A stretch of 64,000 bases of DNA from the NCBI GenBank assembly GCA_903852755.1, contig CAINRS010000162.1:1-64000 (forward strand), in the 5' to 3' direction. A program made the position numbers and the translations under genes. This DNA comes from an uncultured Actinomycetes bacterium (GTDB lineage Bacteria > Actinomycetota > Acidimicrobiia > Acidimicrobiales > Microtrichaceae). Numbering within the stretch: position 1 is the stretch's first letter; every line of letters begins with the position of its first letter. Below the pieces are notes generated by a model. It was not told where the DNA came from, made no database searches, and worked only from the letters and a program-made list of their open reading frames with translations. Shown here in pieces: positions 1 through 64,000 of this stretch.

Positions 1-385
1 CGCCGGCGACGAGCGCACACGTGTGGCTGTCACCGGCGGTGAGTTGGGTGGCGCCGGACAGGCCGGTGACCGCCACCGGGGTCGACGAGCTGGTGGTGGT
101 GGTGCCGTTGCCGAGCTGCCCGAAGGAGTTGCGACCCCAGCAGCGGGCCTGGCCGCCGGCGACGAGCGCACACGTATGTCTCCCACCGGCGGTGATCTGG
201 GTGGCGCCGGAGAAGCTCACTGCAGCCGGCGTCAACCCTGTCGACCCGCCAGTCGATGTCCCCGCCGTTGCTGCAGCTGGTCCTGTCGTTGCAGCGGAGG
301 CGACCGCGGTCGAGGACGTGAACATCACGCAGACAGCGGCGACGACCCCGCCCACACGCCGCCACCCCTGCGGTCCCCATCTCAT
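1..385 (-). CDS. Secreted RCC1-repeat protein (N-terminal part, runs off the window)
   Basis: The reverse strand reads an open frame from ATG at 385 to the window edge (128 codons), preceded by GGGAGGGG six bases before the start. Residues 1-30 form a signal peptide: basic, then a hydrophobic core, then an AVASA-type cleavage site. An Ala/Thr/Gly-rich linker follows. From about residue 60 there is a repeat unit of the RCC1 type, with [15 protein letters not shown] and then NSFGQLGNG, and a second unit begins at the edge. RCC1-like repeats build seven-bladed propellers; in bacteria, exported versions are common but of unknown ligand. The C-terminal part is outside the window, so neither repeat number nor further domains can be given. 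Confidence 0.85.
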
Positions 386-505
386 CACGGTCCCCTCCCT
401 GATCGGACGGCATCAGCTCTGCTCGGACGGCATCGGCACCCGCATCCGAATCTCCACAGAAGCTACCGGTCCCCGGTTCGCAGAGCATCCGCCCCGCTCG
501 GCCGC

Positions 506-1453
506 TCATCCGATGGCGTCGCGCAGACCCTGGACCCAGTCGGCCGCCCGCCGCTGCGCTGCGGACACCTCGGCCCGGGCCGCCGGTCCGGTGGACCCGG
601 CCGCCGGGTAGGAGCCCAGGAACTTCACGTCGGCCTGGCCCGCCTTCAGGCTGCGGAGGCAGTCGGCGACCACCTCGTCGGCGACGTGGCCCTCGAGTTC
701 GAGGAAGAAGCAGTACTCGCCGAGCGAGGTCTTGGTCGGTCGGCTCAGCAGCAGGGTGAGGTTGATCGACCGGGCGGCGAACTCCTGCAGGATCGCGAGC
801 AGCGAGCCGGGTCGGTCCGCCTGCTGGAACACCACGACCGACGTCTTGTCGTGGCCGGTGGGCGCCGGGATCCCCTGTCGGCCGACGACGACGAAGCGGG
901 TGCGGTTCTCCGGGTGGGACTCGATGTCCCGGGCGGCGACGTCGAGTCCGTACACCTCGGCCGCGCGCAGGTTGGCGATCGCTGCGAGCCCGGCGTCGTC
1001 GGAGGCCGCTGCCGTGGCGGCGGCCTCGGCGGTGGAGTTGGCGGCGCGGACGGTGGTACCCGGCAGGTGCTCGCGCAACCAGGTCCGGCACTGTGCCGCG
1101 GCGACCGGGATGGTCGTCACGGCGGTCACCTGCTCGACCGTCCGGCCGGGCTGCACCAGGAGGTGGAGCGCGACCGGTTCGACGAGCTCGCGCTGGATGA
1201 GCACGTTGACGTCGAAGGCGAGGGTGTCGACGGTCGCGTTGACCGTCCCCTCGATCGCGTTCTCGATCGGGACGACCCCGAGGTCGGCGGCGCCCTCGTG
1301 GACGGCGAAGAGCACGTCGCCCATGGTGGGCAGGGGGACGAGTTCGGCCGCTGCCAGGTCGGCCTGGCCACCGATGGCCTGCTCGGTGAAGGTCCCCACC
1401 GGTCCGAGGAAGGCGATCCGCGGCGTGGCTGCGGTCCGGGTCGGTGGCGTCAC
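506..1453 (-). CDS. pheA: Prephenate dehydratase
   Basis: Predicted 315-residue cytosolic enzyme that converts prephenate to phenylpyruvate, the committed step to phenylalanine. The N-terminal catalytic domain begins IAFLGPVGTFTEQA and contains IPIEN-like VVPIENAIEGTVNA and the family's essential TRF triad in ENRTRFVVVG. The C-terminal ACT domain (GHDKTSVVVFQQADRPGSLL) is the phenylalanine-binding regulatory part; its usual ESRP is LSRP here. Length matches monofunctional actinobacterial PheA, with no chorismate mutase domain. The GTG start is chosen because TACCCT ends six bases upstream, the leaderless spacing seen throughout this window; the frame is open further upstream but overlaps a divergent gene. 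Confidence 0.95.
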   Translation of the reverse strand: MTPPTRTAATPRIAFLGPVGTFTEQAIGGQADLAAAELVPLPTMGDVLFAVHEGAADLGVVPIENAIEGTVNATVDTLAFDVNVLIQRELVEPVALHLLVQPGRTVEQVTAVTTIPVAAAQCRTWLREHLPGTTVRAANSTAEAAATAAASDDAGLAAIANLRAAEVYGLDVAARDIESHPENRTRFVVVGRQGIPAPTGHDKTSVVVFQQADRPGSLLAILQEFAARSINLTLLLSRPTKTSLGEYCFFLELEGHVADEVVADCLRSLKAGQADVKFLGSYPAAGSTGPAARAEVSAAQRRAADWVQGLRDAIG

Positions 1454-1459
1454 GCCAGC

Positions 1460-1465
1460 AGGGTA
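1460..1465 (-). promoter_or_regulatory. pheA -10 box (TACCCT), leaderless
   Basis: TACCCT on the minus strand, six bases before the GTG start of pheA. Confidence 0.55.
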
Positions 1466-1542
1466 CCGGCGCTCCCGCCGGCCAACGGGAACGCATTCGG
1501 CGCTCCGGGTCGCCGGCCCGGCTGCGACCACGGGCAGGGCGG

Positions 1543-1548
1543 TACCCT
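1543..1548 (+). promoter_or_regulatory. -10 box (TACCCT) of the histidine-rich membrane protein
   Basis: TACCCT, seven bases before the GTG start. Confidence 0.55.
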
Positions 1549-1555
1549 CGACGAC

Positions 1556-2662
1556 GTGGCGACGGTGGGGGACCCGGCTCCCGGGACGGGAGCGGCATCC
1601 GTCGCAGCGACCGCGCCCGCAGCGGCGCCCGGAACCACCCCGGCGCCGGTCGAGGCTCCGGTCACCCGGTGGCTCGGCGCACCGTGGGCCGACCAGGCGA
1701 TGGTGTGGTCGTGGGTGCCGTTCGCCCTGCTCGGGGCCTTCCTGTCGGACCGTGTGGCCGCTGCCGTGGCGGTCACCTACGCCTTCAGCTACAGCCACCA
1801 GCTGCTGACGATGCCGCTCGTCTACGGCGACGGAGCGACCTTCCGGTCCCGGCGACTGGTGTTCACGCTCGCGCCGGTGGTCGTCGTGGTGGCCGTTGCG
1901 GTCCTGTGGACCGAGGCGTTCGTCGCGCTGGCCATCGTGGGCGCATCGTGGAACGTCTTCCACACGCTGCAGCAGCGCTACGGGCTGGTGCGGCTCTACG
2001 GCCGCCGTGTCGGCCAGGAGCGGCCCGGGGTGGAGCGCTGGCTGATCTTCGCCGGGTTCGCCACCGCGCTCGCCGCAGCGGTCGGCTCGCCGCGGCTCGG
2101 CGACCAGTTCGACTCCGGCGTGCTCGACCTGGGTGAGCCGGGCATGAACACCTGGACCGCCGGAGTCCTGTCCGACGCCCGGCCGGTGGGTGTGGCGCTG
2201 GCGCCGCTGCTGGGCGTCGTCACGCTCGTCCTGGGGTGGCGCTGGTGGCAGCAGGAGCGCAGCCGCCCGCAGAACCGGGCGAAGCACTGGTACCTCGGCA
2301 GCACCATGGTCATGTTCGCGGTCGCCCCGTTCGCCCCCATGGCGGCGCTGCTCGGGTTCATCGGGAGCCACGCCGCCGAGTACTACGTGGTGGTGGCCCG
2401 GTCGTTGCGCAGCCGGACGGTGGCCTCGCCGCGGTCGCTGCTGGCCCGGGTGACGAGCGTGCTGCGGCCGTGGCCGGCGGTCGTGTTGTTCGGGGTGGGT
2501 GCCGTGTGTTTGGTCTACTGGTCGATGACCACGCCGATCGGGGTGGCAGCGTTCGTGGTCGCGCTGTCGCTGAGCGCACTGCACTTCCTCTACGACGGGA
2601 TCATCTGGCGCGTCGGCCGACCCGCCTACCGGGTGACCTTCCGGGGGATCGGGTCAGCCTGA
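1556..2662 (+). CDS. Polytopic membrane protein with conserved-looking histidine motifs, function unknown
   Basis: 368 residues with about eight hydrophobic segments after an Ala/Pro-rich N-terminus of some 40 residues. Histidines sit at or near membrane ends in distinctive contexts: SYSHQLL, NVFHTLQQRYG, AKHWYLG, GSHAAEYY and a C-terminal SALHFLYDGIIWR. Several spaced His residues in a polytopic protein suggest metal or haem binding, as in membrane oxygenases, but I do not recognise a named family and make no functional call. The GTG start lies seven bases after TACCCT (leaderless pattern). The gene is divergent from pheA and its stop overlaps the end of the convergent desaturase by nine bases. 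Confidence 0.75.
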   Translation: MATVGDPAPGTGAASVAATAPAAAPGTTPAPVEAPVTRWLGAPWADQAMVWSWVPFALLGAFLSDRVAAAVAVTYAFSYSHQLLTMPLVYGDGATFRSRRLVFTLAPVVVVVAVAVLWTEAFVALAIVGASWNVFHTLQQRYGLVRLYGRRVGQERPGVERWLIFAGFATALAAAVGSPRLGDQFDSGVLDLGEPGMNTWTAGVLSDARPVGVALAPLLGVVTLVLGWRWWQQERSRPQNRAKHWYLGSTMVMFAVAPFAPMAALLGFIGSHAAEYYVVVARSLRSRTVASPRSLLARVTSVLRPWPAVVLFGVGAVCLVYWSMTTPIGVAAFVVALSLSALHFLYDGIIWRVGRPAYRVTFRGIGSA

Positions 2663-3670
2663 GTTCGGGCCGCCGTCCCCTCGCCGGGCGTGGCGCCACA
2701 GGGACCGGTAGGTCGGCCAGGTGAGCTCGTCGGTGACGTACCCGGCCCGGACCAGCTCGCGGTGGAACTCCGGCAGCCTGGAGAACGGCACCCCGATGTC
2801 GACGTGGTGCGCCAGGTGCCAGCCCGTGTTGAACGGGACCATCCAGAACCGTGCCGACGCCGACTGGCGGACGTGGTGCGTGGCGATCCGGCGGTCGTCG
2901 GACTCGCGCAGACCGCCGTGTTCGGCGACGGAGCGGAGACGGTTGAGGACGCGCCACGCGGTCATCCACGGGAGCAGCCAGAGCAGCGGGTACACCCACC
3001 ACCGTCCGGTCAGGAGCCACAGCCCGGCGAACAGGACGACCTGCCAGAGCGTGATCCGCAGCGCCACCCCGCGGGCGGTGGGGGAGCCGAACGCGTGCAG
3101 CAGCAGTCGGAGGTTCTTCCAGCCGGACTCACCAGTGGCGTCCCGACGCAGCTTCCGCCGCCACGACGCCGTGCTGATCGGGTAGCCGGCGTACAGGGCG
3201 GCGTCCGGTTCGTTCGGCCCGAACTCGCGCTTGTGGTGGGCCATGTGGCCCCGGCGGTAGGCGTCGATGGGGACGAACGCCGGGTACGCGACCAGCCACG
3301 CGCCCACGAGGTCGTTGGCCCGCCGGTTCGAGAACAGCAACCGGTGGGCGGCCTCGTGGCCGAGGATGGCGAACCGGGCGAAGGCCCGCCCCATGAGCGG
3401 GAACGCCACGATCCAGCCGACCGGGTGGTTCCACCACGCCACCAACCACAGCAGCCCGACCGACTGGATCCACACTCCGGCGACGTGGGCGACGTTGGCG
3501 GCGTCGGGGATCCGGTACAGCCGGGTGCGCAGGTCGCCGACCGGGCGACCCGATGCGGCGAGCTGCGGTGTGGGCAGCACGTCGGGCAGCGCCGAGTCGG
3601 GCGGCTCCATGGTGGTCGCAGGGGTCACGCGCTCCCGCAGGCCCTGCTCCCGGTCGGTGGCGCCCAGCAC
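2654..3670 (-). CDS. Membrane fatty-acid desaturase
   Basis: 338-residue integral membrane di-iron desaturase (FA_desaturase family, PF00487). The three histidine boxes are visible: HEAAH at about 105-109, HMAHH at 142-146 and HLAHH at 285-289, the last followed by the usual PEFHREL region. Hydrophobic stretches around 65-95 and 205-240 supply the membrane spans. The family inserts a double bond (or hydroxylates) acyl chains using an electron-transfer partner that is not visible nearby. The start is GTG because TAACAT ends six bases upstream; Met21 is an alternative. Substrate position cannot be read from sequence. Confidence 0.88.
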   Translation of the reverse strand: MLGATDREQGLRERVTPATTMEPPDSALPDVLPTPQLAASGRPVGDLRTRLYRIPDAANVAHVAGVWIQSVGLLWLVAWWNHPVGWIVAFPLMGRAFARFAILGHEAAHRLLFSNRRANDLVGAWLVAYPAFVPIDAYRRGHMAHHKREFGPNEPDAALYAGYPISTASWRRKLRRDATGESGWKNLRLLLHAFGSPTARGVALRITLWQVVLFAGLWLLTGRWWVYPLLWLLPWMTAWRVLNRLRSVAEHGGLRESDDRRIATHHVRQSASARFWMVPFNTGWHLAHHVDIGVPFSRLPEFHRELVRAGYVTDELTWPTYRSLWRHARRGDGGPNSG

Positions 3671-3676
3671 GAGTCC

Positions 3677-3682
3677 ATGTTA
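3677..3682 (-). promoter_or_regulatory. -10 box (TAACAT) of the desaturase
   Basis: TAACAT on the minus strand, six bases before the GTG start. Confidence 0.55.
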
Positions 3683-3774
3683 CGGACGGTGGTCGTGGTC
3701 GGCGGCCCCGGGCCGACCGGGGCCCGGGGCCCCGGATCGACCGATGGCCCGGGAACGGCCGTCGCAGCGGCGGG

Positions 3775-3780
3775 TACCGT
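3775..3780 (+). promoter_or_regulatory. -10 box (TACCGT) of the MBL hydrolase
   Basis: TACCGT, six bases before the GTG start. Confidence 0.55.
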
Positions 3781-3786
3781 GTCGGC

Positions 3787-4524
3787 GTGACCGACGCGCT
3801 GACGCCCGCCGCCGACCGCTGCTACTTCCGGCAGGTCCTCGCCGGACGCGACTTCGCCGTCGGTGACCCGGTGGCCGGTCAGATGGTCAACTTCTCGTAC
3901 CTGATCGGCGACCGGGAGACCGGGGAGTGCGTGGTGGTCGACCCGGCGTACGCCGTCGGGGACCTGGTCGACCTGGCTGCAGCCGACGGGATGCGCCTGA
4001 CCGGAGCGCTCGTCACCCACTACCACCCCGACCACTGCGGGGGCTCGATGATGGGCATGCGCATCGAGGGCGCGGCCGAACTGCTGTCGATCGTCGACGT
4101 GCCCGTCCACGTGCAGGCCGACGAGCGGGAGTGGGTCCTGCAGGTGACCGACCTGTCCGACGACGACCTGGTCACGCACGGCCCCGGTGACGTGGTGGTC
4201 GTCGGTGCCGTGCCGATCGAGCTCATCCACACCCCGGGGCACACCCCCGGCAGCCAGTGCTTCCTGGTGGACGGTCGGCTCGTCGCCGGCGACACCCTGT
4301 TCCTCGACGGCTGCGGTCGGACCGACCTGCCCGGTGGCGACCCGGAGGCCCTCTACTTCAGCCTCACCCAGACGCTCGCCGCCGTTCCCGACGACGTGGT
4401 CCTCTACCCGGGCCACCAGTACTCGGTGGAGTCCTGCGCACGTCTCGGGGACACCAGGCAGCGCAACGTGGTGTTCACGCCGTCCACACCGGAGCAGTGG
4501 CTCCGGATGTTCGGCGGCGGCTGA
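3787..4524 (+). CDS. Metallo-beta-lactamase-fold hydrolase (glyoxalase II-like)
   Basis: 245 residues with the zinc-binding MBL signature THYHPDHCGG (His78, His80, Asp82, His83), then HTPGHTPGS, VAGDTLF and YPGHQYS supplying the remaining metal ligands. This order and length match the hydroxyacylglutathione hydrolase/persulfide dioxygenase-like branch that acts on small thioesters or polysulfides; the exact substrate is not deducible. The GTG start is six bases after TACCGT. The gene is divergent from the desaturase, with about 115 bases between starts that hold both promoters. Confidence 0.88.
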   Translation: MTDALTPAADRCYFRQVLAGRDFAVGDPVAGQMVNFSYLIGDRETGECVVVDPAYAVGDLVDLAAADGMRLTGALVTHYHPDHCGGSMMGMRIEGAAELLSIVDVPVHVQADEREWVLQVTDLSDDDLVTHGPGDVVVVGAVPIELIHTPGHTPGSQCFLVDGRLVAGDTLFLDGCGRTDLPGGDPEALYFSLTQTLAAVPDDVVLYPGHQYSVESCARLGDTRQRNVVFTPSTPEQWLRMFGGG

Positions 4525-4569
4525 GCCCTCCGCCGACGGTCCCCCGGTCCGCCGCCCGGCGGTGCGAGA

Positions 4570-5940
4570 GTGGACGCCGTGGGCGAGGTGGACGACCCCG
4601 CTGACGCCGTCGTCGAGGACCGCACCCGCACGGCCCCGGGGGCCGGCCGTGGTCCCGTCGGTCCGGACGTGCCGTCGAGCGTCGGAGTGGACGCGGACGA
4701 CTCGTCGGTCCTGACCCTGGATGCGAGCGACCGACGCATCCCCGGCTGGTTCTGGCGGGTGGCCGTCTCGGTGATGGTCGCCGTGGCGCTGTTCCAGTTC
4801 GGTCGCTACGTCTTCACCCGACTGAGCGGGTTGCTGCTCCTGCTGGTGGTGGCGCTGTTCCTCTCGTTCGCCGTGGAGCCTGCCGTCGACAAGCTGCAGG
4901 ACCGGGGGTGGAAGCGCAGCGTCGCCACGCTCGTGTGCTTCCTGGTGGTGTTCGTCGGGACGGGTGTGTTCCTGTTCGTCATGGGCGGTCTGGTGGTCGA
5001 CCAGGTCACCGAACTGGTCAACCGTGCGCCGGACTACCTCGACGACGGGACGCGGTGGATCAACGACACGTTCAACACCGAGCTCACCACCGACACCATC
5101 GTCGAGCAGATCGAGGGCTACCAGACCGACCTGACGGGACTGGCCCAGAACGTCGGTGGCCGGGTGCTGTCGGTCACCGGACAGGTGGTCGGCCTGATCT
5201 TCCAGGCGTTCACGGTGGCGCTCTTCGCCTACTACATGACCTCGCAGGGCCCGCGCCTGCGACGGACCGTGTGCTCGGTCCTGCCCGAACGCAACCAGCG
5301 GACCGTGCTGTTGCTGTGGGAGCTGGCCATCCAGAAGACCGGTGGCTGGCTCTACTCCCGACTGCTGCTGGCGGTCATGGCCTCGGCGATCGCCTGGGTG
5401 GCGTTCGCGTTGATGGGGCTGCCATCTCCGCTGGCGTTGGCGCTCTGGCTCGGGCTGATCAGCCAGTTCATCCCGGCCATCGGCACCTACCTGGCGGGAG
5501 CGCTGCCACTGCTGGTGGCGCTCGTGAACAACCCGATCTCGGCGGTGTGGGTGGTGATCTTCATCGCCGTGTACCAGCAGGTCGAGAACTACCTGCTCTC
5601 ACCCAAGATCACCTCGCAGACCATGGACCTCCACCCCGCGGTGGCGTTCGGCTCGGCGATCGCCGGCGGCACGCTGCTCGGTCCGCTCGGGGCGATCATG
5701 GCCCTGCCGGCCGCCGGGGTCATCCAGGCCTTCGTGTCGACCATCCTGCAGCGCCACGACGTGGTGGACTCCCGGCTGCTCGACCTCGAGGACGACCAGA
5801 GCGAGGCGGGTCAGGTGGCGTTCCGCGACGCCGTCCGTCGCTCGCTCGGGGATCGTGCGGGAGCAGCGACGGATCCAGCCACCGGAGGGGATCCGACGCA
5901 ACCCGGGGGTGGTCGAGCCGGCGACGACGCCACCGGTTGA
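4570..5940 (+). CDS. AI-2E family transporter (PerM-like permease)
   Basis: 456-residue polytopic membrane protein of the AI-2E transporter/PerM family (PF01594). After a charged, disordered 60-residue N-terminus come two membrane spans (about 62-105), a span near 115-140, a long periplasm-facing insert, then a C-terminal bundle of spans with the family-typical LISQFIPAIGTYLAGALP and QQVENYLLSPKI. Members export signals, organic ions or protons; the founding AI-2 role does not extend to every member. The tail after residue 400 is charged and low-complexity. No convincing -10 box precedes the GTG start, so the first codon is less certain than the rest. Confidence 0.88.
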   Translation: MDAVGEVDDPADAVVEDRTRTAPGAGRGPVGPDVPSSVGVDADDSSVLTLDASDRRIPGWFWRVAVSVMVAVALFQFGRYVFTRLSGLLLLLVVALFLSFAVEPAVDKLQDRGWKRSVATLVCFLVVFVGTGVFLFVMGGLVVDQVTELVNRAPDYLDDGTRWINDTFNTELTTDTIVEQIEGYQTDLTGLAQNVGGRVLSVTGQVVGLIFQAFTVALFAYYMTSQGPRLRRTVCSVLPERNQRTVLLLWELAIQKTGGWLYSRLLLAVMASAIAWVAFALMGLPSPLALALWLGLISQFIPAIGTYLAGALPLLVALVNNPISAVWVVIFIAVYQQVENYLLSPKITSQTMDLHPAVAFGSAIAGGTLLGPLGAIMALPAAGVIQAFVSTILQRHDVVDSRLLDLEDDQSEAGQVAFRDAVRRSLGDRAGAATDPATGGDPTQPGGGRAGDDATG

Positions 5941-5947
5941 GTCGGCC

Positions 5948-6418
5948 TCAGCCCGTCGGGGCGAGCAGCATCCGGGCGAGGTTGCGCACCACCGGGCCGT
6001 CCCGGTCGTCCCACCACTCGACCCGGTGGCACCAGGCGACGTCGAGCGCACCCGTCCGCCGGCCCTGTTCGACGAGCGGTAGGTGCAGGACCGACCGCAC
6101 CCCGAGCTGCCCCAGGGTGGTCCGGTCGTCGACCCGGAGCCGCTCGGCCGCCCGGACGAAGAGGAACTGCTCGGTCCGCACGGCGGACAGTCCCCAGCGC
6201 TCCTCCGCCGGCCAGATCCGACTCCCCGGGTTGGTCGACCACTGGTGTCCACGGTCGTCGGCGAGGCGGACGTGCTCGGCGCCCAGGTGTGCTGCGATGG
6301 CTGCGATCCCCTGACGACGGGTCCACTCGGAACCGACGCCGGATGCGGCCAGGTCCCTCAGGTGGTCGAACGCCGGGCGGGCGTCGACGTCGGTCTGCTC
6401 GGTGCCGCCGGATCCCAC
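5948..6418 (-). CDS. GAF-like domain protein
   Basis: 156 residues, cytosolic, with the layout of a lone GAF domain: an N-terminal helix, QGIAAIAAHLGAEHVRL, a middle region, VRSVLHLPLVEQGRRTGALDVAW and a C-terminal helix RNLARMLL. The pattern of hydrophobic strands followed by 'lplv...G.l...w' is what places it in the GAF fold; I see no output domain such as a kinase, cyclase or helix-turn-helix. It could be a small-ligand sensor or a regulatory subunit. It lies downstream of, and in the same direction as, the DoxX-like gene with 46 bases between them, so they may be co-transcribed. Confidence 0.6.
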   Translation of the reverse strand: MGSGGTEQTDVDARPAFDHLRDLAASGVGSEWTRRQGIAAIAAHLGAEHVRLADDRGHQWSTNPGSRIWPAEERWGLSAVRTEQFLFVRAAERLRVDDRTTLGQLGVRSVLHLPLVEQGRRTGALDVAWCHRVEWWDDRDGPVVRNLARMLLAPTG

Positions 6419-6464
6419 GGTGGTCCCATCGGCAGGTGACCCCCCGGACTGGAGGAGTCCAGCG

Positions 6465-6989
6465 TCACTCCCCGGATGATTCGGGTGGACGCCAGAAGCA
6501 CAGGATGGTCAGCACGCCGAGTGCGACCCCCGGGACGACGGCGAGCAGCAGGCCCCGCCAGTCGGGGATGAGGACCTCGTCCAGGCCGGTCACCGCGTCG
6601 AGCGACCAGCCTCCGGGCCCGAACGCACCGATCACGGCGGCGAGCACCCCGAGGATCATCACGTACTCCCAGCCGTTCTTGAACATGAAGAACGCGCCCC
6701 GGTGGTCGGTCCGGGCGGCGACCACGCAGATCCCGATGACCCCGGCGGCGGCGAGCGGCGTGAGCAGCCCGAGACAGAGGAGCACCCCGGAGGCGAGCTC
6801 GGTGGTGGCGGCGGCGACGGCGTGGATCCGCCCGTTCGGCCGCATCCCGAGCCCCTCGAACCAGTTGGCGGTGCCGGCGATCCTGCCGCCACGGAAGGCC
6901 TTGTTGTAGCCGTGCAGGAAGATCGTGACGCCGACGATGACGCGGGCGATCAGCATGACGGTGTCGAACTCGGTGGCAGTGGTGGTCAC
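6465..6989 (-). CDS. DoxX-family membrane protein
   Basis: 174 residues with four membrane spans. The N-terminal LIARVIVGVTIFLHGYNKAF and following GTANWFEGLGMRP are the usual DoxX/DoxD-like start (a helix with HG, then the AxxFxxxG segment). The family is often linked to thiosulfate:quinone oxidoreductase subunits or to the oxidative-stress membrane complex with SodA and SseA, but many members have no assigned role. The GTG start at 6989 is preceded by TACGCT ending seven bases upstream; the longer open frame upstream overlaps the divergent mutA promoter and lacks membrane character. Confidence 0.82.
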   Translation of the reverse strand: MTTTATEFDTVMLIARVIVGVTIFLHGYNKAFRGGRIAGTANWFEGLGMRPNGRIHAVAAATTELASGVLLCLGLLTPLAAAGVIGICVVAARTDHRGAFFMFKNGWEYVMILGVLAAVIGAFGPGGWSLDAVTGLDEVLIPDWRGLLLAVVPGVALGVLTILCFWRPPESSGE

Positions 6990-6996
6990 CCGGGCG

Positions 6997-7002
6997 AGCG
7001 TA
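6997..7002 (-). promoter_or_regulatory. -10 box (TACGCT) of the DoxX-like gene
   Basis: TACGCT on the minus strand, seven bases before the GTG start. Confidence 0.5.
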
Positions 7003-7041
7003 GGCGAGCCGGCGGCTTCGGAGCGGGGAGCGGACCTCTTG

Positions 7042-7047
7042 TAGCCT
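7042..7047 (+). promoter_or_regulatory. -10 box (TAGCCT) of the mutAB operon
   Basis: TAGCCT about 78 bases before mutA; unlike most promoters here it leaves a leader with a ribosome site. Confidence 0.5.
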
Positions 7048-7124
7048 CGCCGCGGTCCGTCGCCCGCCCGCTCGGGTGGTCGGCGGCGCAGGTCCCGCCA
7101 GCGGCGGCGGGCGAGGAGGTCCAC

Positions 7125-9022
7125 GTGGCAGCAGCCGACGACAGTCCGGCCGGGTCGGTCCGGTCAGCTCTGGCCGGGGCGTTCCCGGCCGCGACCCGGG
7201 AGCAGTGGGAGTCCGCCGTCGCCGGGGCGCTGCGGGGTCGGCCGTCGACCACGCTGCGCTCGACCACGCCCGGTGGCGTCGAGGTCGAACCACTGCACGT
7301 TCCCTCCGACGGCGCGTTCGCCCACGACGAGTCGGGATTCCCGGGGTCGGCACCGACCACACGTGGCACGCACGCCGCCCCCCACCCGTCCGGCCTGTGG
7401 GAGGTGCGCCGTCCGGTCGCCGAACCCGACCCGGCGATCGCCAACCGCCAGGCACTCGAGGACCTCGAGCGAGGGGTCACGGCGCTCGAGGTTCCGTTCC
7501 CCCCGGCCACTCCGCAGGACCTGGCGACCCGGCTCGACGGAGTGCTCCTCGATCTGGCGCCGGTGGTGCTGCGAGCCGGATGGGGGTCGAGGCAGCGGCG
7601 GCGGCGCTCGAGGCGCTCTGGGACGCACAGGGTCTCGACGGTGCCGCCTGCTCCGGGGGGTTCGGGGCCGATCCGTTCGCCACCCTGGCCGCCGAGGGGC
7701 AGGCCGACGTCCCGGTCGGCGAGGCCCTCACCCGGGCCGCGGCGCTCGCGGCCCGCACCGCAGGGGTGCGCCCTCGGGTCCGGACGATGACCGTGTCGTC
7801 GCTCCCGGTGGTGGAGTCCGGGGCGTCCGAGGTCCTCGAGCTCGCGGTCGTGCTGTCGACCGGGGCTGCGTACCTGCGGGAGCTCAGCGCTGCGGGACTC
7901 GACGTCGACTCGGCGTTCGCGCAGATCGAGGTCGAGCTCGCCGCCGACACCGACGTCTTCGTCACCATCGCCAAGGTCCGGGCCGCCCGACGGGTGTGGG
8001 CGGCGCTCGCCACCGCCTGCGGGGCGGGCGGAGTGGTCGCCACGCCGTTCTCGGTGCGCACCGCTCGCCGCATGCTCACCACCCGGGACCCCTGGGTGAA
8101 CCTGCTGCGCATCACGGCGGCGACGTTCGCCGCCGGTGTCGGTGGCGCCGACAGCGTCACCACCGACAGCTACGACGCCCTGCTCGCCGGGTCGTCGGAC
8201 CTGGGTCGCCGGATGGCGCGCAACACCCAGTTGCTCCTGCTCGAGGAGTCGTCGCTCGGTCGGGTGCTCGACCCGGCCGGCGGGTCGGCGTTCCTCGAGG
8301 AGCTCACCGAGCAGGTCGCGCAGGCGGCGTGGGGTGTCTTCCAGCAGCTCGAGAACTCCGGGGGCATCGGGACGATGCTCGTCGACGGCACCCTCGCCGC
8401 CCGCGTCGCCGACGAACGCGACCGGGTCGTGGCCCAGGTGGCCACACGGCGCCGGCCGATCACGGGTGTGAGCGAGTTCCCCGACCTCGACGAGGCGGCA
8501 CCCGAACGGGCGCCGGTCGATCCGCGCACTCCGCTGCTGGTGCCGGTGCGTTGGGCCGAGGGCTTCGAGGACCTCCGGGACCGCGCCGATGCAGCCCGGG
8601 ACGCCGGCCGGGAGCCGACGGTGTTCCTGGGCACACTGGGTCCGGTCGCCGTGCACACCGCCCGGGCGACGTTCACCCGCAACTTCTTCGCCGCCGGCGG
8701 GATCCGGGCCGTGACCACCGAACGGGGTGAGACGACGGGCTACGACGACCCGGCCGAACTCGCCGCCGATGCCGCAGCCTCCGGTGCGGCGCTCGCCTGC
8801 GTGTGCTCGTCGGATTCGGTGTACTCCGAGCGGGCCGCCGAGGCCGTCGCTGCGCTCTCGGCGAGCGGTGTGCGGCGGGTCTACCTGGCCGGATCCCCCG
8901 GTGACGAACGTGACCGGCTCAGCGCCGCCGGGGTCGACGAGTTCATCCACATCGGCGTCGACGTGCTCGACGTCCTGCGCCGCGCCCTGCAGGAGTGCGG
9001 TGTCGAAGGAGGTGCCCGTTGA
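7125..9022 (+). CDS. mutA: Methylmalonyl-CoA mutase small (beta) subunit, frameshifted as sequenced
   Basis: The MutA product is split between two frames. From GTG 7125 (AGGAGG six bases upstream) the first 150 or so codons encode the N-terminal MutA domain up to VVLRAGWG. The rest ([16 protein letters not shown] onward to the stop at 9022) continues in the -1 frame. The switch falls in a run of five G at 7582-7586; one extra G would restore an uninterrupted 632-residue protein. The C-terminal part has the degenerate B12-binding-like fold of the non-catalytic subunit. MutA pairs with MutB to isomerise methylmalonyl-CoA and succinyl-CoA. The stop overlaps the mutB start by four bases (TTGA). 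As written, translation from ATG 7580 would give only the C-terminal three quarters. Confidence 0.88.
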
Positions 9023-11226
9023 GCGGGTTCGACGTCCCCGACTTCACCCGCGTCCCCCTGTCCGGGCCGGTCCCGCCGCCGGCGGGCGCCCGCGACGACT
9101 GGGCCGCAGCGGTGGCCGCCGAGACCGGTGTGGATCCGGCCGACCTGGTGTGGCAGACCCCCGAGGGCATCGACGTGGCGCCGCTCTACTCGTCGGCTGA
9201 CGTCGCCGACCTGGACTTCCTCGACACCTACCCGGGCCTGCCGCCGTTCCTCCGCGGCCCGTACCCGACCATGTACGTCAACCAGCCGTGGACGATCCGC
9301 CAGTACGCCGGGTTCTCGACGGCCGAGGACTCCAACGCCTTCTACCGGCGCAACCTGGCGGCCGGCCAGAAGGGCCTGTCGGTGGCGTTCGACCTGCCGA
9401 CGCACCGTGGCTACGACTCCGACAACCCGCGGGTGGTCGGCGACGTCGGCATGGCGGGTGTGGCGATCGACTCGATCTACGACATGCGGGTGCTGTTCGA
9501 CGGCATCCCGCTCGACCAGATGAGCGTGTCCATGACCATGAACGGTGCGGTGCTGCCGATCATGGCGCTCTACATCGTCGCCGGTGAGGAGCAGGGGGTG
9601 CCGCCGGAACAGCTCGCGGGGACCATCCAGAACGACATCCTCAAGGAGTTCATGGTCCGCAACACCTACATCTACCCGCCGACACCGTCGATGCGGATCA
9701 TCTCGGACATCTTCGCCTTCACCTCGCAGCGGATGCCGCGGTTCAACTCGATCTCGATCTCCGGGTACCACATGCAGGAGGCCGGGGCGACGGCGGACCT
9801 CGAGCTCGCCTACACCCTCGCTGACGGCCTCGAGTACATCAGCGCCGGCATCGACGCCGGACTCGACGTGGACGCCTTCGCACCGCGGCTCAGCTTCTTC
9901 TGGGCGATCGGCATGAACTTCTTCATGGAGGTCGCCAAGCTCCGGGCCGGCCGCCTGCTGTGGGCGTCGCTCGTGAACGAACGGTTCGCCCCGTCCAACC
10001 CGAAGTCCCTGTCGCTGCGGACCCACTCCCAGACATCGGGCTGGTCGCTCACCGCGCAGGACGTGTTCAACAACGTCGTGCGCACGTGCGTCGAGGCGAT
10101 GGCCGCCACGCAGGGCCACACCCAGAGCCTCCACACCAACTCCCTCGACGAGGCGCTCGCGCTGCCGACCGACTTCTCCGCTCGCATCGCCCGCAACACC
10201 CAGCTGTTCCTGCAGCAGGAGTCGGGGACGACCCGGGTGATCGACCCCTGGGGTGGCAGCTACTACGTCGAGCGGCTCACCGCGGAGCTGGCCGAGCGGG
10301 CGCTCGCCCACATCCGGGAGGTCGACGAGCTCGGTGGCATGGCGGCGGCCATCTCGGCGGGCATCCCGAAGCTGCGGATCGAGGAGGCGGCCGCCCGGAC
10401 CCAGGCGCGGATCGACTCGGGTCGGCAGCCGGTGATCGGGGTCAACAAGTACCGGCTCACCGAGAACGAGGACGTCGAGGTGCTGAAGGTCGACAACTCG
10501 GCGGTGCGCGCCGGCCAGATCGCCAAGCTCGAGCGGCTCCGTGCCGAGCGGGACCCGGACCGGGTGCGCTCGGCGCTCGACGCCCTCACCCGCTGCGCGG
10601 ACACCGGCGAGGGCAACCTGCTCGAGCTCGCCGTCGACGCCGCCCGGGCCAAGGCCTCGGTCGGCGAGATCAGCGATGCGCTCGAGGCGGTCTACGGTCG
10701 CCACCGCGCCGACATCCGGTCGATCTCCGGCGTGTACCGCAGTGAGCTCGGCGACCGAGGAGGAGCGGTGGACGAGGTGCGATCACTGGTCGAGGCCTTC
10801 GAGCGTGCCGACGGCCGTCGGCCCCGGATCCTGCTGGCGAAGATGGGCCAGGACGGCCACGACCGCGGCCAGAAGGTGATCGCCTCGGCGTTCGCCGACC
10901 TGGGTTGGGACGTGGACATCGGTCCGCTGTTCCAGACCCCCGAGGAGGCGGCCCGGCAGGCCGTCGAGGCCGACGTCCACGTGGTCGGCGCCTCGTCGCT
11001 GGCAGCCGGGCATCTCACACTCGTGCCCGCGCTCCGACAGGCGCTCGCCGACTTGGGCCGGCCCGACATCGTCGTCGTGGTCGGCGGGGTGATCCCGCCG
11101 CAGGACTACGACGAGCTGCGCGCCGCCGGAGCTGCGGCGATCTTCCCCCCGGGGACGGTCATCCACGAGGCGGCGGCGGACCTGCTCCGTGACCTCGCCG
11201 ACCAGCTCGGCTACGAACTGGTCTGA
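9019..11226 (+). CDS. mutB: Methylmalonyl-CoA mutase large (alpha) subunit
   Basis: 735 residues, adenosylcobalamin-dependent. The TIM-barrel substrate domain is evident from the N-terminal third ([57 protein letters not shown]). A flavodoxin-like C-terminal domain carries the cobalamin signature DGHDRG (lower-ligand His near residue 614) and the VVVGGVIPP strand. The enzyme links propionate, odd-chain fatty acid and branched amino-acid breakdown to the TCA cycle. The start chosen is TTG 9019 because AGGAGG lies seven bases upstream and it overlaps the mutA stop; an in-frame GTG at 8995 would sit before that ribosome site. Confidence 0.96.
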
Positions 11227-12494
11227 GCTGTCTGGGTGCGGACGAGGTCGATCAGGTCTCCCAGGGCGACGTTCACGTCGACCAGGTGGAGTCCCCACTG
11301 CGGGGTGATCCGGCCGCCGAGGTCGGCCGGCCGCTGGTCGCCCTTCAGCCGGGTGCTGCGGACCTGCAGCCAGTCGAAGCGTTCGTTCGAAGTGCACTCG
11401 GCGTCCCACCACCCCTCGAGCCGGACGAACGGGGTGGTCGTCCCCGGTCGCACGGTGTTCGGGTAGTACGAGTCGAGGGGCCCGGAGCCGCCTGCGAGGG
11501 ACGCAGGGTTGGTGCACAGGACGCGACCCGTCCCGGTGCGGGGTCGGCCGAACAGGCTGTCGTCCGGTGGTGGAGCGGCAGCGTCGAAGGTGGCGTAGCT
11601 CACCACGCACCCGGTCTGGGTCGGTTCGCGGCACGGCGGGACGTTGGCGAATGCGTCGGGTGATCCGGGTGCCGGGACGCCGCTGCCGATGAGCATCGCC
11701 GAGACCATCCGGTCGCGCACCGCCGGGACGTCGTCGATCTGCTCGGCGATCAACCGTCGGAGGTGACCCGCCCCCTGTGAGTGGCCCACCAGCACGAACC
11801 GGCGGTCGGCGCCGTCGGTGCGCTGGTACTGCTGCCACGCATCGAGCACGTCGGCGTAGGCCACCTCGAACGGCACGGGTGCCCCGGGCAGGGTGGTGGT
11901 CGTCGAACCGCTCAGGGCGGACAGCCCGCGGAGCGGGACCTGCCGGTAGGACGGGGCGAAGGTGCGGCACACCTCGCCGAAGCGGGCGAACTGGTTGGCG
12001 ACGACGTTCGCCTCCTCCGGTCCGGGTGTCCGGTCGGCGTTCGGTGGGGGGTCACCCGAGATCGTCGGGTAGACGTAGAAGCAGTCGACCGGTGGGTCGG
12101 CCGCAGGAGTGAACGGCTCCTCCGTCGTGGTGCCGTCGGCCCGCACGAGGGTGGCGTCGAGGTCGACGTCGCAGAGGTCGTCGCCCAGGTCGGGCCGACA
12201 CAACCAGTTGGCCGGGTCGTCGTAGGCGCTCACCGGCCCCGGCCCCGGCGGGTCACCTGCGCCGTCGACCGGGCCGCCCGACGTCTCGTTGGTCGTGGTA
12301 GGGGACGTGGCAGGAGTCGTGGCAGGGGCACCCGAGGTGTCCTCGCCGCTGCAGGCGGCGAGCAGCGCCACAGTCCCGAACGTCGCCACTGCCGCCGCCA
12401 CGACCCCTGCCACGACCGTCGCCACGGCCCGACCCCGGCGGGGCCCGGTGGTCGGGGCGGGACGAGGCCGTTCGGGTCGGTGCGGGGCGGTCAC
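11211..12494 (-). CDS. DUF3089 lipoprotein, alpha/beta-hydrolase-like
   Basis: 427 residues: a basic, proline-rich start, a membrane segment and the lipobox LLAAC, then an acidic/Thr linker. The mature domain matches the DUF3089 pattern, with [29 protein letters not shown] and the nucleophile elbow [11 protein letters not shown] (Ser in GHSQG), giving a probable secreted lysophospholipase/esterase-like enzyme; catalytic activity is inferred from the fold only. The GTG start follows TAGCCT by six bases. It is inserted on the opposite strand between mutB (16-base tail overlap) and meaB, an arrangement that separates the mutase from its chaperone gene. Confidence 0.85.
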
Positions 12495-12500
12495 GTCCAG

Positions 12501-12506
12501 AGGCTA
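12501..12506 (-). promoter_or_regulatory. -10 box (TAGCCT) of the DUF3089 gene
   Basis: TAGCCT on the minus strand, six bases before the GTG start. Confidence 0.55.
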
Positions 12507-12566
12507 CGACGCGGCGGCGCAGACGGGGCCCGGCACCGTCCCCGGATGGGTTCGAGGTCCCACCGG

Positions 12567-12572
12567 TACGCT
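12567..12572 (+). promoter_or_regulatory. -10 box (TACGCT) of meaB
   Basis: TACGCT, six bases before GTG 12579; decides that start over ATG 12546. Confidence 0.55.
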
Positions 12573-12578
12573 GCGCTG

Positions 12579-13568
12579 GTGGCGGAGGCGCTCAGCGCGG
12601 ACGAGTACGTCGAAGGAGTGCGGTCGGGCGACCGGACCGTGCTGGCGCGCACCATCACCTTGCTCGAGAGCAGCCGGCCGGAGCACCGTGCGCTCGCCGG
12701 GGCGGTGCTCCAGGACCTGCTCCCGTCCACCGGCGGGAGTCACCGCGTCGGCATCACCGGCGTCCCGGGTGTCGGCAAGTCGACGTTCATCGACCAGCTC
12801 GGGGTGAACCTGACCGCTCGGGGGCACCGGGTCGCCGTCCTGGCGGTGGACCCGACGAGTTCCCGGACCGGGGGGTCGATCCTGGGTGACAAGACGCGGA
12901 TGGAGCGTCTCGCCGTCGATCCGGCCGCCTTCATCCGACCGTCACCGGCCGGAGCGACCCTCGGTGGGGTGACCCGGGCGACCCGGGAGACGGTCCTCGT
13001 GTGCGAGGCGGCCGGATTCGACGTCGTCCTGGTCGAGACGGTGGGCGTCGGGCAGTCCGAGACGGTGGTGGCGGGCATGGTCGACTGCTTCCTCGTCCTG
13101 ATGCTGAGCGGGGCGGGCGACGACCTCCAGGGCATCAAGAAGGGCGTCCTCGAGCTCGCCGACGTTGTCGCGATCAACAAGGCTGACGGCGACAACGTCG
13201 CCCGCGCCGAGGTGGCGGCCGCCGAGTACCGGATGGCGCTCCACCTGGTCGGCTCGGCATCACCGACGTGGACCACGCCGGTGCTGACGTGCTCGGCGAT
13301 GACCGACACCGGTCTGGACGAGCTCTGGGCCCAGGTCCGGCTGCACCGGGATCGGATGACCGCCTCGGGGGAGTTCGGCGCACGCCGTTCGGCGCAGCAG
13401 GTGGCGTGGATGTGGTCGATGCTGGACGACCGGTTGCGGTCGTCCCTGCGGAGCGACTCCGGCGTGCGGGACCACCTCGACGAGGTCGAGCGGGCGGTGG
13501 CGTCGGGGACCCTGCCGGCCACCGTGGCCGTCGAGGAGCTCTGGCGGCGCTACCGGGACGGGCCGTGA
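12579..13568 (+). CDS. meaB: Methylmalonyl-CoA mutase-associated GTPase
   Basis: 329-residue G3E-family P-loop GTPase that loads and protects the cobalamin cofactor of methylmalonyl-CoA mutase. Motifs in order: Walker A GVPGVGKST (residues 61-69), the VDPTSSRTGGSILGDKTRM switch region, VETVGVGQSE (G3/switch III) and NKAD (G4), then the C-terminal dimerisation helices with the usual Trp/Arg-rich end. The start is taken as GTG 12579, six bases after TACGCT; ATG 12546 is in frame but lies upstream of that promoter box. Its closeness to mutAB supports the assignment over the related ArgK/HypB groups. A tandem repeat begins exactly at its stop codon. Confidence 0.94.
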   Translation: MAEALSADEYVEGVRSGDRTVLARTITLLESSRPEHRALAGAVLQDLLPSTGGSHRVGITGVPGVGKSTFIDQLGVNLTARGHRVAVLAVDPTSSRTGGSILGDKTRMERLAVDPAAFIRPSPAGATLGGVTRATRETVLVCEAAGFDVVLVETVGVGQSETVVAGMVDCFLVLMLSGAGDDLQGIKKGVLELADVVAINKADGDNVARAEVAAAEYRMALHLVGSASPTWTTPVLTCSAMTDTGLDELWAQVRLHRDRMTASGEFGARRSAQQVAWMWSMLDDRLRSSLRSDSGVRDHLDEVERAVASGTLPATVAVEELWRRYRDGP

Positions 13569-13664
13569 CCGGCGAGGGACCGGTCGGTGGTCTGACCGGC
13601 GAGGGACCGGTCGGTGGTCTGACCGGCGAGGGACCGGTCGGTGGTCTGACCGGCGGGGGACCGG
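13566..13664 (+). repeat. 27-bp tandem repeat, three full copies plus two thirds of a fourth
   Basis: The unit TGACCGGCGAGGGACCGGTC plus GGTGGTC repeats at 13566, 13593 and 13620 with no mismatches; a fourth, partial copy from 13647 has one change. The first base of the array is the meaB stop codon, so each copy regenerates an in-frame TGA. Each unit can fold as GACCGG - seven bases - CCGGTC. It may serve as a series of small hairpins at the 3' end of the meaB transcript. Confidence 0.95.
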
Positions 13665-13695
13665 GTAGTTCTCCCCGGTTGCACCGCGGGGCGGT

Positions 13696-14469
13696 GTGAC
13701 GTTGGCTGGACGGGTGCAGCGAGTCCGGATCGGCGCCCTGACCGGCGGCGTGGCCGCCGTGGCCACGGTGCTGGCGCTCGTCGTGGCGTGCGGAACGGAC
13801 GCCTCGGCGCCCGTCGCCGCGCCCGGACCGGTGCCCGAGGCTCCACCTGCGCCCGAGGCCCAGGTGGCGGGCGCGACCGAGGTCCGGCCCGGCGTGACGG
13901 CCGACCTCGAGGCGCGGCTCCGGGGGGCCGTGTTCGAGCTGCGATCCTCCGCCTGCGGGTTCGACCGTCAGGGCACCGTGTCGCTCGTCGACCTGGGGGG
14001 CGGGCCGATGGCGCTCACCAACCGTCACGTGGTCGCTGGTGCGTCGAGTGCCCAGGTCGTCGTGCCGGATGGCTCGCTGCTCGACGTCCCCGTCGCCGGG
14101 GCGGTGCGGGGCCGCGACGCGGCGTCGCTCGACGCTGCGGGCATCGGTGGTGCCACCGCTGCGCTCGCGGCGGCTCCCACCCCGCTGGTGGGCGACGAGG
14201 TCGTGGTCGCCGGCTTCCCCGACGGCCGGTTCGTCGCCGACGCCGGTCGGGTGGTCGCCGTCGAGCAGCGGGCCGACGACGGCGGCGACGTGACGGTCCT
14301 GCTCGTCGACGTCCCCGCTGCGGGTGGGGTCTCGGGCGGGGTGGTCGTCGACACCGCCGGCAGGGCGGTGGGCCTGGTGGCGGCCAGCGACCCCGACTCC
14401 GGGTACGCCGTCGCCTACCCGTTCACCGTGCTCGCTGCTCCGCTCGAGGACGACCTGCCCGGCTGCTGA
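13696..14469 (+). CDS. Trypsin-like serine protease lipoprotein
   Basis: 257 residues. A signal peptide ends in the lipobox LVVAC, followed by a Pro/Ala linker. The protease domain shows the three catalytic neighbourhoods of chymotrypsin-fold S1 proteases: TNRHVVAG (His), GRDAASLD (Asp) and AAGGVSGGVV (Ser in GxSGG). This compact form resembles the MarP/DegP-type catalytic domain without a PDZ domain. Probably membrane-tethered on the outer face and acting in stress or envelope protein processing (inference). GTG start; no strong ribosome site is visible. It follows the meaB repeat array and may be read from an independent promoter near 13665-13690 (TAGTTC). Confidence 0.78.
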   Translation: MTLAGRVQRVRIGALTGGVAAVATVLALVVACGTDASAPVAAPGPVPEAPPAPEAQVAGATEVRPGVTADLEARLRGAVFELRSSACGFDRQGTVSLVDLGGGPMALTNRHVVAGASSAQVVVPDGSLLDVPVAGAVRGRDAASLDAAGIGGATAALAAAPTPLVGDEVVVAGFPDGRFVADAGRVVAVEQRADDGGDVTVLLVDVPAAGGVSGGVVVDTAGRAVGLVAASDPDSGYAVAYPFTVLAAPLEDDLPGC

Positions 14470-14580
14470 GGTGCCGTCGCCCCGGACCGGAGGAGCTCCT
14501 CCCGGTGTCGGGAGCGGACCGGTGGGCTACGTTTTCGGCAGGGATCCTCACCGCTGGACCGCTGGGGATCGACGCAGGGG

Positions 14581-15534
14581 GTGCGAACGGTGCAGCGGAC
14601 GGGGTCGGAGCGACCGGAGGTCCACCACGGGAGGCGGTCGGTGCTGGCCGTGGCCCTGGTGTCGCTGGTGGCCGTGGTGGGGGCGGTGGCGTGCGCCCCG
14701 TCGGTCTCCGGGCCCCGTGAGGGGGCGACCGGGCCGTTCCGCTACGTGTCGCTCGGCGACTCCTACGTCTCCGGGCCCCTGCTCCCGGAGCCCTACGGCG
14801 AGCCGATCGACTGCGGCCGGTCCCGGACCAACTGGCCGGCGCAGGTCGCTCGGGCGATCGACGCCCGTGAGTTCGTCGACGTCAGCTGCGGCTCGGCCAA
14901 GAGCATCGACATGACCGAGGTGCAGCGGGCCCCGCTCGGATCGAAGACCCCACCGCAGTTCGATGCGCTCACCGCCGACACCGACCTGGTCACCATCGGC
15001 ATCGGTGGCAACGACGTCGGGTTCGACGGCATCGCCAAGGGGTGCATCAACCTGCTGCCCTTCCCGCTCGGTGACGCCCCGTGGGGTCGTCCGTGCATCG
15101 GCAAGCACGTCTTCGGTGACTGGGACAAGACCTCGTGGAAGATCGAGCAGACACGACCGAAGGTCGCCGCGGTGCTCGCCGGGATCCGGGAGCGGGCTCC
15201 GGCCGCCCGGGTGGTCCTGGTCGGGTACCCCGTCGCCTTCCCGGACAGCGGTGTCGGGTGCTGGCCCCAGGTGCCGATCCTCGACGTCGACGTCCGGTAC
15301 CTGCGCGACAAGTACCGGGAGATGAACCGGATGCTCGCCGACGTCGCCGTCGAGCAGGGCGCGGAGTTCGTCGACGCCTACACCCCGAGCATCGGCCACG
15401 ACATCTGTCAGCCCTACCCGAACGCCTGGGTCAACACGATCAACATCGACCCGCCGGGGCTCCCGCTGCACCCGAACATCTACTCCCACAACAGCACCGC
15501 AGGTGCGGTCGTCGAGGTGCTCCGGGGAGGTTGA
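14581..15534 (+). CDS. SGNH/GDSL hydrolase, lipid-anchored or secreted
   Basis: 317 residues with an N-terminal signal segment ending AVVGAVACAP (lipobox-like). The SGNH blocks are clear: YVSLGDSYVSG (nucleophile Ser, block I), GIGGNDVGF (Asn, block III) and the C-terminal LPLHPN (His, block V, with Asp a few residues before in NIDPPG). Cysteine pairs (CGRSR, VSCGSAK, GCINL, PCIG, GCW, HDICQ) suggest disulfides as in the Streptomyces-type extracellular lipase/esterase subgroup. Substrate unknown; probably acyl esters outside the cell. TACGTT at 14528-14533 is a likely -10 with a leader of about 40 bases. Confidence 0.85.
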   Translation: MRTVQRTGSERPEVHHGRRSVLAVALVSLVAVVGAVACAPSVSGPREGATGPFRYVSLGDSYVSGPLLPEPYGEPIDCGRSRTNWPAQVARAIDAREFVDVSCGSAKSIDMTEVQRAPLGSKTPPQFDALTADTDLVTIGIGGNDVGFDGIAKGCINLLPFPLGDAPWGRPCIGKHVFGDWDKTSWKIEQTRPKVAAVLAGIRERAPAARVVLVGYPVAFPDSGVGCWPQVPILDVDVRYLRDKYREMNRMLADVAVEQGAEFVDAYTPSIGHDICQPYPNAWVNTINIDPPGLPLHPNIYSHNSTAGAVVEVLRGG

Positions 15535-15654
15535 GGCGCTCCGGTCCGGGGTCTGCTCCGCCGGAGCCCCGCCGGCCGTCGAAGGGGACCAAGGTCACCG
15601 GTGGATCCGGCCCATCCCCGCCGCGCTGCGGTGGTGCGACCGGAGACTGGGTGC

Positions 15655-16695
15655 GTGCAGGCACTCCGACTCACCTCCTGGCAGCACGACGCCGAGTTCG
15701 CCGACGTCCCCGACCCCGATCCGGGTCCGGGTGAGGTCCTGGTCCGCATCGGCGGTGCCGGTGCGTGCCACTCCGACCTCCACCTCATGCACGACTTCGT
15801 TCCGGGAGCGCTGCCGTTCGATCCGCCGTTCACCCTGGGTCACGAGAACGCCGGGTGGGTCGAGGCGGTCGGTCCCGGGGTGCGCTGCCTCGAGCCCGGC
15901 ACGCCGGTCGCCGTCTACGGGGCGTGGGGGTGCGGACGGTGTCCCCGCTGTCGGGTCGGGGCGGAGAACTACTGCGTCGACCAGCCGCGCCGACCCGTCG
16001 CCGGCGGCGGGCTCGGGACCGACGGAGGCATGGCCCCGCTCATGCTCGTGCCCGACGCACGGTTCCTCGTGGAGCTCGGCGACCTCGACCCGGTCGACGC
16101 CGCGCCGCTCACGGACGCCGGACTCACCCCGTACCACGCGATCCGACGCTCGGCGCACCTGCTCGGGCCCGGCTCCACCGCGCTGGTGGTGGGCGTCGGC
16201 GGGCTCGGCCACCTGGCGATCCAGCTGCTCCGGGAGCTGACGCCGACCACCGTCGTGGCGGTCGACGAGCGACCCGAGGCGCTCGTGCTCGCTGCGGAAC
16301 TGGGGGCGCACCACACCGTCGCGCCCGGCCCGGCGGCCCACGACGAGGTGCTCGGTCGGACGGGCGGTCGTGGCGTGGACGTGGCGATCGACCTGGTCGG
16401 TTCGTCGGTCACCCTGGAGTTCGCAGCAGCGCTGACCCGCTCGCTGGGGCACGTCACCATCGTCGGGCTCGGCGGCGGGCAACTCCCGGTGGGGTTCACC
16501 TCCCCCGCGTACGAGGTCTCGGTGGCGACCACCTACTGGGGCAGCATCCCTGAGCTCGTCGAGGTGCTGGCCCTGGGCGCCGCCGGGAGGATCCACGCTG
16601 ACGTCCAGCGCTTCACGCTGGACCAGGCACCGGACGCCTACCGGCTCATGGCGGCCGGTCAGCTCGACGGCCGGGCGGTCGTCGTGCCGTCGTGA
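15655..16695 (+). CDS. Zinc-dependent alcohol dehydrogenase (MDR family)
   Basis: 346 residues of the medium-chain dehydrogenase/reductase family. The N-terminal catalytic domain has GACHSDLHLMHD (zinc-ligand Cys), TLGHENAGWVEAVG (His-Glu) and a four-cysteine structural-zinc lobe CGRCPRCRVGAENYC. The Rossmann domain carries VVGVGGLGHLAIQLL and the cofactor-discriminating acidic residue in VVAVDERPEA, indicating NAD over NADP. Resembles bacterial ADHs acting on primary or aryl alcohols; substrate not assigned. The start is GTG 15655, six bases after GAGACT. Its stop overlaps the next gene's start (GTGA), so it is translationally coupled to phosphoenolpyruvate synthase. Confidence 0.9.
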   Translation: MQALRLTSWQHDAEFADVPDPDPGPGEVLVRIGGAGACHSDLHLMHDFVPGALPFDPPFTLGHENAGWVEAVGPGVRCLEPGTPVAVYGAWGCGRCPRCRVGAENYCVDQPRRPVAGGGLGTDGGMAPLMLVPDARFLVELGDLDPVDAAPLTDAGLTPYHAIRRSAHLLGPGSTALVVGVGGLGHLAIQLLRELTPTTVVAVDERPEALVLAAELGAHHTVAPGPAAHDEVLGRTGGRGVDVAIDLVGSSVTLEFAAALTRSLGHVTIVGLGGGQLPVGFTSPAYEVSVATTYWGSIPELVEVLALGAAGRIHADVQRFTLDQAPDAYRLMAAGQLDGRAVVVPS

Positions 16696-19022
16696 CCGGG
16701 CCGTCGCCGTCGCCGACCGGTCGGCTCGTCGTCGACCTCGACGAGGTCGGTGCCGCCGACGTCGCGGAGGTCGGCGGGAAGGCCGCCAACCTCGGCGAGC
16801 TCCGTCGAGCGGGCTTCCGGGTCCCGCCGGGCTTCGTCGTCACCTCTGCGGCCTACCTCTCGGCGGTGACCGGCGCCGGGTGCCGGGACGGGGTCGCCCG
16901 GGACTTCCTGGCCGCCACCGAGGTCGATGACCCCGAGGAGCGGGCCCCGCTCGCCGCCGAACTCCGCCGGACGGTGGCCGCACTCCCGGTCCCGGGCGAG
17001 GTGCGTGCTGCGGTCGCCGTCGCGCTCGACCACCTGGGTCCGGACACGCCGCTGGCGGTCCGATCGTCGGCGACGGCCGAGGACGCCGCTGGGTCGTCCT
17101 TCGCCGGAGCGCACGCGACGGTGCTCGGTGTCGTCGGCGTGACCGAGGTGCTCGAGGCGGTCTCGACGTGCTGGTCGTCGGTGTTCACCGACCGGGCGCT
17201 CGCCTACCGGATCGAACGCCGCGTGCTCGACGAGCCCGTGGTTGCGGTCGTGGTGCAACAGCTCGTGGCCGCCGACGTGGCCGGCGTCGCCTTCAGCGCG
17301 CACCCCGGCGGTGCGGCGCCGCACCTGGTGGTCGTCGAGTCGGCCCGGGGGTTGGGCGAGTCCGTGGTGAGCGGCACCGTCGAGCCCGACCACGACGAGG
17401 TCGACGTCCGGTCGTGGACCGCCCTGCGGCGCCGGGCCGGTCACCAGTCGCAGTCGGTCGTGCTGGACGGAGGGAGGATCCGCCGGCAGGGGGCCGGCAC
17501 CACCGCTCTGGACCGGCCGGTCCTGGACGAGGCGACCCTGATCCGGATCGCCCGGACGGTCCGTGCTGTTGCCGAGCACTTCGGTGTGCCCCAGGACGTC
17601 GAGTGGGCACTGGTGGGCGAGGACCTGTTCATCGTCCAGTCCCGACCCATCACGACCATCCCGGACGCCGGCCCCGTACCGACGACGGCGGTCGGTGTGC
17701 TGTCCGGACTCGGCGCCGCTGCCGGGGTGGCCACCGGGCGGGTCCGGGTCGTCGCCGACCCCCGTGACCCGGGGCCCTTCGCCGCCGGCGACGTGCTCGT
17801 CGCGCAACGGACCAGCCCTGACTGGGTGCCCCTGCTCCGTCGGGCGGCGGCCGTGGTGACGGAGTCCGGTGGGACGACCTGTCACGCCGCCATCGTGAGT
17901 CGCGAGCTCGGCGTGCCCTGTGTGGTGGGGGTGCACGACGCGACCCGGCTGCTGCCGGACGGAACCGAGGTCAGGGTCGACGGCGGCGCGGGAACCGTGA
18001 TCCCGGTGCCCGGCGGCGACGGTCGCACGACCGTCCGGGGTCCGGTCGCCGAGGTGGCGCGGCCGTCGACCGACGCCGTGGTGACGGCCACCCGGATCGA
18101 GGTCAACCTCGGTGTCGTCGACGCGGCCGCAGCAGCGGCGACGTTGCCGGTCGACGGGGTCGGACTCCTCCGGGCCGAGGTGCTCCTCGTCGACGCGCTC
18201 GACGGTGTCCACCCAGCGGCCCTGATCGCCGAGGGGCGGTCGGAGCAGTTCGTCGACCGCCTCGTCGAGGCGGTGTCGGCCGTGGCCGCCCCCTTCGGCG
18301 GCCGGCCGGTCCGGTACCGGAGCACCGACCTGCGCAGCAACGAGTTCGCCCGCCTCCGCGACGGCGAACGGTTCGAACCGCACGAGGAGAACCCGATGAT
18401 CGGGTTCCGGGGGTGTGCCCGGTACGTGGCGGACCCTGCCATGTTCCTGCTCGAGCTCGAGGCGATCGCCCGGGTCCGGGAGCACCATCCGGGGGTCCAC
18501 CTGATGATCCCGTTCGTGCGGACGCCCCGGGAGCTCGAACGCTGCCTCCGGCTCGTCGACGACTCACCGCTCGGGTCCGACCGGCGGATGGAGCGCTGGA
18601 TCATGGCCGAGGTTCCCTCGGTGGTGCACCACCTGGGCGCCTACGCGTCGCTCGGCGTCGACGGCGTGTCGATCGGCACCAACGACCTCACCCAGTTGGT
18701 CCTGGGCGTCGACCGGGACAGCGGTGTGTGCGCCGAACTGTTCGATCCGGCCGACCCCGCCGTGCTGGCGGCGATCACCGGGATCATCGAGGGGGCGTCG
18801 GCGGCGGGCCTGGCCACGTCGCTGTGCGGACAGGCGCCGTCGCAGGATCCGGCCTTCGCCGAGCACCTGGTGCGCGCCGGGATCGACGCCGTCTCGGTCA
18901 CGCCGGACGCCGTGCCGGGGCTCCTGCGGACCGTGGCCGCTGCCGAGCAGCGACTCGTGCTCGATTCCCTGCGCTCGGGTACCGTCTGGTCAGGGCGGAG
19001 GTCCGACGGGCGGGCCGGCTGA
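16692..19022 (+). CDS. ppsA: Phosphoenolpyruvate synthase
   Basis: 776 residues with the complete three-domain plan: an N-terminal ATP-grasp nucleotide domain (VGGKAANLGEL, PLAVRSSATAEDAAGSSFAG), a central swivel domain with the phosphohistidine loop GGTTCHAAIVSRELGVP (His near 398), and a C-terminal TIM barrel with FRSTD-like RYRSTDLRSNEF, SIGTNDLTQLVLGVDRD and the catalytic Cys in SLCGQAP (near 711). It converts pyruvate and ATP to PEP, AMP and phosphate for gluconeogenesis. The length and motif spacing favour PEP synthase over pyruvate phosphate dikinase (about 880) or rifampicin phosphotransferase. Coupling to an alcohol dehydrogenase is an unusual neighbourhood. Confidence 0.92.
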   Translation: MTGPSPSPTGRLVVDLDEVGAADVAEVGGKAANLGELRRAGFRVPPGFVVTSAAYLSAVTGAGCRDGVARDFLAATEVDDPEERAPLAAELRRTVAALPVPGEVRAAVAVALDHLGPDTPLAVRSSATAEDAAGSSFAGAHATVLGVVGVTEVLEAVSTCWSSVFTDRALAYRIERRVLDEPVVAVVVQQLVAADVAGVAFSAHPGGAAPHLVVVESARGLGESVVSGTVEPDHDEVDVRSWTALRRRAGHQSQSVVLDGGRIRRQGAGTTALDRPVLDEATLIRIARTVRAVAEHFGVPQDVEWALVGEDLFIVQSRPITTIPDAGPVPTTAVGVLSGLGAAAGVATGRVRVVADPRDPGPFAAGDVLVAQRTSPDWVPLLRRAAAVVTESGGTTCHAAIVSRELGVPCVVGVHDATRLLPDGTEVRVDGGAGTVIPVPGGDGRTTVRGPVAEVARPSTDAVVTATRIEVNLGVVDAAAAAATLPVDGVGLLRAEVLLVDALDGVHPAALIAEGRSEQFVDRLVEAVSAVAAPFGGRPVRYRSTDLRSNEFARLRDGERFEPHEENPMIGFRGCARYVADPAMFLLELEAIARVREHHPGVHLMIPFVRTPRELERCLRLVDDSPLGSDRRMERWIMAEVPSVVHHLGAYASLGVDGVSIGTNDLTQLVLGVDRDSGVCAELFDPADPAVLAAITGIIEGASAAGLATSLCGQAPSQDPAFAEHLVRAGIDAVSVTPDAVPGLLRTVAAAEQRLVLDSLRSGTVWSGRRSDGRAG

Positions 19023-19036
19023 CCCCTGGAGGGACC

Positions 19037-19237
19037 ATGGCGATGGTTGAGCAGACGACGGAGCGCTCGACGGAGCAGACGGTCGACGCAGCGGATCGGT
19101 CCGCACGACGCCGGGTCGGCCGGCCGCTCGCGCTGGGCGGGCTGATCGGTGCGGTGGCGCTGACCAGCTCTGCGTGCACGCTGAGCGACATCTCGACGAT
19201 CCTGTCGATCCTGCGCCTGCTCGGCATCATCGCCTGA
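19037..19237 (+). CDS. Small exported or membrane-anchored protein, unknown function
   Basis: 66 residues starting at ATG with GGAGGG seven bases upstream, 14 bases after ppsA. A polar, Thr/Glu-rich first 30 residues precede PLALGGLIGAVALTSSAC (a signal-like hydrophobic stretch ending near a Cys) and a short hydrophobic tail of about 19 residues rich in Ile/Leu/Ser. It could be a lipoprotein (the SSAC box is imperfect) or an amphipathic membrane peptide. A TACCGT box at 18980-18985, inside the end of ppsA, could give it its own transcript. I do not recognise a family. Confidence 0.6.
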   Translation: MAMVEQTTERSTEQTVDAADRSARRRVGRPLALGGLIGAVALTSSACTLSDISTILSILRLLGIIA

Positions 19238-19335
19238 TCACCCCGGCGCCACCCACCGGTGGTGTCGGCACGGTGGTGACGGTCCGGTGCTGTCGGTCCG
19301 GTGGTTGGGTCGGTCGGGCTGCGCAGCCGGTTCGT

Positions 19336-21033
19336 TCAGTCGGTCGAGCGGAGGATGCGGCCGGCGAGTTCGCCGGTGTGTTCGCCGCGCTCCATGAACG
19401 GCACACCGTTCACGAGCGTGTGCTCGATGCCGGTGGCGCCCTGGACGAACCGCGGCGCGCCGCCGGGGAAGTCGCGCACGATGCCCGGGACCGGCAGCGC
19501 CAGGGCGTCGAGGTCGATGACGTTGACGTCGGCGAACGCCCCGGGTCGCAGCTCGCCGCGGTCGCGGTACCCGATGAATCCGGCCGTGTCGGAGGTGAGC
19601 CGCCGGACGCCCTCCTCGATGGTGAGCAGTTCGCGGTCGCGCACCCAGTGCGACAGGAACCACGTCGGTTGGCTGGCATCCATGATCTGGGTGGCGTGGG
19701 CGCCGGCGTCGGCCAGGCCGATGATCGTGACGGGTGAGCTGATGAGCTCGGCGATGGCGTCCTCGTCGGTGTTCATCACCGGCCAGTTCACGACGGTTCC
19801 GCCCTCGGACCGGTCGAGTTCGTCGAGGAGCAGCTCCAGCGGGTGCACCCCGGCCGCGGCGGCCTGCTCGGCGAGTGAGTCGCCGGGACCGTAGGCGTAG
19901 GAGGCCGGTCGGTCGGCGGCCATCGGGTACATCCGGTCGAACGATCCGGTCGGCTGCCGTCGGGCCTCGTCGACGAGTTCGGCCCGGTGGTGGGGGTCGC
20001 GGATCCACGCCAGCTGCTCCTCGGCCGGTCGGCCGGCCACGGGAGCGAAGGCGGCCAGTCCGTCGAGCAGGGTGTTCCCGCCCAGGGCGAAGAGGACCCC
20101 GACGCTGCGCGGCGTGATCTGCGGTCGCAGCCGGGCGCCCCGCTGGTTGGCCTCGGCGGCGAGGTTGCAGACCCGTCGGTAGTGATCCCCGAGCGAGGCG
20201 ATCTGCTGCAGGTTGAAGCTGAACGGCCGGCCCGTCCGGATCGACAGCTCGGCCATCCACCCGACCTCGTCGTCGACCCGGTCGCCCGGTTCGTGCTCGA
20301 AGTTGTACCGGGGTGCGCTTTCGAACACGCCGCGGCCGGCTGCCGCCAGCGCCCTGCCGACGTGGGCGAACTCGTCGGGTTCGCTCCACGTGCCCGGGAC
20401 GTTCCGGCCGTCGGGCACCCGGTGGAAGAGGCTGCGCGAGATCGAGTAGCCGAGCGCTCCGGCGTCCATCGCCGCGGCCACGATCGCCTCCATCTCGTCG
20501 AGCTGCTGCGGACTGGGGGCGAAGTCCCGCTCGCACGCGGCGTCGCCGGCGACGTAGAGCCGCACGGCGACGTCACCGACGTAGGCACCGGCGTTGAGGC
20601 CGCGGGGGAGGCGGTCCAGGGCGGCCAGGTACCCGTCGACGTCCTCCCAGTCCCAGGGCAGGCCCTCGAGGATGCACGCCGCCGGGATGTCCTCGACGGA
20701 CTCCATGGCGGTGGCGAGCAGCTCCGCCTGACCCGGCCGGACCGGGGCGAAGGTCATGCCGCAGTTGCCCATGACCACCGAGGTCACGCCGTGCCAGCAC
20801 GACGACGACATGGTCGGGTCCCAGCCGATCTGGGCGTCGAGGTGCGAGTGCAGGTCGACGAATCCGGGGGTGACGAGCAGACCGTCGGCGTCGATGGTCC
20901 GCCGGGCCCGGTCACCACCGAGGTCGCCGACGGCGACCACCCGGTCGCCGTCGATCGCCACGTCGGCCCGGACCGCGGGTGCCCCGGTTCCGTCGACGAT
21001 CGTTCCGCCCGTGATGAGGATGTCGTGGCTCAC
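19336..21033 (-). CDS. N-acyl-D-amino-acid deacylase / D-aminoacylase-like amidohydrolase
   Basis: 565-residue amidohydrolase-superfamily enzyme. The N-terminal beta-sandwich strand ILITGGTIVDGTG leads to the metal-binding TPGFVDLHSHLDAQ. It then has VVMGNCGMTFAPVRPG (bridging Cys of D-aminoacylases), HEPGD-like FEHEPGD, and IIGLADAGAHATQIMD with the catalytic Asp/His, and closes with the ADVNVIDLDAL sandwich strand. This arrangement matches COG3653 (D-aminoacylase and related dihydroorotase-like hydrolases). The exact amide substrate is unknown. ATG start with a leader of about 60 bases from TAGCGT, which overlaps the -10 of the divergent transcript. Confidence 0.88.
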   Translation of the reverse strand: MSHDILITGGTIVDGTGAPAVRADVAIDGDRVVAVGDLGGDRARRTIDADGLLVTPGFVDLHSHLDAQIGWDPTMSSSCWHGVTSVVMGNCGMTFAPVRPGQAELLATAMESVEDIPAACILEGLPWDWEDVDGYLAALDRLPRGLNAGAYVGDVAVRLYVAGDAACERDFAPSPQQLDEMEAIVAAAMDAGALGYSISRSLFHRVPDGRNVPGTWSEPDEFAHVGRALAAAGRGVFESAPRYNFEHEPGDRVDDEVGWMAELSIRTGRPFSFNLQQIASLGDHYRRVCNLAAEANQRGARLRPQITPRSVGVLFALGGNTLLDGLAAFAPVAGRPAEEQLAWIRDPHHRAELVDEARRQPTGSFDRMYPMAADRPASYAYGPGDSLAEQAAAAGVHPLELLLDELDRSEGGTVVNWPVMNTDEDAIAELISSPVTIIGLADAGAHATQIMDASQPTWFLSHWVRDRELLTIEEGVRRLTSDTAGFIGYRDRGELRPGAFADVNVIDLDALALPVPGIVRDFPGGAPRFVQGATGIEHTLVNGVPFMERGEHTGELAGRILRSTD

Positions 21034-21102
21034 GGTGGGACCCCCGTGGTCAGCGTCGGGGAGGCGGTGGAATCCGCCTCGTGACGTCGGTCTCGGAGCG
21101 GA

Positions 21103-21112
21103 ACGCTAGTCT
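21103..21112. promoter_or_regulatory. Overlapping divergent -10 boxes
   Basis: ACGCTAGTCT reads TAGTCT rightward (21107-21112, toward the polysaccharide genes) and TAGCGT leftward (21103-21108, toward the deacylase). The two hexamers share the central TA, so only one polymerase could open DNA there at a time. Confidence 0.5.
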
Positions 21113-21119
21113 CCTCGGG

Positions 21120-21179
21120 GTGTCCCCGGTCGGGCCGGATCAGGCTCGGCCTGACCCGACGACCGAGGCGAGGTGCTGA
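21120..21179 (+). CDS. Possible 19-codon leaderless upstream ORF
   Basis: GTG at 21120 lies seven bases after TAGTCT (21107-21112), the same spacing as the leaderless genes in this window, and opens a 19-codon frame rich in Pro, Arg, Asp and Thr that ends with TGA at 21177-21179. The WecG-like gene begins 24 bases later in the same frame. It could be a leader peptide affecting the exopolysaccharide operon, or the annotated gene could simply have a 90-base untranslated leader. No homology is claimed. Confidence 0.35.
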   Translation: MSPVGPDQARPDPTTEARC

Positions 21180-21203
21180 GCGAGTGGCGACCACACGCGG
21201 GCG

Positions 21204-22058
21204 GTGCCTGCAGGACTCAGGTACTGCGAGGTGAGCAACCGGTCCCCTGACGGAACCCTCGAGCCGTCGGTGCCGTGGGTTCGCAACTGCGGGGTCAGGG
21301 TCCTCGCGGTCGACCCGGAGGTGGCGGTGGCCCTCGTGCTCGGAGCAGCGGCCCGTGCCGATGCCGATCCGTTGGTGCGACCCGGGGTCGGTGCCCATCT
21401 CTGCAACGCATGGACGCTCGCGTGTGCCAGGTCGGACCAGGCCTACGCCGAGGTGCTCGGTCGGGGGGACCTGCCGTTCCCCGATGGCACGCCCCTGGTC
21501 TGGTTCGCCCGCCTCGCCGGCGCGGGGTCGCGCCGCCGGGTGTACGGGCCGGATCTGGTGCTCGACGTCGTCGACGCCGGCCGATCGAGTGCGGTTCGGC
21601 ACTACCTGGTGGGCGGATCGCCCGAGACGCTCGAGTCGTTCGCTGCCGCGCTCGAGGCGCGAGGCCCCGACGTACGGATCGTCGGGACGGAGTCGCCCCC
21701 GTTCCGTCCCGTCGATGATGACGAGGTTGCCGCAATGGCGGGTCGGATCGTGGCCTCGGGCGCCACGATCGTCTGGATCGGACTCGGTACACCCCAGCAG
21801 GACGTGCTCGTGGACCGGCTCCGTCCGCTGGTCCCCTCGGTGCTCGTGCCGGTGGGCGCCGCATTCGACTTCATCGCGGGTGTCAAACCGCAGGCCCCGG
21901 CCTGGGTGCAGCGAGCGGGGCTGGAGTGGGCGTTCCGACTCGCCACCGAACCCGGTCGGTTGTGGCGCCGCTACGTCATCGGCATCCCCAGCTACCTCTG
22001 GGGCACTGCGCTCGACCTCGTCCGGGCCAGGGGTCGACCCGCCCTGCACGACGCCTGA
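21204..22058 (+). CDS. WecG/TagA/CpsF family glycosyltransferase
   Basis: 284 residues, GT26-type enzyme. Family blocks: an N-terminal VRNCGVRVLAVDP, HLCNAWTLACARSD (the usual 'Nah...' region), LPFPDGTPLVWFAR, RVYGPDLVLD, IVWIGLGTPQQD and VPVGAAFDFIAGVKPQAP. Members transfer a HexNAc or ManNAcA to an undecaprenyl-linked sugar at the inner membrane face during capsule, ECA or teichoic linkage synthesis. It opens the exopolysaccharide locus. Start uncertain: GTG 21204 or GTG 21231; homology begins near residue 20, so either is possible. Confidence 0.88.
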   Translation: MPAGLRYCEVSNRSPDGTLEPSVPWVRNCGVRVLAVDPEVAVALVLGAAARADADPLVRPGVGAHLCNAWTLACARSDQAYAEVLGRGDLPFPDGTPLVWFARLAGAGSRRRVYGPDLVLDVVDAGRSSAVRHYLVGGSPETLESFAAALEARGPDVRIVGTESPPFRPVDDDEVAAMAGRIVASGATIVWIGLGTPQQDVLVDRLRPLVPSVLVPVGAAFDFIAGVKPQAPAWVQRAGLEWAFRLATEPGRLWRRYVIGIPSYLWGTALDLVRARGRPALHDA

Positions 22059-22239
22059 CCGGACGGAGGGACCGTCCCACCGATCGACCCACCTCGCCCG
22101 GTCGTGGGCGGACCGGAGCGTGTCGCGGGGAGCACGGCAGGGGGTCCTGTCGCTCCCGGTGAAAGCGGGGGCGGGTGCTTCGGATTGCTAGTGTCGGGGG
22201 ACGTTGGCCGGGTCCGGGTCACAGGGAGGAAGCGTCGAC

Positions 22240-23211
22240 GTGTCTGTGGTCGTGGTGACGGGGGCTGCCGGGATGGTTGGCTCCCACGTCGTCGAACTCC
22301 TCGTGGCCAGGGGCGACCACGTGGTCGCCGTCGACGACCTCTCCACCGGTGACCTCGGCAACCTCTCCGGCGTGGTCGGCTCCGGACAGGTCGACATCGT
22401 CGAGAGTTGTGCAGGTGACCTGACCGAACTCCCCGCGGGGACTCGGGCGGTGCTGCACCTGGGTTCCCCAGCGTCCCCCCGTCACTTCAGGGACCTCCCG
22501 GTGGAGGTCCTCAGGGCGGGGAGCACGGTGACCCTCAACCTGCTCGCTCTGGCTGAGCGCGCCGGAGCCACCTTCTTGTTCGCGTCGAGCAGCGAGGTCT
22601 ACGGCGAACCTGAGGTGCACCCGCAGCATGAGGACTACCGGGGCAGCGTGAGCACGCTCGGCGAGCGGGCGTGTTACGACGAGGCGAAGCGCTTCTCCGA
22701 GGCCGCGATCGACACCTACAGGCTCCGGCGGGGGCTCGACACCCGCATCGTGAGGATCTTCAACACCTACGGACCCAGGATGCGGCTCGACGACGGTCGC
22801 ATCGTCGTGACGTTCGTGCAACAGGCCCTCGCGGGTTCGCCGCTCACGATCCACGGTGATGGTTCGCAGACACGCAGCCTGTGCTACGTGGACGACCTCG
22901 CCTCCGGCATCCTTGCACTGCTGGACTCTGCAGTCGATGTGCCCGTCAATCTGGGTTCGACCGACGAGTACTCGGTGCTCGAGATTGCCGGACACGTCCT
23001 CCGGTTGACCGGGAGCGACTCGGAGCTGGTGTTCGTCGATCGCCCGGAGAACGATCCGAGCCGCCGGCGGCCCGATCTCGCCAGGGCGAGCGAACTGCTC
23101 GGTTGGCAGCCGTCGACGAGCCTCGACGACGGGCTCCGTCGCACGGTGGAGTGGATCGCCGAGCGAACCGCATCCTCTGGTGTGGGTGCGCTCGGGCGGA
23201 GCACGCAGTGA
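22240..23211 (+). CDS. NAD-dependent nucleotide-sugar decarboxylase/epimerase (UXS-like)
   Basis: 323-residue short-chain dehydrogenase/reductase of the extended type. Rossmann loop [17 protein letters not shown] (catalytic Ser region), YDEAKRFSE (Tyr-x3-Lys), [10 protein letters not shown] and the sugar-binding [15 protein letters not shown]. The HLGSPASP and NTYGPRM blocks are those of UDP-glucuronate decarboxylase, which makes UDP-xylose; related 4,6-dehydratase/epimerase activities are not excluded. The chosen GTG has GGGAGGA ten bases upstream; a short leader runs from TAGTGT (22189-22194). Its stop overlaps the next start by four bases. Confidence 0.85.
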
Positions 23212-24158
23212 CGTTCGTGGTCGGTCTGGATGATCCGGTGTTCGTGGCCGGGCATCGTGGTCTGGTCGGGTCGGCGATCGTTCGTCGCCTGGAGGCGGAG
23301 GGTCACCGGAATGTGTTGACCGCTACCCGATCGGAACTGGATCTGCGCGACCAGGGTGCGGTGGCGGGCTGGCTGTCAGCCAATCAGCCGAGGGCCGTGT
23401 ACCTCGTGGCGGGGACGGTCGGGGGGATCCTGGCGAACAGCACCCGTCCAGCGGAGTTCCTGTACGACAACCTGATGATCCACGCCAACGTGATCGAGGC
23501 GGCTCGTCACGCCGGGGTGGAGCGGTTGTTGTACCTGGGTAGTTCCTGCATCTACCCACGGTTGGCCGACCAGCCGATCGTCGAGTCGGCACTGTTGACC
23601 GGGGCGCTGGAGCCGACCAACGAGGCGTACGCCGTCGCCAAGATCGCCGGGATCAAGATGTGCGATGCCTACCGGAGTCAGTACGGATGCCGGTTCATCT
23701 CGGCGATGCCGACCAACCTCTACGGACCCAACGACAACTTCGACCTCCGGTCCAGCCACGTGCTGCCGGCGTTGATCCGAAAGTTCGACGATGCCCGACG
23801 TTCGGGTGAGGGCGCGGTGACGGTGTGGGGGACGGGGACTCCCCGACGTGAGTTCCTGCACGTCGACGACCTGGCTTCGGCGTGCGTGTTCCTCATGGAG
23901 CACTACGACCAGCCGGGCCAGATCAACATCGGTTACGGCGAGGACGTGGCGATCTCAGATCTCGCTGGCATGGTCCGCGACGTCGTCCACCCGACGGCCG
24001 AGATCGTGTACGACTCCACCAAACCCGACGGCACACCGCGTAAGCTCCTGGATTCGACGAGGCTGCAGGAGCTCGGGTGGCGACCGTCGATCGGTCTGGA
24101 GCAGGGTGTGGCGAGCACGTACGAGTGGTACCTGCAACACGCAGGCGAGTTGAGGTGA
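23208..24158 (+). CDS. fcl: GDP-L-fucose synthase
   Basis: 316 residues. The N-terminal NADP loop [11 protein letters not shown] is the GDP-fucose synthase form. Active-site block [15 protein letters not shown] gives Ser and Cys, and [17 protein letters not shown] gives Tyr-x3-Lys. [12 protein letters not shown] and [10 protein letters not shown] complete the family pattern. It epimerises and reduces GDP-4-keto-6-deoxymannose to GDP-fucose. The partner GDP-mannose 4,6-dehydratase (gmd) is not in this window, so its substrate must come from elsewhere in the genome. Translationally coupled to the UXS-like gene (GTGA overlap). Confidence 0.93.
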
Positions 24159-24162
24159 GGGA

Positions 24163-24861
24163 GTGTCGGTGCAGGCGACGACCGGTGAACTGAGCTTCGG
24201 AGCGTCGCCCGATTCGGCCGGGCCTGCCATCGACGTCGGCACGGGCACCTCGGACTGGGTGCGGTCCGGCGCCAAGCGCGCCCTCGACCTCACACTGGCT
24301 CTGCCCCTCGCCATCCTCACCGTGCCGATCCTGCTCGTGCTGCTGGTGGTGTCCGCTGTCGTCTTCCGTTCGAACCCGCTCTTCATCCAGGAGCGAATCG
24401 GCCTGCGGGGATCCCGGTTCAGCTTCGTGAAGCTGCGGAGCATGCCGGCATCGGTTCCGGCCGACATCGACAAGTACGCGCTCGGCGACCACTCCGGGTC
24501 GCTGGGTCGGTTCAGTCGGTTCGTCCGCACGACCCACCTCGACGAGCTCCCGCAGCTGTGGCAGGTGGTCTCCGGCCAGATGTCGCTCGTCGGGCCACGC
24601 CCCGAGCTCCCTGCGATCGCCGAGCGATTCGACCCGGACTTCGTGGAACGCCGGGTGCGGGTCCGACCGGGGGTCACCGGTCTCTGGCAGATCAGCGAGT
24701 CGTCGAACGGCCTGATCGGCGAGTCGCCGGTGTACGACGACCTCTACGTCTCGTCGGGGACGTTCCGCACCGACCTCTGGGTGATGGGCCGGACGGTCGC
24801 CGGATTCCTCGGGGCGCCGGCAGCGACGGAATTCGACTGCCGGCGGGTCGTTCGGGGCTGA
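24163..24861 (+). CDS. Undecaprenyl-phosphate sugar phosphotransferase (monotopic PGT)
   Basis: 232 residues, the small catalytic-core type without the extra membrane domain of WbaP. A reentrant/membrane helix (residues about 43-66) is followed by FIQERIG, FSFVKLRSM, FVRTTHLDELPQLWQVV (catalytic Asp-Glu pair) and SLVGPRPELP, then RVRPGVTGLWQ. This is the bacterial sugar transferase family (PF02397) that starts repeat-unit assembly on undecaprenyl phosphate. Four bases separate it from fcl; a strong hairpin follows its stop. Confidence 0.92.
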   Translation: MSVQATTGELSFGASPDSAGPAIDVGTGTSDWVRSGAKRALDLTLALPLAILTVPILLVLLVVSAVVFRSNPLFIQERIGLRGSRFSFVKLRSMPASVPADIDKYALGDHSGSLGRFSRFVRTTHLDELPQLWQVVSGQMSLVGPRPELPAIAERFDPDFVERRVRVRPGVTGLWQISESSNGLIGESPVYDDLYVSSGTFRTDLWVMGRTVAGFLGAPAATEFDCRRVVRG

Positions 24862-24867
24862 ACGATC

Positions 24868-24891
24868 AGGTCGGAGGTGTCGCTCCGACCT
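24868..24891. terminator. Bidirectional hairpin between convergent genes
   Basis: AGGTCGGAG, six-base loop GTGTCG, CTCCGACCT: a perfect nine-pair stem in the 47 bases between the converging sugar transferase and BY-kinase genes. There is no U-run on either strand, as is common in high-G+C actinobacteria, so it may act as an I-shaped terminator or transcript end stabiliser for both. Confidence 0.7.
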
Positions 24892-24908
24892 ACCGGGAGG
24901 ACGCTTCC

Positions 24909-26537
24909 TCAGCGCCGTGATCGCCTCGGCCGGGCCGAATCGGTGGACCCGTACCCGTAGCCGTAGCCGTAGCCGTAGGTCTCGTCGGATCGATCGACCC
25001 CGTTCAGGACGAAGCCTGCGACCGGGGTATCGGTCTCGCGGATGCGATCGACCACGTCGGCGACGTGGTCGATCACCGCTTCTCCCGACCGGACGACGAC
25101 CAGGGCTCCGTCCACGTTCCGAGCCAGGTCGATCGTGTCGCCGACCGGTCCCACGGGTGCCGAATCGAGGAGCACGAGCTCGCAGCCGCCCTCCTCGAGC
25201 TCGTTGAGCACCTTCGCCATCTGTTCTGACCCGAGGAGCATCCCGGGGTCGAACGGAGGTGATCCGGCGGGAATGAACGTGACGGTGTGGTCGTCGATCC
25301 GGATGCTCCGGGCGACGTCTGCGAGTCGGGAAGTACCGTTCAGGACGTCGGTCAGGCCTGGACCGGTCTCGTCCACCCCGAAGTACGTGCCAGCTCGCGG
25401 GGCCCGCAGGTCGGCCGAGACCAACGCGACCCTCACGCCGCTCAGGGCGAGGGACACGGCGAGGTTGGCCGAGACGAGGGACTTGCCCTCGGAGGGCTTT
25501 GACGAGGTGATGACCAGGCTCAGCGCCTTGTTCCGCGTGACCTCGAGCCAGACAGCCGACCGGAGCCGCCGGAAGGCCTCCGCCTGGGCGGAACCGCTGG
25601 TGAGGATCGTGTCGGGATCGGTGGGGCCTTCGCTGGATCGCCCTCCACCACGGCGTCGCGCCGTGAGGTCCGGGACCACACCGAGCACCGGAGGCGCATC
25701 GGGGATCTGGCGCAGGTCGTCCTTGGTGCGCACCTTCCGGTCCAGCCGGTCGAGGAGGAAGACGACACCGACCGCCGCAACTGCGGTGAGCAGCCCTGCG
25801 AGTGCAGCGTCCCGGACCGGAGCCGGGGCGAAGGGGCCCTCGGGGACGGCCGCCGGGTTCACGATCGAGATCGCGTCGGCCCGGAGCGCCGCCTCGAGTT
25901 CGTACTCCCGGGCGCTGGCGTCGAACTCCCGGCTCTGCCGCTCCAGGTCGGCGCGCTGGGTGCGGAGCCGCTCTGCCTCGACCGAGTCCGGCGGCTCTGA
26001 GGAGAGTGCGAGATTCGCGAGGTCGGCCTGCTGGTCGAGCTCCGTGGCCTTGGCCCGGTAGTCGGTGGCCGTGGCGGCGAATCGGTCGGTGATCTCTCTT
26101 CCTCGGATCTCCACGTAGACCTCTGCGAGCCCGTTGGCCGCCGCAGCAGCAGCTTCGGCACTCGTCGCCGTCGCCGTGATGCGGATGAGGTCGCTGTCTT
26201 CGACCGCCGAGATGGTGATGTCGGTCACCTGCGCTGCTGTGGACTCCCCCACGCGTTCGTCGGCAGCAGCCCTGACACCGGGCGACGAGGCGACCTCCAC
26301 CTGGGTGGTGACCTCACGGAGTCCGGTGGCGGCCGAGGACTGCTCGCCGATCACCGACCCCGCTGTCGGGTCGACCACACGGACATCGGCGGTGGCGCGG
26401 AACTGATCCTCGCGCAGGCCCGAGAGGAAGTACGCGGCGACGGAAGCCAGTACGGCGGGTATGATGATCCAGGCCAGACGCCGTTGCAGGAGCCGCAACG
26501 AGCGACGGAGTTCGTTCGAATCGTCGTCGGCCTTCAC
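24909..26537 (-). CDS. Polysaccharide chain-length regulator fused to BY-kinase (Wzc/CapAB-like)
   Basis: 542 residues. Wzz-like part: membrane helix about 22-40, an external domain with coiled-coil-prone helices at 125-222, and a second helix at 244-263. Kinase part: Walker A SSKPSEGKS (345-353), Walker A' VSADLRAP (373-380), Walker B ELVLLDSAP (453-460). The C-terminus carries five tyrosines alternating with glycine (521, 523, 525, 527, 529) followed by a basic end, the expected autophosphorylation cluster. Such proteins cycle with a phosphatase to set polymer length and export. GTG 26537 is used since TAGGGT lies 26 bases upstream; the frame stays open beyond but runs into the divergent promoter. 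The Tyr tail is encoded by a hexanucleotide repeat. Confidence 0.9.
   Translation of the reverse strand: MKADDDSNELRRSLRLLQRRLAWIIIPAVLASVAAYFLSGLREDQFRATADVRVVDPTAGSVIGEQSSAATGLREVTTQVEVASSPGVRAAADERVGESTAAQVTDITISAVEDSDLIRITATATSAEAAAAAANGLAEVYVEIRGREITDRFAATATDYRAKATELDQQADLANLALSSEPPDSVEAERLRTQRADLERQSREFDASAREYELEAALRADAISIVNPAAVPEGPFAPAPVRDAALAGLLTAVAAVGVVFLLDRLDRKVRTKDDLRQIPDAPPVLGVVPDLTARRRGGGRSSEGPTDPDTILTSGSAQAEAFRRLRSAVWLEVTRNKALSLVITSSKPSEGKSLVSANLAVSLALSGVRVALVSADLRAPRAGTYFGVDETGPGLTDVLNGTSRLADVARSIRIDDHTVTFIPAGSPPFDPGMLLGSEQMAKVLNELEEGGCELVLLDSAPVGPVGDTIDLARNVDGALVVVRSGEAVIDHVADVVDRIRETDTPVAGFVLNGVDRSDETYGYGYGYGYGSTDSARPRRSRR
24951..24980 (-). repeat. Hexanucleotide repeat encoding the Tyr-Gly tail of the BY-kinase
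   Basis: Five tandem six-base units on the plus strand (gtaccc, three gtagcc, gtaggt), reading TAC GGN on the coding strand. Three adjacent units are identical, so the array can change length by slippage in steps of one Tyr-Gly pair without a frameshift. Confidence 0.9.
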
Positions 26538-26669
26538 ACCACTGACCCCGCGCGCACCGGTGAACCCTAGCGCACAGCGGACCAGTGGATGCAGCGGTGA
26601 CCCGGGCCCAGGACGATCCCGGTCGGCCGTGGGGCACCGGACTGCCCACGGGCACGGAATCCCGATTGC

Positions 26670-26698
26670 TTGGAGTTGGGAGAGGCTGCTGCTAGGGT
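26670..26698 (+). promoter_or_regulatory. Promoter of the LAxTG surface protein
   Basis: TTGGAG, 17-base spacer, TAGGGT: one of the few places here with both a -35-like and -10-like element at consensus spacing. Leader of about 60 bases. Confidence 0.6.
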
Positions 26699-26762
26699 GA
26701 TCGCCGGTTGACCCAGACCACCCCGCCGTCTGGCGGGACTCACCGAGCGAAGCGAGAGACGA

Positions 26763-27320
26763 ATGACGAAGTACTCCCCCTCCCGATCTGCGAAGAGCGC
26801 CGTGGCGTTGCTCTCCGCCCTGTTCGCCGTGGTGGTGCTCGCTGCGCCAGCCGGTGCACAAGCGACCTACCCCACCCCGACGGTGACTGCAGGTGGCCCG
26901 ACCCAGTCCGCTGGCGGGTCCTACTCCGTCCCCCTGACGGTGTCCGGGTGCAAGCCGGCGAGCACCGTGACGTTCACGTCCGGTTCCACCTCGCTGGGTT
27001 CGGCCACGACCGACAGTTCTGGTGGCGCCACCTCGACGGTGACGCTGCCGGCCGGGTCGACCGGGGCGGTCACGGTGTCGGCGACCTGTGTCGACAGCGC
27101 TGGCGTCTCGAAGACCTTCTCGACCACCGTGACCATTCCCGGTGGTGGTACCTCCGGTGGCGGCACCTCCGGCGGTGGCGCTTCCTCGGGTGCAGCCCTC
27201 GCTGTGACCGGTTCCGACACGTCGTCGGTTCTGGTCCGGGTGGGAGCCATCATCGCCGTGCTCGGCGTCGCCCTCGTGGTCGCCAGCCGGAGCCGTCGTT
27301 CCGAGCACACCACCGTCTGA
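26763..27320 (+). CDS. Cell-wall-anchored surface protein with LAxTG sorting signal
   Basis: 185 residues. A signal peptide (to about residue 33, AGAQA), then one Ig-like beta-sandwich with a Cys pair (SGCKP ... ATCVDS) of about 85 residues, a Gly/Ser/Thr linker with repeated GGGTS, and a C-terminal sorting signal: LAVTGSD, a hydrophobic helix and RSRRS. LAxTG is the motif read by class E sortases of high-G+C Gram-positives. No sortase gene is in the window. Promoter TTGGAG-17 bp-TAGGGT; ATG start about 60 bases downstream. It sits within the polysaccharide locus, divergent from the BY-kinase, and may be a surface scaffold for the polymer (inference). Confidence 0.85.
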   Translation: MTKYSPSRSAKSAVALLSALFAVVVLAAPAGAQATYPTPTVTAGGPTQSAGGSYSVPLTVSGCKPASTVTFTSGSTSLGSATTDSSGGATSTVTLPAGSTGAVTVSATCVDSAGVSKTFSTTVTIPGGGTSGGGTSGGGASSGAALAVTGSDTSSVLVRVGAIIAVLGVALVVASRSRRSEHTTV

Positions 27321-27323
27321 TCG

Positions 27324-27364
27324 GACCCAGACCGCTCGTCTCGCTGGGTCCGTCGAGCGGTCTG
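27324..27364 (+). promoter_or_regulatory. Two overlapping, mutually exclusive hairpins (terminator or attenuator-like)
   Basis: GACCCAG (27324-27330) can pair with CTGGGTC (27344-27350); alternatively CAGACCGCTCG (27328-27338) pairs with CGAGCGGTCTG (27354-27364), an 11-bp stem. The two stems share bases 27328-27330, so only one can form. They lie in the 84 bases between the LAxTG protein and the DUF4012 gene. Confidence 0.6.
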
Positions 27365-27404
27365 GACCGGTGCGCTGGGGTCAGCACCGGGTCGACCAGT
27401 TGAA

Positions 27405-29762
27405 GTGAGTGAATCGAAGACCGAGGACCATGGTCCGAAGGTCGTACGTCGGGGTCGCCACCGGTCGCATGACCGGGGGCGACCCCGGCCGCGTCCGGAG
27501 CGGCTCATCGAGGTCGTGGCGGTCCTCGGTGCAGGGGTTCTGGTCCTGCAGGCCGGACTCGAACCGACGGCGAACACGATCGCCGACGTCCTCTGGAGCA
27601 TCGCACTGGTGATCGCAGTCGCGATCGCCGCGAGGACCGCGGGGCCGTGGTCCGTCCTGTGGGCCACCGGGGTGGCGCTCGTGGCTGCGGTTCCGTCCTG
27701 GTGGGTGTGTGCTGCCGTCGCCGGCCTCGCCGGGGCGGCACTGGGGGTCGTCCGTCCCGGACGGTACCCGGTGGCCGTCCCGTCCGCACTGGCTGCGCTG
27801 GTGACGTTGGCCAACCTCCCGGTGTTCCAGACGAATGGCCTCTCCGCTGCGGTCACCGTCGTGGCGCTCACACCCCTGATGATCTCTGGAGTCACCCGAC
27901 TCGACCGTCGCCGTCGTCGTCGGGTCCTCATCGTCCTGGGGCTCACCGCCGCTGCGGTGTTCGCTGTTGGTGCAGTCGCAGTGGCGACCGTGGCGGGGAT
28001 CGCCCCCACGTTGGACGCAGCTGCGTCATCGGCGCGCACGGGTCTGGACCAGGCCCGGTCGGGATCGACCGAACAGGCGCTCGTCTCCTTCGACCAGGCT
28101 GCCGGCGGGTTCGAGGAGGCGGCAGCGGTCCTCGACCGCCCGTCCCTCGTGCCGGCGGCGTTCGTCCCGGTGCTCGCCCAGCACGTCGAAGCGGTCCGGG
28201 TCGCTGCTGGTTCGGGTGCGGCGCTCAGCGGGACAGCTGCCACGGCGAGCGGGATCGCATCGAGTTCGCCGGACCTGCTCCGTGACGGCCAGGTCGACCT
28301 CGGTTGGCTCGAGTCGACCGCGCCTGCCGTTCGATCCTCGGCTGATGCGCTCACAGTGGCGGAGACCGACCTGGGATCGGTGCGGAGTCCGTGGTTGCTG
28401 GGAGCGATCGGCGAGCCGCTCGACGACCTGCGCAGCGAGGTCGCCGGCGCGGCCCCCTCGGCGCGAACCGGAGCGGAACTCCTGGAGGTCGCCCCCGGAC
28501 TCCTCGGGGCCTCCGGACCCCGCCGGTACCTGGTGCTCGCCACCAACCTGGCAGAGGCCCGGTACCACGGCGGGTTCATCGGCGGCTACGTGGAGATCGA
28601 GGTGGTCGATGGTCGCTTCGACGTGGCTGCCTCGGGCAAGGCGTCGGACCTCACCCCCTTCCTGGAGGGGTCCGACCTGCAGGTCGGGGACGAGGACTAC
28701 CGTGCCCGGTACGGCTCGTACTCGCCGGAGCGCTACTTCATGAACGCCACGGCGTCACCTGACGGAGCGGTGAACGCCCGGATCGCTGCCCAGGTCTACG
28801 GGGGCCTCACGGGACGACCGGTCGACGGGGTCGTGATCATCGACGCCGCTGGACTGGCGGCGCTGCTGCGCCTCAGCGGTCCGGTCGAGGTGGCGGGGGT
28901 CGAGGGTCCGGTCAGCGCCGACAACGTCGAGGCCTTCCTGCACCGGGACCAGTACCTCGAGTTCGACGAACGGAACCCGGACCGGTCGGAGGCACTCGGG
29001 AACGTGTCCGAGGCTGTCGTCGAGGCGCTGACGAGTCGGACACTGCCGGGGCCGCGGGCGCTCTCCGACGCGCTGGCTCCGGCGTTCGACCGGGGGAGCA
29101 TCCAGTTCTGGTTCGCCGATCCCGAGGTGCAGGAAGTGGTTGAACGGACACCGGCCTCCGGGCGGTTCGCAGCAGAACCGGGTGCCGATCTGCTCTCCGT
29201 CCGTTCCTCCAACCTGAACGCCAACAAGATCGACGGGTTCGCCACCAGGGTGATCGACCACGACGTCGAGTTCGACCCCGGCACCGGGGCGGTCTCGTCG
29301 AGTGTCGAGGTGACGGTCACCAACGCTGCTCCACCCGGTGGACTCCCCAACTACCTGATCGGTGTGGAGAGTCGGCCGCCGGGAACCAATCGGATGCTGC
29401 TCACCGTGTGGACGGGTCTCGAACTCGACGGCGTGACCGTCGACGGGTCACCGGTCGAGGTCTCCACCCAGAGCGACCGTGGCGTTCCGACGTACACGAT
29501 TCGTGTCACCCTGCCCCCGGGTTCGACGCAGGTGGCGCGATTCGAGCTCCGTGGTCGGATCGACGCAGGACCCACGTACCGCTTGGTGACGTACCAGCAG
29601 CCTGCGGTCAACGAGGACGCCATCACGCTCTCGGTCTCCGGATCGTCGGGCTTCACGCCGGTGGTGCCGGCCGGGTTCTCGGAGGTCGACGGCGCGGTCC
29701 GAGGCCAGCTTCCGCCGCGGTGGCGGACCCAGACCGACGTGCCCTTCGTCCCGGCTGGGTGA
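27405..29762 (+). CDS. DUF4012 domain membrane protein
   Basis: 785 residues. A basic N-terminal tail, four to five membrane helices (about 35-165), one more at about 172-200, then a large external region. The block from RRYLVLATNLAEARYHGGFIGGY through DAAGLAALLRLSGPVEV, and LSVRSSNLNANKIDGF, is the DUF4012 pattern found in actinobacterial and some other surface-polysaccharide loci. The final 170 residues form beta-rich sandwich-like sequence (SSVEVTVTNAAPPGGLPNYL). Family function is unproven. A role in exporting, attaching or assembling the polymer is only suggested by its neighbours. GTG start; no clear ribosome site. Confidence 0.85.
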   Translation: MSESKTEDHGPKVVRRGRHRSHDRGRPRPRPERLIEVVAVLGAGVLVLQAGLEPTANTIADVLWSIALVIAVAIAARTAGPWSVLWATGVALVAAVPSWWVCAAVAGLAGAALGVVRPGRYPVAVPSALAALVTLANLPVFQTNGLSAAVTVVALTPLMISGVTRLDRRRRRRVLIVLGLTAAAVFAVGAVAVATVAGIAPTLDAAASSARTGLDQARSGSTEQALVSFDQAAGGFEEAAAVLDRPSLVPAAFVPVLAQHVEAVRVAAGSGAALSGTAATASGIASSSPDLLRDGQVDLGWLESTAPAVRSSADALTVAETDLGSVRSPWLLGAIGEPLDDLRSEVAGAAPSARTGAELLEVAPGLLGASGPRRYLVLATNLAEARYHGGFIGGYVEIEVVDGRFDVAASGKASDLTPFLEGSDLQVGDEDYRARYGSYSPERYFMNATASPDGAVNARIAAQVYGGLTGRPVDGVVIIDAAGLAALLRLSGPVEVAGVEGPVSADNVEAFLHRDQYLEFDERNPDRSEALGNVSEAVVEALTSRTLPGPRALSDALAPAFDRGSIQFWFADPEVQEVVERTPASGRFAAEPGADLLSVRSSNLNANKIDGFATRVIDHDVEFDPGTGAVSSSVEVTVTNAAPPGGLPNYLIGVESRPPGTNRMLLTVWTGLELDGVTVDGSPVEVSTQSDRGVPTYTIRVTLPPGSTQVARFELRGRIDAGPTYRLVTYQQPAVNEDAITLSVSGSSGFTPVVPAGFSEVDGAVRGQLPPRWRTQTDVPFVPAG

Positions 29763-29784
29763 TCGGATCGTCCGCGCCCATCGG

Positions 29785-29798
29785 TCCCGCCTGCGGGA
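29785..29798. terminator. Short hairpin between convergent genes
   Basis: TCCCGC-CT-GCGGGA, a six-pair stem with a two-base loop (possibly larger with G-U pairs), located in the 60 bases between the converging DUF4012 and GT2-GT4 genes. No T-run. Confidence 0.4.
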
Positions 29799-29822
29799 TC
29801 GTCGACCGGTGTCCTCGGACGT

Positions 29823-31826
29823 TCACCGTCGGCCGAGGCACCGGAGGATGCCGTCGGCGAAGCGGGCCGCCGTCTCCTCGACGGTGTACTGCCCAGCGGA
29901 GTCGCGGCACCCTTCGAGCAGTCGGTCGTGCAGGTCCGATTCGGTCAGGACCCTGATGACCGCCTCGGCGTACTCGGGGTCTGCAGCCGGTCGGTCGACA
30001 ACAAGGCCGTTGACGCCGTCGACCACGTACTCGACCTCAGGCCCGTGGTTGGATGCCCGGGCGGTCACCACCGGGAGACCCAGGGCGAACGCGTCGAGGA
30101 CCACGAGTCCGACTGCGGCGGGGCACAGGAGGCAGCGCGCGTGCCGAACCGTCTCGGCCAGTTCGGTGCCGGTGACGGCGCCGGTGAGGTGGAGCCACGG
30201 ACGGGTGCTGGCGGCTCGCTCGAGCAGCTCACGATCCTCGCCGTCGCCCACCACCACCAGTTCGGCGTCCGGGATCCGCTCGCGCACGCGATCTGCGGTC
30301 AGGACGAGCTCGTTGAGGCCTTTGCCCTCGTAGAGCGAACCGATGAACGCCATCGTCGGGGGGTGACCTGCGCTCTGGACCGACCCTGCGAGCTGCTCCG
30401 ATCTCCGTCGCAGTGCTGAGGTGTCAGTTGCATTCCGGAGGTCGGTGATCCGGGTCGCCGGGACGCCGGCTCCGGCGACGAGCCCAGCGGTGGCGCGCGT
30501 GTAGGCGAACCACCAATCGCAGCTCCGGATGGATCTGCGCTTCCACCACTCCCCGAGTCGACTCCGGTTCACCTCGTCCCGGTTGACCCCGTGGCCCCAC
30601 AGGCCGAGCGCAGGACCGCCGAGGTGTCGTCCGATCGCCAGGAGGTTGTTGACGACCAACTTCGACGCCTGCTCCACCACGACCAGATCGTGGTGCCTCG
30701 TCCTCCGGAGGACGGACTGCCAGACGAGCTGCCGTCCGCGGATGGACCACTGGCGCTGGCGGACCCGCTCCGCCCAGCTGATCCAGGCCGTGTCACGACG
30801 TGCCGCCTCCCCCACGGCGGGGTCACCGATCAGCAGGTGGAGTTCCACGTCGTGTGCAGCGAGTTCGTCGCGCAGGAGTTCGTAGAGCGGTACCCGGTAG
30901 TGGGGCAGTGACTTGTACACGATGGAGACGTGTGCCCGTGCAGGGTCCGGATCCCGTCGGGTGACCGGTGCTGCGAGGATCCGCAGGTACGGCCTGATGG
31001 CCGCCAACGGCCAGTTCCCGCCGTTGCGTCGCTGGAACCTCGCCCACTCCCGGAAGGGTCGACCGGTCGGTGCCTGGATGCGTCTGAGGCGTTCGCGACG
31101 AGTCAGGTTCCTGTCCCGCCACGTTCCCCGGTCGGGGTTCCGAGAGCATGAACCGACCCAGCGACGCGTCGTGAGGATGTCGATGCCGGACTCTGACGCT
31201 CGCAATCCGTAGTCGAAGTCGGCGATTGCGTGCCGGTACGCAGGGTCGAGGTTGCCGAGCACCGAGTAGGCGGAACGGGGGACGAGCACGAGGTTGCCGT
31301 TCATGGAGTCGGCCGCCCGGTGGTCACCTGGTTGCACCGGCGTGAACTCGCGGCCGCGCCAGGTGGCACTCCGGATGACCGCCGAGTAGCTGAGCTCGTC
31401 CGTGACGGGATCCCGGAGGGCGCCGACGGCGATGCACCGGGGGTTCGGTGCGCCGGTGGTCTCGATCAGGTCGGTCAGTGCCCACGATTCGAGCGACACA
31501 TCGTCGTTCAACCAGAGGATGTGGTCAGGTCCGAGCGTCGCGGCGTGGTCGAGACCGATCCGCATGGCCCCGGCCCAGTAGAGCGAACCGTCCCCGGAGA
31601 ACTGGACGACGTCGGGTACGAGGTCCCGCACGGCTTCGGCGGTGCCGTCGGTCGATCCGTCGTCGACGTGCACGACCGTCAGATCGACGCCCTCCGCAGC
31701 GGACAGGAGCGACTCGAGGCACCGGATCGTTGTCCTGACCCGGTTGTGGGTCGCGACGACGGCCACGACCGATGGCCGGCCCGGCTCCGATTCCGGTGGC
31801 TGGTCGGTCTGGTCGTCGGGTCGCAT
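29823..31826 (-). CDS. Bifunctional glycosyltransferase, GT2 fused to GT4
   Basis: 667 residues in two catalytic halves. Residues 1-300 are a GT-A fold GT2 enzyme of the rhamnosyltransferase-like type: VVAVVATHNR, VHVDDGSTDGTA, ILWLNDDVSLE and MNGNLVLVPRSAY. After a basic linker, residues about 320-667 are a GT-B GT4 enzyme: VSIVYKSLPHYRVPLYELL, GLWGHGVNRD, AFIGSLYEGKGLNELV, ELVVVGDGEDREL and VEYVVDGVNGLVV. Two transferases in one chain probably add consecutive sugars of the repeat unit (inference). The ATG at 31826 is preferred because TACGCT at 31872-31877 would lie inside the coding region of the longer frame starting at 31889. Confidence 0.85.
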   Translation of the reverse strand: MRPDDQTDQPPESEPGRPSVVAVVATHNRVRTTIRCLESLLSAAEGVDLTVVHVDDGSTDGTAEAVRDLVPDVVQFSGDGSLYWAGAMRIGLDHAATLGPDHILWLNDDVSLESWALTDLIETTGAPNPRCIAVGALRDPVTDELSYSAVIRSATWRGREFTPVQPGDHRAADSMNGNLVLVPRSAYSVLGNLDPAYRHAIADFDYGLRASESGIDILTTRRWVGSCSRNPDRGTWRDRNLTRRERLRRIQAPTGRPFREWARFQRRNGGNWPLAAIRPYLRILAAPVTRRDPDPARAHVSIVYKSLPHYRVPLYELLRDELAAHDVELHLLIGDPAVGEAARRDTAWISWAERVRQRQWSIRGRQLVWQSVLRRTRHHDLVVVEQASKLVVNNLLAIGRHLGGPALGLWGHGVNRDEVNRSRLGEWWKRRSIRSCDWWFAYTRATAGLVAGAGVPATRITDLRNATDTSALRRRSEQLAGSVQSAGHPPTMAFIGSLYEGKGLNELVLTADRVRERIPDAELVVVGDGEDRELLERAASTRPWLHLTGAVTGTELAETVRHARCLLCPAAVGLVVLDAFALGLPVVTARASNHGPEVEYVVDGVNGLVVDRPAADPEYAEAVIRVLTESDLHDRLLEGCRDSAGQYTVEETAARFADGILRCLGRR

Positions 31827-31918
31827 CTCGGTTCGGGGGATCGGCCGGCGACGGACATCACCGGCGCTGTGAGCGTAGCCACGGCCCATGAGGGGGCGGG
31901 CCCGGACCTTCTGTCATC

Positions 31919-33082
31919 ATGGACGCCGTGGCCGACGTGCCGAACGATGGTCCAGGGGCGCCGCCGCACGTGATCGCCGTCTGGCAGGGTGGAACGGCAT
32001 CGGCACACCCGGGTGAGCACGCAGCGCTCCGCCAGGCCGTGGTCGACGGGCGGTTGGCAGGGGTCGACCTGGTGTACACCTCGCCGGTGTCGGCTGGCGG
32101 CTACGACGCCATTGACGGGGGACGGCTGCTCCGGGAGGTCGAGGAGCTCGTCAACGACCGGTCAGCGAGCGTGTTGTACCTCCAGCACTTCCACGGCAGG
32201 AATCTCCCGGATGTCCGGCCACTCGTCCAGCGACTCCGGATCCGGCGCGATCCGCTCGTCGTGGTCACGTCGTGTGGTGACCCGCTCGGCGCACCGGGCA
32301 ACCCGGTGCCCGAGCCCCTCCGATGGGCGGCAGCGGTCTCGGATCTGGTGCTGGTGACCTCGATGGGTCGACTCGCCGCGAAGCTGCGCAGGTACGGGGC
32401 GCCTCGGGTCACCCTGGTCCCCCTCGCCACCGATGCGCTGAGGTTGCCGGACGTCGTGCCGGGGGCGATCGAGGACGACGTGGTGTTCGTCGGGAGCCGT
32501 GTCGGACGCAATCCCTTCCGTCGGCACCGCTGGGTCGCCCGACGGCGCCACCAGATGGTCGAGGCCCTCCAGCGGAGGTTCGGATCGCGGTTCGCCCTCT
32601 ACGGTCTCGGCTGGGAGGGCGCGGCGGCGTGGCGCGGCCCGGTGCCCTACGACCAGCAGCTCGAGGTGATGGCGAGGGGTGCTGTGGTGGTCGGGGGCTA
32701 CCCGGGATCGTTGGAGCCCTTCTACATGTCGGACCGGCCCTTCACGGCGTTGCGGTCGGGCAGACCCCTCGTGGACCACCGGGTCGACGGGGTCGGGTCG
32801 ATCCTCGAGGACGGGCGTGACTGGGTCCTGACCGGGGACACCGAGTCGATGGTCTCGGCGGTGGAGGCACTGTTGTCCGACCCCGGCCGGTCTGGTCGGT
32901 TGGCGACCGATGGTGCACAGGCGGTCCGGGACCGTCACCTGGTCGGTCACCGGGTGGATCTGCGGCTGCGGATGATCGCCGAGATCCTGCGTGCACGTGC
33001 CGAGCGTCGAGCTCCGCGGTGTCCGGAGTTGTCGTACCTCCGACCGGCAGCCGCACCAGCGGGGCTCTCACTCGGATGGTGA
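31919..33082 (+). CDS. CgeB-like glycosyltransferase
   Basis: 387 residues of GT-B type resembling the CgeB/spore-maturation glycosyltransferase group: IAVWQGGTASAHPGEHAAL, a middle VLYLQHFHGR, VVVTSCGDP, DLVLVTSMGRLAAKLRRYG, then DDVVFVGSRVGRNPF, a VVVGGYPGSLEPFYMSDRPFTALRSGRPLVDH donor-site region and a C-terminal helical end. It lacks the canonical E-x7-E of GT4. ATG 31919, or GTG 31928 (seven bases after CATCAT), may be the true start. Its stop overlaps the flippase start. Confidence 0.72.
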   Translation: MDAVADVPNDGPGAPPHVIAVWQGGTASAHPGEHAALRQAVVDGRLAGVDLVYTSPVSAGGYDAIDGGRLLREVEELVNDRSASVLYLQHFHGRNLPDVRPLVQRLRIRRDPLVVVTSCGDPLGAPGNPVPEPLRWAAAVSDLVLVTSMGRLAAKLRRYGAPRVTLVPLATDALRLPDVVPGAIEDDVVFVGSRVGRNPFRRHRWVARRRHQMVEALQRRFGSRFALYGLGWEGAAAWRGPVPYDQQLEVMARGAVVVGGYPGSLEPFYMSDRPFTALRSGRPLVDHRVDGVGSILEDGRDWVLTGDTESMVSAVEALLSDPGRSGRLATDGAQAVRDRHLVGHRVDLRLRMIAEILRARAERRAPRCPELSYLRPAAAPAGLSLGW

Positions 33083-34572
33083 CGGAGGAGGGACTCACCC
33101 GCCGTACCGTCCGTGGCGCTGCGTGGACATGGGGCGGTGCGCTCGTGGTCGCAGTCCTCCAGGTCGCCTACATGGCAGCGATCTCCCGCCTGCTGCCACC
33201 GTCGGACTTCGGTCTGATGGCAGCAGCGGTCGTCGGCGTGCGTTTCGTGACCTACCTCTCCCGCTTCGGGTTGGCGCCGGCGCTGATCCAGCGACCGGCG
33301 ATCGATCGACGAGTCGTCTCGACCGCGTGGTGGACGGCACTCGCCGTGGCGTGCGTGGCCGGTGGACTCACCCTCCTCGTCGCGCCTGCGGTGGCGGCGA
33401 TCGTGCGGACTCCGCAGGCCGCCCCCGTGCTCCGCTGGATGTCGGTCGCCGTCGTGGCCGGTGCCCTCGGCCTCATCCCGGACGCGTTGATCCGTCGTGA
33501 GTTCAGGTTCCGTGCCGCTGCGATCATCCAGGTGGTGTCCTACGTCGTGGGTCTCGCCGGGGTCGGACTGTTCGGTGCGTGGCAGGGGTGGGGAGTGTGG
33601 AGCCTGGTGGCCGCCTACACCGGGCAGGCCGTCGTCCTGCTCGTCCTGTCGAGCGTGGTGGCCGGTCGGTGGCCACGACTCGAGTTCGACCGCTCGGCGT
33701 CAGCATCGATGCTCAGGTTCGGCGGCACGGTCAGCCTCACCGGGTTCATCGACTTCCTCAGTGCCAACGTCGACACGCTCGCCGTGGGTCGGTACGCCGG
33801 CCCGAGTGCGCTCGGCCAGTACTACCGGGCCTCACTCCTGGTCGCCCTGCCGACCGAGCAGGCCTCGACCTCGATCGTGAGGGTCCTCCTGCCCGGACTG
33901 AGCAGGGTGCAGTTCGACAGGGACCGGTTCGCCCGTGCGGTCGTCAGTGCAGTCGGGGTGCAGGCGCTCGTCGTCACCGTGCCGGCGGCAGTCCTCGCCG
34001 CGTCGGCGGAACTCGTCGTTCCCCTCCTCCTCGGCCCCGGTTGGGGGCTCGCTGCGAGCGTCCTCCCCATCCTGGCGCTCGGCGTCGTCTCCGCCCTCCT
34101 GACCGTCGTCCTGGCCGTCGCCGCCGAGTCGAAGGGTGCCGTGGTGCTGCGGCTCGCCGTCCAGTCGACAGCGCTCGCTACGACCGTGGTCCTCATCGGG
34201 GTCGTCGTGGCGACCGGTCCGAGCGTCCTCCGGCTCGCTGGAGCCTGGGGAGTGGGGGAGCTCGTCCGACTCACCCTCTACGTGGTGGTCGTCGCTGCAG
34301 CAATCGACGTCGATCGACTGGTCATCGCTTCGCGGTACGCCATCGCGGTGCTGCTGGCGTCCTGCGCTGCCGGCCCCGTGTGGTTGGCGGTCCACCAGCT
34401 CGGAACCGGCTGGCCAGGCGTCATCCTCGCCGGTCTGGTCGGTCTCGGCCTCGTGGGAGTCGTGTGGATGTCGCCACTGGTCGGTCCGTTGCGTTCCGAT
34501 GTGGGCGATATCGTCCGTCGCGTCAGGACCGGAGCAGCAGGACCGGGCAGTGGACCGGTCGAGATGATGTGA
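33079..34572 (+). CDS. Wzx-type polysaccharide flippase (MOP superfamily)
   Basis: 497 residues with 12-14 hydrophobic helices. The N-terminal helix after RTVRGAAWTWGGALVV, the first loop RLLPPSDFGLMAAA and the central GRYAGPSALGQYYRASLL are characteristic of the polysaccharide-biosynthesis flippase family (PF13440). It moves undecaprenyl-linked repeat units to the outer face. GTG 33079 is chosen for the GTGA overlap with the preceding stop; ATG 33076 is one codon earlier. It faces the converging ligase/polymerase gene with a 36-base gap. Confidence 0.88.
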   Translation: MTEEGLTRRTVRGAAWTWGGALVVAVLQVAYMAAISRLLPPSDFGLMAAAVVGVRFVTYLSRFGLAPALIQRPAIDRRVVSTAWWTALAVACVAGGLTLLVAPAVAAIVRTPQAAPVLRWMSVAVVAGALGLIPDALIRREFRFRAAAIIQVVSYVVGLAGVGLFGAWQGWGVWSLVAAYTGQAVVLLVLSSVVAGRWPRLEFDRSASASMLRFGGTVSLTGFIDFLSANVDTLAVGRYAGPSALGQYYRASLLVALPTEQASTSIVRVLLPGLSRVQFDRDRFARAVVSAVGVQALVVTVPAAVLAASAELVVPLLLGPGWGLAASVLPILALGVVSALLTVVLAVAAESKGAVVLRLAVQSTALATTVVLIGVVVATGPSVLRLAGAWGVGELVRLTLYVVVVAAAIDVDRLVIASRYAIAVLLASCAAGPVWLAVHQLGTGWPGVILAGLVGLGLVGVVWMSPLVGPLRSDVGDIVRRVRTGAAGPGSGPVEMM

Positions 34573-34608
34573 GACCACCTGCAGCCAGGGCCCCGAGGGC
34601 GGCCTGCA

Positions 34609-35934
34609 TCATCGGGCGGTCAGCAGTGCCTCCCGGCCACCCCGGTCCAGGGGGTCCACTTCGGTACGTTCGGCCGTGGTTCGACGGGACCCCGGTTCCG
34701 GTGTCGGCCTGGCGCACATCACCATCACCATGAGCGTGATGAGGCCGTGCTGGCCGATCGGCGTCTCACCGACACTGTTCGCGGTGAATGCCGCGACCAG
34801 GCCCATCGGAACCCATTCACCGTCACGCCAGGAGCGGACGGCCCACCGGAAGGCGGCAAGGAGGAAGCCGACGACCAGGAGTCCGCCGATCAGCCCACCC
34901 TCGGCCAACGAGTGGAGCACCTGGTTGTGGGCCGTGTTGGCCCAACCGAGGTCGCGTGCGGACGCAGCGGCCAGGTAGGAGCCGATGCCGTTGCCGACGA
35001 CCGGGCTCTCGCCGAGCATCGACGTGGCGATCGCCCAGGCCTCGTTCCGACCGGTCAGCGAGAAGATCGATGTCGATCCACTCGTGACGAGGACACCCAC
35101 GGTTGCTCCGATGATGGCGAGGAGGGCGGGAATGCGCTCCCGGACGTTCTCCCTGACGACGACCACCGCGAGCACCGCCAGGGCGCAGAGCCATCCGGTG
35201 CGCGAACCGCTCCACACCAGCACCACGATGTCGAGGACGAGCCAGGGCAGTCGCCGTCGCCACGGCGGACGGGCCAGTTCGACCAGCAGTGCGAGCGCTG
35301 CGAGCGGCCCCAGGACGTTCGGGTGCGTCGTGAGACCGGCGAGCTGGGGGATGCCGAAGAACCGGGTCGACTCGAGGAACCGCTCGAGGAACGCGAGTGA
35401 TGGTGCGACCACGGCGAGGGCCGCCGATCCGACCACCATGATGCGGAGCAGCACACCGGCGAGACGGTAGATCTGGTCCCGCGGCGTCGCCCAGCAGGTC
35501 GTTGCTGCGAGGACCAGTCCGGGCAGCAGCAGTTGTCTCGGGTCGAACACGCCGACGGCGAGCGTGATCAGCGGCAGGTACAGGAGGTACGCGAGGAGGA
35601 TGACCACCGGAGCCGGAGGTGCCGGTCGGCGACCGACCAGCGCTGCTGCTGCGGCCACCGCAGCGAGGCCGGTCAGCCCCGCCGTGATACCCCGGAGCAC
35701 GGAGAGCGCAGCCTCGGCCTCGTAGAGGTCCCGCCCGACGTTCGCCCGGAACACGTCGGGTGCAGCGGCGATCGCCAGGGTCGGCGTGAAGAGGACCGCC
35801 GCCAGCGTGGCGGTTGCGAGCCACGGCCCGCCCTTCACCGCATCGTTGAGTGCGAACATGCCCCCGAGCGCCCCCCAGACGGTCAGGCACGCCAACCCTG
35901 ACGCCAACACGATGATCGAGGTTGATGAGGTCAC
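34609..35934 (-). CDS. O-antigen ligase / Wzy-like polymerase
   Basis: 441 residues with about 11-12 membrane helices. The Wzy_C (PF04932) region contains VLVWSGSRTGWLCALAVL and a periplasmic loop with SMLGESPVVGNGIGSYL and LGWANTAHNQVLHSLAEGG, including the conserved His-Asn. Members polymerise lipid-linked repeats or ligate the finished chain. In a Gram-positive-type cell with a Wzx present, polymerase is the more likely role (inference). The start is taken at GTG 35934, just before the first helix. A TTG at 36033 would add 33 residues without obvious domain character and cannot be excluded. Confidence 0.85.
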   Translation of the reverse strand: MTSSTSIIVLASGLACLTVWGALGGMFALNDAVKGGPWLATATLAAVLFTPTLAIAAAPDVFRANVGRDLYEAEAALSVLRGITAGLTGLAAVAAAAALVGRRPAPPAPVVILLAYLLYLPLITLAVGVFDPRQLLLPGLVLAATTCWATPRDQIYRLAGVLLRIMVVGSAALAVVAPSLAFLERFLESTRFFGIPQLAGLTTHPNVLGPLAALALLVELARPPWRRRLPWLVLDIVVLVWSGSRTGWLCALAVLAVVVVRENVRERIPALLAIIGATVGVLVTSGSTSIFSLTGRNEAWAIATSMLGESPVVGNGIGSYLAAASARDLGWANTAHNQVLHSLAEGGLIGGLLVVGFLLAAFRWAVRSWRDGEWVPMGLVAAFTANSVGETPIGQHGLITLMVMVMCARPTPEPGSRRTTAERTEVDPLDRGGREALLTAR

Positions 35935-36085
35935 GTTCGTTCCACGTCCACGGAATCCGTCCGCTGCCTGGGTGGCACCCGGGTAGCCGATCAGTGGTGC
36001 CGGCCGGGAGCTTACCGTCCTGCCGAGCTGCAACTGCTCGGTATGATCCCCCGGTGCTGCTGAGGGTCGGCAGGTTGCTGGCGCC

Positions 36086-37237
36086 GTGAGGGTTGCGGTC
36101 TGTGGTCCGGTCGACCTGACGCTCCTGTCGCCCCGTCTGCGCGGCGCTCGGCCAGCATCTCCGGGGTACGCAGTTCCGCTGATCAGCCGGTTCGTCGACC
36201 ACCTGCTCGATCGTGGTCACGAGGTCGACGTGGTCACCTTGAGCAAGGACCGCCGGGACGTCGGCCGGTTCGAGGGTGACCGCCTGCGCCTCGTCGTCGA
36301 ACCGATGCGTGCTCGACGCGGATGGATCGACGGATTCAGGGAAGAGCGCAACAGCGTGACCGCCGCGGTGAGGGCGAGCTCGGCGGAGGTGGTGCACGCC
36401 CACTGGACGTACGAGTTCGCCCTGGGCGCCCTCCGCGCCGGTCGACCGACGGTGGTGAGCCTCCACGACTGGGCACCGACCGTGCTCCGGCACCGGCCCG
36501 ATCACTACCGGTTGTTCCGGATGCTGATGCAGTTCAGGACGATCCGGAAGCGGGCGTGCTTCACTGCGAACTCGCCCTATCTCGCCGCCCTGGCATCACG
36601 GTGGACGAGGCAGCCCGTCGAGGTCGTCGCGAACGGCTTCGTGTTCCCTCCCGGGCTGCCCGACCGTCCCGACGTGCCCGGTCCGCCGGTCGTCCTGTCG
36701 ATCGCCAACGGATTCGGACGCCGGAAGAACGTTGACCGGCTGATCGAGGCGTTGCCCGTGCTCCGGAACTCGGTACCGGATGCGGTGCTCCGACTCGTCG
36801 GTCAGGACTTCGAACCGGACGGCGCCGCTCATCGGTGGGCCGCTCGACGGGGCCTCCTCGATGCTGTGGAGTTCGTGGGCCCGGTTCCAGCCCAGGCGGT
36901 GGTGGGCATGTTGGCCGAGGCCTCGGTCCTCGTGCATCCGGCACTGGAGGAGAGTTTCGGCCTGGTTCTGCTCGAAGCGGTCGGAGCTGGCACTCCGGTC
37001 GTCGCGGGTCGGGACTCGGGTGCCGTGCCCTGGGTCCTCGGCAACGGTCGTGCGGGCCGGCTCGTCGATGTTCGATCCCCCGACTCGATCGCAACGGCGG
37101 TCGCGGACCTGCTCCACGATCCTGTCGCAGCGTCGCGTCTGGCTCGTCAGGCGTTCACCGACTGCTCGGAGCGATTCTCGATGGACCGCATGGTGGAGGG
37201 GTTCGAGCGGGAGTACCGGGCGGCCTGTGGACGATGA
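36086..37237 (+). CDS. GT4 family glycosyltransferase
   Basis: 383 residues, GT-B fold. The N-terminal acceptor domain has VHAHWTYEFALGALRAGRPTV... with VSLHDWAP. The C-terminal donor domain has LSIANGFGRRKNVDRLIEAL, LRLVGQDFEPDG and HPALEESFGLVLLEAVGAGTPVV, the last holding the E-x7-E nucleotide-binding pair. Probably transfers a hexose from an NDP-sugar onto the growing repeat unit. TATGAT at 36042-36047 gives a short leader before the GTG start. It is divergent from the ligase gene. Confidence 0.88.
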   Translation: MRVAVCGPVDLTLLSPRLRGARPASPGYAVPLISRFVDHLLDRGHEVDVVTLSKDRRDVGRFEGDRLRLVVEPMRARRGWIDGFREERNSVTAAVRASSAEVVHAHWTYEFALGALRAGRPTVVSLHDWAPTVLRHRPDHYRLFRMLMQFRTIRKRACFTANSPYLAALASRWTRQPVEVVANGFVFPPGLPDRPDVPGPPVVLSIANGFGRRKNVDRLIEALPVLRNSVPDAVLRLVGQDFEPDGAAHRWAARRGLLDAVEFVGPVPAQAVVGMLAEASVLVHPALEESFGLVLLEAVGAGTPVVAGRDSGAVPWVLGNGRAGRLVDVRSPDSIATAVADLLHDPVAASRLARQAFTDCSERFSMDRMVEGFEREYRAACGR

Positions 37238-37262
37238 CGACTCCGGGCGCGGCGATCCCCGG

Positions 37263-37985
37263 TCAGGTGGATCCCGGGTTCAGGTAGGTGCCGTCGAACT
37301 GCAGCAGTCGGCCAGTTGCGGCGTTGCGGAACCCCGGGGTCACATCGACCAGTTCGAATCCTGCCTGGAGCAGTCGGTTGTGCAGTTCGTCGAAGGTGGC
37401 AGCGCCCTCGTAGAGCTGGACCAGCGAGTGCTCGAGGTGGATGAGGCACAGACGGTTGAGCGTCGTGCCGTCCAGGACCGCCGACTCTGCACCCTGGACG
37501 TCCAGCTTCAGTGCGGTGCGCTGCTCCGTTCCGGTCCAGCGGTCGAGCAACTCGTCCACCGTGGTGACGTCGACGTCGACCGTGCCGACGGTGCGGGCCT
37601 CGTTCGCTGCCTCGAGGTGGCGGTCGAGCACGGGGTGGAGCGAGGACGAGTCGGAGTTCCCTGCGACGTGCAGGGTGGCCCTGCCGGGTTTTCCCCCGAC
37701 TGCGGTGCGGGCGACCTGCCAGTCAGCGTCTCCGGCACTCCTGGAACGGAGGATGTCGAACGAGTGGGGGAGGGGCTCACACGAGATGATCCGACCGGAG
37801 TAACCGAACTGCCGCAGCGCCCTTCCGTAGGATCCGGTCGCAGCGCCGATGTCGAGCACCGTGTCGATCCGGGCTGATTCGAGGATCCTCACGTGGTTCG
37901 CCGGGGCGTGCCGGGCCGGTGGCCACCGGTCGACGTCGACCCCGAGTCGGCGGACGAGCAGGCGTGCTCGGTGCAGGACGCTCAT
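37263..37985 (-). CDS. FkbM-family methyltransferase
   Basis: 240 residues, SAM-dependent. The methyltransferase_21 (FkbM) pattern is clear: VLDIGAATGSYGRALRQFG (motif I), IISCEPLPHSFDIL, ALKLDVQGAESAVLDG and a C-terminal IHLEHSLVQLY. FkbM relatives methylate hydroxyl groups of polyketides or sugars; in this locus an O-methyl on the polymer is plausible. The ATG start is chosen at the beginning of the homologous region; the frame is open 61 codons further but that part has no domain character. Confidence 0.85.
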   Translation of the reverse strand: MSVLHRARLLVRRLGVDVDRWPPARHAPANHVRILESARIDTVLDIGAATGSYGRALRQFGYSGRIISCEPLPHSFDILRSRSAGDADWQVARTAVGGKPGRATLHVAGNSDSSSLHPVLDRHLEAANEARTVGTVDVDVTTVDELLDRWTGTEQRTALKLDVQGAESAVLDGTTLNRLCLIHLEHSLVQLYEGAATFDELHNRLLQAGFELVDVTPGFRNAATGRLLQFDGTYLNPGST

Positions 37986-38098
37986 CCGTCGGTCCACCAC
38001 CAGTCGATCCACGGGGTGAGCATTGTCGTTCGGCCTCCCACGGGCAAGGTCTCCGGAGCTCGCCCGCCCGGGCCCCGACAGCGTGCGATGATCAGGGC

Positions 38099-38797
38099 GT
38101 GTCAGGTCGTGGGTTGGTGCATCGCCGAGTGGCCTCCATCGACGGGGAGTCGCTCGCCACCCGGGCACGGGAGCGACGCAACCGCCGACTCCAGGAGGAG
38201 TTCCCTGATCTGCCGTCGATGTCGGTGGTCGACCTCGGCGGAACGGTCGACTACTGGGTACGGAGCGGCATCGTCGCGGGGCACGTGGTCGTGGTGAACC
38301 TCGGCGGCGCAGCCGGGACCGGTTCGACGACCCCGACCTGGATCGACGTGGTCGAGGGTGATGCCTGCGGGTTCCGAACCCGTTCGTCGTTCGATCTCGT
38401 GTTCAGCAACAGCGTCATCGAGCACGTCGGCGGGTTCGTCCGCCGGCGGGAGTTCGCAGCGACGGTCCACGAACTCGCGCCGAGGCACTGGGTCCAGACG
38501 CCGAACCGGTACTTCCCGATCGAGCCCCACTGGGGGGTTCCGGGGATGCAGTTCCTCCCGCTCCGGGCGCGGCTGTGGATTGCGGCGCGATGGGCCTGGG
38601 GCCGGCGTTCCGTACCCCCGACCGGACCCGAACGGGACGCTGTGGGACTGGAGTGCGCCATGACCGAACTGGTCGGTCCCACCGAGATGCGGCTGTTGTT
38701 CCCGGGGAGTGAGCTCTGGCGTGAGCGGGTCTGCGGAGTGGCCAAGTCACTGGTCGCAGTGTCCGGAGGCGCACGCGGCCTCAGGCCAGTTTCATGA
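38099..38797 (+). CDS. SAM-dependent methyltransferase (class I, type 11-like)
   Basis: 232 residues. MSVVDLGGTVDYW forms a degenerate motif I, VVVVNLGG the next strand, IDVVEGDACGF an acidic loop, and SFDLVFSNSVIEHVGG is the DxVfsnsviEHv motif that marks the Methyltransf_11 group. A following aromatic-rich TPNRYFPIEPHWGVPG segment is typical of a sugar/lipid-modifying subset. The GTG start follows GATGAT by six bases. Its tail overlaps that of the convergent regulator by 17 bases. Confidence 0.8.
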   Translation: MSGRGLVHRRVASIDGESLATRARERRNRRLQEEFPDLPSMSVVDLGGTVDYWVRSGIVAGHVVVVNLGGAAGTGSTTPTWIDVVEGDACGFRTRSSFDLVFSNSVIEHVGGFVRRREFAATVHELAPRHWVQTPNRYFPIEPHWGVPGMQFLPLRARLWIAARWAWGRRSVPPTGPERDAVGLECAMTELVGPTEMRLLFPGSELWRERVCGVAKSLVAVSGGARGLRPVS

Positions 38798-39134
38798 ACA
38801 TCCGCTGGACGTCGGCCACCTCGTAGCCGGCGGCGGCGGATTCCTCGGGGTGTTCGACACACCAGGTCAGTCCCGCCGCGACGAGCACGAAACCGACCTG
38901 CTCGAGCGCCCGGTTGGCGGCCGCGATCTGGGTCGTCACGTCCCGGCAGTCCCGACCGTCTGCGACCATCTGCTGCAGTCCGCGGACCTGCCCCTCGATC
39001 CGGCGGAGCCTGTTGAGGATGCCGTCGACGACATCGGCCGGGAGCTCCATGGCCCCGATGGTCCGCGTGTCCGGGGAGACGTCACCGACCGAGGTGTCGG
39101 TGACGTCGATCGTGGGCCGGTCGGGCGGGGTCAC
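38781..39134 (-). CDS. CsoR/RcnR-family repressor with CstR-like cysteine pair
   Basis: 117 residues, all-helical DUF156 repressor. Helix 1 carries LNRLRRIEGQVRGLQQMV and helix 2 starts GRDCRDVTTQIAAANRAL. In CsoR the copper ligands are Cys, His 25 residues later, and Cys 29 residues later. Here the first and third positions are Cys (GRDC ... LTWC) but the His position is Gly, the same loss seen in the persulfide sensor CstR. I therefore favour a reactive-sulfur or thiol sensor over a Cu(I) sensor (inference). The GTG start overlaps the stop of the preceding 49-residue gene (GTGA). The presumed operator lies upstream of that gene. Confidence 0.88.
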   Translation of the reverse strand: MTPPDRPTIDVTDTSVGDVSPDTRTIGAMELPADVVDGILNRLRRIEGQVRGLQQMVADGRDCRDVTTQIAAANRALEQVGFVLVAAGLTWCVEHPEESAAAGYEVADVQRMFMKLA

Positions 39135-39280
39135 CTGCGGAACCAGCCTCGGCGGACCGCAGTCCCGTGGCCCTGGCAGCGTTCGTCGGCCGGGACGTCA
39201 CCGAGTACCTGTTCGACGTGCCGGCCGCAGCCGGTGAAGGAGGGGCGGCCGCACTGACGGCACGTGGTTCGGGAACACAT
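39131..39280 (-). CDS. 49-residue Cys-rich zinc-ribbon-like protein
   Basis: ATG 39280 opens a 50-codon frame ending in a GTGA overlap with the repressor gene. It encodes CSRTTCRQCGRPSFTGCGRH, then VEQVLGDVPADERCQGH: two CxxC-like pairs plus His, consistent with a single zinc-binding knuckle. As I recall, small proteins of this form occur widely in actinobacteria, but no function is known to me. The start follows TATCAT by six bases, so the mRNA is predicted to be leaderless, and the TACCCC-TG-GGGGTA palindrome sits just upstream of that box. It is the first gene of the repressor operon. Confidence 0.8.
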   Translation of the reverse strand: MCSRTTCRQCGRPSFTGCGRHVEQVLGDVPADERCQGHGTAVRRGWFRR

Positions 39281-39297
39281 CCCGTGATGATACCGAG

Positions 39298-39311
39298 TAC
39301 CCCTGGGGGTA
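39298..39311. promoter_or_regulatory. Predicted CsoR/CstR operator
   Basis: TACCCC-TG-GGGGTA, a perfect palindrome matching the operator class bound by CsoR/CstR-type tetramers. It lies five bases upstream of the TATCAT -10 box (39287-39292, minus strand) of the small gene plus repressor operon, so binding would block that promoter: likely autoregulation. Confidence 0.75.
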
Positions 39312-39362
39312 TCAAGGAGCCCGTCCGGAACGGTCGGGGCGGGCCGCCGGTAGGTTGCTGTT

Positions 39363-40454
39363 GTGGTCGGAGACGACAGCATCGACGGACCGGCGGGCAC
39401 CCGGGCGGCGTGGGACGACTTCTGTGACCGGGTCCGGCGCTCCGGACACGAGGCCATCGATGGTGCCGCCGATCCGCTCGAGGCAGCCGAAGGACTCCGG
39501 TTCGTGACCCGGCTGCTGTCAGCGGCGATCGACATGACGATCGCCTCCGCCGATCCGGCCCGGCCGGCGTTCGTCCGGCTCATGACGGACCGCCGCAAGT
39601 TCTACGGGGACAACCCCGACACGGACTACGACTACGTGAGCATCCGCGCTGCTCACCGCTACCGGATCTCGGGGGAGCGCAACACGAGCTCCTACCTGGC
39701 GTGCTGCGTCTACGGTCGGGAACCGGACGGCCGCACCCGGATCGTGGCCAACGTCTCGGACCGCGACCTGGACGTGGTCGATGGGAGCTTCGCCCTCGTG
39801 CTGTCGGCCGAACGACCGGATGACCTCGGAACGGCGACGTGGGTCGAACTCCCGCCCGACGCCGACGTGGCGATCGTCCGCCAGTACTACATCGATCGGT
39901 CCTCCGAGACGCCGGCGACGCTGTCCATCGAGTGCCTCGACGACGTGGGTCCACCACCGGCACTCACCATCGACCGCATCGGTCGGCGCCTCGAGGCCGC
40001 CGGGACGTTCGTGGAGCTCGGGACCACGTTCAGCGCCGCCATGGCGGCGCAGCTCGAGGCTCGCCCCAACGAGGTCGTGGTCGATTCCGAGGCCTCGGCG
40101 GTCGCCGGCTTCTACCCGACACCCGACAACAAGTACGTCGGGGGATGGTTCCACCTGGGTGACGACCAGGCACTCGAGGTGACTGGCCGACCGCCGGAGA
40201 CCCGGTACTGGTCGCTGTTGCTCATGAGCCGGTGGATGGAGAGTCTCGACACCTCGTTCCACACGACGATCCTCAACTGTTCGCAGGTCGAACTCGACGT
40301 CGACGGCTCCTTCCGGATCCTGGTCGCCCATCGAGACCCTGGGTGTGCCAACTGGCTCGACACCGCCGGTCACCGGCAGGGCTACGTGCTGTTCCGGTGG
40401 ATGCAGGCCGCGGACATCACCCGGCCCCGCTTCCGGGTGGTCCCGCTCGGCTGA
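39363..40454 (+). CDS. DUF1214-like protein
   Basis: 363 residues, soluble, no signal. Features include FYGDNPDTDYDYVSIRAAHRYRISG near residue 80, the strand-rich region around VVDGSFALVLSA, and near the C-terminus RYWSLLLMSRWMESLDTSFH, CSQVELDVDGSFRILVAHRDPG and a closing YVLFRWMQA. This layout resembles actinobacterial proteins carrying a DUF1214-type domain; I cannot give a reaction. The GTG start follows TAGGTT by six bases. It is divergent from the repressor operon, 83 bases away, so the operator could influence it, although its own -10 lies 40 bases from the palindrome. Confidence 0.65.
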   Translation: MVGDDSIDGPAGTRAAWDDFCDRVRRSGHEAIDGAADPLEAAEGLRFVTRLLSAAIDMTIASADPARPAFVRLMTDRRKFYGDNPDTDYDYVSIRAAHRYRISGERNTSSYLACCVYGREPDGRTRIVANVSDRDLDVVDGSFALVLSAERPDDLGTATWVELPPDADVAIVRQYYIDRSSETPATLSIECLDDVGPPPALTIDRIGRRLEAAGTFVELGTTFSAAMAAQLEARPNEVVVDSEASAVAGFYPTPDNKYVGGWFHLGDDQALEVTGRPPETRYWSLLLMSRWMESLDTSFHTTILNCSQVELDVDGSFRILVAHRDPGCANWLDTAGHRQGYVLFRWMQAADITRPRFRVVPLG

Positions 40455-40547
40455 TCCGCACACGCCTCCGGCTCGACCGAGCGACGTGGGCTGCCGGCAC
40501 AGAGCGACGGTACGCTCGGCGTCGTCCCGGATCCCCGGAGGTTCACC

Positions 40548-41789
40548 GTGGCCCACGTCCCCTCGGCACCCACCGACCACTACACGCTGATCTCGGCCGA
40601 CTGCCACGCCGGTGGCAGCCACGACCAGTACCGGGAGTACCTGGACCCGGCGTACCGGGATCGGTTCGACGAGTGGCGCGGCGGGTACCGCAACCCGTTC
40701 CGGGACCTCGGTGACCAGCGGAAGCTCCGGAACTGGGACGACCAGCTGCGGATCGGCCAGCAGGAGGACGACGGCGTGGTCGCCGAGGTGGTGTTCCCCA
40801 ACACCATCCCGCCATTCTTCCCGAGCTTCGTCCTGTTCGCCGGACCACCCCCACCCGAGGACTACGAACTCCGGCGTGCGGGGATCCGGGCCCACAACCG
40901 CTGGCTCGTCGACTGGTGCGAGCGGTACCCGGCGCAGCGTGCGGGGATCGGCCAGATCTTCCTGAACGACGTCGACGACGCCATCGCCGAGGCCCGGTGG
41001 ATCGCCGAGCACGGCCTCCGGGGCGGCGTGCTCCTGCCGAACGTGCCCCCGGACTGCACCTGGGTCGCCCCGCTGCACGACCCGGTCTACGAGCCGCTCT
41101 GGTCCGAGCTCGAGGCGCTCGGACTCCCCGTCAACGTGCACGGCGGCACCGGCCTGCCGGACTACGGCGCCCACCCCCACTCGCTGCTGCTCTACCTGGT
41201 CGAGGTGCCGTTCTACGCACAGCGGCCACTGGTCCACCTGCTGCTGTCCGGCGTCTTCGAGCGGCACCCGGACCTGCGGTTCGTCGTGACCGAGTCCGGA
41301 GCCGAGTGGATCGTGCCGCTCGTCGAGCGTCTCGACGGGATCATCGAGACGATCCGGTCCACCGGTGCCACCGGTGAGTTGCGCTTCGCCGAGGACGCCG
41401 TGCTCCGTCGGTCCGCCACCGAGTACGTGCGGCAGAACCTGTGGATGGGTGTCAGCCAGCCGTCACCGGCCGACCTGACTGCGCTCGACGTGCTGGGAAC
41501 CGACCGATTCATGTGGGGGAGCGACTATCCCCACGACGAGGGCACGTACCCGTTCACGGTCGAGGGCCTGCGGGCGTTGTTCGCCGGATTCGAGCCCGGC
41601 CGGATCCACGAACTCGTGGCGGCCAACGCCGCGGCGCTCTACGGGTTCGACCTGGACGCACTGGCACCGATCGCCGAACGGGTCGGCCCGACCGTCGCCG
41701 AGGTCGCGAGCCCGCTCACCGAGCTGCCGGCGGATGCCAACGACGCACTCCGCAAGGCCGCCGCCCCTGTCGGCGCTGCTGCTCGCTGA
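40548..41789 (+). CDS. Amidohydrolase-2 family metal-dependent hydrolase
   Basis: 413 residues of the PF04909 TIM-barrel group (decarboxylase/hydrolase relatives of ACMSD). SADCHAGG replaces the usual DxHxH at the first strand. VNVHGGTG, then FVVTESGAEWIVPLVERLD and FMWGSDYPHDEGTYP supply the remaining conserved His and Asp positions. Similar proteins are abundant in actinobacteria that degrade aromatics or steroids; substrate unknown. GTG start with GGAG eight bases upstream and TACGCT at 40511-40516. Confidence 0.88.
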   Translation: MAHVPSAPTDHYTLISADCHAGGSHDQYREYLDPAYRDRFDEWRGGYRNPFRDLGDQRKLRNWDDQLRIGQQEDDGVVAEVVFPNTIPPFFPSFVLFAGPPPPEDYELRRAGIRAHNRWLVDWCERYPAQRAGIGQIFLNDVDDAIAEARWIAEHGLRGGVLLPNVPPDCTWVAPLHDPVYEPLWSELEALGLPVNVHGGTGLPDYGAHPHSLLLYLVEVPFYAQRPLVHLLLSGVFERHPDLRFVVTESGAEWIVPLVERLDGIIETIRSTGATGELRFAEDAVLRRSATEYVRQNLWMGVSQPSPADLTALDVLGTDRFMWGSDYPHDEGTYPFTVEGLRALFAGFEPGRIHELVAANAAALYGFDLDALAPIAERVGPTVAEVASPLTELPADANDALRKAAAPVGAAAR

Positions 41790-41829
41790 GCGTCCCGCAC
41801 GGGCCGCAGCACGGGCACCGGGAGTGGGG

Positions 41830-42861
41830 TCACACGGGAGCGACCACGCCGTCGAGGCGGACCACCCAGGCCCGGGCGTCGTGCCGACTCAGCAGCGCGC
41901 CGCCGTGCACCGGCCCGGCGAGCGCCACCGCCGTGGTCAGCAGCTCTGCGGTGGCCGCCGACGGCGCCACCACCGTGATCGCGGCGAGTTCGATGGCTGC
42001 TGGTGCGCCGCTGCGCGGGTCGAGCAGGTGGTGCGCCGCCCGCCCGTCGGGTGAGCGCCACCGGCGCTTCAGCGGCGAGCTCGTCGCCAGGCCGACGTCA
42101 TCGAGACCGAGCTCGAGCACCGGATCGAGGGACTCATCGAAGGGGTTGCGCACGTCGATCCGCCACGAGTCACGGCCGCTCGTGCCGCGGACCCGGAGGT
42201 CCCCGCCCAGGTTGACGAGCACGCCCACGGCGCCCGCGTCGACGAGTTCGGCGCTCACCACATCGGCGGCGTGCCCCTTGCCGATCCCGCCCGGGTCGAA
42301 CGCAGCACCGTCGGTCAGGGCGGCAGTGCCGCGCCCGGGGTCGAGGCGCAGCGGTGAGCGGGTCCGCAGCGGCTCGCCGATCGCCGGTCGGATCGGTGCG
42401 GCGGAGTTCTCCGGTGGGGTGTCCCGACGGAGGTCGAGGTCCTCGAAGCTCCGGTCGTACCCGAGTTCGACGAGCGCCCGGCCCAGGAAGGGGTCGAACC
42501 AACCGAGTGTCGCAGTGCGGGCGGCGTCGGCGCGTCCGAGGAGTTCCGTCGTCTCGGGCGCCACCTCGACCGGTTCGCCACCGGCCTGGTTCAGCCGGGA
42601 GGTGTCGCTCGTCGGGACGAACCGAGACCACAGCGACTCGAGCTCTCCGATCCGGGCCTCGGCGCAATCGAGCAGGTCATCGGCCGCGGGTGCACCGATG
42701 GGCGAACCGGATCGCGCCACGCCGGATCGCACCACGACGTGGCAGTCGGTGCCCATGGCCCGGAAGCGGCGCTCACTGCGGACCGCCCCGTCATCGGCGG
42801 GTCCGGCGACGGTCAGCTCGCCTGGGAGTTGCTGTCGGGTCCCTGGCTCTGGTTCTCGCAC
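41830..42861 (-). CDS. apbE: FAD:protein FMN transferase
   Basis: About 340 residues. ApbE signatures: RRFRAMGTDCHVVV at the N-terminus, VNLGGDLRVRG, FDPGGIGKGHAADVV and HHLLDPRSGAPA. The enzyme uses FAD and Mg to attach FMN covalently to Ser/Thr of target proteins, usually outside the cytosol. No signal peptide is visible with the GTG start used here (42861), which overlaps the preceding lipoprotein gene by 49 bases. A CTG at 42816, overlapping that gene's stop as CTGA, would fit coupling better but is a rare start. The co-operonic lipoprotein lacks the SGAT-type FMN acceptor motif, so the flavoprotein target is elsewhere or non-canonical. Confidence 0.88.
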   Translation of the reverse strand: MREPEPGTRQQLPGELTVAGPADDGAVRSERRFRAMGTDCHVVVRSGVARSGSPIGAPAADDLLDCAEARIGELESLWSRFVPTSDTSRLNQAGGEPVEVAPETTELLGRADAARTATLGWFDPFLGRALVELGYDRSFEDLDLRRDTPPENSAAPIRPAIGEPLRTRSPLRLDPGRGTAALTDGAAFDPGGIGKGHAADVVSAELVDAGAVGVLVNLGGDLRVRGTSGRDSWRIDVRNPFDESLDPVLELGLDDVGLATSSPLKRRWRSPDGRAAHHLLDPRSGAPAAIELAAITVVAPSAATAELLTTAVALAGPVHGGALLSRHDARAWVVRLDGVVAPV

Positions 42862-43376
42862 TCGTCCACGGCCTGCTCGTTGCTGCCCTGGCAGACCTCG
42901 AAGAACACCGGCTGGCCGCTCTGGCCGCCGGCCTGCACGGCCACGAACGATCCGGAACGAGCGGCGGTCAATCCGGCACCGGCACCGCCCCACTTGCCCC
43001 AGCCGCCACCGCCACCGCCGGAGTTGGTCACGGTGTAGCCCTCGGCGGTGAGCGCCGACTCGTAGAAGCTCACGATCTGCTGCGCCGACTCTCCGCTGGC
43101 GTTGGACCACCGCTGGTAGAGGATCCCGTTGTCGTCGGAGGTCTGCACCTCGACCGAGCCGCTGGGCGGCTCGGGGAGCGAGGCGGCCGAGCCGCCTGCG
43201 GCCGTGGTCGCCGGCGCCTGGGTGGTCGTGGTCTCGACCGCAGTCGTCTGGGTGGTCTGGGTCGTCTCGGTCGTGGTCGTCCCGTCCGAGCCCGAAGAAC
43301 AGCCGATGAGCAGGCCGGCGATCCCCAGGCCCGTGGCAGCCGCAGCGACGGAACGACGTCTCGAATCAACGTGCAC
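42813..43376 (-). CDS. Lipoprotein with Thr-rich linker, unknown function
   Basis: 187 residues. The signal peptide ends in the lipobox LLIGC, then a 35-residue Thr/Gln linker, then an alpha/beta domain with DNGILYQRWSNASGESAQQI, YESALTAEGYTV, a glycine-rich loop (six Gly followed by WGKWGG), and FVAVQAGGQ, plus a Cys pair near the end. The hydrophobic spacing resembles small extracellular sensor-like domains. GTG start with GAGGAG six bases upstream; TAGGAT at 43403-43408 is a fitting -10. It is followed by apbE and probably co-transcribed with it. Confidence 0.75.
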   Translation of the reverse strand: MHVDSRRRSVAAAATGLGIAGLLIGCSSGSDGTTTTETTQTTQTTAVETTTTQAPATTAAGGSAASLPEPPSGSVEVQTSDDNGILYQRWSNASGESAQQIVSFYESALTAEGYTVTNSGGGGGGWGKWGGAGAGLTAARSGSFVAVQAGGQSGQPVFFEVCQGSNEQAVDECENQSQGPDSNSQAS

Positions 43377-43454
43377 GTGGTCTCCTCTCGAATGACGGAA
43401 GGATCCTATCGGAAACCGACGCCGAACCGTTCGACGCTCCTGCCCGTTCGGGGG

Positions 43455-43486
43455 TTGACAGGAGACGAGGAGAGCTCGCCTAGTCT
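43455..43486 (+). promoter_or_regulatory. Promoter of the FkbM-like gene
   Basis: Perfect TTGACA -35 and TAGTCT -10 with a 20-base spacer; the start codon is eight bases past the -10. Confidence 0.6.
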
Positions 43487-43494
43487 CTCGAGCG

Positions 43495-44418
43495 ATGCCA
43501 CGTGAGTCCGCGAACTCTGCGCAGTTCCGTCCACTCGCCGAGTTCGAGTCGAGCGTCCACTCCCAGCACGGGGAGGATGGACTGCTCGGGGAGGTGTTCC
43601 GCCGGATCGGCGCGGCCGGGGAGTTGAGCGAGTGGTGCTGTGAGTTCGGCGCGTGGGACGGTCTGCACCTGTCGAACACCGCCAACCTCATCCTCAACCA
43701 CGGATGGCGGGCGGTCCTGATCGAGGCCCGACCCGAACGTTGTGACCTGATCAGGGACAACCTCCCCGCGGACCGGGTCCACGCGGTGTGCGCCATGGTC
43801 TCGACCACCGGCCCCGGGCGGCTCGACGAGTTGCTCGAGCGGACCGAGATTCCCGTCGACTTCGACCTGTTGTCCATCGATATCGACGGACATGACATCC
43901 ACGTGCTCCGCTCACTCCGGCGTTACCTGCCGAAGGTGGTCTGCATCGAGTACAACCCGACGGCGCCGAACGACGTGGTCTACGAGCAACCCCTCGGATC
44001 ACCGGCACAGCATGGATCGAGCGCCGCCGCGGTGGTTCGTGCGGGTGAGGACGTGGGGTACGTGCTCGCAGCGGTCACGGACTGCAACGTGATCTTGGTC
44101 AGAGGGGATGTCGTCGACGCCGTTCTGGGCCCGGCCCGACCGAGGCTCGACGACCTCCGCGACGACCGGGCGCTCCGCTGCTACGTCTTCTCCGGCTTCA
44201 ACGGCGAGGTGCTCACCAGCTCGCCGCTCGAGATGCCCTGGAGGTCGATCACCGTCCGACAGTCCGACCTGCAGGTGCTCCCGAAGTTCCTCCGCTTCTT
44301 CCCCGGGGCCCGGGGGAAACCCGGGGAGCTCGCATTCGCAGGCTGGCTGCTCCTCCACGACCGTCAGGCGCTCGTCCGGATGTTCCGGTCGGTGCGGACC
44401 CGGCGTCGCCGGGGGTGA
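43495..44418 (+). CDS. FkbM-like methyltransferase-fold protein
   Basis: 307 residues. SQHGEDGLLGEVFRRIG, WCCEFGAWDGLHLSNTANL, WRAVLIEARPERCDLI and FDLLSIDIDGHDIHVL follow the FkbM-like layout (glycine-rich motif I, acidic strand, and DIDG in place of DVEG). The remainder is longer than usual. This subgroup is often found in glycan loci, but no target is evident here. Promoter TTGACA (43455-43460) with TAGTCT (43481-43486); the ATG lies eight bases after that box, so the transcript should be nearly leaderless. Confidence 0.7.
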   Translation: MPRESANSAQFRPLAEFESSVHSQHGEDGLLGEVFRRIGAAGELSEWCCEFGAWDGLHLSNTANLILNHGWRAVLIEARPERCDLIRDNLPADRVHAVCAMVSTTGPGRLDELLERTEIPVDFDLLSIDIDGHDIHVLRSLRRYLPKVVCIEYNPTAPNDVVYEQPLGSPAQHGSSAAAVVRAGEDVGYVLAAVTDCNVILVRGDVVDAVLGPARPRLDDLRDDRALRCYVFSGFNGEVLTSSPLEMPWRSITVRQSDLQVLPKFLRFFPGARGKPGELAFAGWLLLHDRQALVRMFRSVRTRRRRG

Positions 44419-44436
44419 GTCGACCCGGGTCAGGTC

Positions 44437-46470
44437 TCAGCCCAGAGTCCGGCACGGCGCACCGGCACACACGTCGACGACCTCGCCGTTCGGCTGGATG
44501 AAGGCGAGGAGCAGGACGAGCGCCTGGGGCACCTCGGTCAGATCGTCGTGCGGGTCGTCGCCCGCCCGTGGTGGTGTCGGGCCGACCGGTGGAGCCGGCG
44601 TTCCGAAGTCCCACACCACCAGCGCGCTCCCGTCCCACGGGAGCGTCGGGATCGGGTCGATCAGCGCGAACGGCTCGACGTCGGTCGAGCGGCCCGGTGC
44701 GAGGGTCGGCGAGAGGCGTGGGGCCCCGATGGTCCGGGCCAACTTCTCGGTGCTGACGTTCGCCACCTGGTGGTCGCCGAAGGCCTCGAGGATCAGCACT
44801 CGCTGCGGCTCGGACCGTGTGGGGTACGGGTCCTCGGTCAGGTGCTGGGCGTACCCGCTGTTCTCCCCCCGGTCCCACAGGTTCTGGACCATCTCCAGGC
44901 CCAGCGACTGGGTGAGCTGGTCGGGGTAGCCCGCCGCGAGCACGGGAGCGAACCGGTCGAAGTTGACGCTCCGGTTGAGCAGCAGGTTGTAGCCGAGACC
45001 ACCCACGGCGAGCACGGTGGCGTCCCAGTCGTCGGTGAGCGCAGCGGGTGCACCGCCCAGGATCCCGCCCTGACTCGCTCCGAGGAACGACAGCTGTTCC
45101 GCGTCGACGAGTGGTCCGCCGTCGGCGGTCTGGAACTCCGGGTTGGTGACGAACCCCGTCGGCGAGGCCAGCAGCCTCCCGAGGAGCAGGAAGCCGAGGT
45201 GGCCCTGCTGCATCCGGTCGGGCTGGGTCCTGAAGAGGCTGAGGTCCTGCAGTTCCTTCCCGATCGTCGGGATGTCGGCGCTGCTCATGCCGAGCCAGTC
45301 GACGGCGCACACGCCGACGCCGTTCGCTGCGACGAGGGTTCCGATCCCGCGGATCTCGTCCCTCGACCCGAGGAGGCCGTGGCCGAAGACGACGAAGGGC
45401 ACCGGGCCCGCCGACTGCGACGGGACGACGCAGAGGAACGGGTTGGGCATGGTGCCCTCGGCGGTGGGGGTGCCGGTCGGCGAGTCGTCGTTGTTGAGGA
45501 CCGTGCCGGTGGCGCCGTCACCGGTGAGGTACTTCGGCATGTCGAAGGACCCCTCGATGAACGTCGCCGGTCCGACGGTGTTGGTCCCCGTCACGCTGAA
45601 CGGCGGAGCGCCGTCGCCGAGGTCCGCCTTCGTCTCGTCCCACATCGATCGCAGCCTGCCCGAGAGGGAGTCCGACGATGCGACCGTGAACGCCCAGCCC
45701 ACGTCCAGGTCGTCGGTGTTCACGCCGGCGGTCCGGAGCGCGTCGAGCCACTGCTGCTGGTCGGCGTCGGGTCGGGCGACCACGGCCGCCATGGCCTCGG
45801 TCGGCTGGATCTCGCTGCCGTCCGCACGACGCAGGTCGGACAGTCCGATCGCGTACCGACGGCCCTCGCCCAGCGACGTCGCCGGGATGATCCGGAGGGG
45901 CTGACGGGAGGGGTCGGTCACGTTGGTGTCGAGTTCGACCCACGCCGGCACCCGCGCGCCGGTCTCCACGTCGACGACTGCCAGGTTCGAGTCGGGCTCA
46001 ATGGATGCGGCGATGTCGGTCTGCGGTGCGAGCCCGGACGCGACCGGGTCGACGCCGGGCACCACCGTGAGTCCGATCGACGCCGGTGAGAACCCGTCGT
46101 TGCGGTTCCACTCGGCCGGGTCGACGGCGACGCCCTGGGCGTTGACGGGCATCCCGCCGGCGGGCAGGTCCAGGCGCCGGCCGGTGGGACGGGAGTCGTC
46201 GGCGGTGGTGAACCGGTCGTTCGGCCAGGGCAGCAGGCACTCCGTCGGATCGACCGGGTCGCAGGCCCCGGGAGCGGTCGAGACGGTGGCCGCCTCGGGG
46301 CCGCCGGACGTGCCCGGCGCGTCGCCCGAGCCCTCGGTGTCGCCGGCGCCCGAGGAGCACGCGGCGACGAGCAGCGCCATCGACACGGCCACCGCCCCGG
46401 TGCCTGCCCGAAGTCCCCGACGCCCCGCGCCGGCGGCGTCGGACCTGCGCTCCCCTCGGATGACGCTCAC
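44437..46470 (-). CDS. Large lipoprotein with alpha/beta-hydrolase domain
   Basis: 677 residues. Signal peptide with the lipobox LLVAAC, a Gly/Ser/Ala linker, then CDPVDPTECLLPWPNDRFT (an N-terminal beta domain typical of large bacterial lipoprotein hydrolases). The hydrolase half has FVVFGHGLLGSRDE, LSFLGASQGGILGGAPAAL (nucleophile Ser in GASQG), and EAFGDHQVANVS with the likely catalytic Asp-His. Related proteins act on esters or polymers outside the cell, but the substrate is unknown. The GTG start lies eight bases after TAGCAT. Confidence 0.82.
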   Translation of the reverse strand: MSVIRGERRSDAAGAGRRGLRAGTGAVAVSMALLVAACSSGAGDTEGSGDAPGTSGGPEAATVSTAPGACDPVDPTECLLPWPNDRFTTADDSRPTGRRLDLPAGGMPVNAQGVAVDPAEWNRNDGFSPASIGLTVVPGVDPVASGLAPQTDIAASIEPDSNLAVVDVETGARVPAWVELDTNVTDPSRQPLRIIPATSLGEGRRYAIGLSDLRRADGSEIQPTEAMAAVVARPDADQQQWLDALRTAGVNTDDLDVGWAFTVASSDSLSGRLRSMWDETKADLGDGAPPFSVTGTNTVGPATFIEGSFDMPKYLTGDGATGTVLNNDDSPTGTPTAEGTMPNPFLCVVPSQSAGPVPFVVFGHGLLGSRDEIRGIGTLVAANGVGVCAVDWLGMSSADIPTIGKELQDLSLFRTQPDRMQQGHLGFLLLGRLLASPTGFVTNPEFQTADGGPLVDAEQLSFLGASQGGILGGAPAALTDDWDATVLAVGGLGYNLLLNRSVNFDRFAPVLAAGYPDQLTQSLGLEMVQNLWDRGENSGYAQHLTEDPYPTRSEPQRVLILEAFGDHQVANVSTEKLARTIGAPRLSPTLAPGRSTDVEPFALIDPIPTLPWDGSALVVWDFGTPAPPVGPTPPRAGDDPHDDLTEVPQALVLLLAFIQPNGEVVDVCAGAPCRTLG

Positions 46471-46526
46471 GCGCGCGGATGCTACCGGTCGGTCGCCGGC
46501 AGCGCCGGGCGACGGTACGCCGCGGG

Positions 46527-48074
46527 TCAGGTCGGTGGGCTGCGCTCCTGACGCCGACGGCCGAGGAGGAACATCGCAGCGGCCGCTGCGGTCGTGACGG
46601 CCGCCGCCACCCCCTGGGCGTGCAGGCCGTCGATCATCGCGGCCTGCTGGGCATCCGAGATCTCGTCGACCTCGGAGAGGGGCACGGCGTACTGCGAGGC
46701 GATGCTCTCCGAGCTCGCGCCGTCGCGCATGGCCGCAGCGATCTCCGCGGACTGCTGGTTGTCGAGCCCATCGGCGGCGAGTTCGGTCCGCAGCGTGGTC
46801 GACGCCGCCCCGAAGACGATCGCGGTCATGACGGCGACGCCGACGGCCCCGCCGACGTTCGATGCGGCCCCCTTGAACGCAGCTGCGCTGCCGTCCTCAC
46901 CCGGGGGAGCCGAGTTCATGACTGCGTTCGTCACCGGGATCCCGGCTGCGGTCGACGCGGCGGCGTAGCAGCTCATCACGAGAATCGCGACGGCGACGGG
47001 GGTGTCGACCGTGATGAACAGGCAGAGCAGCAGGCTGGCGGCCACGAGCGAGATGCAGGTCACGCCGGTGACGGTGATGCCCCGGCGCTGCAGCATCCGT
47101 CGTGCCACCATCGCCCCGAGCACCCCGGCGAGCTGGGCGGGCACCATGGCCAGGGCCGTCTGCAGCGCATCGAATCCGTAGACGTACTGGTAGCCCATCG
47201 TCAGGTAGAACCACAGGTTGGCGAAGGGAATCAGGATCACCGCGACGAGCAGGACGAGCACGCCGCCGCTGCGCAGCGCTGCGAGCGACAGCGACGGGTG
47301 CTGGATCCTCCGGAACGCAGCGACGAGCGCTGCGGCGCTGCACACCGTGGCCCCGAGCCGGAACACCGTCGAGCTCGACGCCCATCCGTCGGAGCTGATG
47401 GCGTTGATGGTCTGGACCCCGGCGGCGAGCGCCAGGCCGGCGAGCGCCGGCGTGAGCAGTTCGCCGTGGCCGTCGGCTCCGGGAGAGCGGGGCAGCGTCC
47501 GGCGGGCGGCGACGAGCATGGCCACCCCCGCCAGTGTCCAGAGCGCGACGACCAGTCGCCACGTCGCCGAGTCGACGAGCGCACCGGCGACGATCGGCGC
47601 CGACACGTACACGACGGGACCGATGATCGCGAAGGTCGCGAACGCCGACGCCCGTGCCCCGGGTGCGGAGACGCTCGCGCTCAGGAGTCCGAGCGCGACC
47701 ACGACCAGCGCGGACGCACCGATGCTCTCGAGGATCAGACCGGTGACCGCGACCGGGAAGCTCGGAGCGATCGCGACCACCCCGCACCCGACGGTGAACA
47801 CCGTGGCCCCCGCGGTGATGAGCCGTCGCTCGCCCCACCGGGACCCGAGCACCCCGGCCAGGAAGATCACGAGCAGGGCGGCGATGCTCGGGAGCTGGCG
47901 CACGACCGACTGCTGCGACTCCGACGCTCCGAGATCGGCGAGCATCGGGGTGAGGATGTAGTTGTACGTGGCCGGGACCACGGTGGCGGCGCCGACGATG
48001 ATGCAGACGCCCAGCAGGATCCGGCGCTGGTGGCCGTCGAGCGTGACGTCGGCGTCGATCGCAGCGTCGGTCAC
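46527..48074 (-). CDS. MFS transporter, DHA2-like drug/metabolite exporter
   Basis: 515 residues with about 14 membrane helices. The first helix follows LDGHQRRILLGVCIIVG; SRWGERRLITAGATVF matches the loop 2-3 signature of the major facilitator superfamily. The central VVALWTLAGVAMLVAARR and a long C-terminal half with helices 9-14 fit the DHA2 (14-TMS) exporter family. An amphipathic insert before the last helix holds QYAVPLSEVDEISDAQQAA, as in EmrB/QacA relatives. Its GTG start overlaps the stop of the oxidoreductase gene (4 bases), indicating one operon. Confidence 0.88.
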   Translation of the reverse strand: MTDAAIDADVTLDGHQRRILLGVCIIVGAATVVPATYNYILTPMLADLGASESQQSVVRQLPSIAALLVIFLAGVLGSRWGERRLITAGATVFTVGCGVVAIAPSFPVAVTGLILESIGASALVVVALGLLSASVSAPGARASAFATFAIIGPVVYVSAPIVAGALVDSATWRLVVALWTLAGVAMLVAARRTLPRSPGADGHGELLTPALAGLALAAGVQTINAISSDGWASSSTVFRLGATVCSAAALVAAFRRIQHPSLSLAALRSGGVLVLLVAVILIPFANLWFYLTMGYQYVYGFDALQTALAMVPAQLAGVLGAMVARRMLQRRGITVTGVTCISLVAASLLLCLFITVDTPVAVAILVMSCYAAASTAAGIPVTNAVMNSAPPGEDGSAAAFKGAASNVGGAVGVAVMTAIVFGAASTTLRTELAADGLDNQQSAEIAAAMRDGASSESIASQYAVPLSEVDEISDAQQAAMIDGLHAQGVAAAVTTAAAAAMFLLGRRRQERSPPT

Positions 48075-49120
48075 GGTGTGCCCGCCGCTCTGCCGGCCGC
48101 CGACCCGGAGTGCAGGTCGGCGACGACCTCGGCGAGGTGGCGGGGGTCGGGGGCACGGTTGTTCACCAGACTCACCGAGTCCGAGATGCCCTCCAGTCGG
48201 GCCCGGATGGCCGGAGCGATCTGGTGCGGTTCACCGACGACGGCGATCGTCTCGAGCAGGTCGTCGTCGATGAGGGTTCCCATCTCGTCCCACCGACCGG
48301 CACGCGCGAGTCGCTGCAGCTCAGGCAGGAGGTCGCCGTGGCCGTGCAGCTCGAACACCGGTTGGTAGGCGGGCGTCGTGGCGTAGAACGCGAGCTGGGT
48401 GCGCACGGCCTCGCGGCTCAGGTCGAACTCCCGCTCGTCGCGTCCGGTGACGACGATCGTCACGCAGACCACCTCGAGCTCGTCCGGGTCCCGCCCCGTG
48501 CGACCCGCTCCCCGGGCGAGCGCCGGGAGGGTGAGTTCGAGCAGCGAGCGGCGGCTGTTGACCGGGTGGACGAGCAGACCATCGGCCACCTCGCCGGCGA
48601 CGGCGGTCATGGCCGGGCCGACTGCGCCGAGCAGGATCGGCGGCGGGTGGGAGTCGAGCGGGCCGGGGTCGAACGCCGGGACCATCCGGGTGTGGGTGTA
48701 GAACTCGCCGTCGAAGGCCAGCGGTGTGCCGTCCTGCCAGCAGGACCAGATGGCCCGGACGGCGAGCACGAGCTCGCGCATGCGCGCTGACGGCTGTGAC
48801 CACGGCATGGAGAAACGCTGCTCGACGTGCGGCCGGATCTGCGAGCCGAGACCCAGGGTGAACCGGCCTCCGGTGAGCGCCTGCAGGTCCCACCCGGCGT
48901 TGGCGATCGTCATGGGGGAGCGGGCGAACGCGATGGCGAGGGCCGTCCCCAGACCGATGCGTCGGGTGTGCTCGGCGGCGACGGCGAGGGGCAGGAACGG
49001 GTCGTGCTTGGCCTCGAACGAGAACGCCCGGTCGTAGCCAAGGTCCTCGAGCTCGCGGTAGACGGTCCGCGACGTCGACAGGTCGTCGGTCGGGACGGTC
49101 ATCGACACGCGCACCCGCAC
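48071..49120 (-). CDS. LLM-class, probably F420-dependent, oxidoreductase
   Basis: About 349 residues of the luciferase-like monooxygenase fold. VYRELEDLGYDRAFSFEAKHDPFLPLAVAAEHT, then IGLGTALAIAFARSPMTIANAGWDLQALTGGRFTLGLGSQI are the actinobacterial F420-dependent signatures. Later blocks are PPPILLGAVGPAMTAVAGEVADGLLVHP and the C-terminal lid. Members oxidise or reduce secondary metabolites or alcohols with F420. Pairing with an exporter suggests a modify-and-expel module (inference). Several GTG codons lie in a row (49108-49123); 49120 gives the family's usual VRVRVSM beginning. Confidence 0.87.
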   Translation of the reverse strand: MRVRVSMTVPTDDLSTSRTVYRELEDLGYDRAFSFEAKHDPFLPLAVAAEHTRRIGLGTALAIAFARSPMTIANAGWDLQALTGGRFTLGLGSQIRPHVEQRFSMPWSQPSARMRELVLAVRAIWSCWQDGTPLAFDGEFYTHTRMVPAFDPGPLDSHPPPILLGAVGPAMTAVAGEVADGLLVHPVNSRRSLLELTLPALARGAGRTGRDPDELEVVCVTIVVTGRDEREFDLSREAVRTQLAFYATTPAYQPVFELHGHGDLLPELQRLARAGRWDEMGTLIDDDLLETIAVVGEPHQIAPAIRARLEGISDSVSLVNNRAPDPRHLAEVVADLHSGSAAGRAAGTP

Positions 49121-49229
49121 CACGCGACCGTGCCCGGCGCCGGGTGTCAACCCGAACCGGGTCTGCGATCGCCGTCGGCCTCGGCGCGCAGCCCCCGCCC
49201 GGCGGCGGCAGTACGCTGACCCAGCGCCA

Positions 49230-50036
49230 GTGCTGGTCCGGCGTGAGTCGGGCGAAGGCCCGCTGCGTGGAGGTCGCCCGGTGGAGCAGCGGAGGTTGAC
49301 GGTGGCCGGGGCGCTCATCGCCCTCTACGGACTGGGGGCGGTCGTGTACGGCTGGGTGTTCCCCGGCCTGAGCGACGACGCGATGGGTGCGCACGTCGAC
49401 CTGTTCTACGGCGGGTTCACCGTCCTGTTCCTGGCGGTGATCGCAGCCACCTCCGGGTGGCGAGCCGTCGGCCTGGTCGGACGTGACCGGCACCCGGTCG
49501 TCCGATGGATCGTCGTGCTCGCCGTCGTCGACCTGCTGTTTCTCCTCTCCTACTTTGCGGCGTCACTGCTCGGCTACTCGGGCCAGGAGGGGGCGGTCTG
49601 GATCATTCTGGTCAACCTTGCGTTCGTGGCATTCAACGAGGAGGTTCTGTTCCGAGGGTTCCTGTGGAGCGCAATCGACACCCCCAGCCCGGCGCAACGG
49701 ATCCTGATCGTCTCGCTCGTGTTCGGGCTGTTCCACCTCGTCAACGGGTTCACCGGTGAGTCGTGGGGGAGCGCGCTGTTCCAGGTGGTCCTGGTGTTCC
49801 TGGCGAGCATCCTGGACGGGGTTGTCAGGTACGGCACGGGGAGTCTCTGGCCGACCATCGTCCTGCACTTCCTCTGGGATGCCTCGGGTGTGCTCGGTGC
49901 GGGCAGCGTCGCCGACGTGCTGGGTCCGGTGCTGCAGTTCGCCATCGTCGTCGCCGGCCTGGTGGCGCTGGCGGTGATCGCTACACGACGAGGTGGTGAG
50001 GGCCGTTCGTCGGCGGCGGTGGCGACGAGGGGCTGA
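49230..50036 (+). CDS. CPBP-family intramembrane metalloprotease
   Basis: 268 residues, about eight helices. The ABI/CPBP (PF02517) signature is complete: FNEEVLFRGFLW (EExxxR), VFGLFHLVNG (FxxxH) and VLHFLWDASG (HxxxD/N-type). The founding member is the CAAX prenyl protease Rce1; bacterial members process membrane peptides or regulate bacteriocin immunity. The GTG start used lies 12 bases after TACGCT (49212-49217); a GTG at 49301 with GGAGG upstream is an alternative. A second CPBP gene follows directly. Confidence 0.85.
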   Translation: MLVRRESGEGPLRGGRPVEQRRLTVAGALIALYGLGAVVYGWVFPGLSDDAMGAHVDLFYGGFTVLFLAVIAATSGWRAVGLVGRDRHPVVRWIVVLAVVDLLFLLSYFAASLLGYSGQEGAVWIILVNLAFVAFNEEVLFRGFLWSAIDTPSPAQRILIVSLVFGLFHLVNGFTGESWGSALFQVVLVFLASILDGVVRYGTGSLWPTIVLHFLWDASGVLGAGSVADVLGPVLQFAIVVAGLVALAVIATRRGGEGRSSAAVATRG

Positions 50037-50156
50037 ACCGGTCGCCTGTGGCGGACCGTGGACGCCGTCGAGAGTCGGTCCGAGTCGCCCCGGTCCCGGC
50101 GCCCGGTGAGAGGATGCGCTGCGTGCATCTCGGGCGCAGCGGAATCGGAGGTGACG

Positions 50157-50966
50157 GTGATCTCGAGGACTGACCGCGGGGACGTGCCGGTCCGGCGGGT
50201 TCTCTCGGCGCCCGGATTCGTGGTCGTGCTCGCCGCCGTCGTGGGGTCGTACTTCGCATCGGCGTGGTTGCTCGAACAGATCTCGGGTCTGGATGCTGGT
50301 TACGACGACTTCCCCGACGCCCGGACCGTCCTGACCGTCGTCGCCCTGCCGTACCTGGTGTCCGCCTCGGTCGTGGTGGCGGTGATCACGGCGTTGCGGT
50401 GGTGGCCTCCGGTCGTGCGGGAGCACCTCCGGGCCCGGCGGTGGGTGTGGGCCGTCAGCGCCGGCCCCGTCGTCGTGGCGCTGCTGGTGGCGACCGACAT
50501 CGGGAACGTCACGTCGAGCGGTGTCGCGCTCACGCTGGCGGTGGCGCTCGTCGCCGTGCTGGTCGGCATCGTGGAGGAGCTCACCTTCCGGGGCGTCGCC
50601 ATCGAGTTCCTGCGGTCTCGCGGCGTGGCGGAATTGGCCGTGGCTGGATGGTCATCCCTGCTCTTCGGGCTGTTCCACCTCACGAACGCACCCGAGAACG
50701 GTCTGCTGCCGTCCGTCGTCCAGGTGGTCGTCACGACCGGGTCCGGATTCCTCTTCTACCTGGGGCGACGGGTCTCGGGTGGGATCGCATGGCCGATCGC
50801 TGCGCATGCGGTGTGGGACTTCGCCCTCTTCACGGGGACGATGGGAGGGGCGTCGACGTCGTCGACCTCCCGGTGGGCGGTCGTCGGTCTCGTCGAGGTC
50901 GTCGCCGTCGTCGTCGCAGTCGTGCGACGCAGCAGGATCGATGCTTCGCCGCAGACCGCAGCGTGA
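50157..50966 (+). CDS. Second CPBP-family intramembrane metalloprotease
   Basis: 269 residues with the same fold but clearly divergent sequence: VEELTFRGVAIEFL (EExxxR), LLFGLFHLTNAPENG and AAHAVWDFALF. It lacks the extra N-terminal helices of its neighbour, and the helices between motifs 1 and 2 are shorter. The GTG 50157 start has GGAGG five bases upstream. Tandem CPBP genes suggest a duplication; the two may have different membrane substrates. Confidence 0.84.
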   Translation: MISRTDRGDVPVRRVLSAPGFVVVLAAVVGSYFASAWLLEQISGLDAGYDDFPDARTVLTVVALPYLVSASVVVAVITALRWWPPVVREHLRARRWVWAVSAGPVVVALLVATDIGNVTSSGVALTLAVALVAVLVGIVEELTFRGVAIEFLRSRGVAELAVAGWSSLLFGLFHLTNAPENGLLPSVVQVVVTTGSGFLFYLGRRVSGGIAWPIAAHAVWDFALFTGTMGGASTSSTSRWAVVGLVEVVAVVVAVVRRSRIDASPQTAA

Positions 50967-51002
50967 GCGTCGGGCCCACCTGCTCGGGCGGGCGACGAGG
51001 AG

Positions 51003-51086
<84 letters not shown>

Positions 51087-51152
51087 GAGTGGAGTCCGCA
51101 TCGTAGGGGAGCGCCGGTCACGGCTCCAGCCCGGAGCACCGGCGCCCTCCTC

Positions 51153-51461
51153 TCAGGCGGCGCCGGTGACTTCGGTGACGACCTCGTAGGACGCCACGCT
51201 CGGTGGCTCGCCACCCTCCCGCGGCCCGTGGCCGTGTGCGGCACGGAACGCGTCCGACGTGACCCAGTTGCGGAACGCGGTTTCGTCGGTGAACTCCATG
51301 ACGGCGACGTACGGGTCCTCGTCACGGTGCGGGCGAAGCAGTGCGGCCCGGTGCAGTCCCGGCACGTCGCCGAGCGTCGAGGTCATGTTGCCCGAGAAGT
51401 GCGACTCGAAGGTCCCGGCCTGCTCGGCGGGCACCTCGAGGCGGTTCATCACGATGTACAT
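51153..51461 (-). CDS. Antibiotic-biosynthesis-monooxygenase (ABM) domain protein
   Basis: 102 residues, a single dimeric alpha/beta ferredoxin-like fold: MYIVMNRLEVP, FESHFSGNMTSTLGDVPGLHRAALLRP, YVAVMEFTDETAFRNWVTSDAFRAAHG. This pattern (strand with N-R, helix, PG[FL] turn, W near residue 65) matches HmoB/IsdG-like and ABM proteins. Haem-degrading members use an Asn-His-Trp triad; Asn6, a downstream His and Trp66 are present, so a haem monooxygenase is possible but not certain. TAGCAT (51507-51512) gives a leader of roughly 40 bases. Confidence 0.85.
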   Translation of the reverse strand: MYIVMNRLEVPAEQAGTFESHFSGNMTSTLGDVPGLHRAALLRPHRDEDPYVAVMEFTDETAFRNWVTSDAFRAAHGHGPREGGEPPSVASYEVVTEVTGAA

Positions 51462-51569
51462 GGGGTCTCCGTCTGGTCGGGAGTCGTGGTCGGGGAGCAG
51501 ACCTCGATGCTACCGGTGGTCGCGGAGGGCTCCCGTGCGGGGCGGAGGCCCGCTGTCCACCGCCGTCGC

Positions 51570-51575
51570 TATCGT
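51570..51575 (+). promoter_or_regulatory. -10 box (TATCGT) of the fhaA operon
   Basis: TATCGT, seven bases before the ATG; probable leaderless start of the fhaA-to-pbpA transcript. Confidence 0.55.
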
Positions 51576-51582
51576 GTCCCGC

Positions 51583-52242
51583 ATGCCCGCTCAGGGGTTC
51601 GAGGCCCGTCTGGAACGACTGGTCGAGACAACGTTCGGCCGACTCTTCAGGTCGGGTCTGCAACCGGCCGAGTTCGGCCGGAAGCTGCGCCGTGCCATGG
51701 ACGACCACAAGGTGGTCAGCGCCGCCGGTCGGGTGGTCGTGGCCAACCGGTTCGACTTCAGCGTGTCGACGGCCGACGCCGAGTCGCTCGAGGGGATGGA
51801 GGGCACGCTGCGACGTGAGCTCGCGGAGCTCGCCCGGGGCCACGCCCGGGACGAGGGCTACGCCTTCGTGGGACCGGTCGAGGTGACGCTCGACACCGAC
51901 GCAGGGGTGCCCCGTGGCACGATCGACCTCGAGGCCCGGATCGTCGAGGGCCCGGGTGCCCTCCCTCCCGGTTCGCTGCTCCTGCCCACCGGCGACCGGG
52001 TGCCGCTCGGGGAGTACGAGGTGACCCTCGGCCGGAACGACGACTGCACCGTGATCCTGGCCGACCCGAACGTGAGCCGGCAGCACGCCGTGGTGCGTCC
52101 GGATGGAGAGGGGTACGTGGTCGTCGACCGGGGCTCCACCAACGGGACCAAGGTCAACGGGGCCCGGATCACCGAGCACCACCTGGTTCCGGGGGACGTC
52201 GTGCAGCTCGGGAACACCGTCGTCCGCTTCGAGGCGTCGTAG
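51583..52242 (+). CDS. fhaA: FHA-domain protein FhaA (DUF3662 + FHA)
   Basis: 219 residues. The N-terminal DUF3662 domain (LERLVETTFGRLFRSGLQPAEFGRKLRRAMDD) and a C-terminal FHA domain with VTLGRNDDCTVILADPNVSRQHAVV (phospho-Thr-binding GR, S and H) and DRGSTNGTKVNG. The actinobacterial FhaA proteins are read by PknB and bind phosphorylated MviN in peptidoglycan control. The linker between the domains is very short here, giving a protein less than half the mycobacterial length. ATG start seven bases after TATCGT (51570-51575). Confidence 0.93.
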   Translation: MPAQGFEARLERLVETTFGRLFRSGLQPAEFGRKLRRAMDDHKVVSAAGRVVVANRFDFSVSTADAESLEGMEGTLRRELAELARGHARDEGYAFVGPVEVTLDTDAGVPRGTIDLEARIVEGPGALPPGSLLLPTGDRVPLGEYEVTLGRNDDCTVILADPNVSRQHAVVRPDGEGYVVVDRGSTNGTKVNGARITEHHLVPGDVVQLGNTVVRFEAS

Positions 52243-52250
52243 GAGCCGAC

Positions 52251-52769
52251 GTGCCCGAGCAGCTCCTCACCGTCCTCAAGCTGTGCCTGTTGGCGCTGGT
52301 CTACCTGTTCTTCCTCCGTGTCCTGCGGGCGGTGTGGGCCGAGGTGGGTCCACTGCGTGCCGCTGCCGGCCAGCCGGCACGACCGGCGCCGGGCGCCGCA
52401 GTGCCGGAGCCGGCGACCGGGGGTCGCAAGGGGAGGTCCGGCCGGGCCGCACGGTCACGTTCGTCGCGTCGGCAACCCTCCGTGCCCTCACGGCTCGTCA
52501 CCGTCGAGCCCGCCGCGAGGGCGGGTACCGAGGCGGCGCTCGGTCCGGAGCTGACCGTCGGCCGTGCTGCCGGATGCTCGCTCGTGTTCGACGAGCGGTT
52601 CGTCTCGCAGGTCCACTGCCGGATCTTCGTGCGGGACGGGTCGGTGTTCGTCGAGGACCTGGGCTCCACCAACGGCACCTGGGTCAACGGTGCCCGGGTG
52701 GTGGGACAGATGCCGGCCCGGCTCGGTGACCGCATCCAGGTCGGCAACGTCGTGCTGGAGGTCCGGTGA
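52251..52769 (+). CDS. fhaB: Membrane-anchored FHA-domain protein FhaB
   Basis: 172 residues: an N-terminal membrane helix (LLTVLKLCLLALVYLFFL), a basic, Arg/Ser-rich linker, and an FHA domain with LTVGRAAGCSLVFDERFVSQVHCRI and LGSTNGTWVNG. In mycobacteria FhaB (FipA) connects PknA/B signalling with FtsZ and FtsQ. The GTG lies nine bases after the fhaA stop; its own stop overlaps the pstP start (GTGA). Confidence 0.93.
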   Translation: MPEQLLTVLKLCLLALVYLFFLRVLRAVWAEVGPLRAAAGQPARPAPGAAVPEPATGGRKGRSGRAARSRSSRRQPSVPSRLVTVEPAARAGTEAALGPELTVGRAAGCSLVFDERFVSQVHCRIFVRDGSVFVEDLGSTNGTWVNGARVVGQMPARLGDRIQVGNVVLEVR

Positions 52770-54178
52770 CGATCCTCCAGGCCGGATCGGCCACCGTCGT
52801 CGGGCAGGTGCGCGCCGCCAACGAGGACAGCCACCAGGTCGTGGACCGCCTGGCCGTCGTCGCAGACGGAATGGGCGGCCACCGAGGCGGTGCGGTCGCC
52901 TCGGCCACGGCGGTGCAGGCGATCACGAGCGGTTCCGTCGGCACGCTCGAGGAGCTCGTCGCCGCCGTCCAGCAGGCGAACCGCCAGGTGTTCGACGACG
53001 CCCGCGCGGACGCCGACCTGCGGGGCATGGGGACGACGGTGTGCCTGGTCGGACTCGTCGACCACGAGGGCACCGACGAGCTCGCCGTGCTCAACGTCGG
53101 CGACAGCCGCGTCTACCTGCTCGCCGCCGGGGTCATGGAGCAGCTCACCGAGGACCACTCGCTCGTCGAGACCCTGGTCCGGGAGGGCCGTCTGAGCCCC
53201 GAGGACGCGGAGGTCCATCCGCAGCGCAACGTGCTGACGCGTGCGCTCGGTGTCGACTCGGCGGTCGCGGTGGACGCGTGGCTGCTGCGGCCGGCCGACG
53301 GTGACCGGCTCCTGCTGTGCAGCGACGGACTGTTCAACGAGGTGGCCGAGGACCGGATCGCCGAGCTGCTCGCCGAACCCGACGCTCCGGAGCTCGTCGC
53401 CCGTCGACTGTGCGCCGAGGCCGACGCCGCCGGGGGCCGGGACAACATCACGGTCGTCGTCGTCGACGTCGCCGGTGCCGGCAACCCGCCGGCACCGCTC
53501 GTGGAGCGCTACCGCCGCTTCAGCACGCCGTCGGTCGACCTGTTCGGCGACGACGACGGGCCCCGCACCGACACGGTGCTCGCCGTCGTCGCCACCGGAT
53601 CTCCCCAGGGTGAGGCGGAGCCGGTGCCGGATCCTGCCGACCCGGCCCCCCCGGTGACCGCAGGACCCCCCGAGGAGCGCGGCGAGCGAGCTGCGGACGC
53701 ACCTGAGGTCGGCACGGAACCGTCGACCCCCGTCGTCACGGGGGACACCGACGGGGCGGACCGCCGGAGCTGGTGGCGGGTCGCCGCCTTCGCAGCGGCG
53801 CTGCTGGCGGTCGCCGGCCTGGCCGTGGCGGCTGTCACCTTCGTCGGCCGGCAGGGCTTCTTCCTGGACACCGAGGGCGACCGGGTGACGGTCTTCGCCG
53901 GGCAGGTCTGGGGCAGGGCGTGGTTCGCTCCGGAACCGGTCGCCCCGACGGGGTTCTCCCTGGACGACCTCACCGAGAACGGTCGGCGGGAGGTGGCCAC
54001 GCGGAAGCGCTTCAACGACGTGGCCGAGGCCCGGAACTTCGTGACCGGCAACACGACGACCACCACCACGACCACGACGACGACCACGACGAGTACGACG
54101 ACCGTCCCGCCGCCTGTCGTGCCCCCGCCGCCTGTCGTGCCCGTTCCACCGGCCGTCCCTCCTCCCCCCGGACCCTGA
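52766..54178 (+). CDS. pstP: PP2C-type Ser/Thr phosphatase PstP
   Basis: 470 residues. Phosphatase motifs: VRAANEDSHQVVDRLAVVADGMGGHRGG (metal-binding Asp and Gly), GMGTTVCLVGL, NVGDSRVYLL, LLCSDGLFNEV and GGRDNITVVVV. After an acidic, Pro-rich linker there is a membrane helix (about 331-355), an external segment, and an unusual tail of uninterrupted Thr and then Pro/Val repeats (last 40 residues). It dephosphorylates PknB and its substrates. The Thr/Pro tail is outside the cell and could be O-glycosylated (inference). Confidence 0.93.
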   Translation: MTILQAGSATVVGQVRAANEDSHQVVDRLAVVADGMGGHRGGAVASATAVQAITSGSVGTLEELVAAVQQANRQVFDDARADADLRGMGTTVCLVGLVDHEGTDELAVLNVGDSRVYLLAAGVMEQLTEDHSLVETLVREGRLSPEDAEVHPQRNVLTRALGVDSAVAVDAWLLRPADGDRLLLCSDGLFNEVAEDRIAELLAEPDAPELVARRLCAEADAAGGRDNITVVVVDVAGAGNPPAPLVERYRRFSTPSVDLFGDDDGPRTDTVLAVVATGSPQGEAEPVPDPADPAPPVTAGPPEERGERAADAPEVGTEPSTPVVTGDTDGADRRSWWRVAAFAAALLAVAGLAVAAVTFVGRQGFFLDTEGDRVTVFAGQVWGRAWFAPEPVAPTGFSLDDLTENGRREVATRKRFNDVAEARNFVTGNTTTTTTTTTTTTTSTTTVPPPVVPPPPVVPVPPAVPPPPGP

Positions 54179-54185
54179 GCGCGGC

Positions 54186-55535
54186 GTGACCGCTACGGCG
54201 CCTCCCTCTCCGGCCGCACCGCGGCCGAACGTCCAGGCCATCGGCACCCGCCGTCGGACCACCGAACTGGGGCTGCTCGTCCTGTCCGCGATCACCATCC
54301 TGGGCGCGTACGCGCTTGCCAGCCTGGGTCGCAACGCGTCGCTCCCCGCCGACATCCTCCCGTTCCTGGGCGTGATCCTGGTGCTGCTGATCGCCGCCCA
54401 CCTGGCGGTCCGGCGGTGGGCCCGGTGCTCCGACGCCCTCCTGCTCCCGATCGTGGCGCTGCTGAACGGCCTCGGCTTCGTCTTCATCGCCCGGCTCGAC
54501 GAGCAGCTCGCCGGGCTCCAGGCCACCTGGACCGGCGTGGGCATCGCGGCGTTCATCGTGACGCTCGTGGTCGTCCGCGACGTCCGGGTGCTCCAGCGGT
54601 ACCGCTACACCTTCGGGCTCCTCGGCGTGGTGCTGCTGCTGCTCCCGCTCCTGCCCGTGTTCGGCCAGAACATCAATGGCGCCCGGATCTGGGTGGCGTT
54701 CGGGCCGGTGAGCTTCCAGCCCGGTGAGTTCGCCAAGATCGCGCTCGCCATCTTCTTCGCCGGGTACCTGGTCGAGCGACGGGAGATCCTCGGGGTGGCC
54801 ACGTTCCGGGTCGGTCCCTTCACGACGCCGGACCCCCGGCAGTTCGCCCCCGTGCTGGTGGCCTGGGGCATCTCGCTGCTCGTCGTCATCTTCCAGCGTG
54901 ACCTGGGCTCGGCGCTCCTGTTCTTCCTGCTGTTCCTGGTGACCCTGTGGGTGGCGACGGGGCGGGTGGTGTACGTGGTGATCGGCTTCCTGCTGTTCGG
55001 TGTGGGGGCGTTCGTCAGCTGGACCCAGTTCTCACACGTGCAGGACCGGGTGTCGATCTGGCTGGACCCGTGGGCGGACCCGTCCGGCTCGGGCTACCAG
55101 GTGATCCAGGCGGCGTACGCCCTGGCCTGGGGTGGCACGTCCGGGGTGGGACCGGGTCTCGGGATCGTCGACCGGATCCCCTTCGACGAGACCGACTTCA
55201 TCGTGGCGATCATCGGAGAGGAGCTCGGCCTGCTCGGCACCACGGCCGTGCTCGTGGCGTTCCTGTTGCTGGCCGGGAGCGGGCTGCGCATCGCCAAGGG
55301 CGCCGGCGCGACGTTCGGCACGCTGCTGGCCGTCGGGCTCACCTCGCTCATCGCCTTCCAGGCGTTCATCATCATGGCGGGGGTGACCCGGCTCCTGCCG
55401 CTGACCGGGGTGACCCTGCCGTTCGTCTCCTACGGCGGTTCCTCGCTGGTGTCGAACTACGTCCTCATCGCGCTGCTGCTGCGCATCTCGGACCAGTCGG
55501 TCCGCCGGGCGCCCGACCCGTTGGCCGCGCTGTGA
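54186..55535 (+). CDS. rodA: SEDS peptidoglycan polymerase RodA
   Basis: 449 residues, ten membrane helices. The SEDS signature regions are present: FGQNINGARIWVAFGPVSFQPGEFAKIALAIF (with the catalytic-region Arg and Lys), VVIFQRDLGSALLFFLLFLV, WLDPWADPSGSGYQVIQ, FDETDFIVAIIGEELG and LPLTGVTLPFVSYGGSS. Together with the adjacent class B PBP it polymerises glycan strands for elongation. Seven bases follow the pstP stop; the end overlaps the pbpA start. Confidence 0.95.
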   Translation: MTATAPPSPAAPRPNVQAIGTRRRTTELGLLVLSAITILGAYALASLGRNASLPADILPFLGVILVLLIAAHLAVRRWARCSDALLLPIVALLNGLGFVFIARLDEQLAGLQATWTGVGIAAFIVTLVVVRDVRVLQRYRYTFGLLGVVLLLLPLLPVFGQNINGARIWVAFGPVSFQPGEFAKIALAIFFAGYLVERREILGVATFRVGPFTTPDPRQFAPVLVAWGISLLVVIFQRDLGSALLFFLLFLVTLWVATGRVVYVVIGFLLFGVGAFVSWTQFSHVQDRVSIWLDPWADPSGSGYQVIQAAYALAWGGTSGVGPGLGIVDRIPFDETDFIVAIIGEELGLLGTTAVLVAFLLLAGSGLRIAKGAGATFGTLLAVGLTSLIAFQAFIIMAGVTRLLPLTGVTLPFVSYGGSSLVSNYVLIALLLRISDQSVRRAPDPLAAL

Positions 55536-57034
55536 GGCGGCAGATCGCGCTGCTCGGCGCCGCCATCCTGATCTGCTACGTCGCGCTCTTCGTGAAGTTC
55601 AACCAGATCCAGGTGTTCCAGGCGGATGCGCTCAACGAGCGCACCGACAACACCCGGCAGCTGCAACGGGACTTCAACGAGCCCCGCGGGTCGATCATCA
55701 CCGCCGACGGGGCACTCGCCGCGTTCTCCGAGGAGCGACGGGCCACGCTCCGCTACCAGCGCGTCTACCCCGAGGGCGACCTGCTCGCCGCCGTCACGGG
55801 CTACTACTCCTTCGGGCTCGGGTCCTCCGGTGTCGAGCGGAGCTACAACGACGAGCTCGCCGGCCGGACCACCGCGCTCAAGCTGCGGGAGCTGACCGGC
55901 TTCTTCACCGACACCTCGAGTGAGGGCGACGTGGTGCTCACCGTCCGACGGGACCTGCAGGCGGTCGCTCGCGACGCGCTCGGTGAGCGGCAGGGTGCGG
56001 TCGTCGCGCTGGACCCGCGTGACGGCTCGGTGCTCGCCCTCTGGTCGTGGCCGTCGTTCGATCCCAACCAGCTGTCGAGCAACGACACCGCACAGGCGAC
56101 GGCGGTCAAGGAGTTCCTCGACGCCGTGCCGCAGAAGCCCCTCCTGATCCGCGCCTACCAGGAGAACTACTTCCCCGGTTCGACGTTCAAGGTCGTGACG
56201 GCGGCCGCCGGTCTGGAGAGCCGGACGGTGACGCCGGCCGCACCCGACTACCCGGTCGTCACCGAGTACACGCCGCCGCTCACCCGCCAGGGGATCTCCA
56301 ACTTCGGCGGTGCGCCCTGCGGGGGGACGCTGTTCGTGATCCTGGCCCGGTCGTGCAACAGCTCGTTCGCGCAGATGGCGGTCGAGCAGACCGGTCCGGA
56401 GCCGATGGTGGCCGCCGCCGAGCGCGTCGGCTTCAACGACGCCCCGCCGATCGACCTGCCCGATCCGGCCCGGTCGGTGTACCCGACCGACTTCGGTGAC
56501 GTCGTCGAGCGACCCCCGGGCCGGGCGCCCGTCACCTCGGATGCGCCGAAGCTCGCACAGACCGCCATCGGCCAGAACGACGTGCGGGCCACCCCGCTGC
56601 AGATGGCGCTCGTCGCGGCGGGAGTGGCCGCCGGAGGTGAGGTCCGGGCCCCCCACGTGATGGGCGAGATCAGGGCGCGTGACGGCTCCGTGGTCGAGCG
56701 GTACGAGCCCGAGGTCTGGCGGCGGGCGTTCAGCCCGGCCGACGCGGCGACGCTCCGCCAGGCGATGGTCGGCGTCGTCGCCGACGGCACCGCCCGGAAC
56801 ATGGCGATCCCGGGGTTCGAGGTCGGTGCCAAGACCGGCACCGCCCAGCTGGGCACGACACCACCCCGGTCGCACGGCTGGATGATCGCCTTCGGTGGCC
56901 GGCCGGGGCAGGAGCCCACGGTGGCGGTGGCGGTCATCGTCGAGAACCTCTCGGGTGCGACCGCCGAGACCGGCGGCTCGACCGCCGGTCCCGTGGCACG
57001 CGAGGTCCTCGCTGCTGCGCTGGGGGCGGGGTGA
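55532..57034 (+). CDS. pbpA: Class B penicillin-binding protein PbpA
   Basis: 500 residues: an N-terminal membrane helix (QIALLGAAILICYVALFV), a dimerisation region (FNEPRGSIITADG), and the transpeptidase domain with PGSTFK (SxxK), SCNSS (SxN) and VGAKTGTAQLG (KTG). It is the transpeptidase partner of RodA. The GTG overlaps the rodA stop (GTGA), as in other actinobacterial kinase clusters. Confidence 0.94.
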   Translation: MRRQIALLGAAILICYVALFVKFNQIQVFQADALNERTDNTRQLQRDFNEPRGSIITADGALAAFSEERRATLRYQRVYPEGDLLAAVTGYYSFGLGSSGVERSYNDELAGRTTALKLRELTGFFTDTSSEGDVVLTVRRDLQAVARDALGERQGAVVALDPRDGSVLALWSWPSFDPNQLSSNDTAQATAVKEFLDAVPQKPLLIRAYQENYFPGSTFKVVTAAAGLESRTVTPAAPDYPVVTEYTPPLTRQGISNFGGAPCGGTLFVILARSCNSSFAQMAVEQTGPEPMVAAAERVGFNDAPPIDLPDPARSVYPTDFGDVVERPPGRAPVTSDAPKLAQTAIGQNDVRATPLQMALVAAGVAAGGEVRAPHVMGEIRARDGSVVERYEPEVWRRAFSPADAATLRQAMVGVVADGTARNMAIPGFEVGAKTGTAQLGTTPPRSHGWMIAFGGRPGQEPTVAVAVIVENLSGATAETGGSTAGPVAREVLAAALGAG

Positions 57035-57124
57035 CGGCGGCGGTCGTCCCCGGTGCCGGATCCCAGCGGCCGGCTCCGCCGGTGCCGCAGGCCGACGGAT
57101 CCCTCCCTCTACGCTGGAGTCGTT

Positions 57125-59059
57125 ATGGCTGACGACGACCTCCGAGTGCTCGGTGATCGCTACGAGATCCACCGACTCATCGCCCGCGGCGGTATGGCGC
57201 AGGTGTACCTGGCCCGAGACCGCCAGCTCGACCGACCCGTCGCCGTCAAGGAGCTCGTGCCGGAGTTCGCGGCCGACCCCGCCTTCGTCGAGCGGTTCCG
57301 CCGCGAGGCGCAGTCCGCCGCCCGGCTGACGCACCCCAACATCGTCTCGGTCTACGACTGGGGGACCCAGGACGGGACCTACTTCATCGTCATGGAGTAC
57401 GTCGACGGACCGTCGCTGTCGCAACTGATCCGCCGTGACGGTGCGCTGCACCCCCGCCGGGCTGCGGAGATCGCCTCCGAGGTCGCCGCCGCCCTGGGGT
57501 TCGCCCACTCTCAGGACGTCGTCCACCGGGACGTCAAGCCGGGCAACGTGCTGCTCACCTCGAGCGGCCAGGCGAAGGTGGCCGACTTCGGGATCGCCCG
57601 GGCCATGTCGTCCGCGGACGGTGAGCTCACCCAGACCGGATCGGTCATGGGAACCGCCACCTACTTCTCGCCCGAGCAGGCCCAGGGGCTCCCGGTCGAC
57701 GCCCGCGCGGATCTGTACTCGCTCGGCGTGGTGCTCTACGAGATGGTCACCGGCCGACCGCCGTTCAGTGGGGACACGCCGCTCGCGATCGCCTACAAGC
57801 ACGTCCAGGACGAGCCGCCCCGCCCGTCGACCGTCTCACCCGGGGTGCCCATCGCCCTCGAGGCCGTCATCGTCAAGCTGCTGTCCAAGCAGCCCGCCGA
57901 CCGGTACGCCGACGCCAACGCACTCCGGGCCGACCTCGACCGCTACCTGGCAGGGCAGACCACACTCGCCGAGGAGCAGCTGGCCGCGGTCGGGGCAGCG
58001 GCTGTGGCCGCCTCGGCCGCTGCGCCAGCCGGCGCGACGACGGTGCAGCCGGTCGTCGAGCCCGTCGCCGGCGACGACTTCGGCGACGAGGAACCGAAGT
58101 CGCGCACCGGGCTGTTCATCGGTGTCCTCGTCGTGCTGCTCGCCCTGCTCGCCGGACTCCTGTTCTGGTTCGCCCGCGGCCTCGACGCCGCCGACGTCGA
58201 GGTCCCCGCCACGATCGGGCTCACCCGCGTCGAGGCCGAGACGCTGCTCCGGAACGAGGGGTTCACCGTCGAGGTCACCGAGCAGGCCAACCCGAGCATC
58301 GAGGCCGGCCGGGTGATCTCGCAGGACCCGGCGCCCCGGACGAAGGCACCCGACGGTTCCAAGGTGACGATCGTCGTCTCGCAGGGTCCGGCACAGGTGC
58401 CGGTGCCCGAGGTCGTCGGCCGCACGCAGGCCGAGGGCGAGTTCATCCTGGCGCTCGCAGGTCTGCGGGCGAAGGTCATCTCGATCGAGGATCCGAACAC
58501 CGAGCCCGGCAGGATCATCTCGTCCAACCCGGCGGCGGGCGTGCCGGTCTCCAAGGACTCCGAGGTCGAACTGCGGGTCTCCAAGGGTCCGGGCGAGGAA
58601 CTGGTGCCCAACGTCGCCGGCCAGTCCCTCTCGGCGGCCCAGGCCACGCTGCAGGCGGCCGGCTTCAGGATCGGTGGCCCCGACGAGGAACCGAGTGACG
58701 AGGTCGCCAAGGGCAAGGTCATCCGGACCGACCCCCCGGTCGGCTCCTCGATCGAGAAGGGCTCGACCGTGACGGTGATCGTCTCCTCCGGTGTGGCCCA
58801 GGTGCAGGTGCCCGGCGTGGTCGGCGACTCCCAGTCCCAGGCCGAGCGGGCGCTCACCGATGCGGGATTCACCGTCGAGGTCGTTAACCAGGAACTGTCT
58901 CCCGGTGACTCGAACGTGGGGAAGGTCATGTCGCAGGAGCCTGCGAGCGGCGCCCGGGCCGACAAGGGGTCGAGGGTCCGGATCACCGTGGGTGTGGCCG
59001 AGGCCACCACGACCACGACCACCACCGAGCCGCCGACCAGTTCGACGTCGTCTCCCTGA
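57125..59059 (+). CDS. pknB: Ser/Thr protein kinase with four PASTA domains
   Basis: 644 residues. Kinase domain 1-275: glycine loop LIARGGMAQVYLA, catalytic Lys42 in VAVKEL, HRDVKPGN (Asp136), DFG (Asp154) and an activation loop with Thr169 and Thr171 matching the two autophosphorylated Thr of mycobacterial PknB. Basic juxtamembrane segment, membrane helix at about 330-352, then four PASTA repeats (358 to 620) and a Thr/Ser tail. The extracellular PASTA part binds muropeptides/lipid II. The start is ATG 57125, nine bases after TACGCT with GGAG inside that gap. No separate pknA is present; two PASTA-only proteins follow. Confidence 0.94.
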   Translation: MADDDLRVLGDRYEIHRLIARGGMAQVYLARDRQLDRPVAVKELVPEFAADPAFVERFRREAQSAARLTHPNIVSVYDWGTQDGTYFIVMEYVDGPSLSQLIRRDGALHPRRAAEIASEVAAALGFAHSQDVVHRDVKPGNVLLTSSGQAKVADFGIARAMSSADGELTQTGSVMGTATYFSPEQAQGLPVDARADLYSLGVVLYEMVTGRPPFSGDTPLAIAYKHVQDEPPRPSTVSPGVPIALEAVIVKLLSKQPADRYADANALRADLDRYLAGQTTLAEEQLAAVGAAAVAASAAAPAGATTVQPVVEPVAGDDFGDEEPKSRTGLFIGVLVVLLALLAGLLFWFARGLDAADVEVPATIGLTRVEAETLLRNEGFTVEVTEQANPSIEAGRVISQDPAPRTKAPDGSKVTIVVSQGPAQVPVPEVVGRTQAEGEFILALAGLRAKVISIEDPNTEPGRIISSNPAAGVPVSKDSEVELRVSKGPGEELVPNVAGQSLSAAQATLQAAGFRIGGPDEEPSDEVAKGKVIRTDPPVGSSIEKGSTVTVIVSSGVAQVQVPGVVGDSQSQAERALTDAGFTVEVVNQELSPGDSNVGKVMSQEPASGARADKGSRVRITVGVAEATTTTTTTEPPTSSTSSP

Positions 59060-59069
59060 GGGGGACGGA

Positions 59070-60044
59070 GTGCGCCGGATCAAGGGTGCTGCGCCGGTCG
59101 CCGCGGCGTTGGCGTGCGCTGCTGCTCTGGTGCTCCTCCTCGGGTTCGCCCCCACGCTCAACCCGGTCGACCTGGTGCTCGGCCGGGGCAGGTCGGTCGT
59201 CGTCGGTGACCTGACCGGTCAGCCCCTCCCCGGGGTCCGGGCCGAGCTCGAGGCGTCCGGTGTGACGGTCCGGACGGCCTCGGCGTTCAGCCTGAGCGTC
59301 CCGAGGGGCGCAGTGCTGGCCCAGGACCCGCTACCCGGTGCACAGGTGGACCCGGGTGGGACCGTGACCCTCACGGTGAGCCGGGGAGCGGTGCGGGTCG
59401 TGCTCGAGGACCTGGTGGGTGACCAGGTCCTCGAGGCCCGTCGTGGCCTCGACGAGGCCGGGGTGGTCGTCGAGATCGAGGAACGTCCCGACGACGTGGC
59501 TCCGGCCGGGGTCGTGCTCGCGCAGGACCCGGGACCGGGCCTCGAGGTGCGCGGCGACGGGATCGTCCGACTGGTCGTGTCGGCCGGACCCCCGCCCCGC
59601 CCCGTCCCCGACGTCGCCGGGCGTTCCGTCCCCGTCGCGTCGTTCACGCTCGGGGCCTTCGGGCTCGAGGTCACCGACGTCGAGGGCACCCTCGCGACCG
59701 ACCTGCCGCCCGGCGCCGTGGTCCGGACCGATCCGCCGGCGGGCACGACGGTGGCCAGGGGTGCTGCGGTCCGCGTGGTGGTCTCGGGCGACGCCCCGCC
59801 GACGGCCGTGCCCGCAGTGCTCGGACAGGCCGCCGACGAGGCGGCCGAACGCATCCGGTCGGCCGGATTCCAGGCCAACGTCGTCACGGCCACACCGGAC
59901 GAGGTCGCCCTGGTGGGACTCGCTGCGGCGCGGGACGGTCGTCCGGTGCCGGAGGTCCGGCCGGGTCAGGTCCTGTTCCAGACGCCGGAGGGGGGCGTCG
60001 AGCGCCGGCCCGCCTCCGTCGTGACCCTGGTGGCGGCACCGTGA
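59070..60044 (+). CDS. Stand-alone PASTA-domain membrane protein A
   Basis: 324 residues. A single N-terminal membrane helix (about 6-28, VAAALACAAALVLLLGFAP) places four PASTA-like repeats outside the cell; units start near GDLTGQPLPGVRAELEASG, VVLEDLVGDQVLEARRGL, VPDVAGRSVPVASFTLGA and AVPAVLGQAADEAAERI. There is no kinase or enzymatic domain. It follows pknB by ten bases with a purine-rich ribosome site. It probably binds muropeptides and assists PknB, or competes with it (inference). Confidence 0.85.
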   Translation: MRRIKGAAPVAAALACAAALVLLLGFAPTLNPVDLVLGRGRSVVVGDLTGQPLPGVRAELEASGVTVRTASAFSLSVPRGAVLAQDPLPGAQVDPGGTVTLTVSRGAVRVVLEDLVGDQVLEARRGLDEAGVVVEIEERPDDVAPAGVVLAQDPGPGLEVRGDGIVRLVVSAGPPPRPVPDVAGRSVPVASFTLGAFGLEVTDVEGTLATDLPPGAVVRTDPPAGTTVARGAAVRVVVSGDAPPTAVPAVLGQAADEAAERIRSAGFQANVVTATPDEVALVGLAAARDGRPVPEVRPGQVLFQTPEGGVERRPASVVTLVAAP

Positions 60045-61081
60045 CCGCCGTGGGGGTCCGTCCGCCGCCTCCGCCTCCGGTGCGGCCGACCGGTCCCGAA
60101 CGGTCCCGGCCCAGGGTGACCGAGGTCGGACCCCCCGAGCAGGTGGACCTGGAGCCCCACCCGTGGGCCACCGTCCTCGTCGGGCTGACCGTCGTGGTCC
60201 TGATCGGCCTCACGTTGCTCGGTGTCCGCACTGTCCTGTCGAACAACGCTCCACCGACGCGCGCCGAGCGCGTGGTCCTGCCGTCCCTCACGGGACTGTC
60301 GGTCGGCGACGTGCAGCGACGACTCGACGGCCTCGGGGTCGAGGCGGCGATCGAGTTCACGCCGAACTCGATCGTGCCGGTCGGCGTCGTGTTCTCCCAG
60401 GTGCCCCGGGCTGGTGCCAAGGTGGAACTCGGGTCCGAGGTGGTCGTCGTGGCGAGTGACGGTCCGGCGGGGCAGGTCGTCCCCGAGGTGGTCGGTGTGC
60501 AGGAGCCCGCCGCAGCGGCGATCCTCGGCCGGCTGGGTCTGCGGGTGGAACGCCAGCAGCTGCCCGACGACACCGTCCGACCGGGTGAGGTGCTCGCCAC
60601 CGTCCCCGCTGCCGGGTCGCCGATCCCCTCGGACGGGTCGGTCGTGCTGCGGGTGTCATCGGGCCCGGCACCGCGGACCGTCCCGGACGTGGTGGGCCAG
60701 CCGGCCGGGCCGGGCATGTCGGCGATCGGCCGGGCGGGACTCGGCCTCGGGGACGTCACCGAGCAGGTGCGCGACGGTGTCGAGCCCGGGGTGCTGCTCC
60801 GGGTCGAGCCGGGAGCGGGCGCGGCGCTGCCTCCGGGGACCCCGGTCGACGTCGTCGTGAGCGGTCGCCGGGACTCGGCGAGCGTGCCCTCGCTGGTCGG
60901 ACTCACGCGTCGCGCCGCCGAGGAGGTCGCCGGGGACGCCGTCACGCTGCGGATCCGCACCCGGGAGCTCCCCGCAGGTGATGTGCTGGTGGGTCGTGTG
61001 GTCGACCAGAGCCTGCCGGTCGGCACGCCGATCGAGGCCGGGACGCCGCTCGAGCTGCTGGTCGGTGTCGCAGCGTCGTGA
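60041..61081 (+). CDS. Stand-alone PASTA-domain membrane protein B
   Basis: 346 residues: a Pro/Arg-rich cytosolic segment (1-43), a membrane helix (about 44-66, VLVGLTVVVLIGLTLLG) and four PASTA repeats beginning VLPSLTGLSVGDVQRRL, VVPEVVGVQEPAAAAIL, TVPDVVGQPAGPGMSAI and SVPSLVGLTRRAAEEV. The GTG overlaps the previous stop (GTGA), so the two PASTA proteins are made together. The proline-rich N-terminus contains Thr/Ser sites that a neighbouring kinase could modify (inference). Confidence 0.85.
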   Translation: MTAVGVRPPPPPPVRPTGPERSRPRVTEVGPPEQVDLEPHPWATVLVGLTVVVLIGLTLLGVRTVLSNNAPPTRAERVVLPSLTGLSVGDVQRRLDGLGVEAAIEFTPNSIVPVGVVFSQVPRAGAKVELGSEVVVVASDGPAGQVVPEVVGVQEPAAAAILGRLGLRVERQQLPDDTVRPGEVLATVPAAGSPIPSDGSVVLRVSSGPAPRTVPDVVGQPAGPGMSAIGRAGLGLGDVTEQVRDGVEPGVLLRVEPGAGAALPPGTPVDVVVSGRRDSASVPSLVGLTRRAAEEVAGDAVTLRIRTRELPAGDVLVGRVVDQSLPVGTPIEAGTPLELLVGVAAS

Positions 61082-61110
61082 CGGGGACGGCGTGACGGGG
61101 GCGCCGTGAC

Positions 61111-61131
61111 GAGACCCCCCGACGGGGTCGA
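61111..61131. terminator. Hairpin between the PASTA operon and convergent pabA
   Basis: GACCCC-ccgac-GGGGTC is a six-pair stem in the 58 bases between the stop codons; no T-run. Likely the shared end of the two converging transcripts. Confidence 0.5.
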
Positions 61132-61139
61132 GCGGACGC

Positions 61140-61721
61140 TCAACCGGTGCAGGCGGTGAGGAAGTTCCGTACCAGGTCGTGACCAGCGTCGGTGAGGACC
61201 GACTCCGGGTGGAACTGCACACCCTCGACGGGGAGGGACCGGTGGCGCAGCCCCATGACCAGGCCGTCATCGGTCCAGGCGCTGATCTCGAGGCACGCCG
61301 GCACCGAGGAGCGCTCGACGACCAGCGAGTGGTAGCGGGTGGCCTCGAGCGGGTTCGGGAGTCCGGCGAAGAGACCGAGACCGTCGTGGTGGACCGCGGA
61401 GGTCTTCCCGTGGACCACCTGGGGCGCCCGGACCACCGAGCCGCCGTAGACCTCACCGATGCACTGGTGGCCCAGGCAGACACCGAACACCGGTACCCGT
61501 TCACCCCAGGTGCTGATGAGCTCGTTCGACCGGCCGGCGTCGGCGGGGGCGCCGGGTCCGGGGCTGATCAGGATGCCGTCGGGCCGCATGCGGTCGACGT
61601 CGGCCAGGGTGATCGCGTCGTCGCGGTGGACGATCGGTTCGGCGCCGAGCTCACCGAGGTACTGGACCAGGTTGTAGACGAACGAGTCGTAGTTGTCGAC
61701 GACGAGCACCCGGGCGGCCAC
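61140..61721 (-). CDS. pabA: Glutamine amidotransferase of anthranilate/aminodeoxychorismate synthase
   Basis: 193-residue class I GATase. VDNYDSFVYNLVQYLG at the N-terminus, ISPGPGAPADAG (oxyanion), VFGVCLGHQCIGEVYGG (nucleophile Cys) and GVQFHPESVLT (His-Glu). It supplies ammonia from glutamine to a PabB or TrpE partner, absent from the window. The same gene (trpG/pabA) sits beside pknB in Mycobacterium, here in the opposite orientation to the kinase operon. GTG start seven bases after TAGCCT. Confidence 0.92.
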   Translation of the reverse strand: MAARVLVVDNYDSFVYNLVQYLGELGAEPIVHRDDAITLADVDRMRPDGILISPGPGAPADAGRSNELISTWGERVPVFGVCLGHQCIGEVYGGSVVRAPQVVHGKTSAVHHDGLGLFAGLPNPLEATRYHSLVVERSSVPACLEISAWTDDGLVMGLRHRSLPVEGVQFHPESVLTDAGHDLVRNFLTACTG

Positions 61722-61774
61722 GATGGGCAGGCTAGGTGAGGTGGCCCGCCCCGGGACAGGTGGGATCTGTCGCC

Positions 61775-61785
61775 GGGGGGGGGGG
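61775..61785 (+). repeat. Run of eleven guanines upstream of crgA
   Basis: An uninterrupted G11 tract in the 109 bases between the divergent pabA and crgA starts, about 33 bases upstream of the crgA -10 box. Such runs slip during replication and are also prone to sequencing error. Confidence 0.9.
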
Positions 61786-61818
61786 TGGCGCGTCGCGGAC
61801 GCCGGTCGGTGTGCTGGC

Positions 61819-61824
61819 TACCAT
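61819..61824 (+). promoter_or_regulatory. -10 box (TACCAT) of crgA
   Basis: TACCAT, six bases before the ATG. Confidence 0.55.
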
Positions 61825-61830
61825 GCGGCC

Positions 61831-62181
61831 ATGGCGAAACCGGCGAAGCGGCGGATCGACCCCGAAGGGCAGGCCGCGACCGATGCAGGTCGGACCTCGA
61901 GCGGGGCGGACGCGTCGGGCCGTCAGCCGGTGACGAGTCGGCGGGTCACGCCCGCCAAGGGAGCCGCAGCCGGTCCGTCACGATCCGCTCGGGCGCACCG
62001 GCCGAGTCCGACCTGGGTTCCGGTCCTGATGTTCGCCCTGTGGGGCCTCGGGCTCCTGGTGATCATCTTGAACTACATGCAGATCCTTCCGGGCGCCACC
62101 GACGGCGGGAACGGCTGGTACCTGGTCGGCGGTCTGGGGTCGATCCTGGCCGGGATCATCGTCGCCACCCAGTACCGCTGA
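61831..62181 (+). CDS. crgA: Cell-division protein CrgA
   Basis: 116 residues. A basic, Ser/Arg-rich cytosolic half followed by two closely spaced membrane helices (PTWVPVLMFALWGLGLLVII, and NGWYLVGGLGSILAGIIVAT) with the short loop LNYMQILPG between them, the CrgA pattern. CrgA recruits septal PBPs and coordinates FtsZ in actinobacteria; it marks the far side of the pknB/trpG cluster in Mycobacterium too. ATG six bases after TACCAT. Confidence 0.92.
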   Translation: MAKPAKRRIDPEGQAATDAGRTSSGADASGRQPVTSRRVTPAKGAAAGPSRSARAHRPSPTWVPVLMFALWGLGLLVIILNYMQILPGATDGGNGWYLVGGLGSILAGIIVATQYR

Positions 62182-62442
62182 GCGACCCGGCGCTCCGGAT
62201 CTGCGGGTCCGACCGCCGGGTCGGACGACACGGTCACCCCGGACGTCAGCAGGTGACGCACAGGTGACGGGCCGTCCGACCACCGACGGTGGTTCCACAA
62301 CCCTGTCCGTCCCGATCCCGTGCGCGGTGAGGGATCGCAGGCGATCTGTGGATATCTGTGGACAACCCCGCACCTGCTTGTGGATGACGAACCGGTGACC
62401 GGGACGTGAACGCGACGCCGGCGGATCCGGCCGCCCGACGGG
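62182..62442. other. Intergenic region with clustered DnaA-box-like sites
   Basis: 261 bases without a convincing ORF. TGTGGATAT (62347-62355), TGTGGACAA (62357-62365) and TGTGGATGA (62379-62387) each differ from the DnaA box TGTGGATAA at one position and share the TGTGGA core. The first two are spaced exactly ten bases apart. A fourth core in the opposite orientation (TCCACA, 62294-62299) is weaker. No AT-rich unwinding tract is evident. Confidence 0.55.
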
Positions 62443-62763
62443 TCAGTCGATCGGGGCGACGAGCTCCATGTCCTCCATGCAGTGGCGGGGCGGCTCCGGG
62501 TCCTCCGTGTCGGCCGCGGTCATGCGGACCTCGGCACCGCAGACCGGGCACCGGTACGTCAGCTTGACCCTGCGCAGGGTGCCCGGCTCGGGTGGCGGCG
62601 GAACCGGAGTGGCGAAGCTCCGCAGGAAGAACCAGCCCGTCCCGAGGATCACCGCTCCGAGCAGCAGTGCCAGCAGCACGCCGACGAACGGCGCACCGCT
62701 GACGGTCGACACGACCAGCGCGACGACCGCAGCGGCGCCGATGACGATCAGGAGCCGTCGCAC
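62443..62763 (-). CDS. Small membrane protein with C-terminal zinc ribbon
   Basis: 106 residues. Two hydrophobic helices (about 4-22 and 27-48) then a cytosolic tail with CPVCGAEV and a later HC-type pair (PPRHCMED), consistent with a zinc ribbon. GTG start with AGGAGG seven bases upstream. It lies 12 bases after the thiolase, so it is probably the downstream gene of a two-gene operon. Function unknown. Confidence 0.8.
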   Translation of the reverse strand: MRRLLIVIGAAAVVALVVSTVSGAPFVGVLLALLLGAVILGTGWFFLRSFATPVPPPPEPGTLRRVKLTYRCPVCGAEVRMTAADTEDPEPPRHCMEDMELVAPID

Positions 62764-62775
62764 GACGGCACCTCC

Positions 62776-63984
62776 TCAGCCCAGACGTTCGATGATCGTG
62801 GCGTTGGCGAGCCCGCCGCCCTCGCACATGGTCTGCAGGCCGTAGCGGCCGCCCGTCCGCTCCAGCTCGTTGAGCATGGTGGCGAGCAGCTTGGTCCCGG
62901 ACCCGCCGAGCGGATGACCGAGCGCGATCGCCCCGCCGTTCGGGTTGACCTTGTCGAAGTCCGGCTGGTGCTCCTTGGCCCACGCCAGCACGACCGAGGC
63001 GAACGCCTCGTTGACCTCGAAGTGGTCGATCGCATCCACGGTCAGGTTGCCGCGGTCGAGCGCCTTCGTCGTGGCGGGGATCGGACCGGTGAGCATGCGC
63101 ACGGGGTCGACACCCGCGAGCGCGAACGAGTGGAAGCGGGCCCGCGGCGTGAGCCCGAGGGCGGCTGCCTTCTCGGCGGTCATGATGAGCGCCGCCGAGG
63201 CACCGTCGGTGATCTGCGAGCTGTTGCCCGCCGTCACCTTGCCGTCGGGCAGGAAGGCCGGCTTGAGCTTGCCGAGCCCCTCGACGGTGGTGTCGGGGCG
63301 GATTCCCTCATCGGCGGTCACCATGTCGTCGAGAACCTTGACCTCGCCCGACTCCTTGTCACGGATCTTCGAGCGCACCGGGACGATCTCGTTGTCGAAG
63401 CGGCCCTCGTCGCGGGCCCGCATGGCGAGCTCCTGGGACCGGGCCCCGAAGGTGTCGAGGTCCTCGCGGCTCAGGTCCCACTCGTTGGCGATGATCTCGG
63501 CCGAGATGCCCTGGCCGACCAGGCCGCGCTGGCCCTCGATCAGCTCGACCTCGGCGTAGCGGTCTGCCGCTGCGCCGAAGGGGAAGCCGAAGTTGGAGCC
63601 GATCGAGGCGCCCATCGGGACCAGGCTCATGACCTCGACACCTGCGGCGACGACCACGTCGTACGCCCCGGCGATGACGCCCTGGGCGGCGAAGTGCACG
63701 GCCTGCTGGGACGAGCCGCACTGGCGGTCGACCGTGGTCGACGGCACGGTCTCGGGCCAACCCGCGGCCAGGACGGCGTTGCGGCCCACGTTGAGCGCCT
63801 GGGCGCCAGCCTGCATGACGCACCCCATGATCACGTCGTCGACGAGCTCCGGGTCGAGGTTGTTCCGCTCGGCGAGCGCCGACAGGGTCTCCCCGGCCAG
63901 GTCCACCGGGTGCCAGCCCGACAGCGCACCGTTCCGCCGCCCACCGGGCGTCCGGACCACGTCGACGATCACCGCTTCAGCCAT
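62776..63984 (-). CDS. Acetyl-CoA acetyltransferase / thiolase
   Basis: 402 residues. The complete thiolase set is present: VDRQCGSSQQAVHFAAQGV (acylated Cys), NVGRNAVLAAGWP, the loop domain, GHPLGGSGTKLLATML (His) and TMCEGGGLANATII (second Cys). Length and motifs fit the degradative/biosynthetic thiolases that cleave or condense acyl-CoA in fatty-acid or steroid breakdown. Start ATG 63984 with GGGGAG eight bases upstream. Confidence 0.94.
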   Translation of the reverse strand: MAEAVIVDVVRTPGGRRNGALSGWHPVDLAGETLSALAERNNLDPELVDDVIMGCVMQAGAQALNVGRNAVLAAGWPETVPSTTVDRQCGSSQQAVHFAAQGVIAGAYDVVVAAGVEVMSLVPMGASIGSNFGFPFGAAADRYAEVELIEGQRGLVGQGISAEIIANEWDLSREDLDTFGARSQELAMRARDEGRFDNEIVPVRSKIRDKESGEVKVLDDMVTADEGIRPDTTVEGLGKLKPAFLPDGKVTAGNSSQITDGASAALIMTAEKAAALGLTPRARFHSFALAGVDPVRMLTGPIPATTKALDRGNLTVDAIDHFEVNEAFASVVLAWAKEHQPDFDKVNPNGGAIALGHPLGGSGTKLLATMLNELERTGGRYGLQTMCEGGGLANATIIERLG

Positions 63985-64000
63985 CTCACTCCCCTGTCGC

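Follow-up and report, generated by a model that had tools for sequence, protein, structure and literature searches.

Gene Organization of the Locus

The window analysed here is a stretch of 64,000 nucleotides from an uncultured bacterium of the Acidimicrobiales, and contains a cell-wall kinase cluster (Table 1). Profile matches confirmed the order fhaA-fhaB-pstP-rodA-pbpA ahead of pknB; the gene coordinates of the initial annotation were correct within a few codons. Among the genes of the actinobacterial cluster, pknA alone is missing. Two genes for kinase-less membrane proteins, PASTA-A and PASTA-B, lie behind pknB. The trpG/pabA-like neighbour presumably matches the pknB-trpG neighbourhood of Mycobacterium.

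Table 1. Genes and features of the kinase cluster (positions in the window).
Feature	Position	Strand	Evidence or remark
fhaA core (FhaA_N + FHA domains)	51523..52242	+	profile matches; start codon possibly further upstream
fhaB (FHA domain)	52251..52769	+	profile matches
pstP (PP2C phosphatase, NF033484)	52766..54178	+	profile matches
rodA/ftsW-type SEDS protein	54186..55535	+	profile matches
pbpA (class B PBP, PBP_dimer_2 + transpeptidase)	55532..57034	+	profile matches
pknB (kinase + juxtamembrane + TM + 4 PASTA)	57125..59059	+	Pfam + NCBIfam matches
PknB PASTA repeats	58196-58384, 58397-58585, 58604-58789, 58802-58993	+	Pfam
PASTA-A (~7 aa cytoplasmic + one TM + 4 PASTA, no kinase)	59070..60044	+	
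PASTA-A PASTA repeats	59196-59381, 59397-59582, 59604-59786, 59805-60032	+	Pfam
PASTA-B (~40 aa cytoplasmic tail + one TM + 4 PASTA, no kinase)	60041..61081	+	
PASTA-B cytoplasmic motif RVTEVGPPEQVD	60113..60151 (approximate limits)	+	
PASTA-B PASTA repeats	60272-60457, 60476-60661, 60677-60862, 60884-61066	+	Pfam
trpG/pabA-like glutamine amidotransferase (convergent, operon boundary)	61140..61721	-	ORF translation only

Domain Features of the Three PASTA Proteins

The Pfam search (PF03793) gave four PASTA stretches in each of PknB, PASTA-A, and PASTA-B, with 181.7, 140.4, and 109.8 bits, respectively. All 12 repeats passed the curated cut-off, which bears out the earlier count of twelve repeats from three genes; the weakest is the fourth repeat of PASTA-B (24.8 bits; cut-off 23.2). 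PknB is a normal member of the PASTA-kinase family. Its VAVK, HRDVKPGN, and DFG motifs are all intact, and it matched the Stk1/PknB family NF033483 with 659.6 bits (cut-off 450) and Pkinase with 178.9 bits. PASTA-A and PASTA-B reached only 181.8 and 147.4 bits against the same family cut-off of 450, through the ectodomain part only, and neither had a Pkinase match. Both are PASTA proteins, not PASTA kinases. The predicted structure of PASTA-B consists of a TM helix and four PASTA units; its top match is the NMR structure of the PknB PASTA domains, and the PASTA domains of PrkC and PBP2x also match.

A motif private to PASTA-A, GF[SA]xTLNPxDxLxGRG, is conserved just after the TM helix, and the fourth repeat of this protein contains an insertion. 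In PASTA-B, the TM helix spans residues 41-67, and the cytoplasmic motif takes the family form R[VIL]TE[IV]GxxExVD. Its threonine is kept in 17/20 family members and missing in three (G012, G016, and G014; G numbers denote the genomes compared). This residue presumably does not match the usual PknB or FHA consensus. The ligand residues reported for mycobacteria (the SK..NQ linker) are not obviously retained even in the PknB studied here, and the mycobacterial lipid II residues (SK/NQ) gave no useful mapping onto the linkers.

PASTA-A starts with a GTG codon 10 nt past the pknB stop, with a GGGGACGGA-like ribosome-binding site ahead of it. The start of PASTA-B lies within the end of PASTA-A, in a 4-nt GTGA overlap; in most family members, the PASTA-A stop and the PASTA-B start could overlap by 4 or 8 nt. 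Judging from these junctions, PASTA-A and PASTA-B are translationally coupled. Both genes are under purifying selection (dN/dS mostly 0.05-0.4), and their ectodomains evolve at roughly 1.5-2 times the rate of that of PknB.

Distribution among Relatives

Sixty related genomes or loci were sampled. The family at issue comprises Microthrixaceae-type Acidimicrobiia from freshwater and activated sludge. By its NCBI family name, the filamentous sludge genus Ca. Neomicrothrix belongs to the same family. One or more PASTA-only proteins were found behind pknB in all 24 evaluable family genomes, and the pattern is therefore not due to chance. Elsewhere in the order, 0/21 evaluable genomes outside this family had such a protein, and the layout was absent among the matches listed from 120 class and 149 phylum genomes. 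Conservation of the pknB-PASTA-PASTA order thus holds family-wide but not across the Acidimicrobiia. Sporadic occurrence, named in the initial annotation as a refutation, is ruled out within the family and accepted beyond it. The complete three-gene layout is present in 20 assemblies, including the single-contig genome G009, which rules out an assembly or frameshift artefact; G028 alone is frameshifted, across the whole cluster.

The absence of pknA, which had been singled out in the initial annotation, is true at this locus but not distinctive. The gene is absent from all 60 related loci sampled, and a single live kinase is found in the cluster. Lack of pknA is the rule in this order and lies outside the novelty. 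Relocation of pknA was also rejected, as none of the kinases of the same genome that were placed in the kinase tree grouped with the cluster PknBs. The other PASTA loci of this genome, at the ends of contigs C103 and C121, are consistent with parts of a single PASTA-PBP.

Candidates for PASTA-only proteins (300-550 aa) from other families and classes (G173, G099, G275, G309, G263, G215, G265, and G197) proved to be contig-edge fragments, frameshifts, or kinases; contig ends truncate those of G263 and G173, which stay putative. A protein with a TM helix and four PASTA repeats occupies the pknB position of G043, whose cluster has no kinase; and in another actinobacterial class (G193/G179), a pseudokinase-PASTA gene adjoins a PASTA kinase.

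Probable Origin from pknB

The PASTA-A ortholog of G012 still carries a ruined kinase domain, with K to R, HRD to HGG, and DFG to GFG changes, and also contains the post-TM motif private to PASTA-A. The best family-wide matches of this pseudokinase are the cluster PknBs. In the kinase tree, it falls inside the cluster-PknB clade (100/99), apart from 21 other kinases; one family member, L083 (G004), is labelled "out" in this tree, which does not affect the result. The residues of the PknB back-to-back dimer, taken here to be R10, L33, and D76, are all retained in the pseudokinase, which at ~43% identity has a chance of ~8% and is a hint only. Its structure prediction (mean pLDDT 61) was too low for use.

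PASTA-A and PASTA-B were each monophyletic at 100. The two are sisters in one tree (97/92), and a second tree gave no resolution of their relation. The repeat order is collinear with that of PknB: the PknB-B pairing ranked 1 of 24 and the PknB-A pairing 2 of 24. No kinase remnant was found in any PASTA-B. Because the G012 pseudokinase lies within the cluster-PknB clade, the origin of PASTA-A as a tandem pknB duplicate that lost its kinase is well supported by sequence comparison, and PASTA-B probably arose in the same way. The pknB gene was probably duplicated in tandem in the family ancestor; the copies would have retained the TM helix and four PASTA repeats, and the kinase would have been lost. 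G012 still shows the decay intermediate, with a catalytically dead kinase domain on protein A.

Proposed Function

The preferred reading, held tentatively and with slightly less than even confidence, is that these apparent pknB duplicates serve as fixed-ratio co-receptors or wall anchors which hetero-oligomerise with PknB. Translational coupling would set a fixed PknB:A:B ratio. The two proteins would stand next to PknB in the membrane and serve, with no kinase of their own, as co-receptors and wall anchors. Both ectodomains may bind the nascent-peptidoglycan ligand class of PknB (lipid II or muropeptides) or the adjoining RodA-PbpA machinery. Hetero-oligomers formed through TM and PASTA parts might then fix the number and place of kinase domains that meet, and so tune PknB. 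The almost invariant threonine of the PASTA-B motif could be a site of phosphorylation by PknB, or a place where the FHA proteins encoded in this operon dock. The hetero-oligomer and tuning idea of the initial annotation fits the apparent pknB-copy origin, the coupling, and the exact unit of a TM helix and four PASTA repeats. Fixed-ratio translation and the cytoplasmic motif of PASTA-B suggest partners rather than simple competitors. The mycobacterial observations on the TM-PASTA construct (PMC4632501) and on PknB deprived of ligand contact (PMC6428115), both described below, also count in favour, as do the tandem pairs of PASTA kinase and pseudokinase found elsewhere. Points counted against the co-receptor reading are the G043 arrangement, the faster ectodomains, the ligand residues not obviously kept, the consensus mismatch of the PASTA-B threonine and the gaps in its conservation, and the A/B sisterhood supported by one tree of two.

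The pknB-derived proteins might instead form a kinase-independent wall scaffold that attaches to peptidoglycan or PBPs, keeps the RodA-PbpA synthase in place or positions it as a ruler or tether, and no longer signals with PknB. PASTA-A has almost no cytoplasmic part, both proteins share an operon with rodA-pbpA, and the retention of such a protein in the kinase-free cluster of G043 suggests that such ectodomains might function with no PknB nearby. In mycobacteria, an artificial TM-PASTA form of M. tuberculosis PknB caused slower regrowth, elongated cells, and raised beta-lactam sensitivity; shorter forms did not (PMC4632501). PBP binding and direct peptidoglycan binding are among the three explanations given for this effect, and StkP PASTA binding to PBP2x is cited in the same paper. 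However, the PASTA-B motif and the G012 pseudokinase indicate a cytoplasmic partner, and the place directly behind pknB is never lost within the family. A scaffold of this kind is rather unlikely, but plausible.

The decoy receptors of the initial annotation would be surplus ectodomains which absorb muropeptide or lipid II and leave less ligand for PknB. The fold is the same as that of PknB with collinear repeats, and the overexpressed TM-PASTA form behaved as a dominant interfering-like construct; however, its effect was not relieved by added muropeptides (PMC4632501). PknB deprived of ligand contact is mislocalised and over-activated, so that with lipid II as the ligand two competing copies would cause over-activation rather than dampening (PMC6428115). 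Fixed-ratio coupled translation also leaves little room for graded titration, and PASTA-B has a cytoplasmic motif that decoys do not need. A pure decoy role is therefore improbable. That these kinase-derived proteins, with the enzyme domain lost, are non-functional relics kept by chance is largely refuted and can hardly be maintained: both are intact in 24/24 evaluable genomes, save contig-edge cuts and the one generally frameshifted MAG (G028), their dN/dS is well below 1, and the overlap, TM helix, private motifs, and exactly four repeats are all conserved.

The control of PknB-type kinases by the PASTA ectodomain is disputed between ligand-driven dimerisation, ligand restraint, a wall ruler, and PBP contact. 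The present family is a natural separation experiment, in which exactly the TM helix and four PASTA repeats are kept free-standing and apparently co-translated with the kinase. The role of the ectodomain without its kinase can now be tested using natural proteins. It is conceivable, though somewhat doubtful, that actinobacteria have invented PASTA co-receptors with a dead kinase or none more than once. Catalysis would have been lost repeatedly from tandem pknB copies, which would then have turned into obligatory regulators that hetero-oligomerise with a live PASTA kinase. The cases behind this reading are the pseudokinases of G012 and G193/G179, and the loss of the kinase in the Microthrixaceae-type family and G043.

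Comparison with Known Systems

A literature search found no description of a natural pairing of a PASTA kinase with kinase-less PASTA membrane proteins, in agreement with the earlier statement that no such layout had been described. PASTA-A and PASTA-B resemble PknB (Mycobacterium), PrkC/Stk1, and StkP in the PASTA fold, the four-repeat ectodomain, the single TM helix, and the operon, and are apparent paralogs of the sensor half of the kinase; they differ in having no kinase domain. The artificial M. tuberculosis construct ("TMP") likewise consists of a membrane-anchored TM helix and four PASTA units and nothing else, and acts dominantly on growth and on the cell wall (PMC4632501). It is a laboratory overexpression, whereas PASTA-A and PASTA-B are natural, conserved, and two per pknB.

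The MviN pseudokinase-FhaA-PknB module of M. tuberculosis also contains a dead kinase relative, which serves the cell-wall circuit of PknB as partner or scaffold (PMC12599244). The MviN pseudokinase belongs to the ActPs3 family and sits on a lipid II flippase, whereas that of G012 comes from a duplicated pknB and is part of a PASTA receptor; unlike MviN, most members of the present family have no remaining pseudokinase. No PASTA-linked pseudokinase is named in the text of this review of bacterial pseudokinase families (ActPs1-3, GLW, CP1, and others; PMC12599244). A tandem pknB duplication at the same locus is also known from Acidimicrobium ferrooxidans (PMC11044567), which probably corresponds to G073. 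Both G073 copies keep their catalytic motifs, unlike PASTA-A and PASTA-B, and this duplication is probably separate from that of the family, based on the ectodomain tree (79/89).

In eukaryotes, receptors that lack a kinase or carry a dead one, such as CLV2/CORYNE and HER3, are paired with active receptor kinases. The analogy would be one of working principle, in which a live receptor kinase is tuned or made complete by a sensor with no enzyme activity; the sensors are not homologous. The proposed pairing would add this pseudokinase and receptor-pair logic to bacterial cell-wall signalling, and recurrent PASTA co-receptors, if true, would be the bacterial counterpart of the eukaryotic receptor-pseudokinase pairs.

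The pknB locus and its PASTA-only products

In the source genome (3.16 Mb, 96.5% complete), fhaA, fhaB, pstP, rodA, pbpA, pknB, PASTA-A and PASTA-B (A and B below) form an operon-like run at 51.5-61.1 kb of the window, bounded after B by a convergent trpG/pabA-like gene. The start of A lies 10 nt after pknB, and A and B overlap by four nucleotides. In most members of the family, the Microthrixaceae-type Acidimicrobiia, the start of B could overlap the stop of A by 4 or 8 nt. The initial annotation had counted twelve PASTA repeats from three genes, and all of them (12/12) exceeded the curated cut-off.

Features of the window and their positions
Feature	Position	Strand	Description
tRNA-Leu	11314-11408	+	CAG anticodon
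tRNA-Leu	51002-51086	-	CAG anticodon
pknB	57125-59059	+	Catalytically complete ordinary PASTA kinase; NF033483, 659.6 bits
PASTA-A	59070-60044	+	One TM segment and four PASTA repeats; nothing else recognised by Pfam
PASTA-B	60041-61081	+	One TM segment and four PASTA repeats; nothing else recognised by Pfam
CrgA-like	about 61826-62181	+	Small membrane protein beyond trpG, by resemblance

In the AlphaFold model of B (mean pLDDT 87.1), residues 41-67 form the single TM helix and the four PASTA repeats fold with confidence; its best PDB match is the M. tuberculosis PknB ectodomain. The cytoplasmic part of A is almost nil. The cytoplasmic tail of B is variable in sequence, with one conserved membrane-adjacent motif, R[VIL]TE[IV]GxxExVD, whose threonine is kept in 17/20 family members. 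In the PknB juxtamembrane segment (ATTVQP in the window), an ATT[VM]QP motif recurs across the family and may be autophosphorylated to provide a site for FHA docking. The putative CrgA-like gene gives the locus a surrounding similar to the Mycobacterium neighbourhood. The two tRNA-Leu genes lie <40 kb apart.

Distribution of the PASTA-only genes

Among named records, those nearest to the window are MAGs from freshwater and MAGs labelled 'Microthrixaceae bacterium'; Candidatus Neomicrothrix is assigned to Microthrixaceae by NCBI. The pbpA-pknB locus was taken from 60 relatives and annotated with HMMs built from the window. The contig extends past pknB in 24 of the 33 family genomes, and these were considered evaluable. 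The layout is conserved within the family, where one or both PASTA-only genes follow pknB in 24/24 genomes, but not in other families of the order (0/21, with at least 1 kb past pknB required). A and B are complete in 20 of the 24, including G012, whose A still bears a dead kinase; three are cut by contig ends and one has a frameshift. Searching 120 class and 149 phylum genomes with the A profile, with candidates judged by open-frame length, gave no further intact PASTA-only gene among the matches listed. The absence of pknA, previously regarded as distinctive, is the background state, since pknA is absent from all 60 sampled loci.

Origin of A and B

The G012 protein at the A position (locus L105) has 666 aa, with a kinase domain ahead of the TM segment and four PASTA repeats. 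As judged by its motifs, this domain is dead: VAVK is changed to VLVR, HRDIKPGN to HGGLNPGV, and DFG to GFG, and the activation-loop threonines are lost. The post-TM motif private to A is also present (FAHTLNPFAWLFGPG versus GFSxTLNPxDxLLGRG), and the protein groups with A in the ectodomain tree. In a tree of 56 cluster PknBs (those of the fhaA-pknB locus) and 22 other kinase rows, one duplicating a cluster PknB, the pseudokinase fell within the cluster PknBs (support 100/99). Because it groups there and shares the private motif, A is judged to be a tandem pknB copy en route to kinase loss. The live PknB of G012 (first kinase ORF of L105) has two PASTA repeats only; the neighbouring pseudokinase and B have four each. 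Sensing and catalysis might thus be split between proteins.

B has no kinase fossil like that of the G012 A. Its repeats are collinear with those of PknB (best of 24 permutations); the corresponding order for A is second best of 24. The A proteins form one fully supported clade and the B proteins another; the sister grouping of the two has 97/92 in one tree and lacks support in another. Where B is well resolved, G012 is the first branch, consistent with the A kinase having been lost once, at a later stage; the RodA+PbpA tree does not decide the matter.

Tandem pknB duplication is recurrent. Two adjacent live PASTA kinases are encoded in G073, which we take to be Acidimicrobium ferrooxidans, and G174 has a similar pair. 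In the inferred Acidimicrobium pair (L216), the PASTA repeats are divided 2+4, as in the live PknB and pseudokinase of G012. The tandem pknB pair reported for Acidimicrobium ferrooxidans (PMC11044567) matches that at G073. In G193, from another actinobacterial class (L209:1531-5467), a pseudokinase with five PASTA repeats, no HRD (HGSVNSDY there) and no beta-3 lysine (FLLRLL in that region) immediately precedes a PASTA kinase that is live. G179 apparently has a pair of this type in pieces on two contigs (L251, L207); the two genomes apparently represent a separate instance of kinase/pseudokinase pairing. In G043 (L118/L215), the pknB position after pbpA holds a TM segment and four PASTA repeats alone, leaving the cluster without a kinase; three kinase hits, one with PASTA, occur elsewhere in the genome. 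Given G012, G193/G179 and G043, kinase loss from PASTA receptors probably happened several times. PASTA repeat number is also variable, as PknB orthologs at L112, L113 and L117 (G034, G050 and G037, other families of the order) carry just two.

Possible function

By dN/dS, A and B are clearly constrained: values between close species are mostly 0.05-0.4, above those of the PknB ectodomain, and reach 0.6-0.7 in the most diverged pair (PknB ectodomain up to 0.5). The ectodomain of mycobacterial PknB binds mDAP lipid II, and loss of this contact leaves the kinase mislocalised and over-activated (PMC6428115). Our leading, tentative reading is that A and B might be fixed-ratio partners of PknB, hetero-oligomerising with it and/or tethering PknB and the RodA-PbpA machinery to the nascent wall. 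A wall scaffold independent of the kinase ranks second and seems rather unlikely; a ligand decoy ranks third and would be improbable.

Comparison with known systems

Each component of the system is of a known kind. The open-access literature searched gave no description of naturally occurring, conserved kinase-less PASTA receptors that are translated together with PknB and have a visible pseudokinase intermediate; a 2025 review of bacterial pseudokinase families (PMC12599244) names no PASTA-linked family in its text. In mycobacteria, overexpression of an artificial PknB TM+PASTA construct delayed regrowth, lengthened cells and increased beta-lactam sensitivity, and shorter PknB pieces had no pronounced effect (PMC4632501). 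This artificial TM+PASTA construct is exactly the unit kept by the natural A and B.
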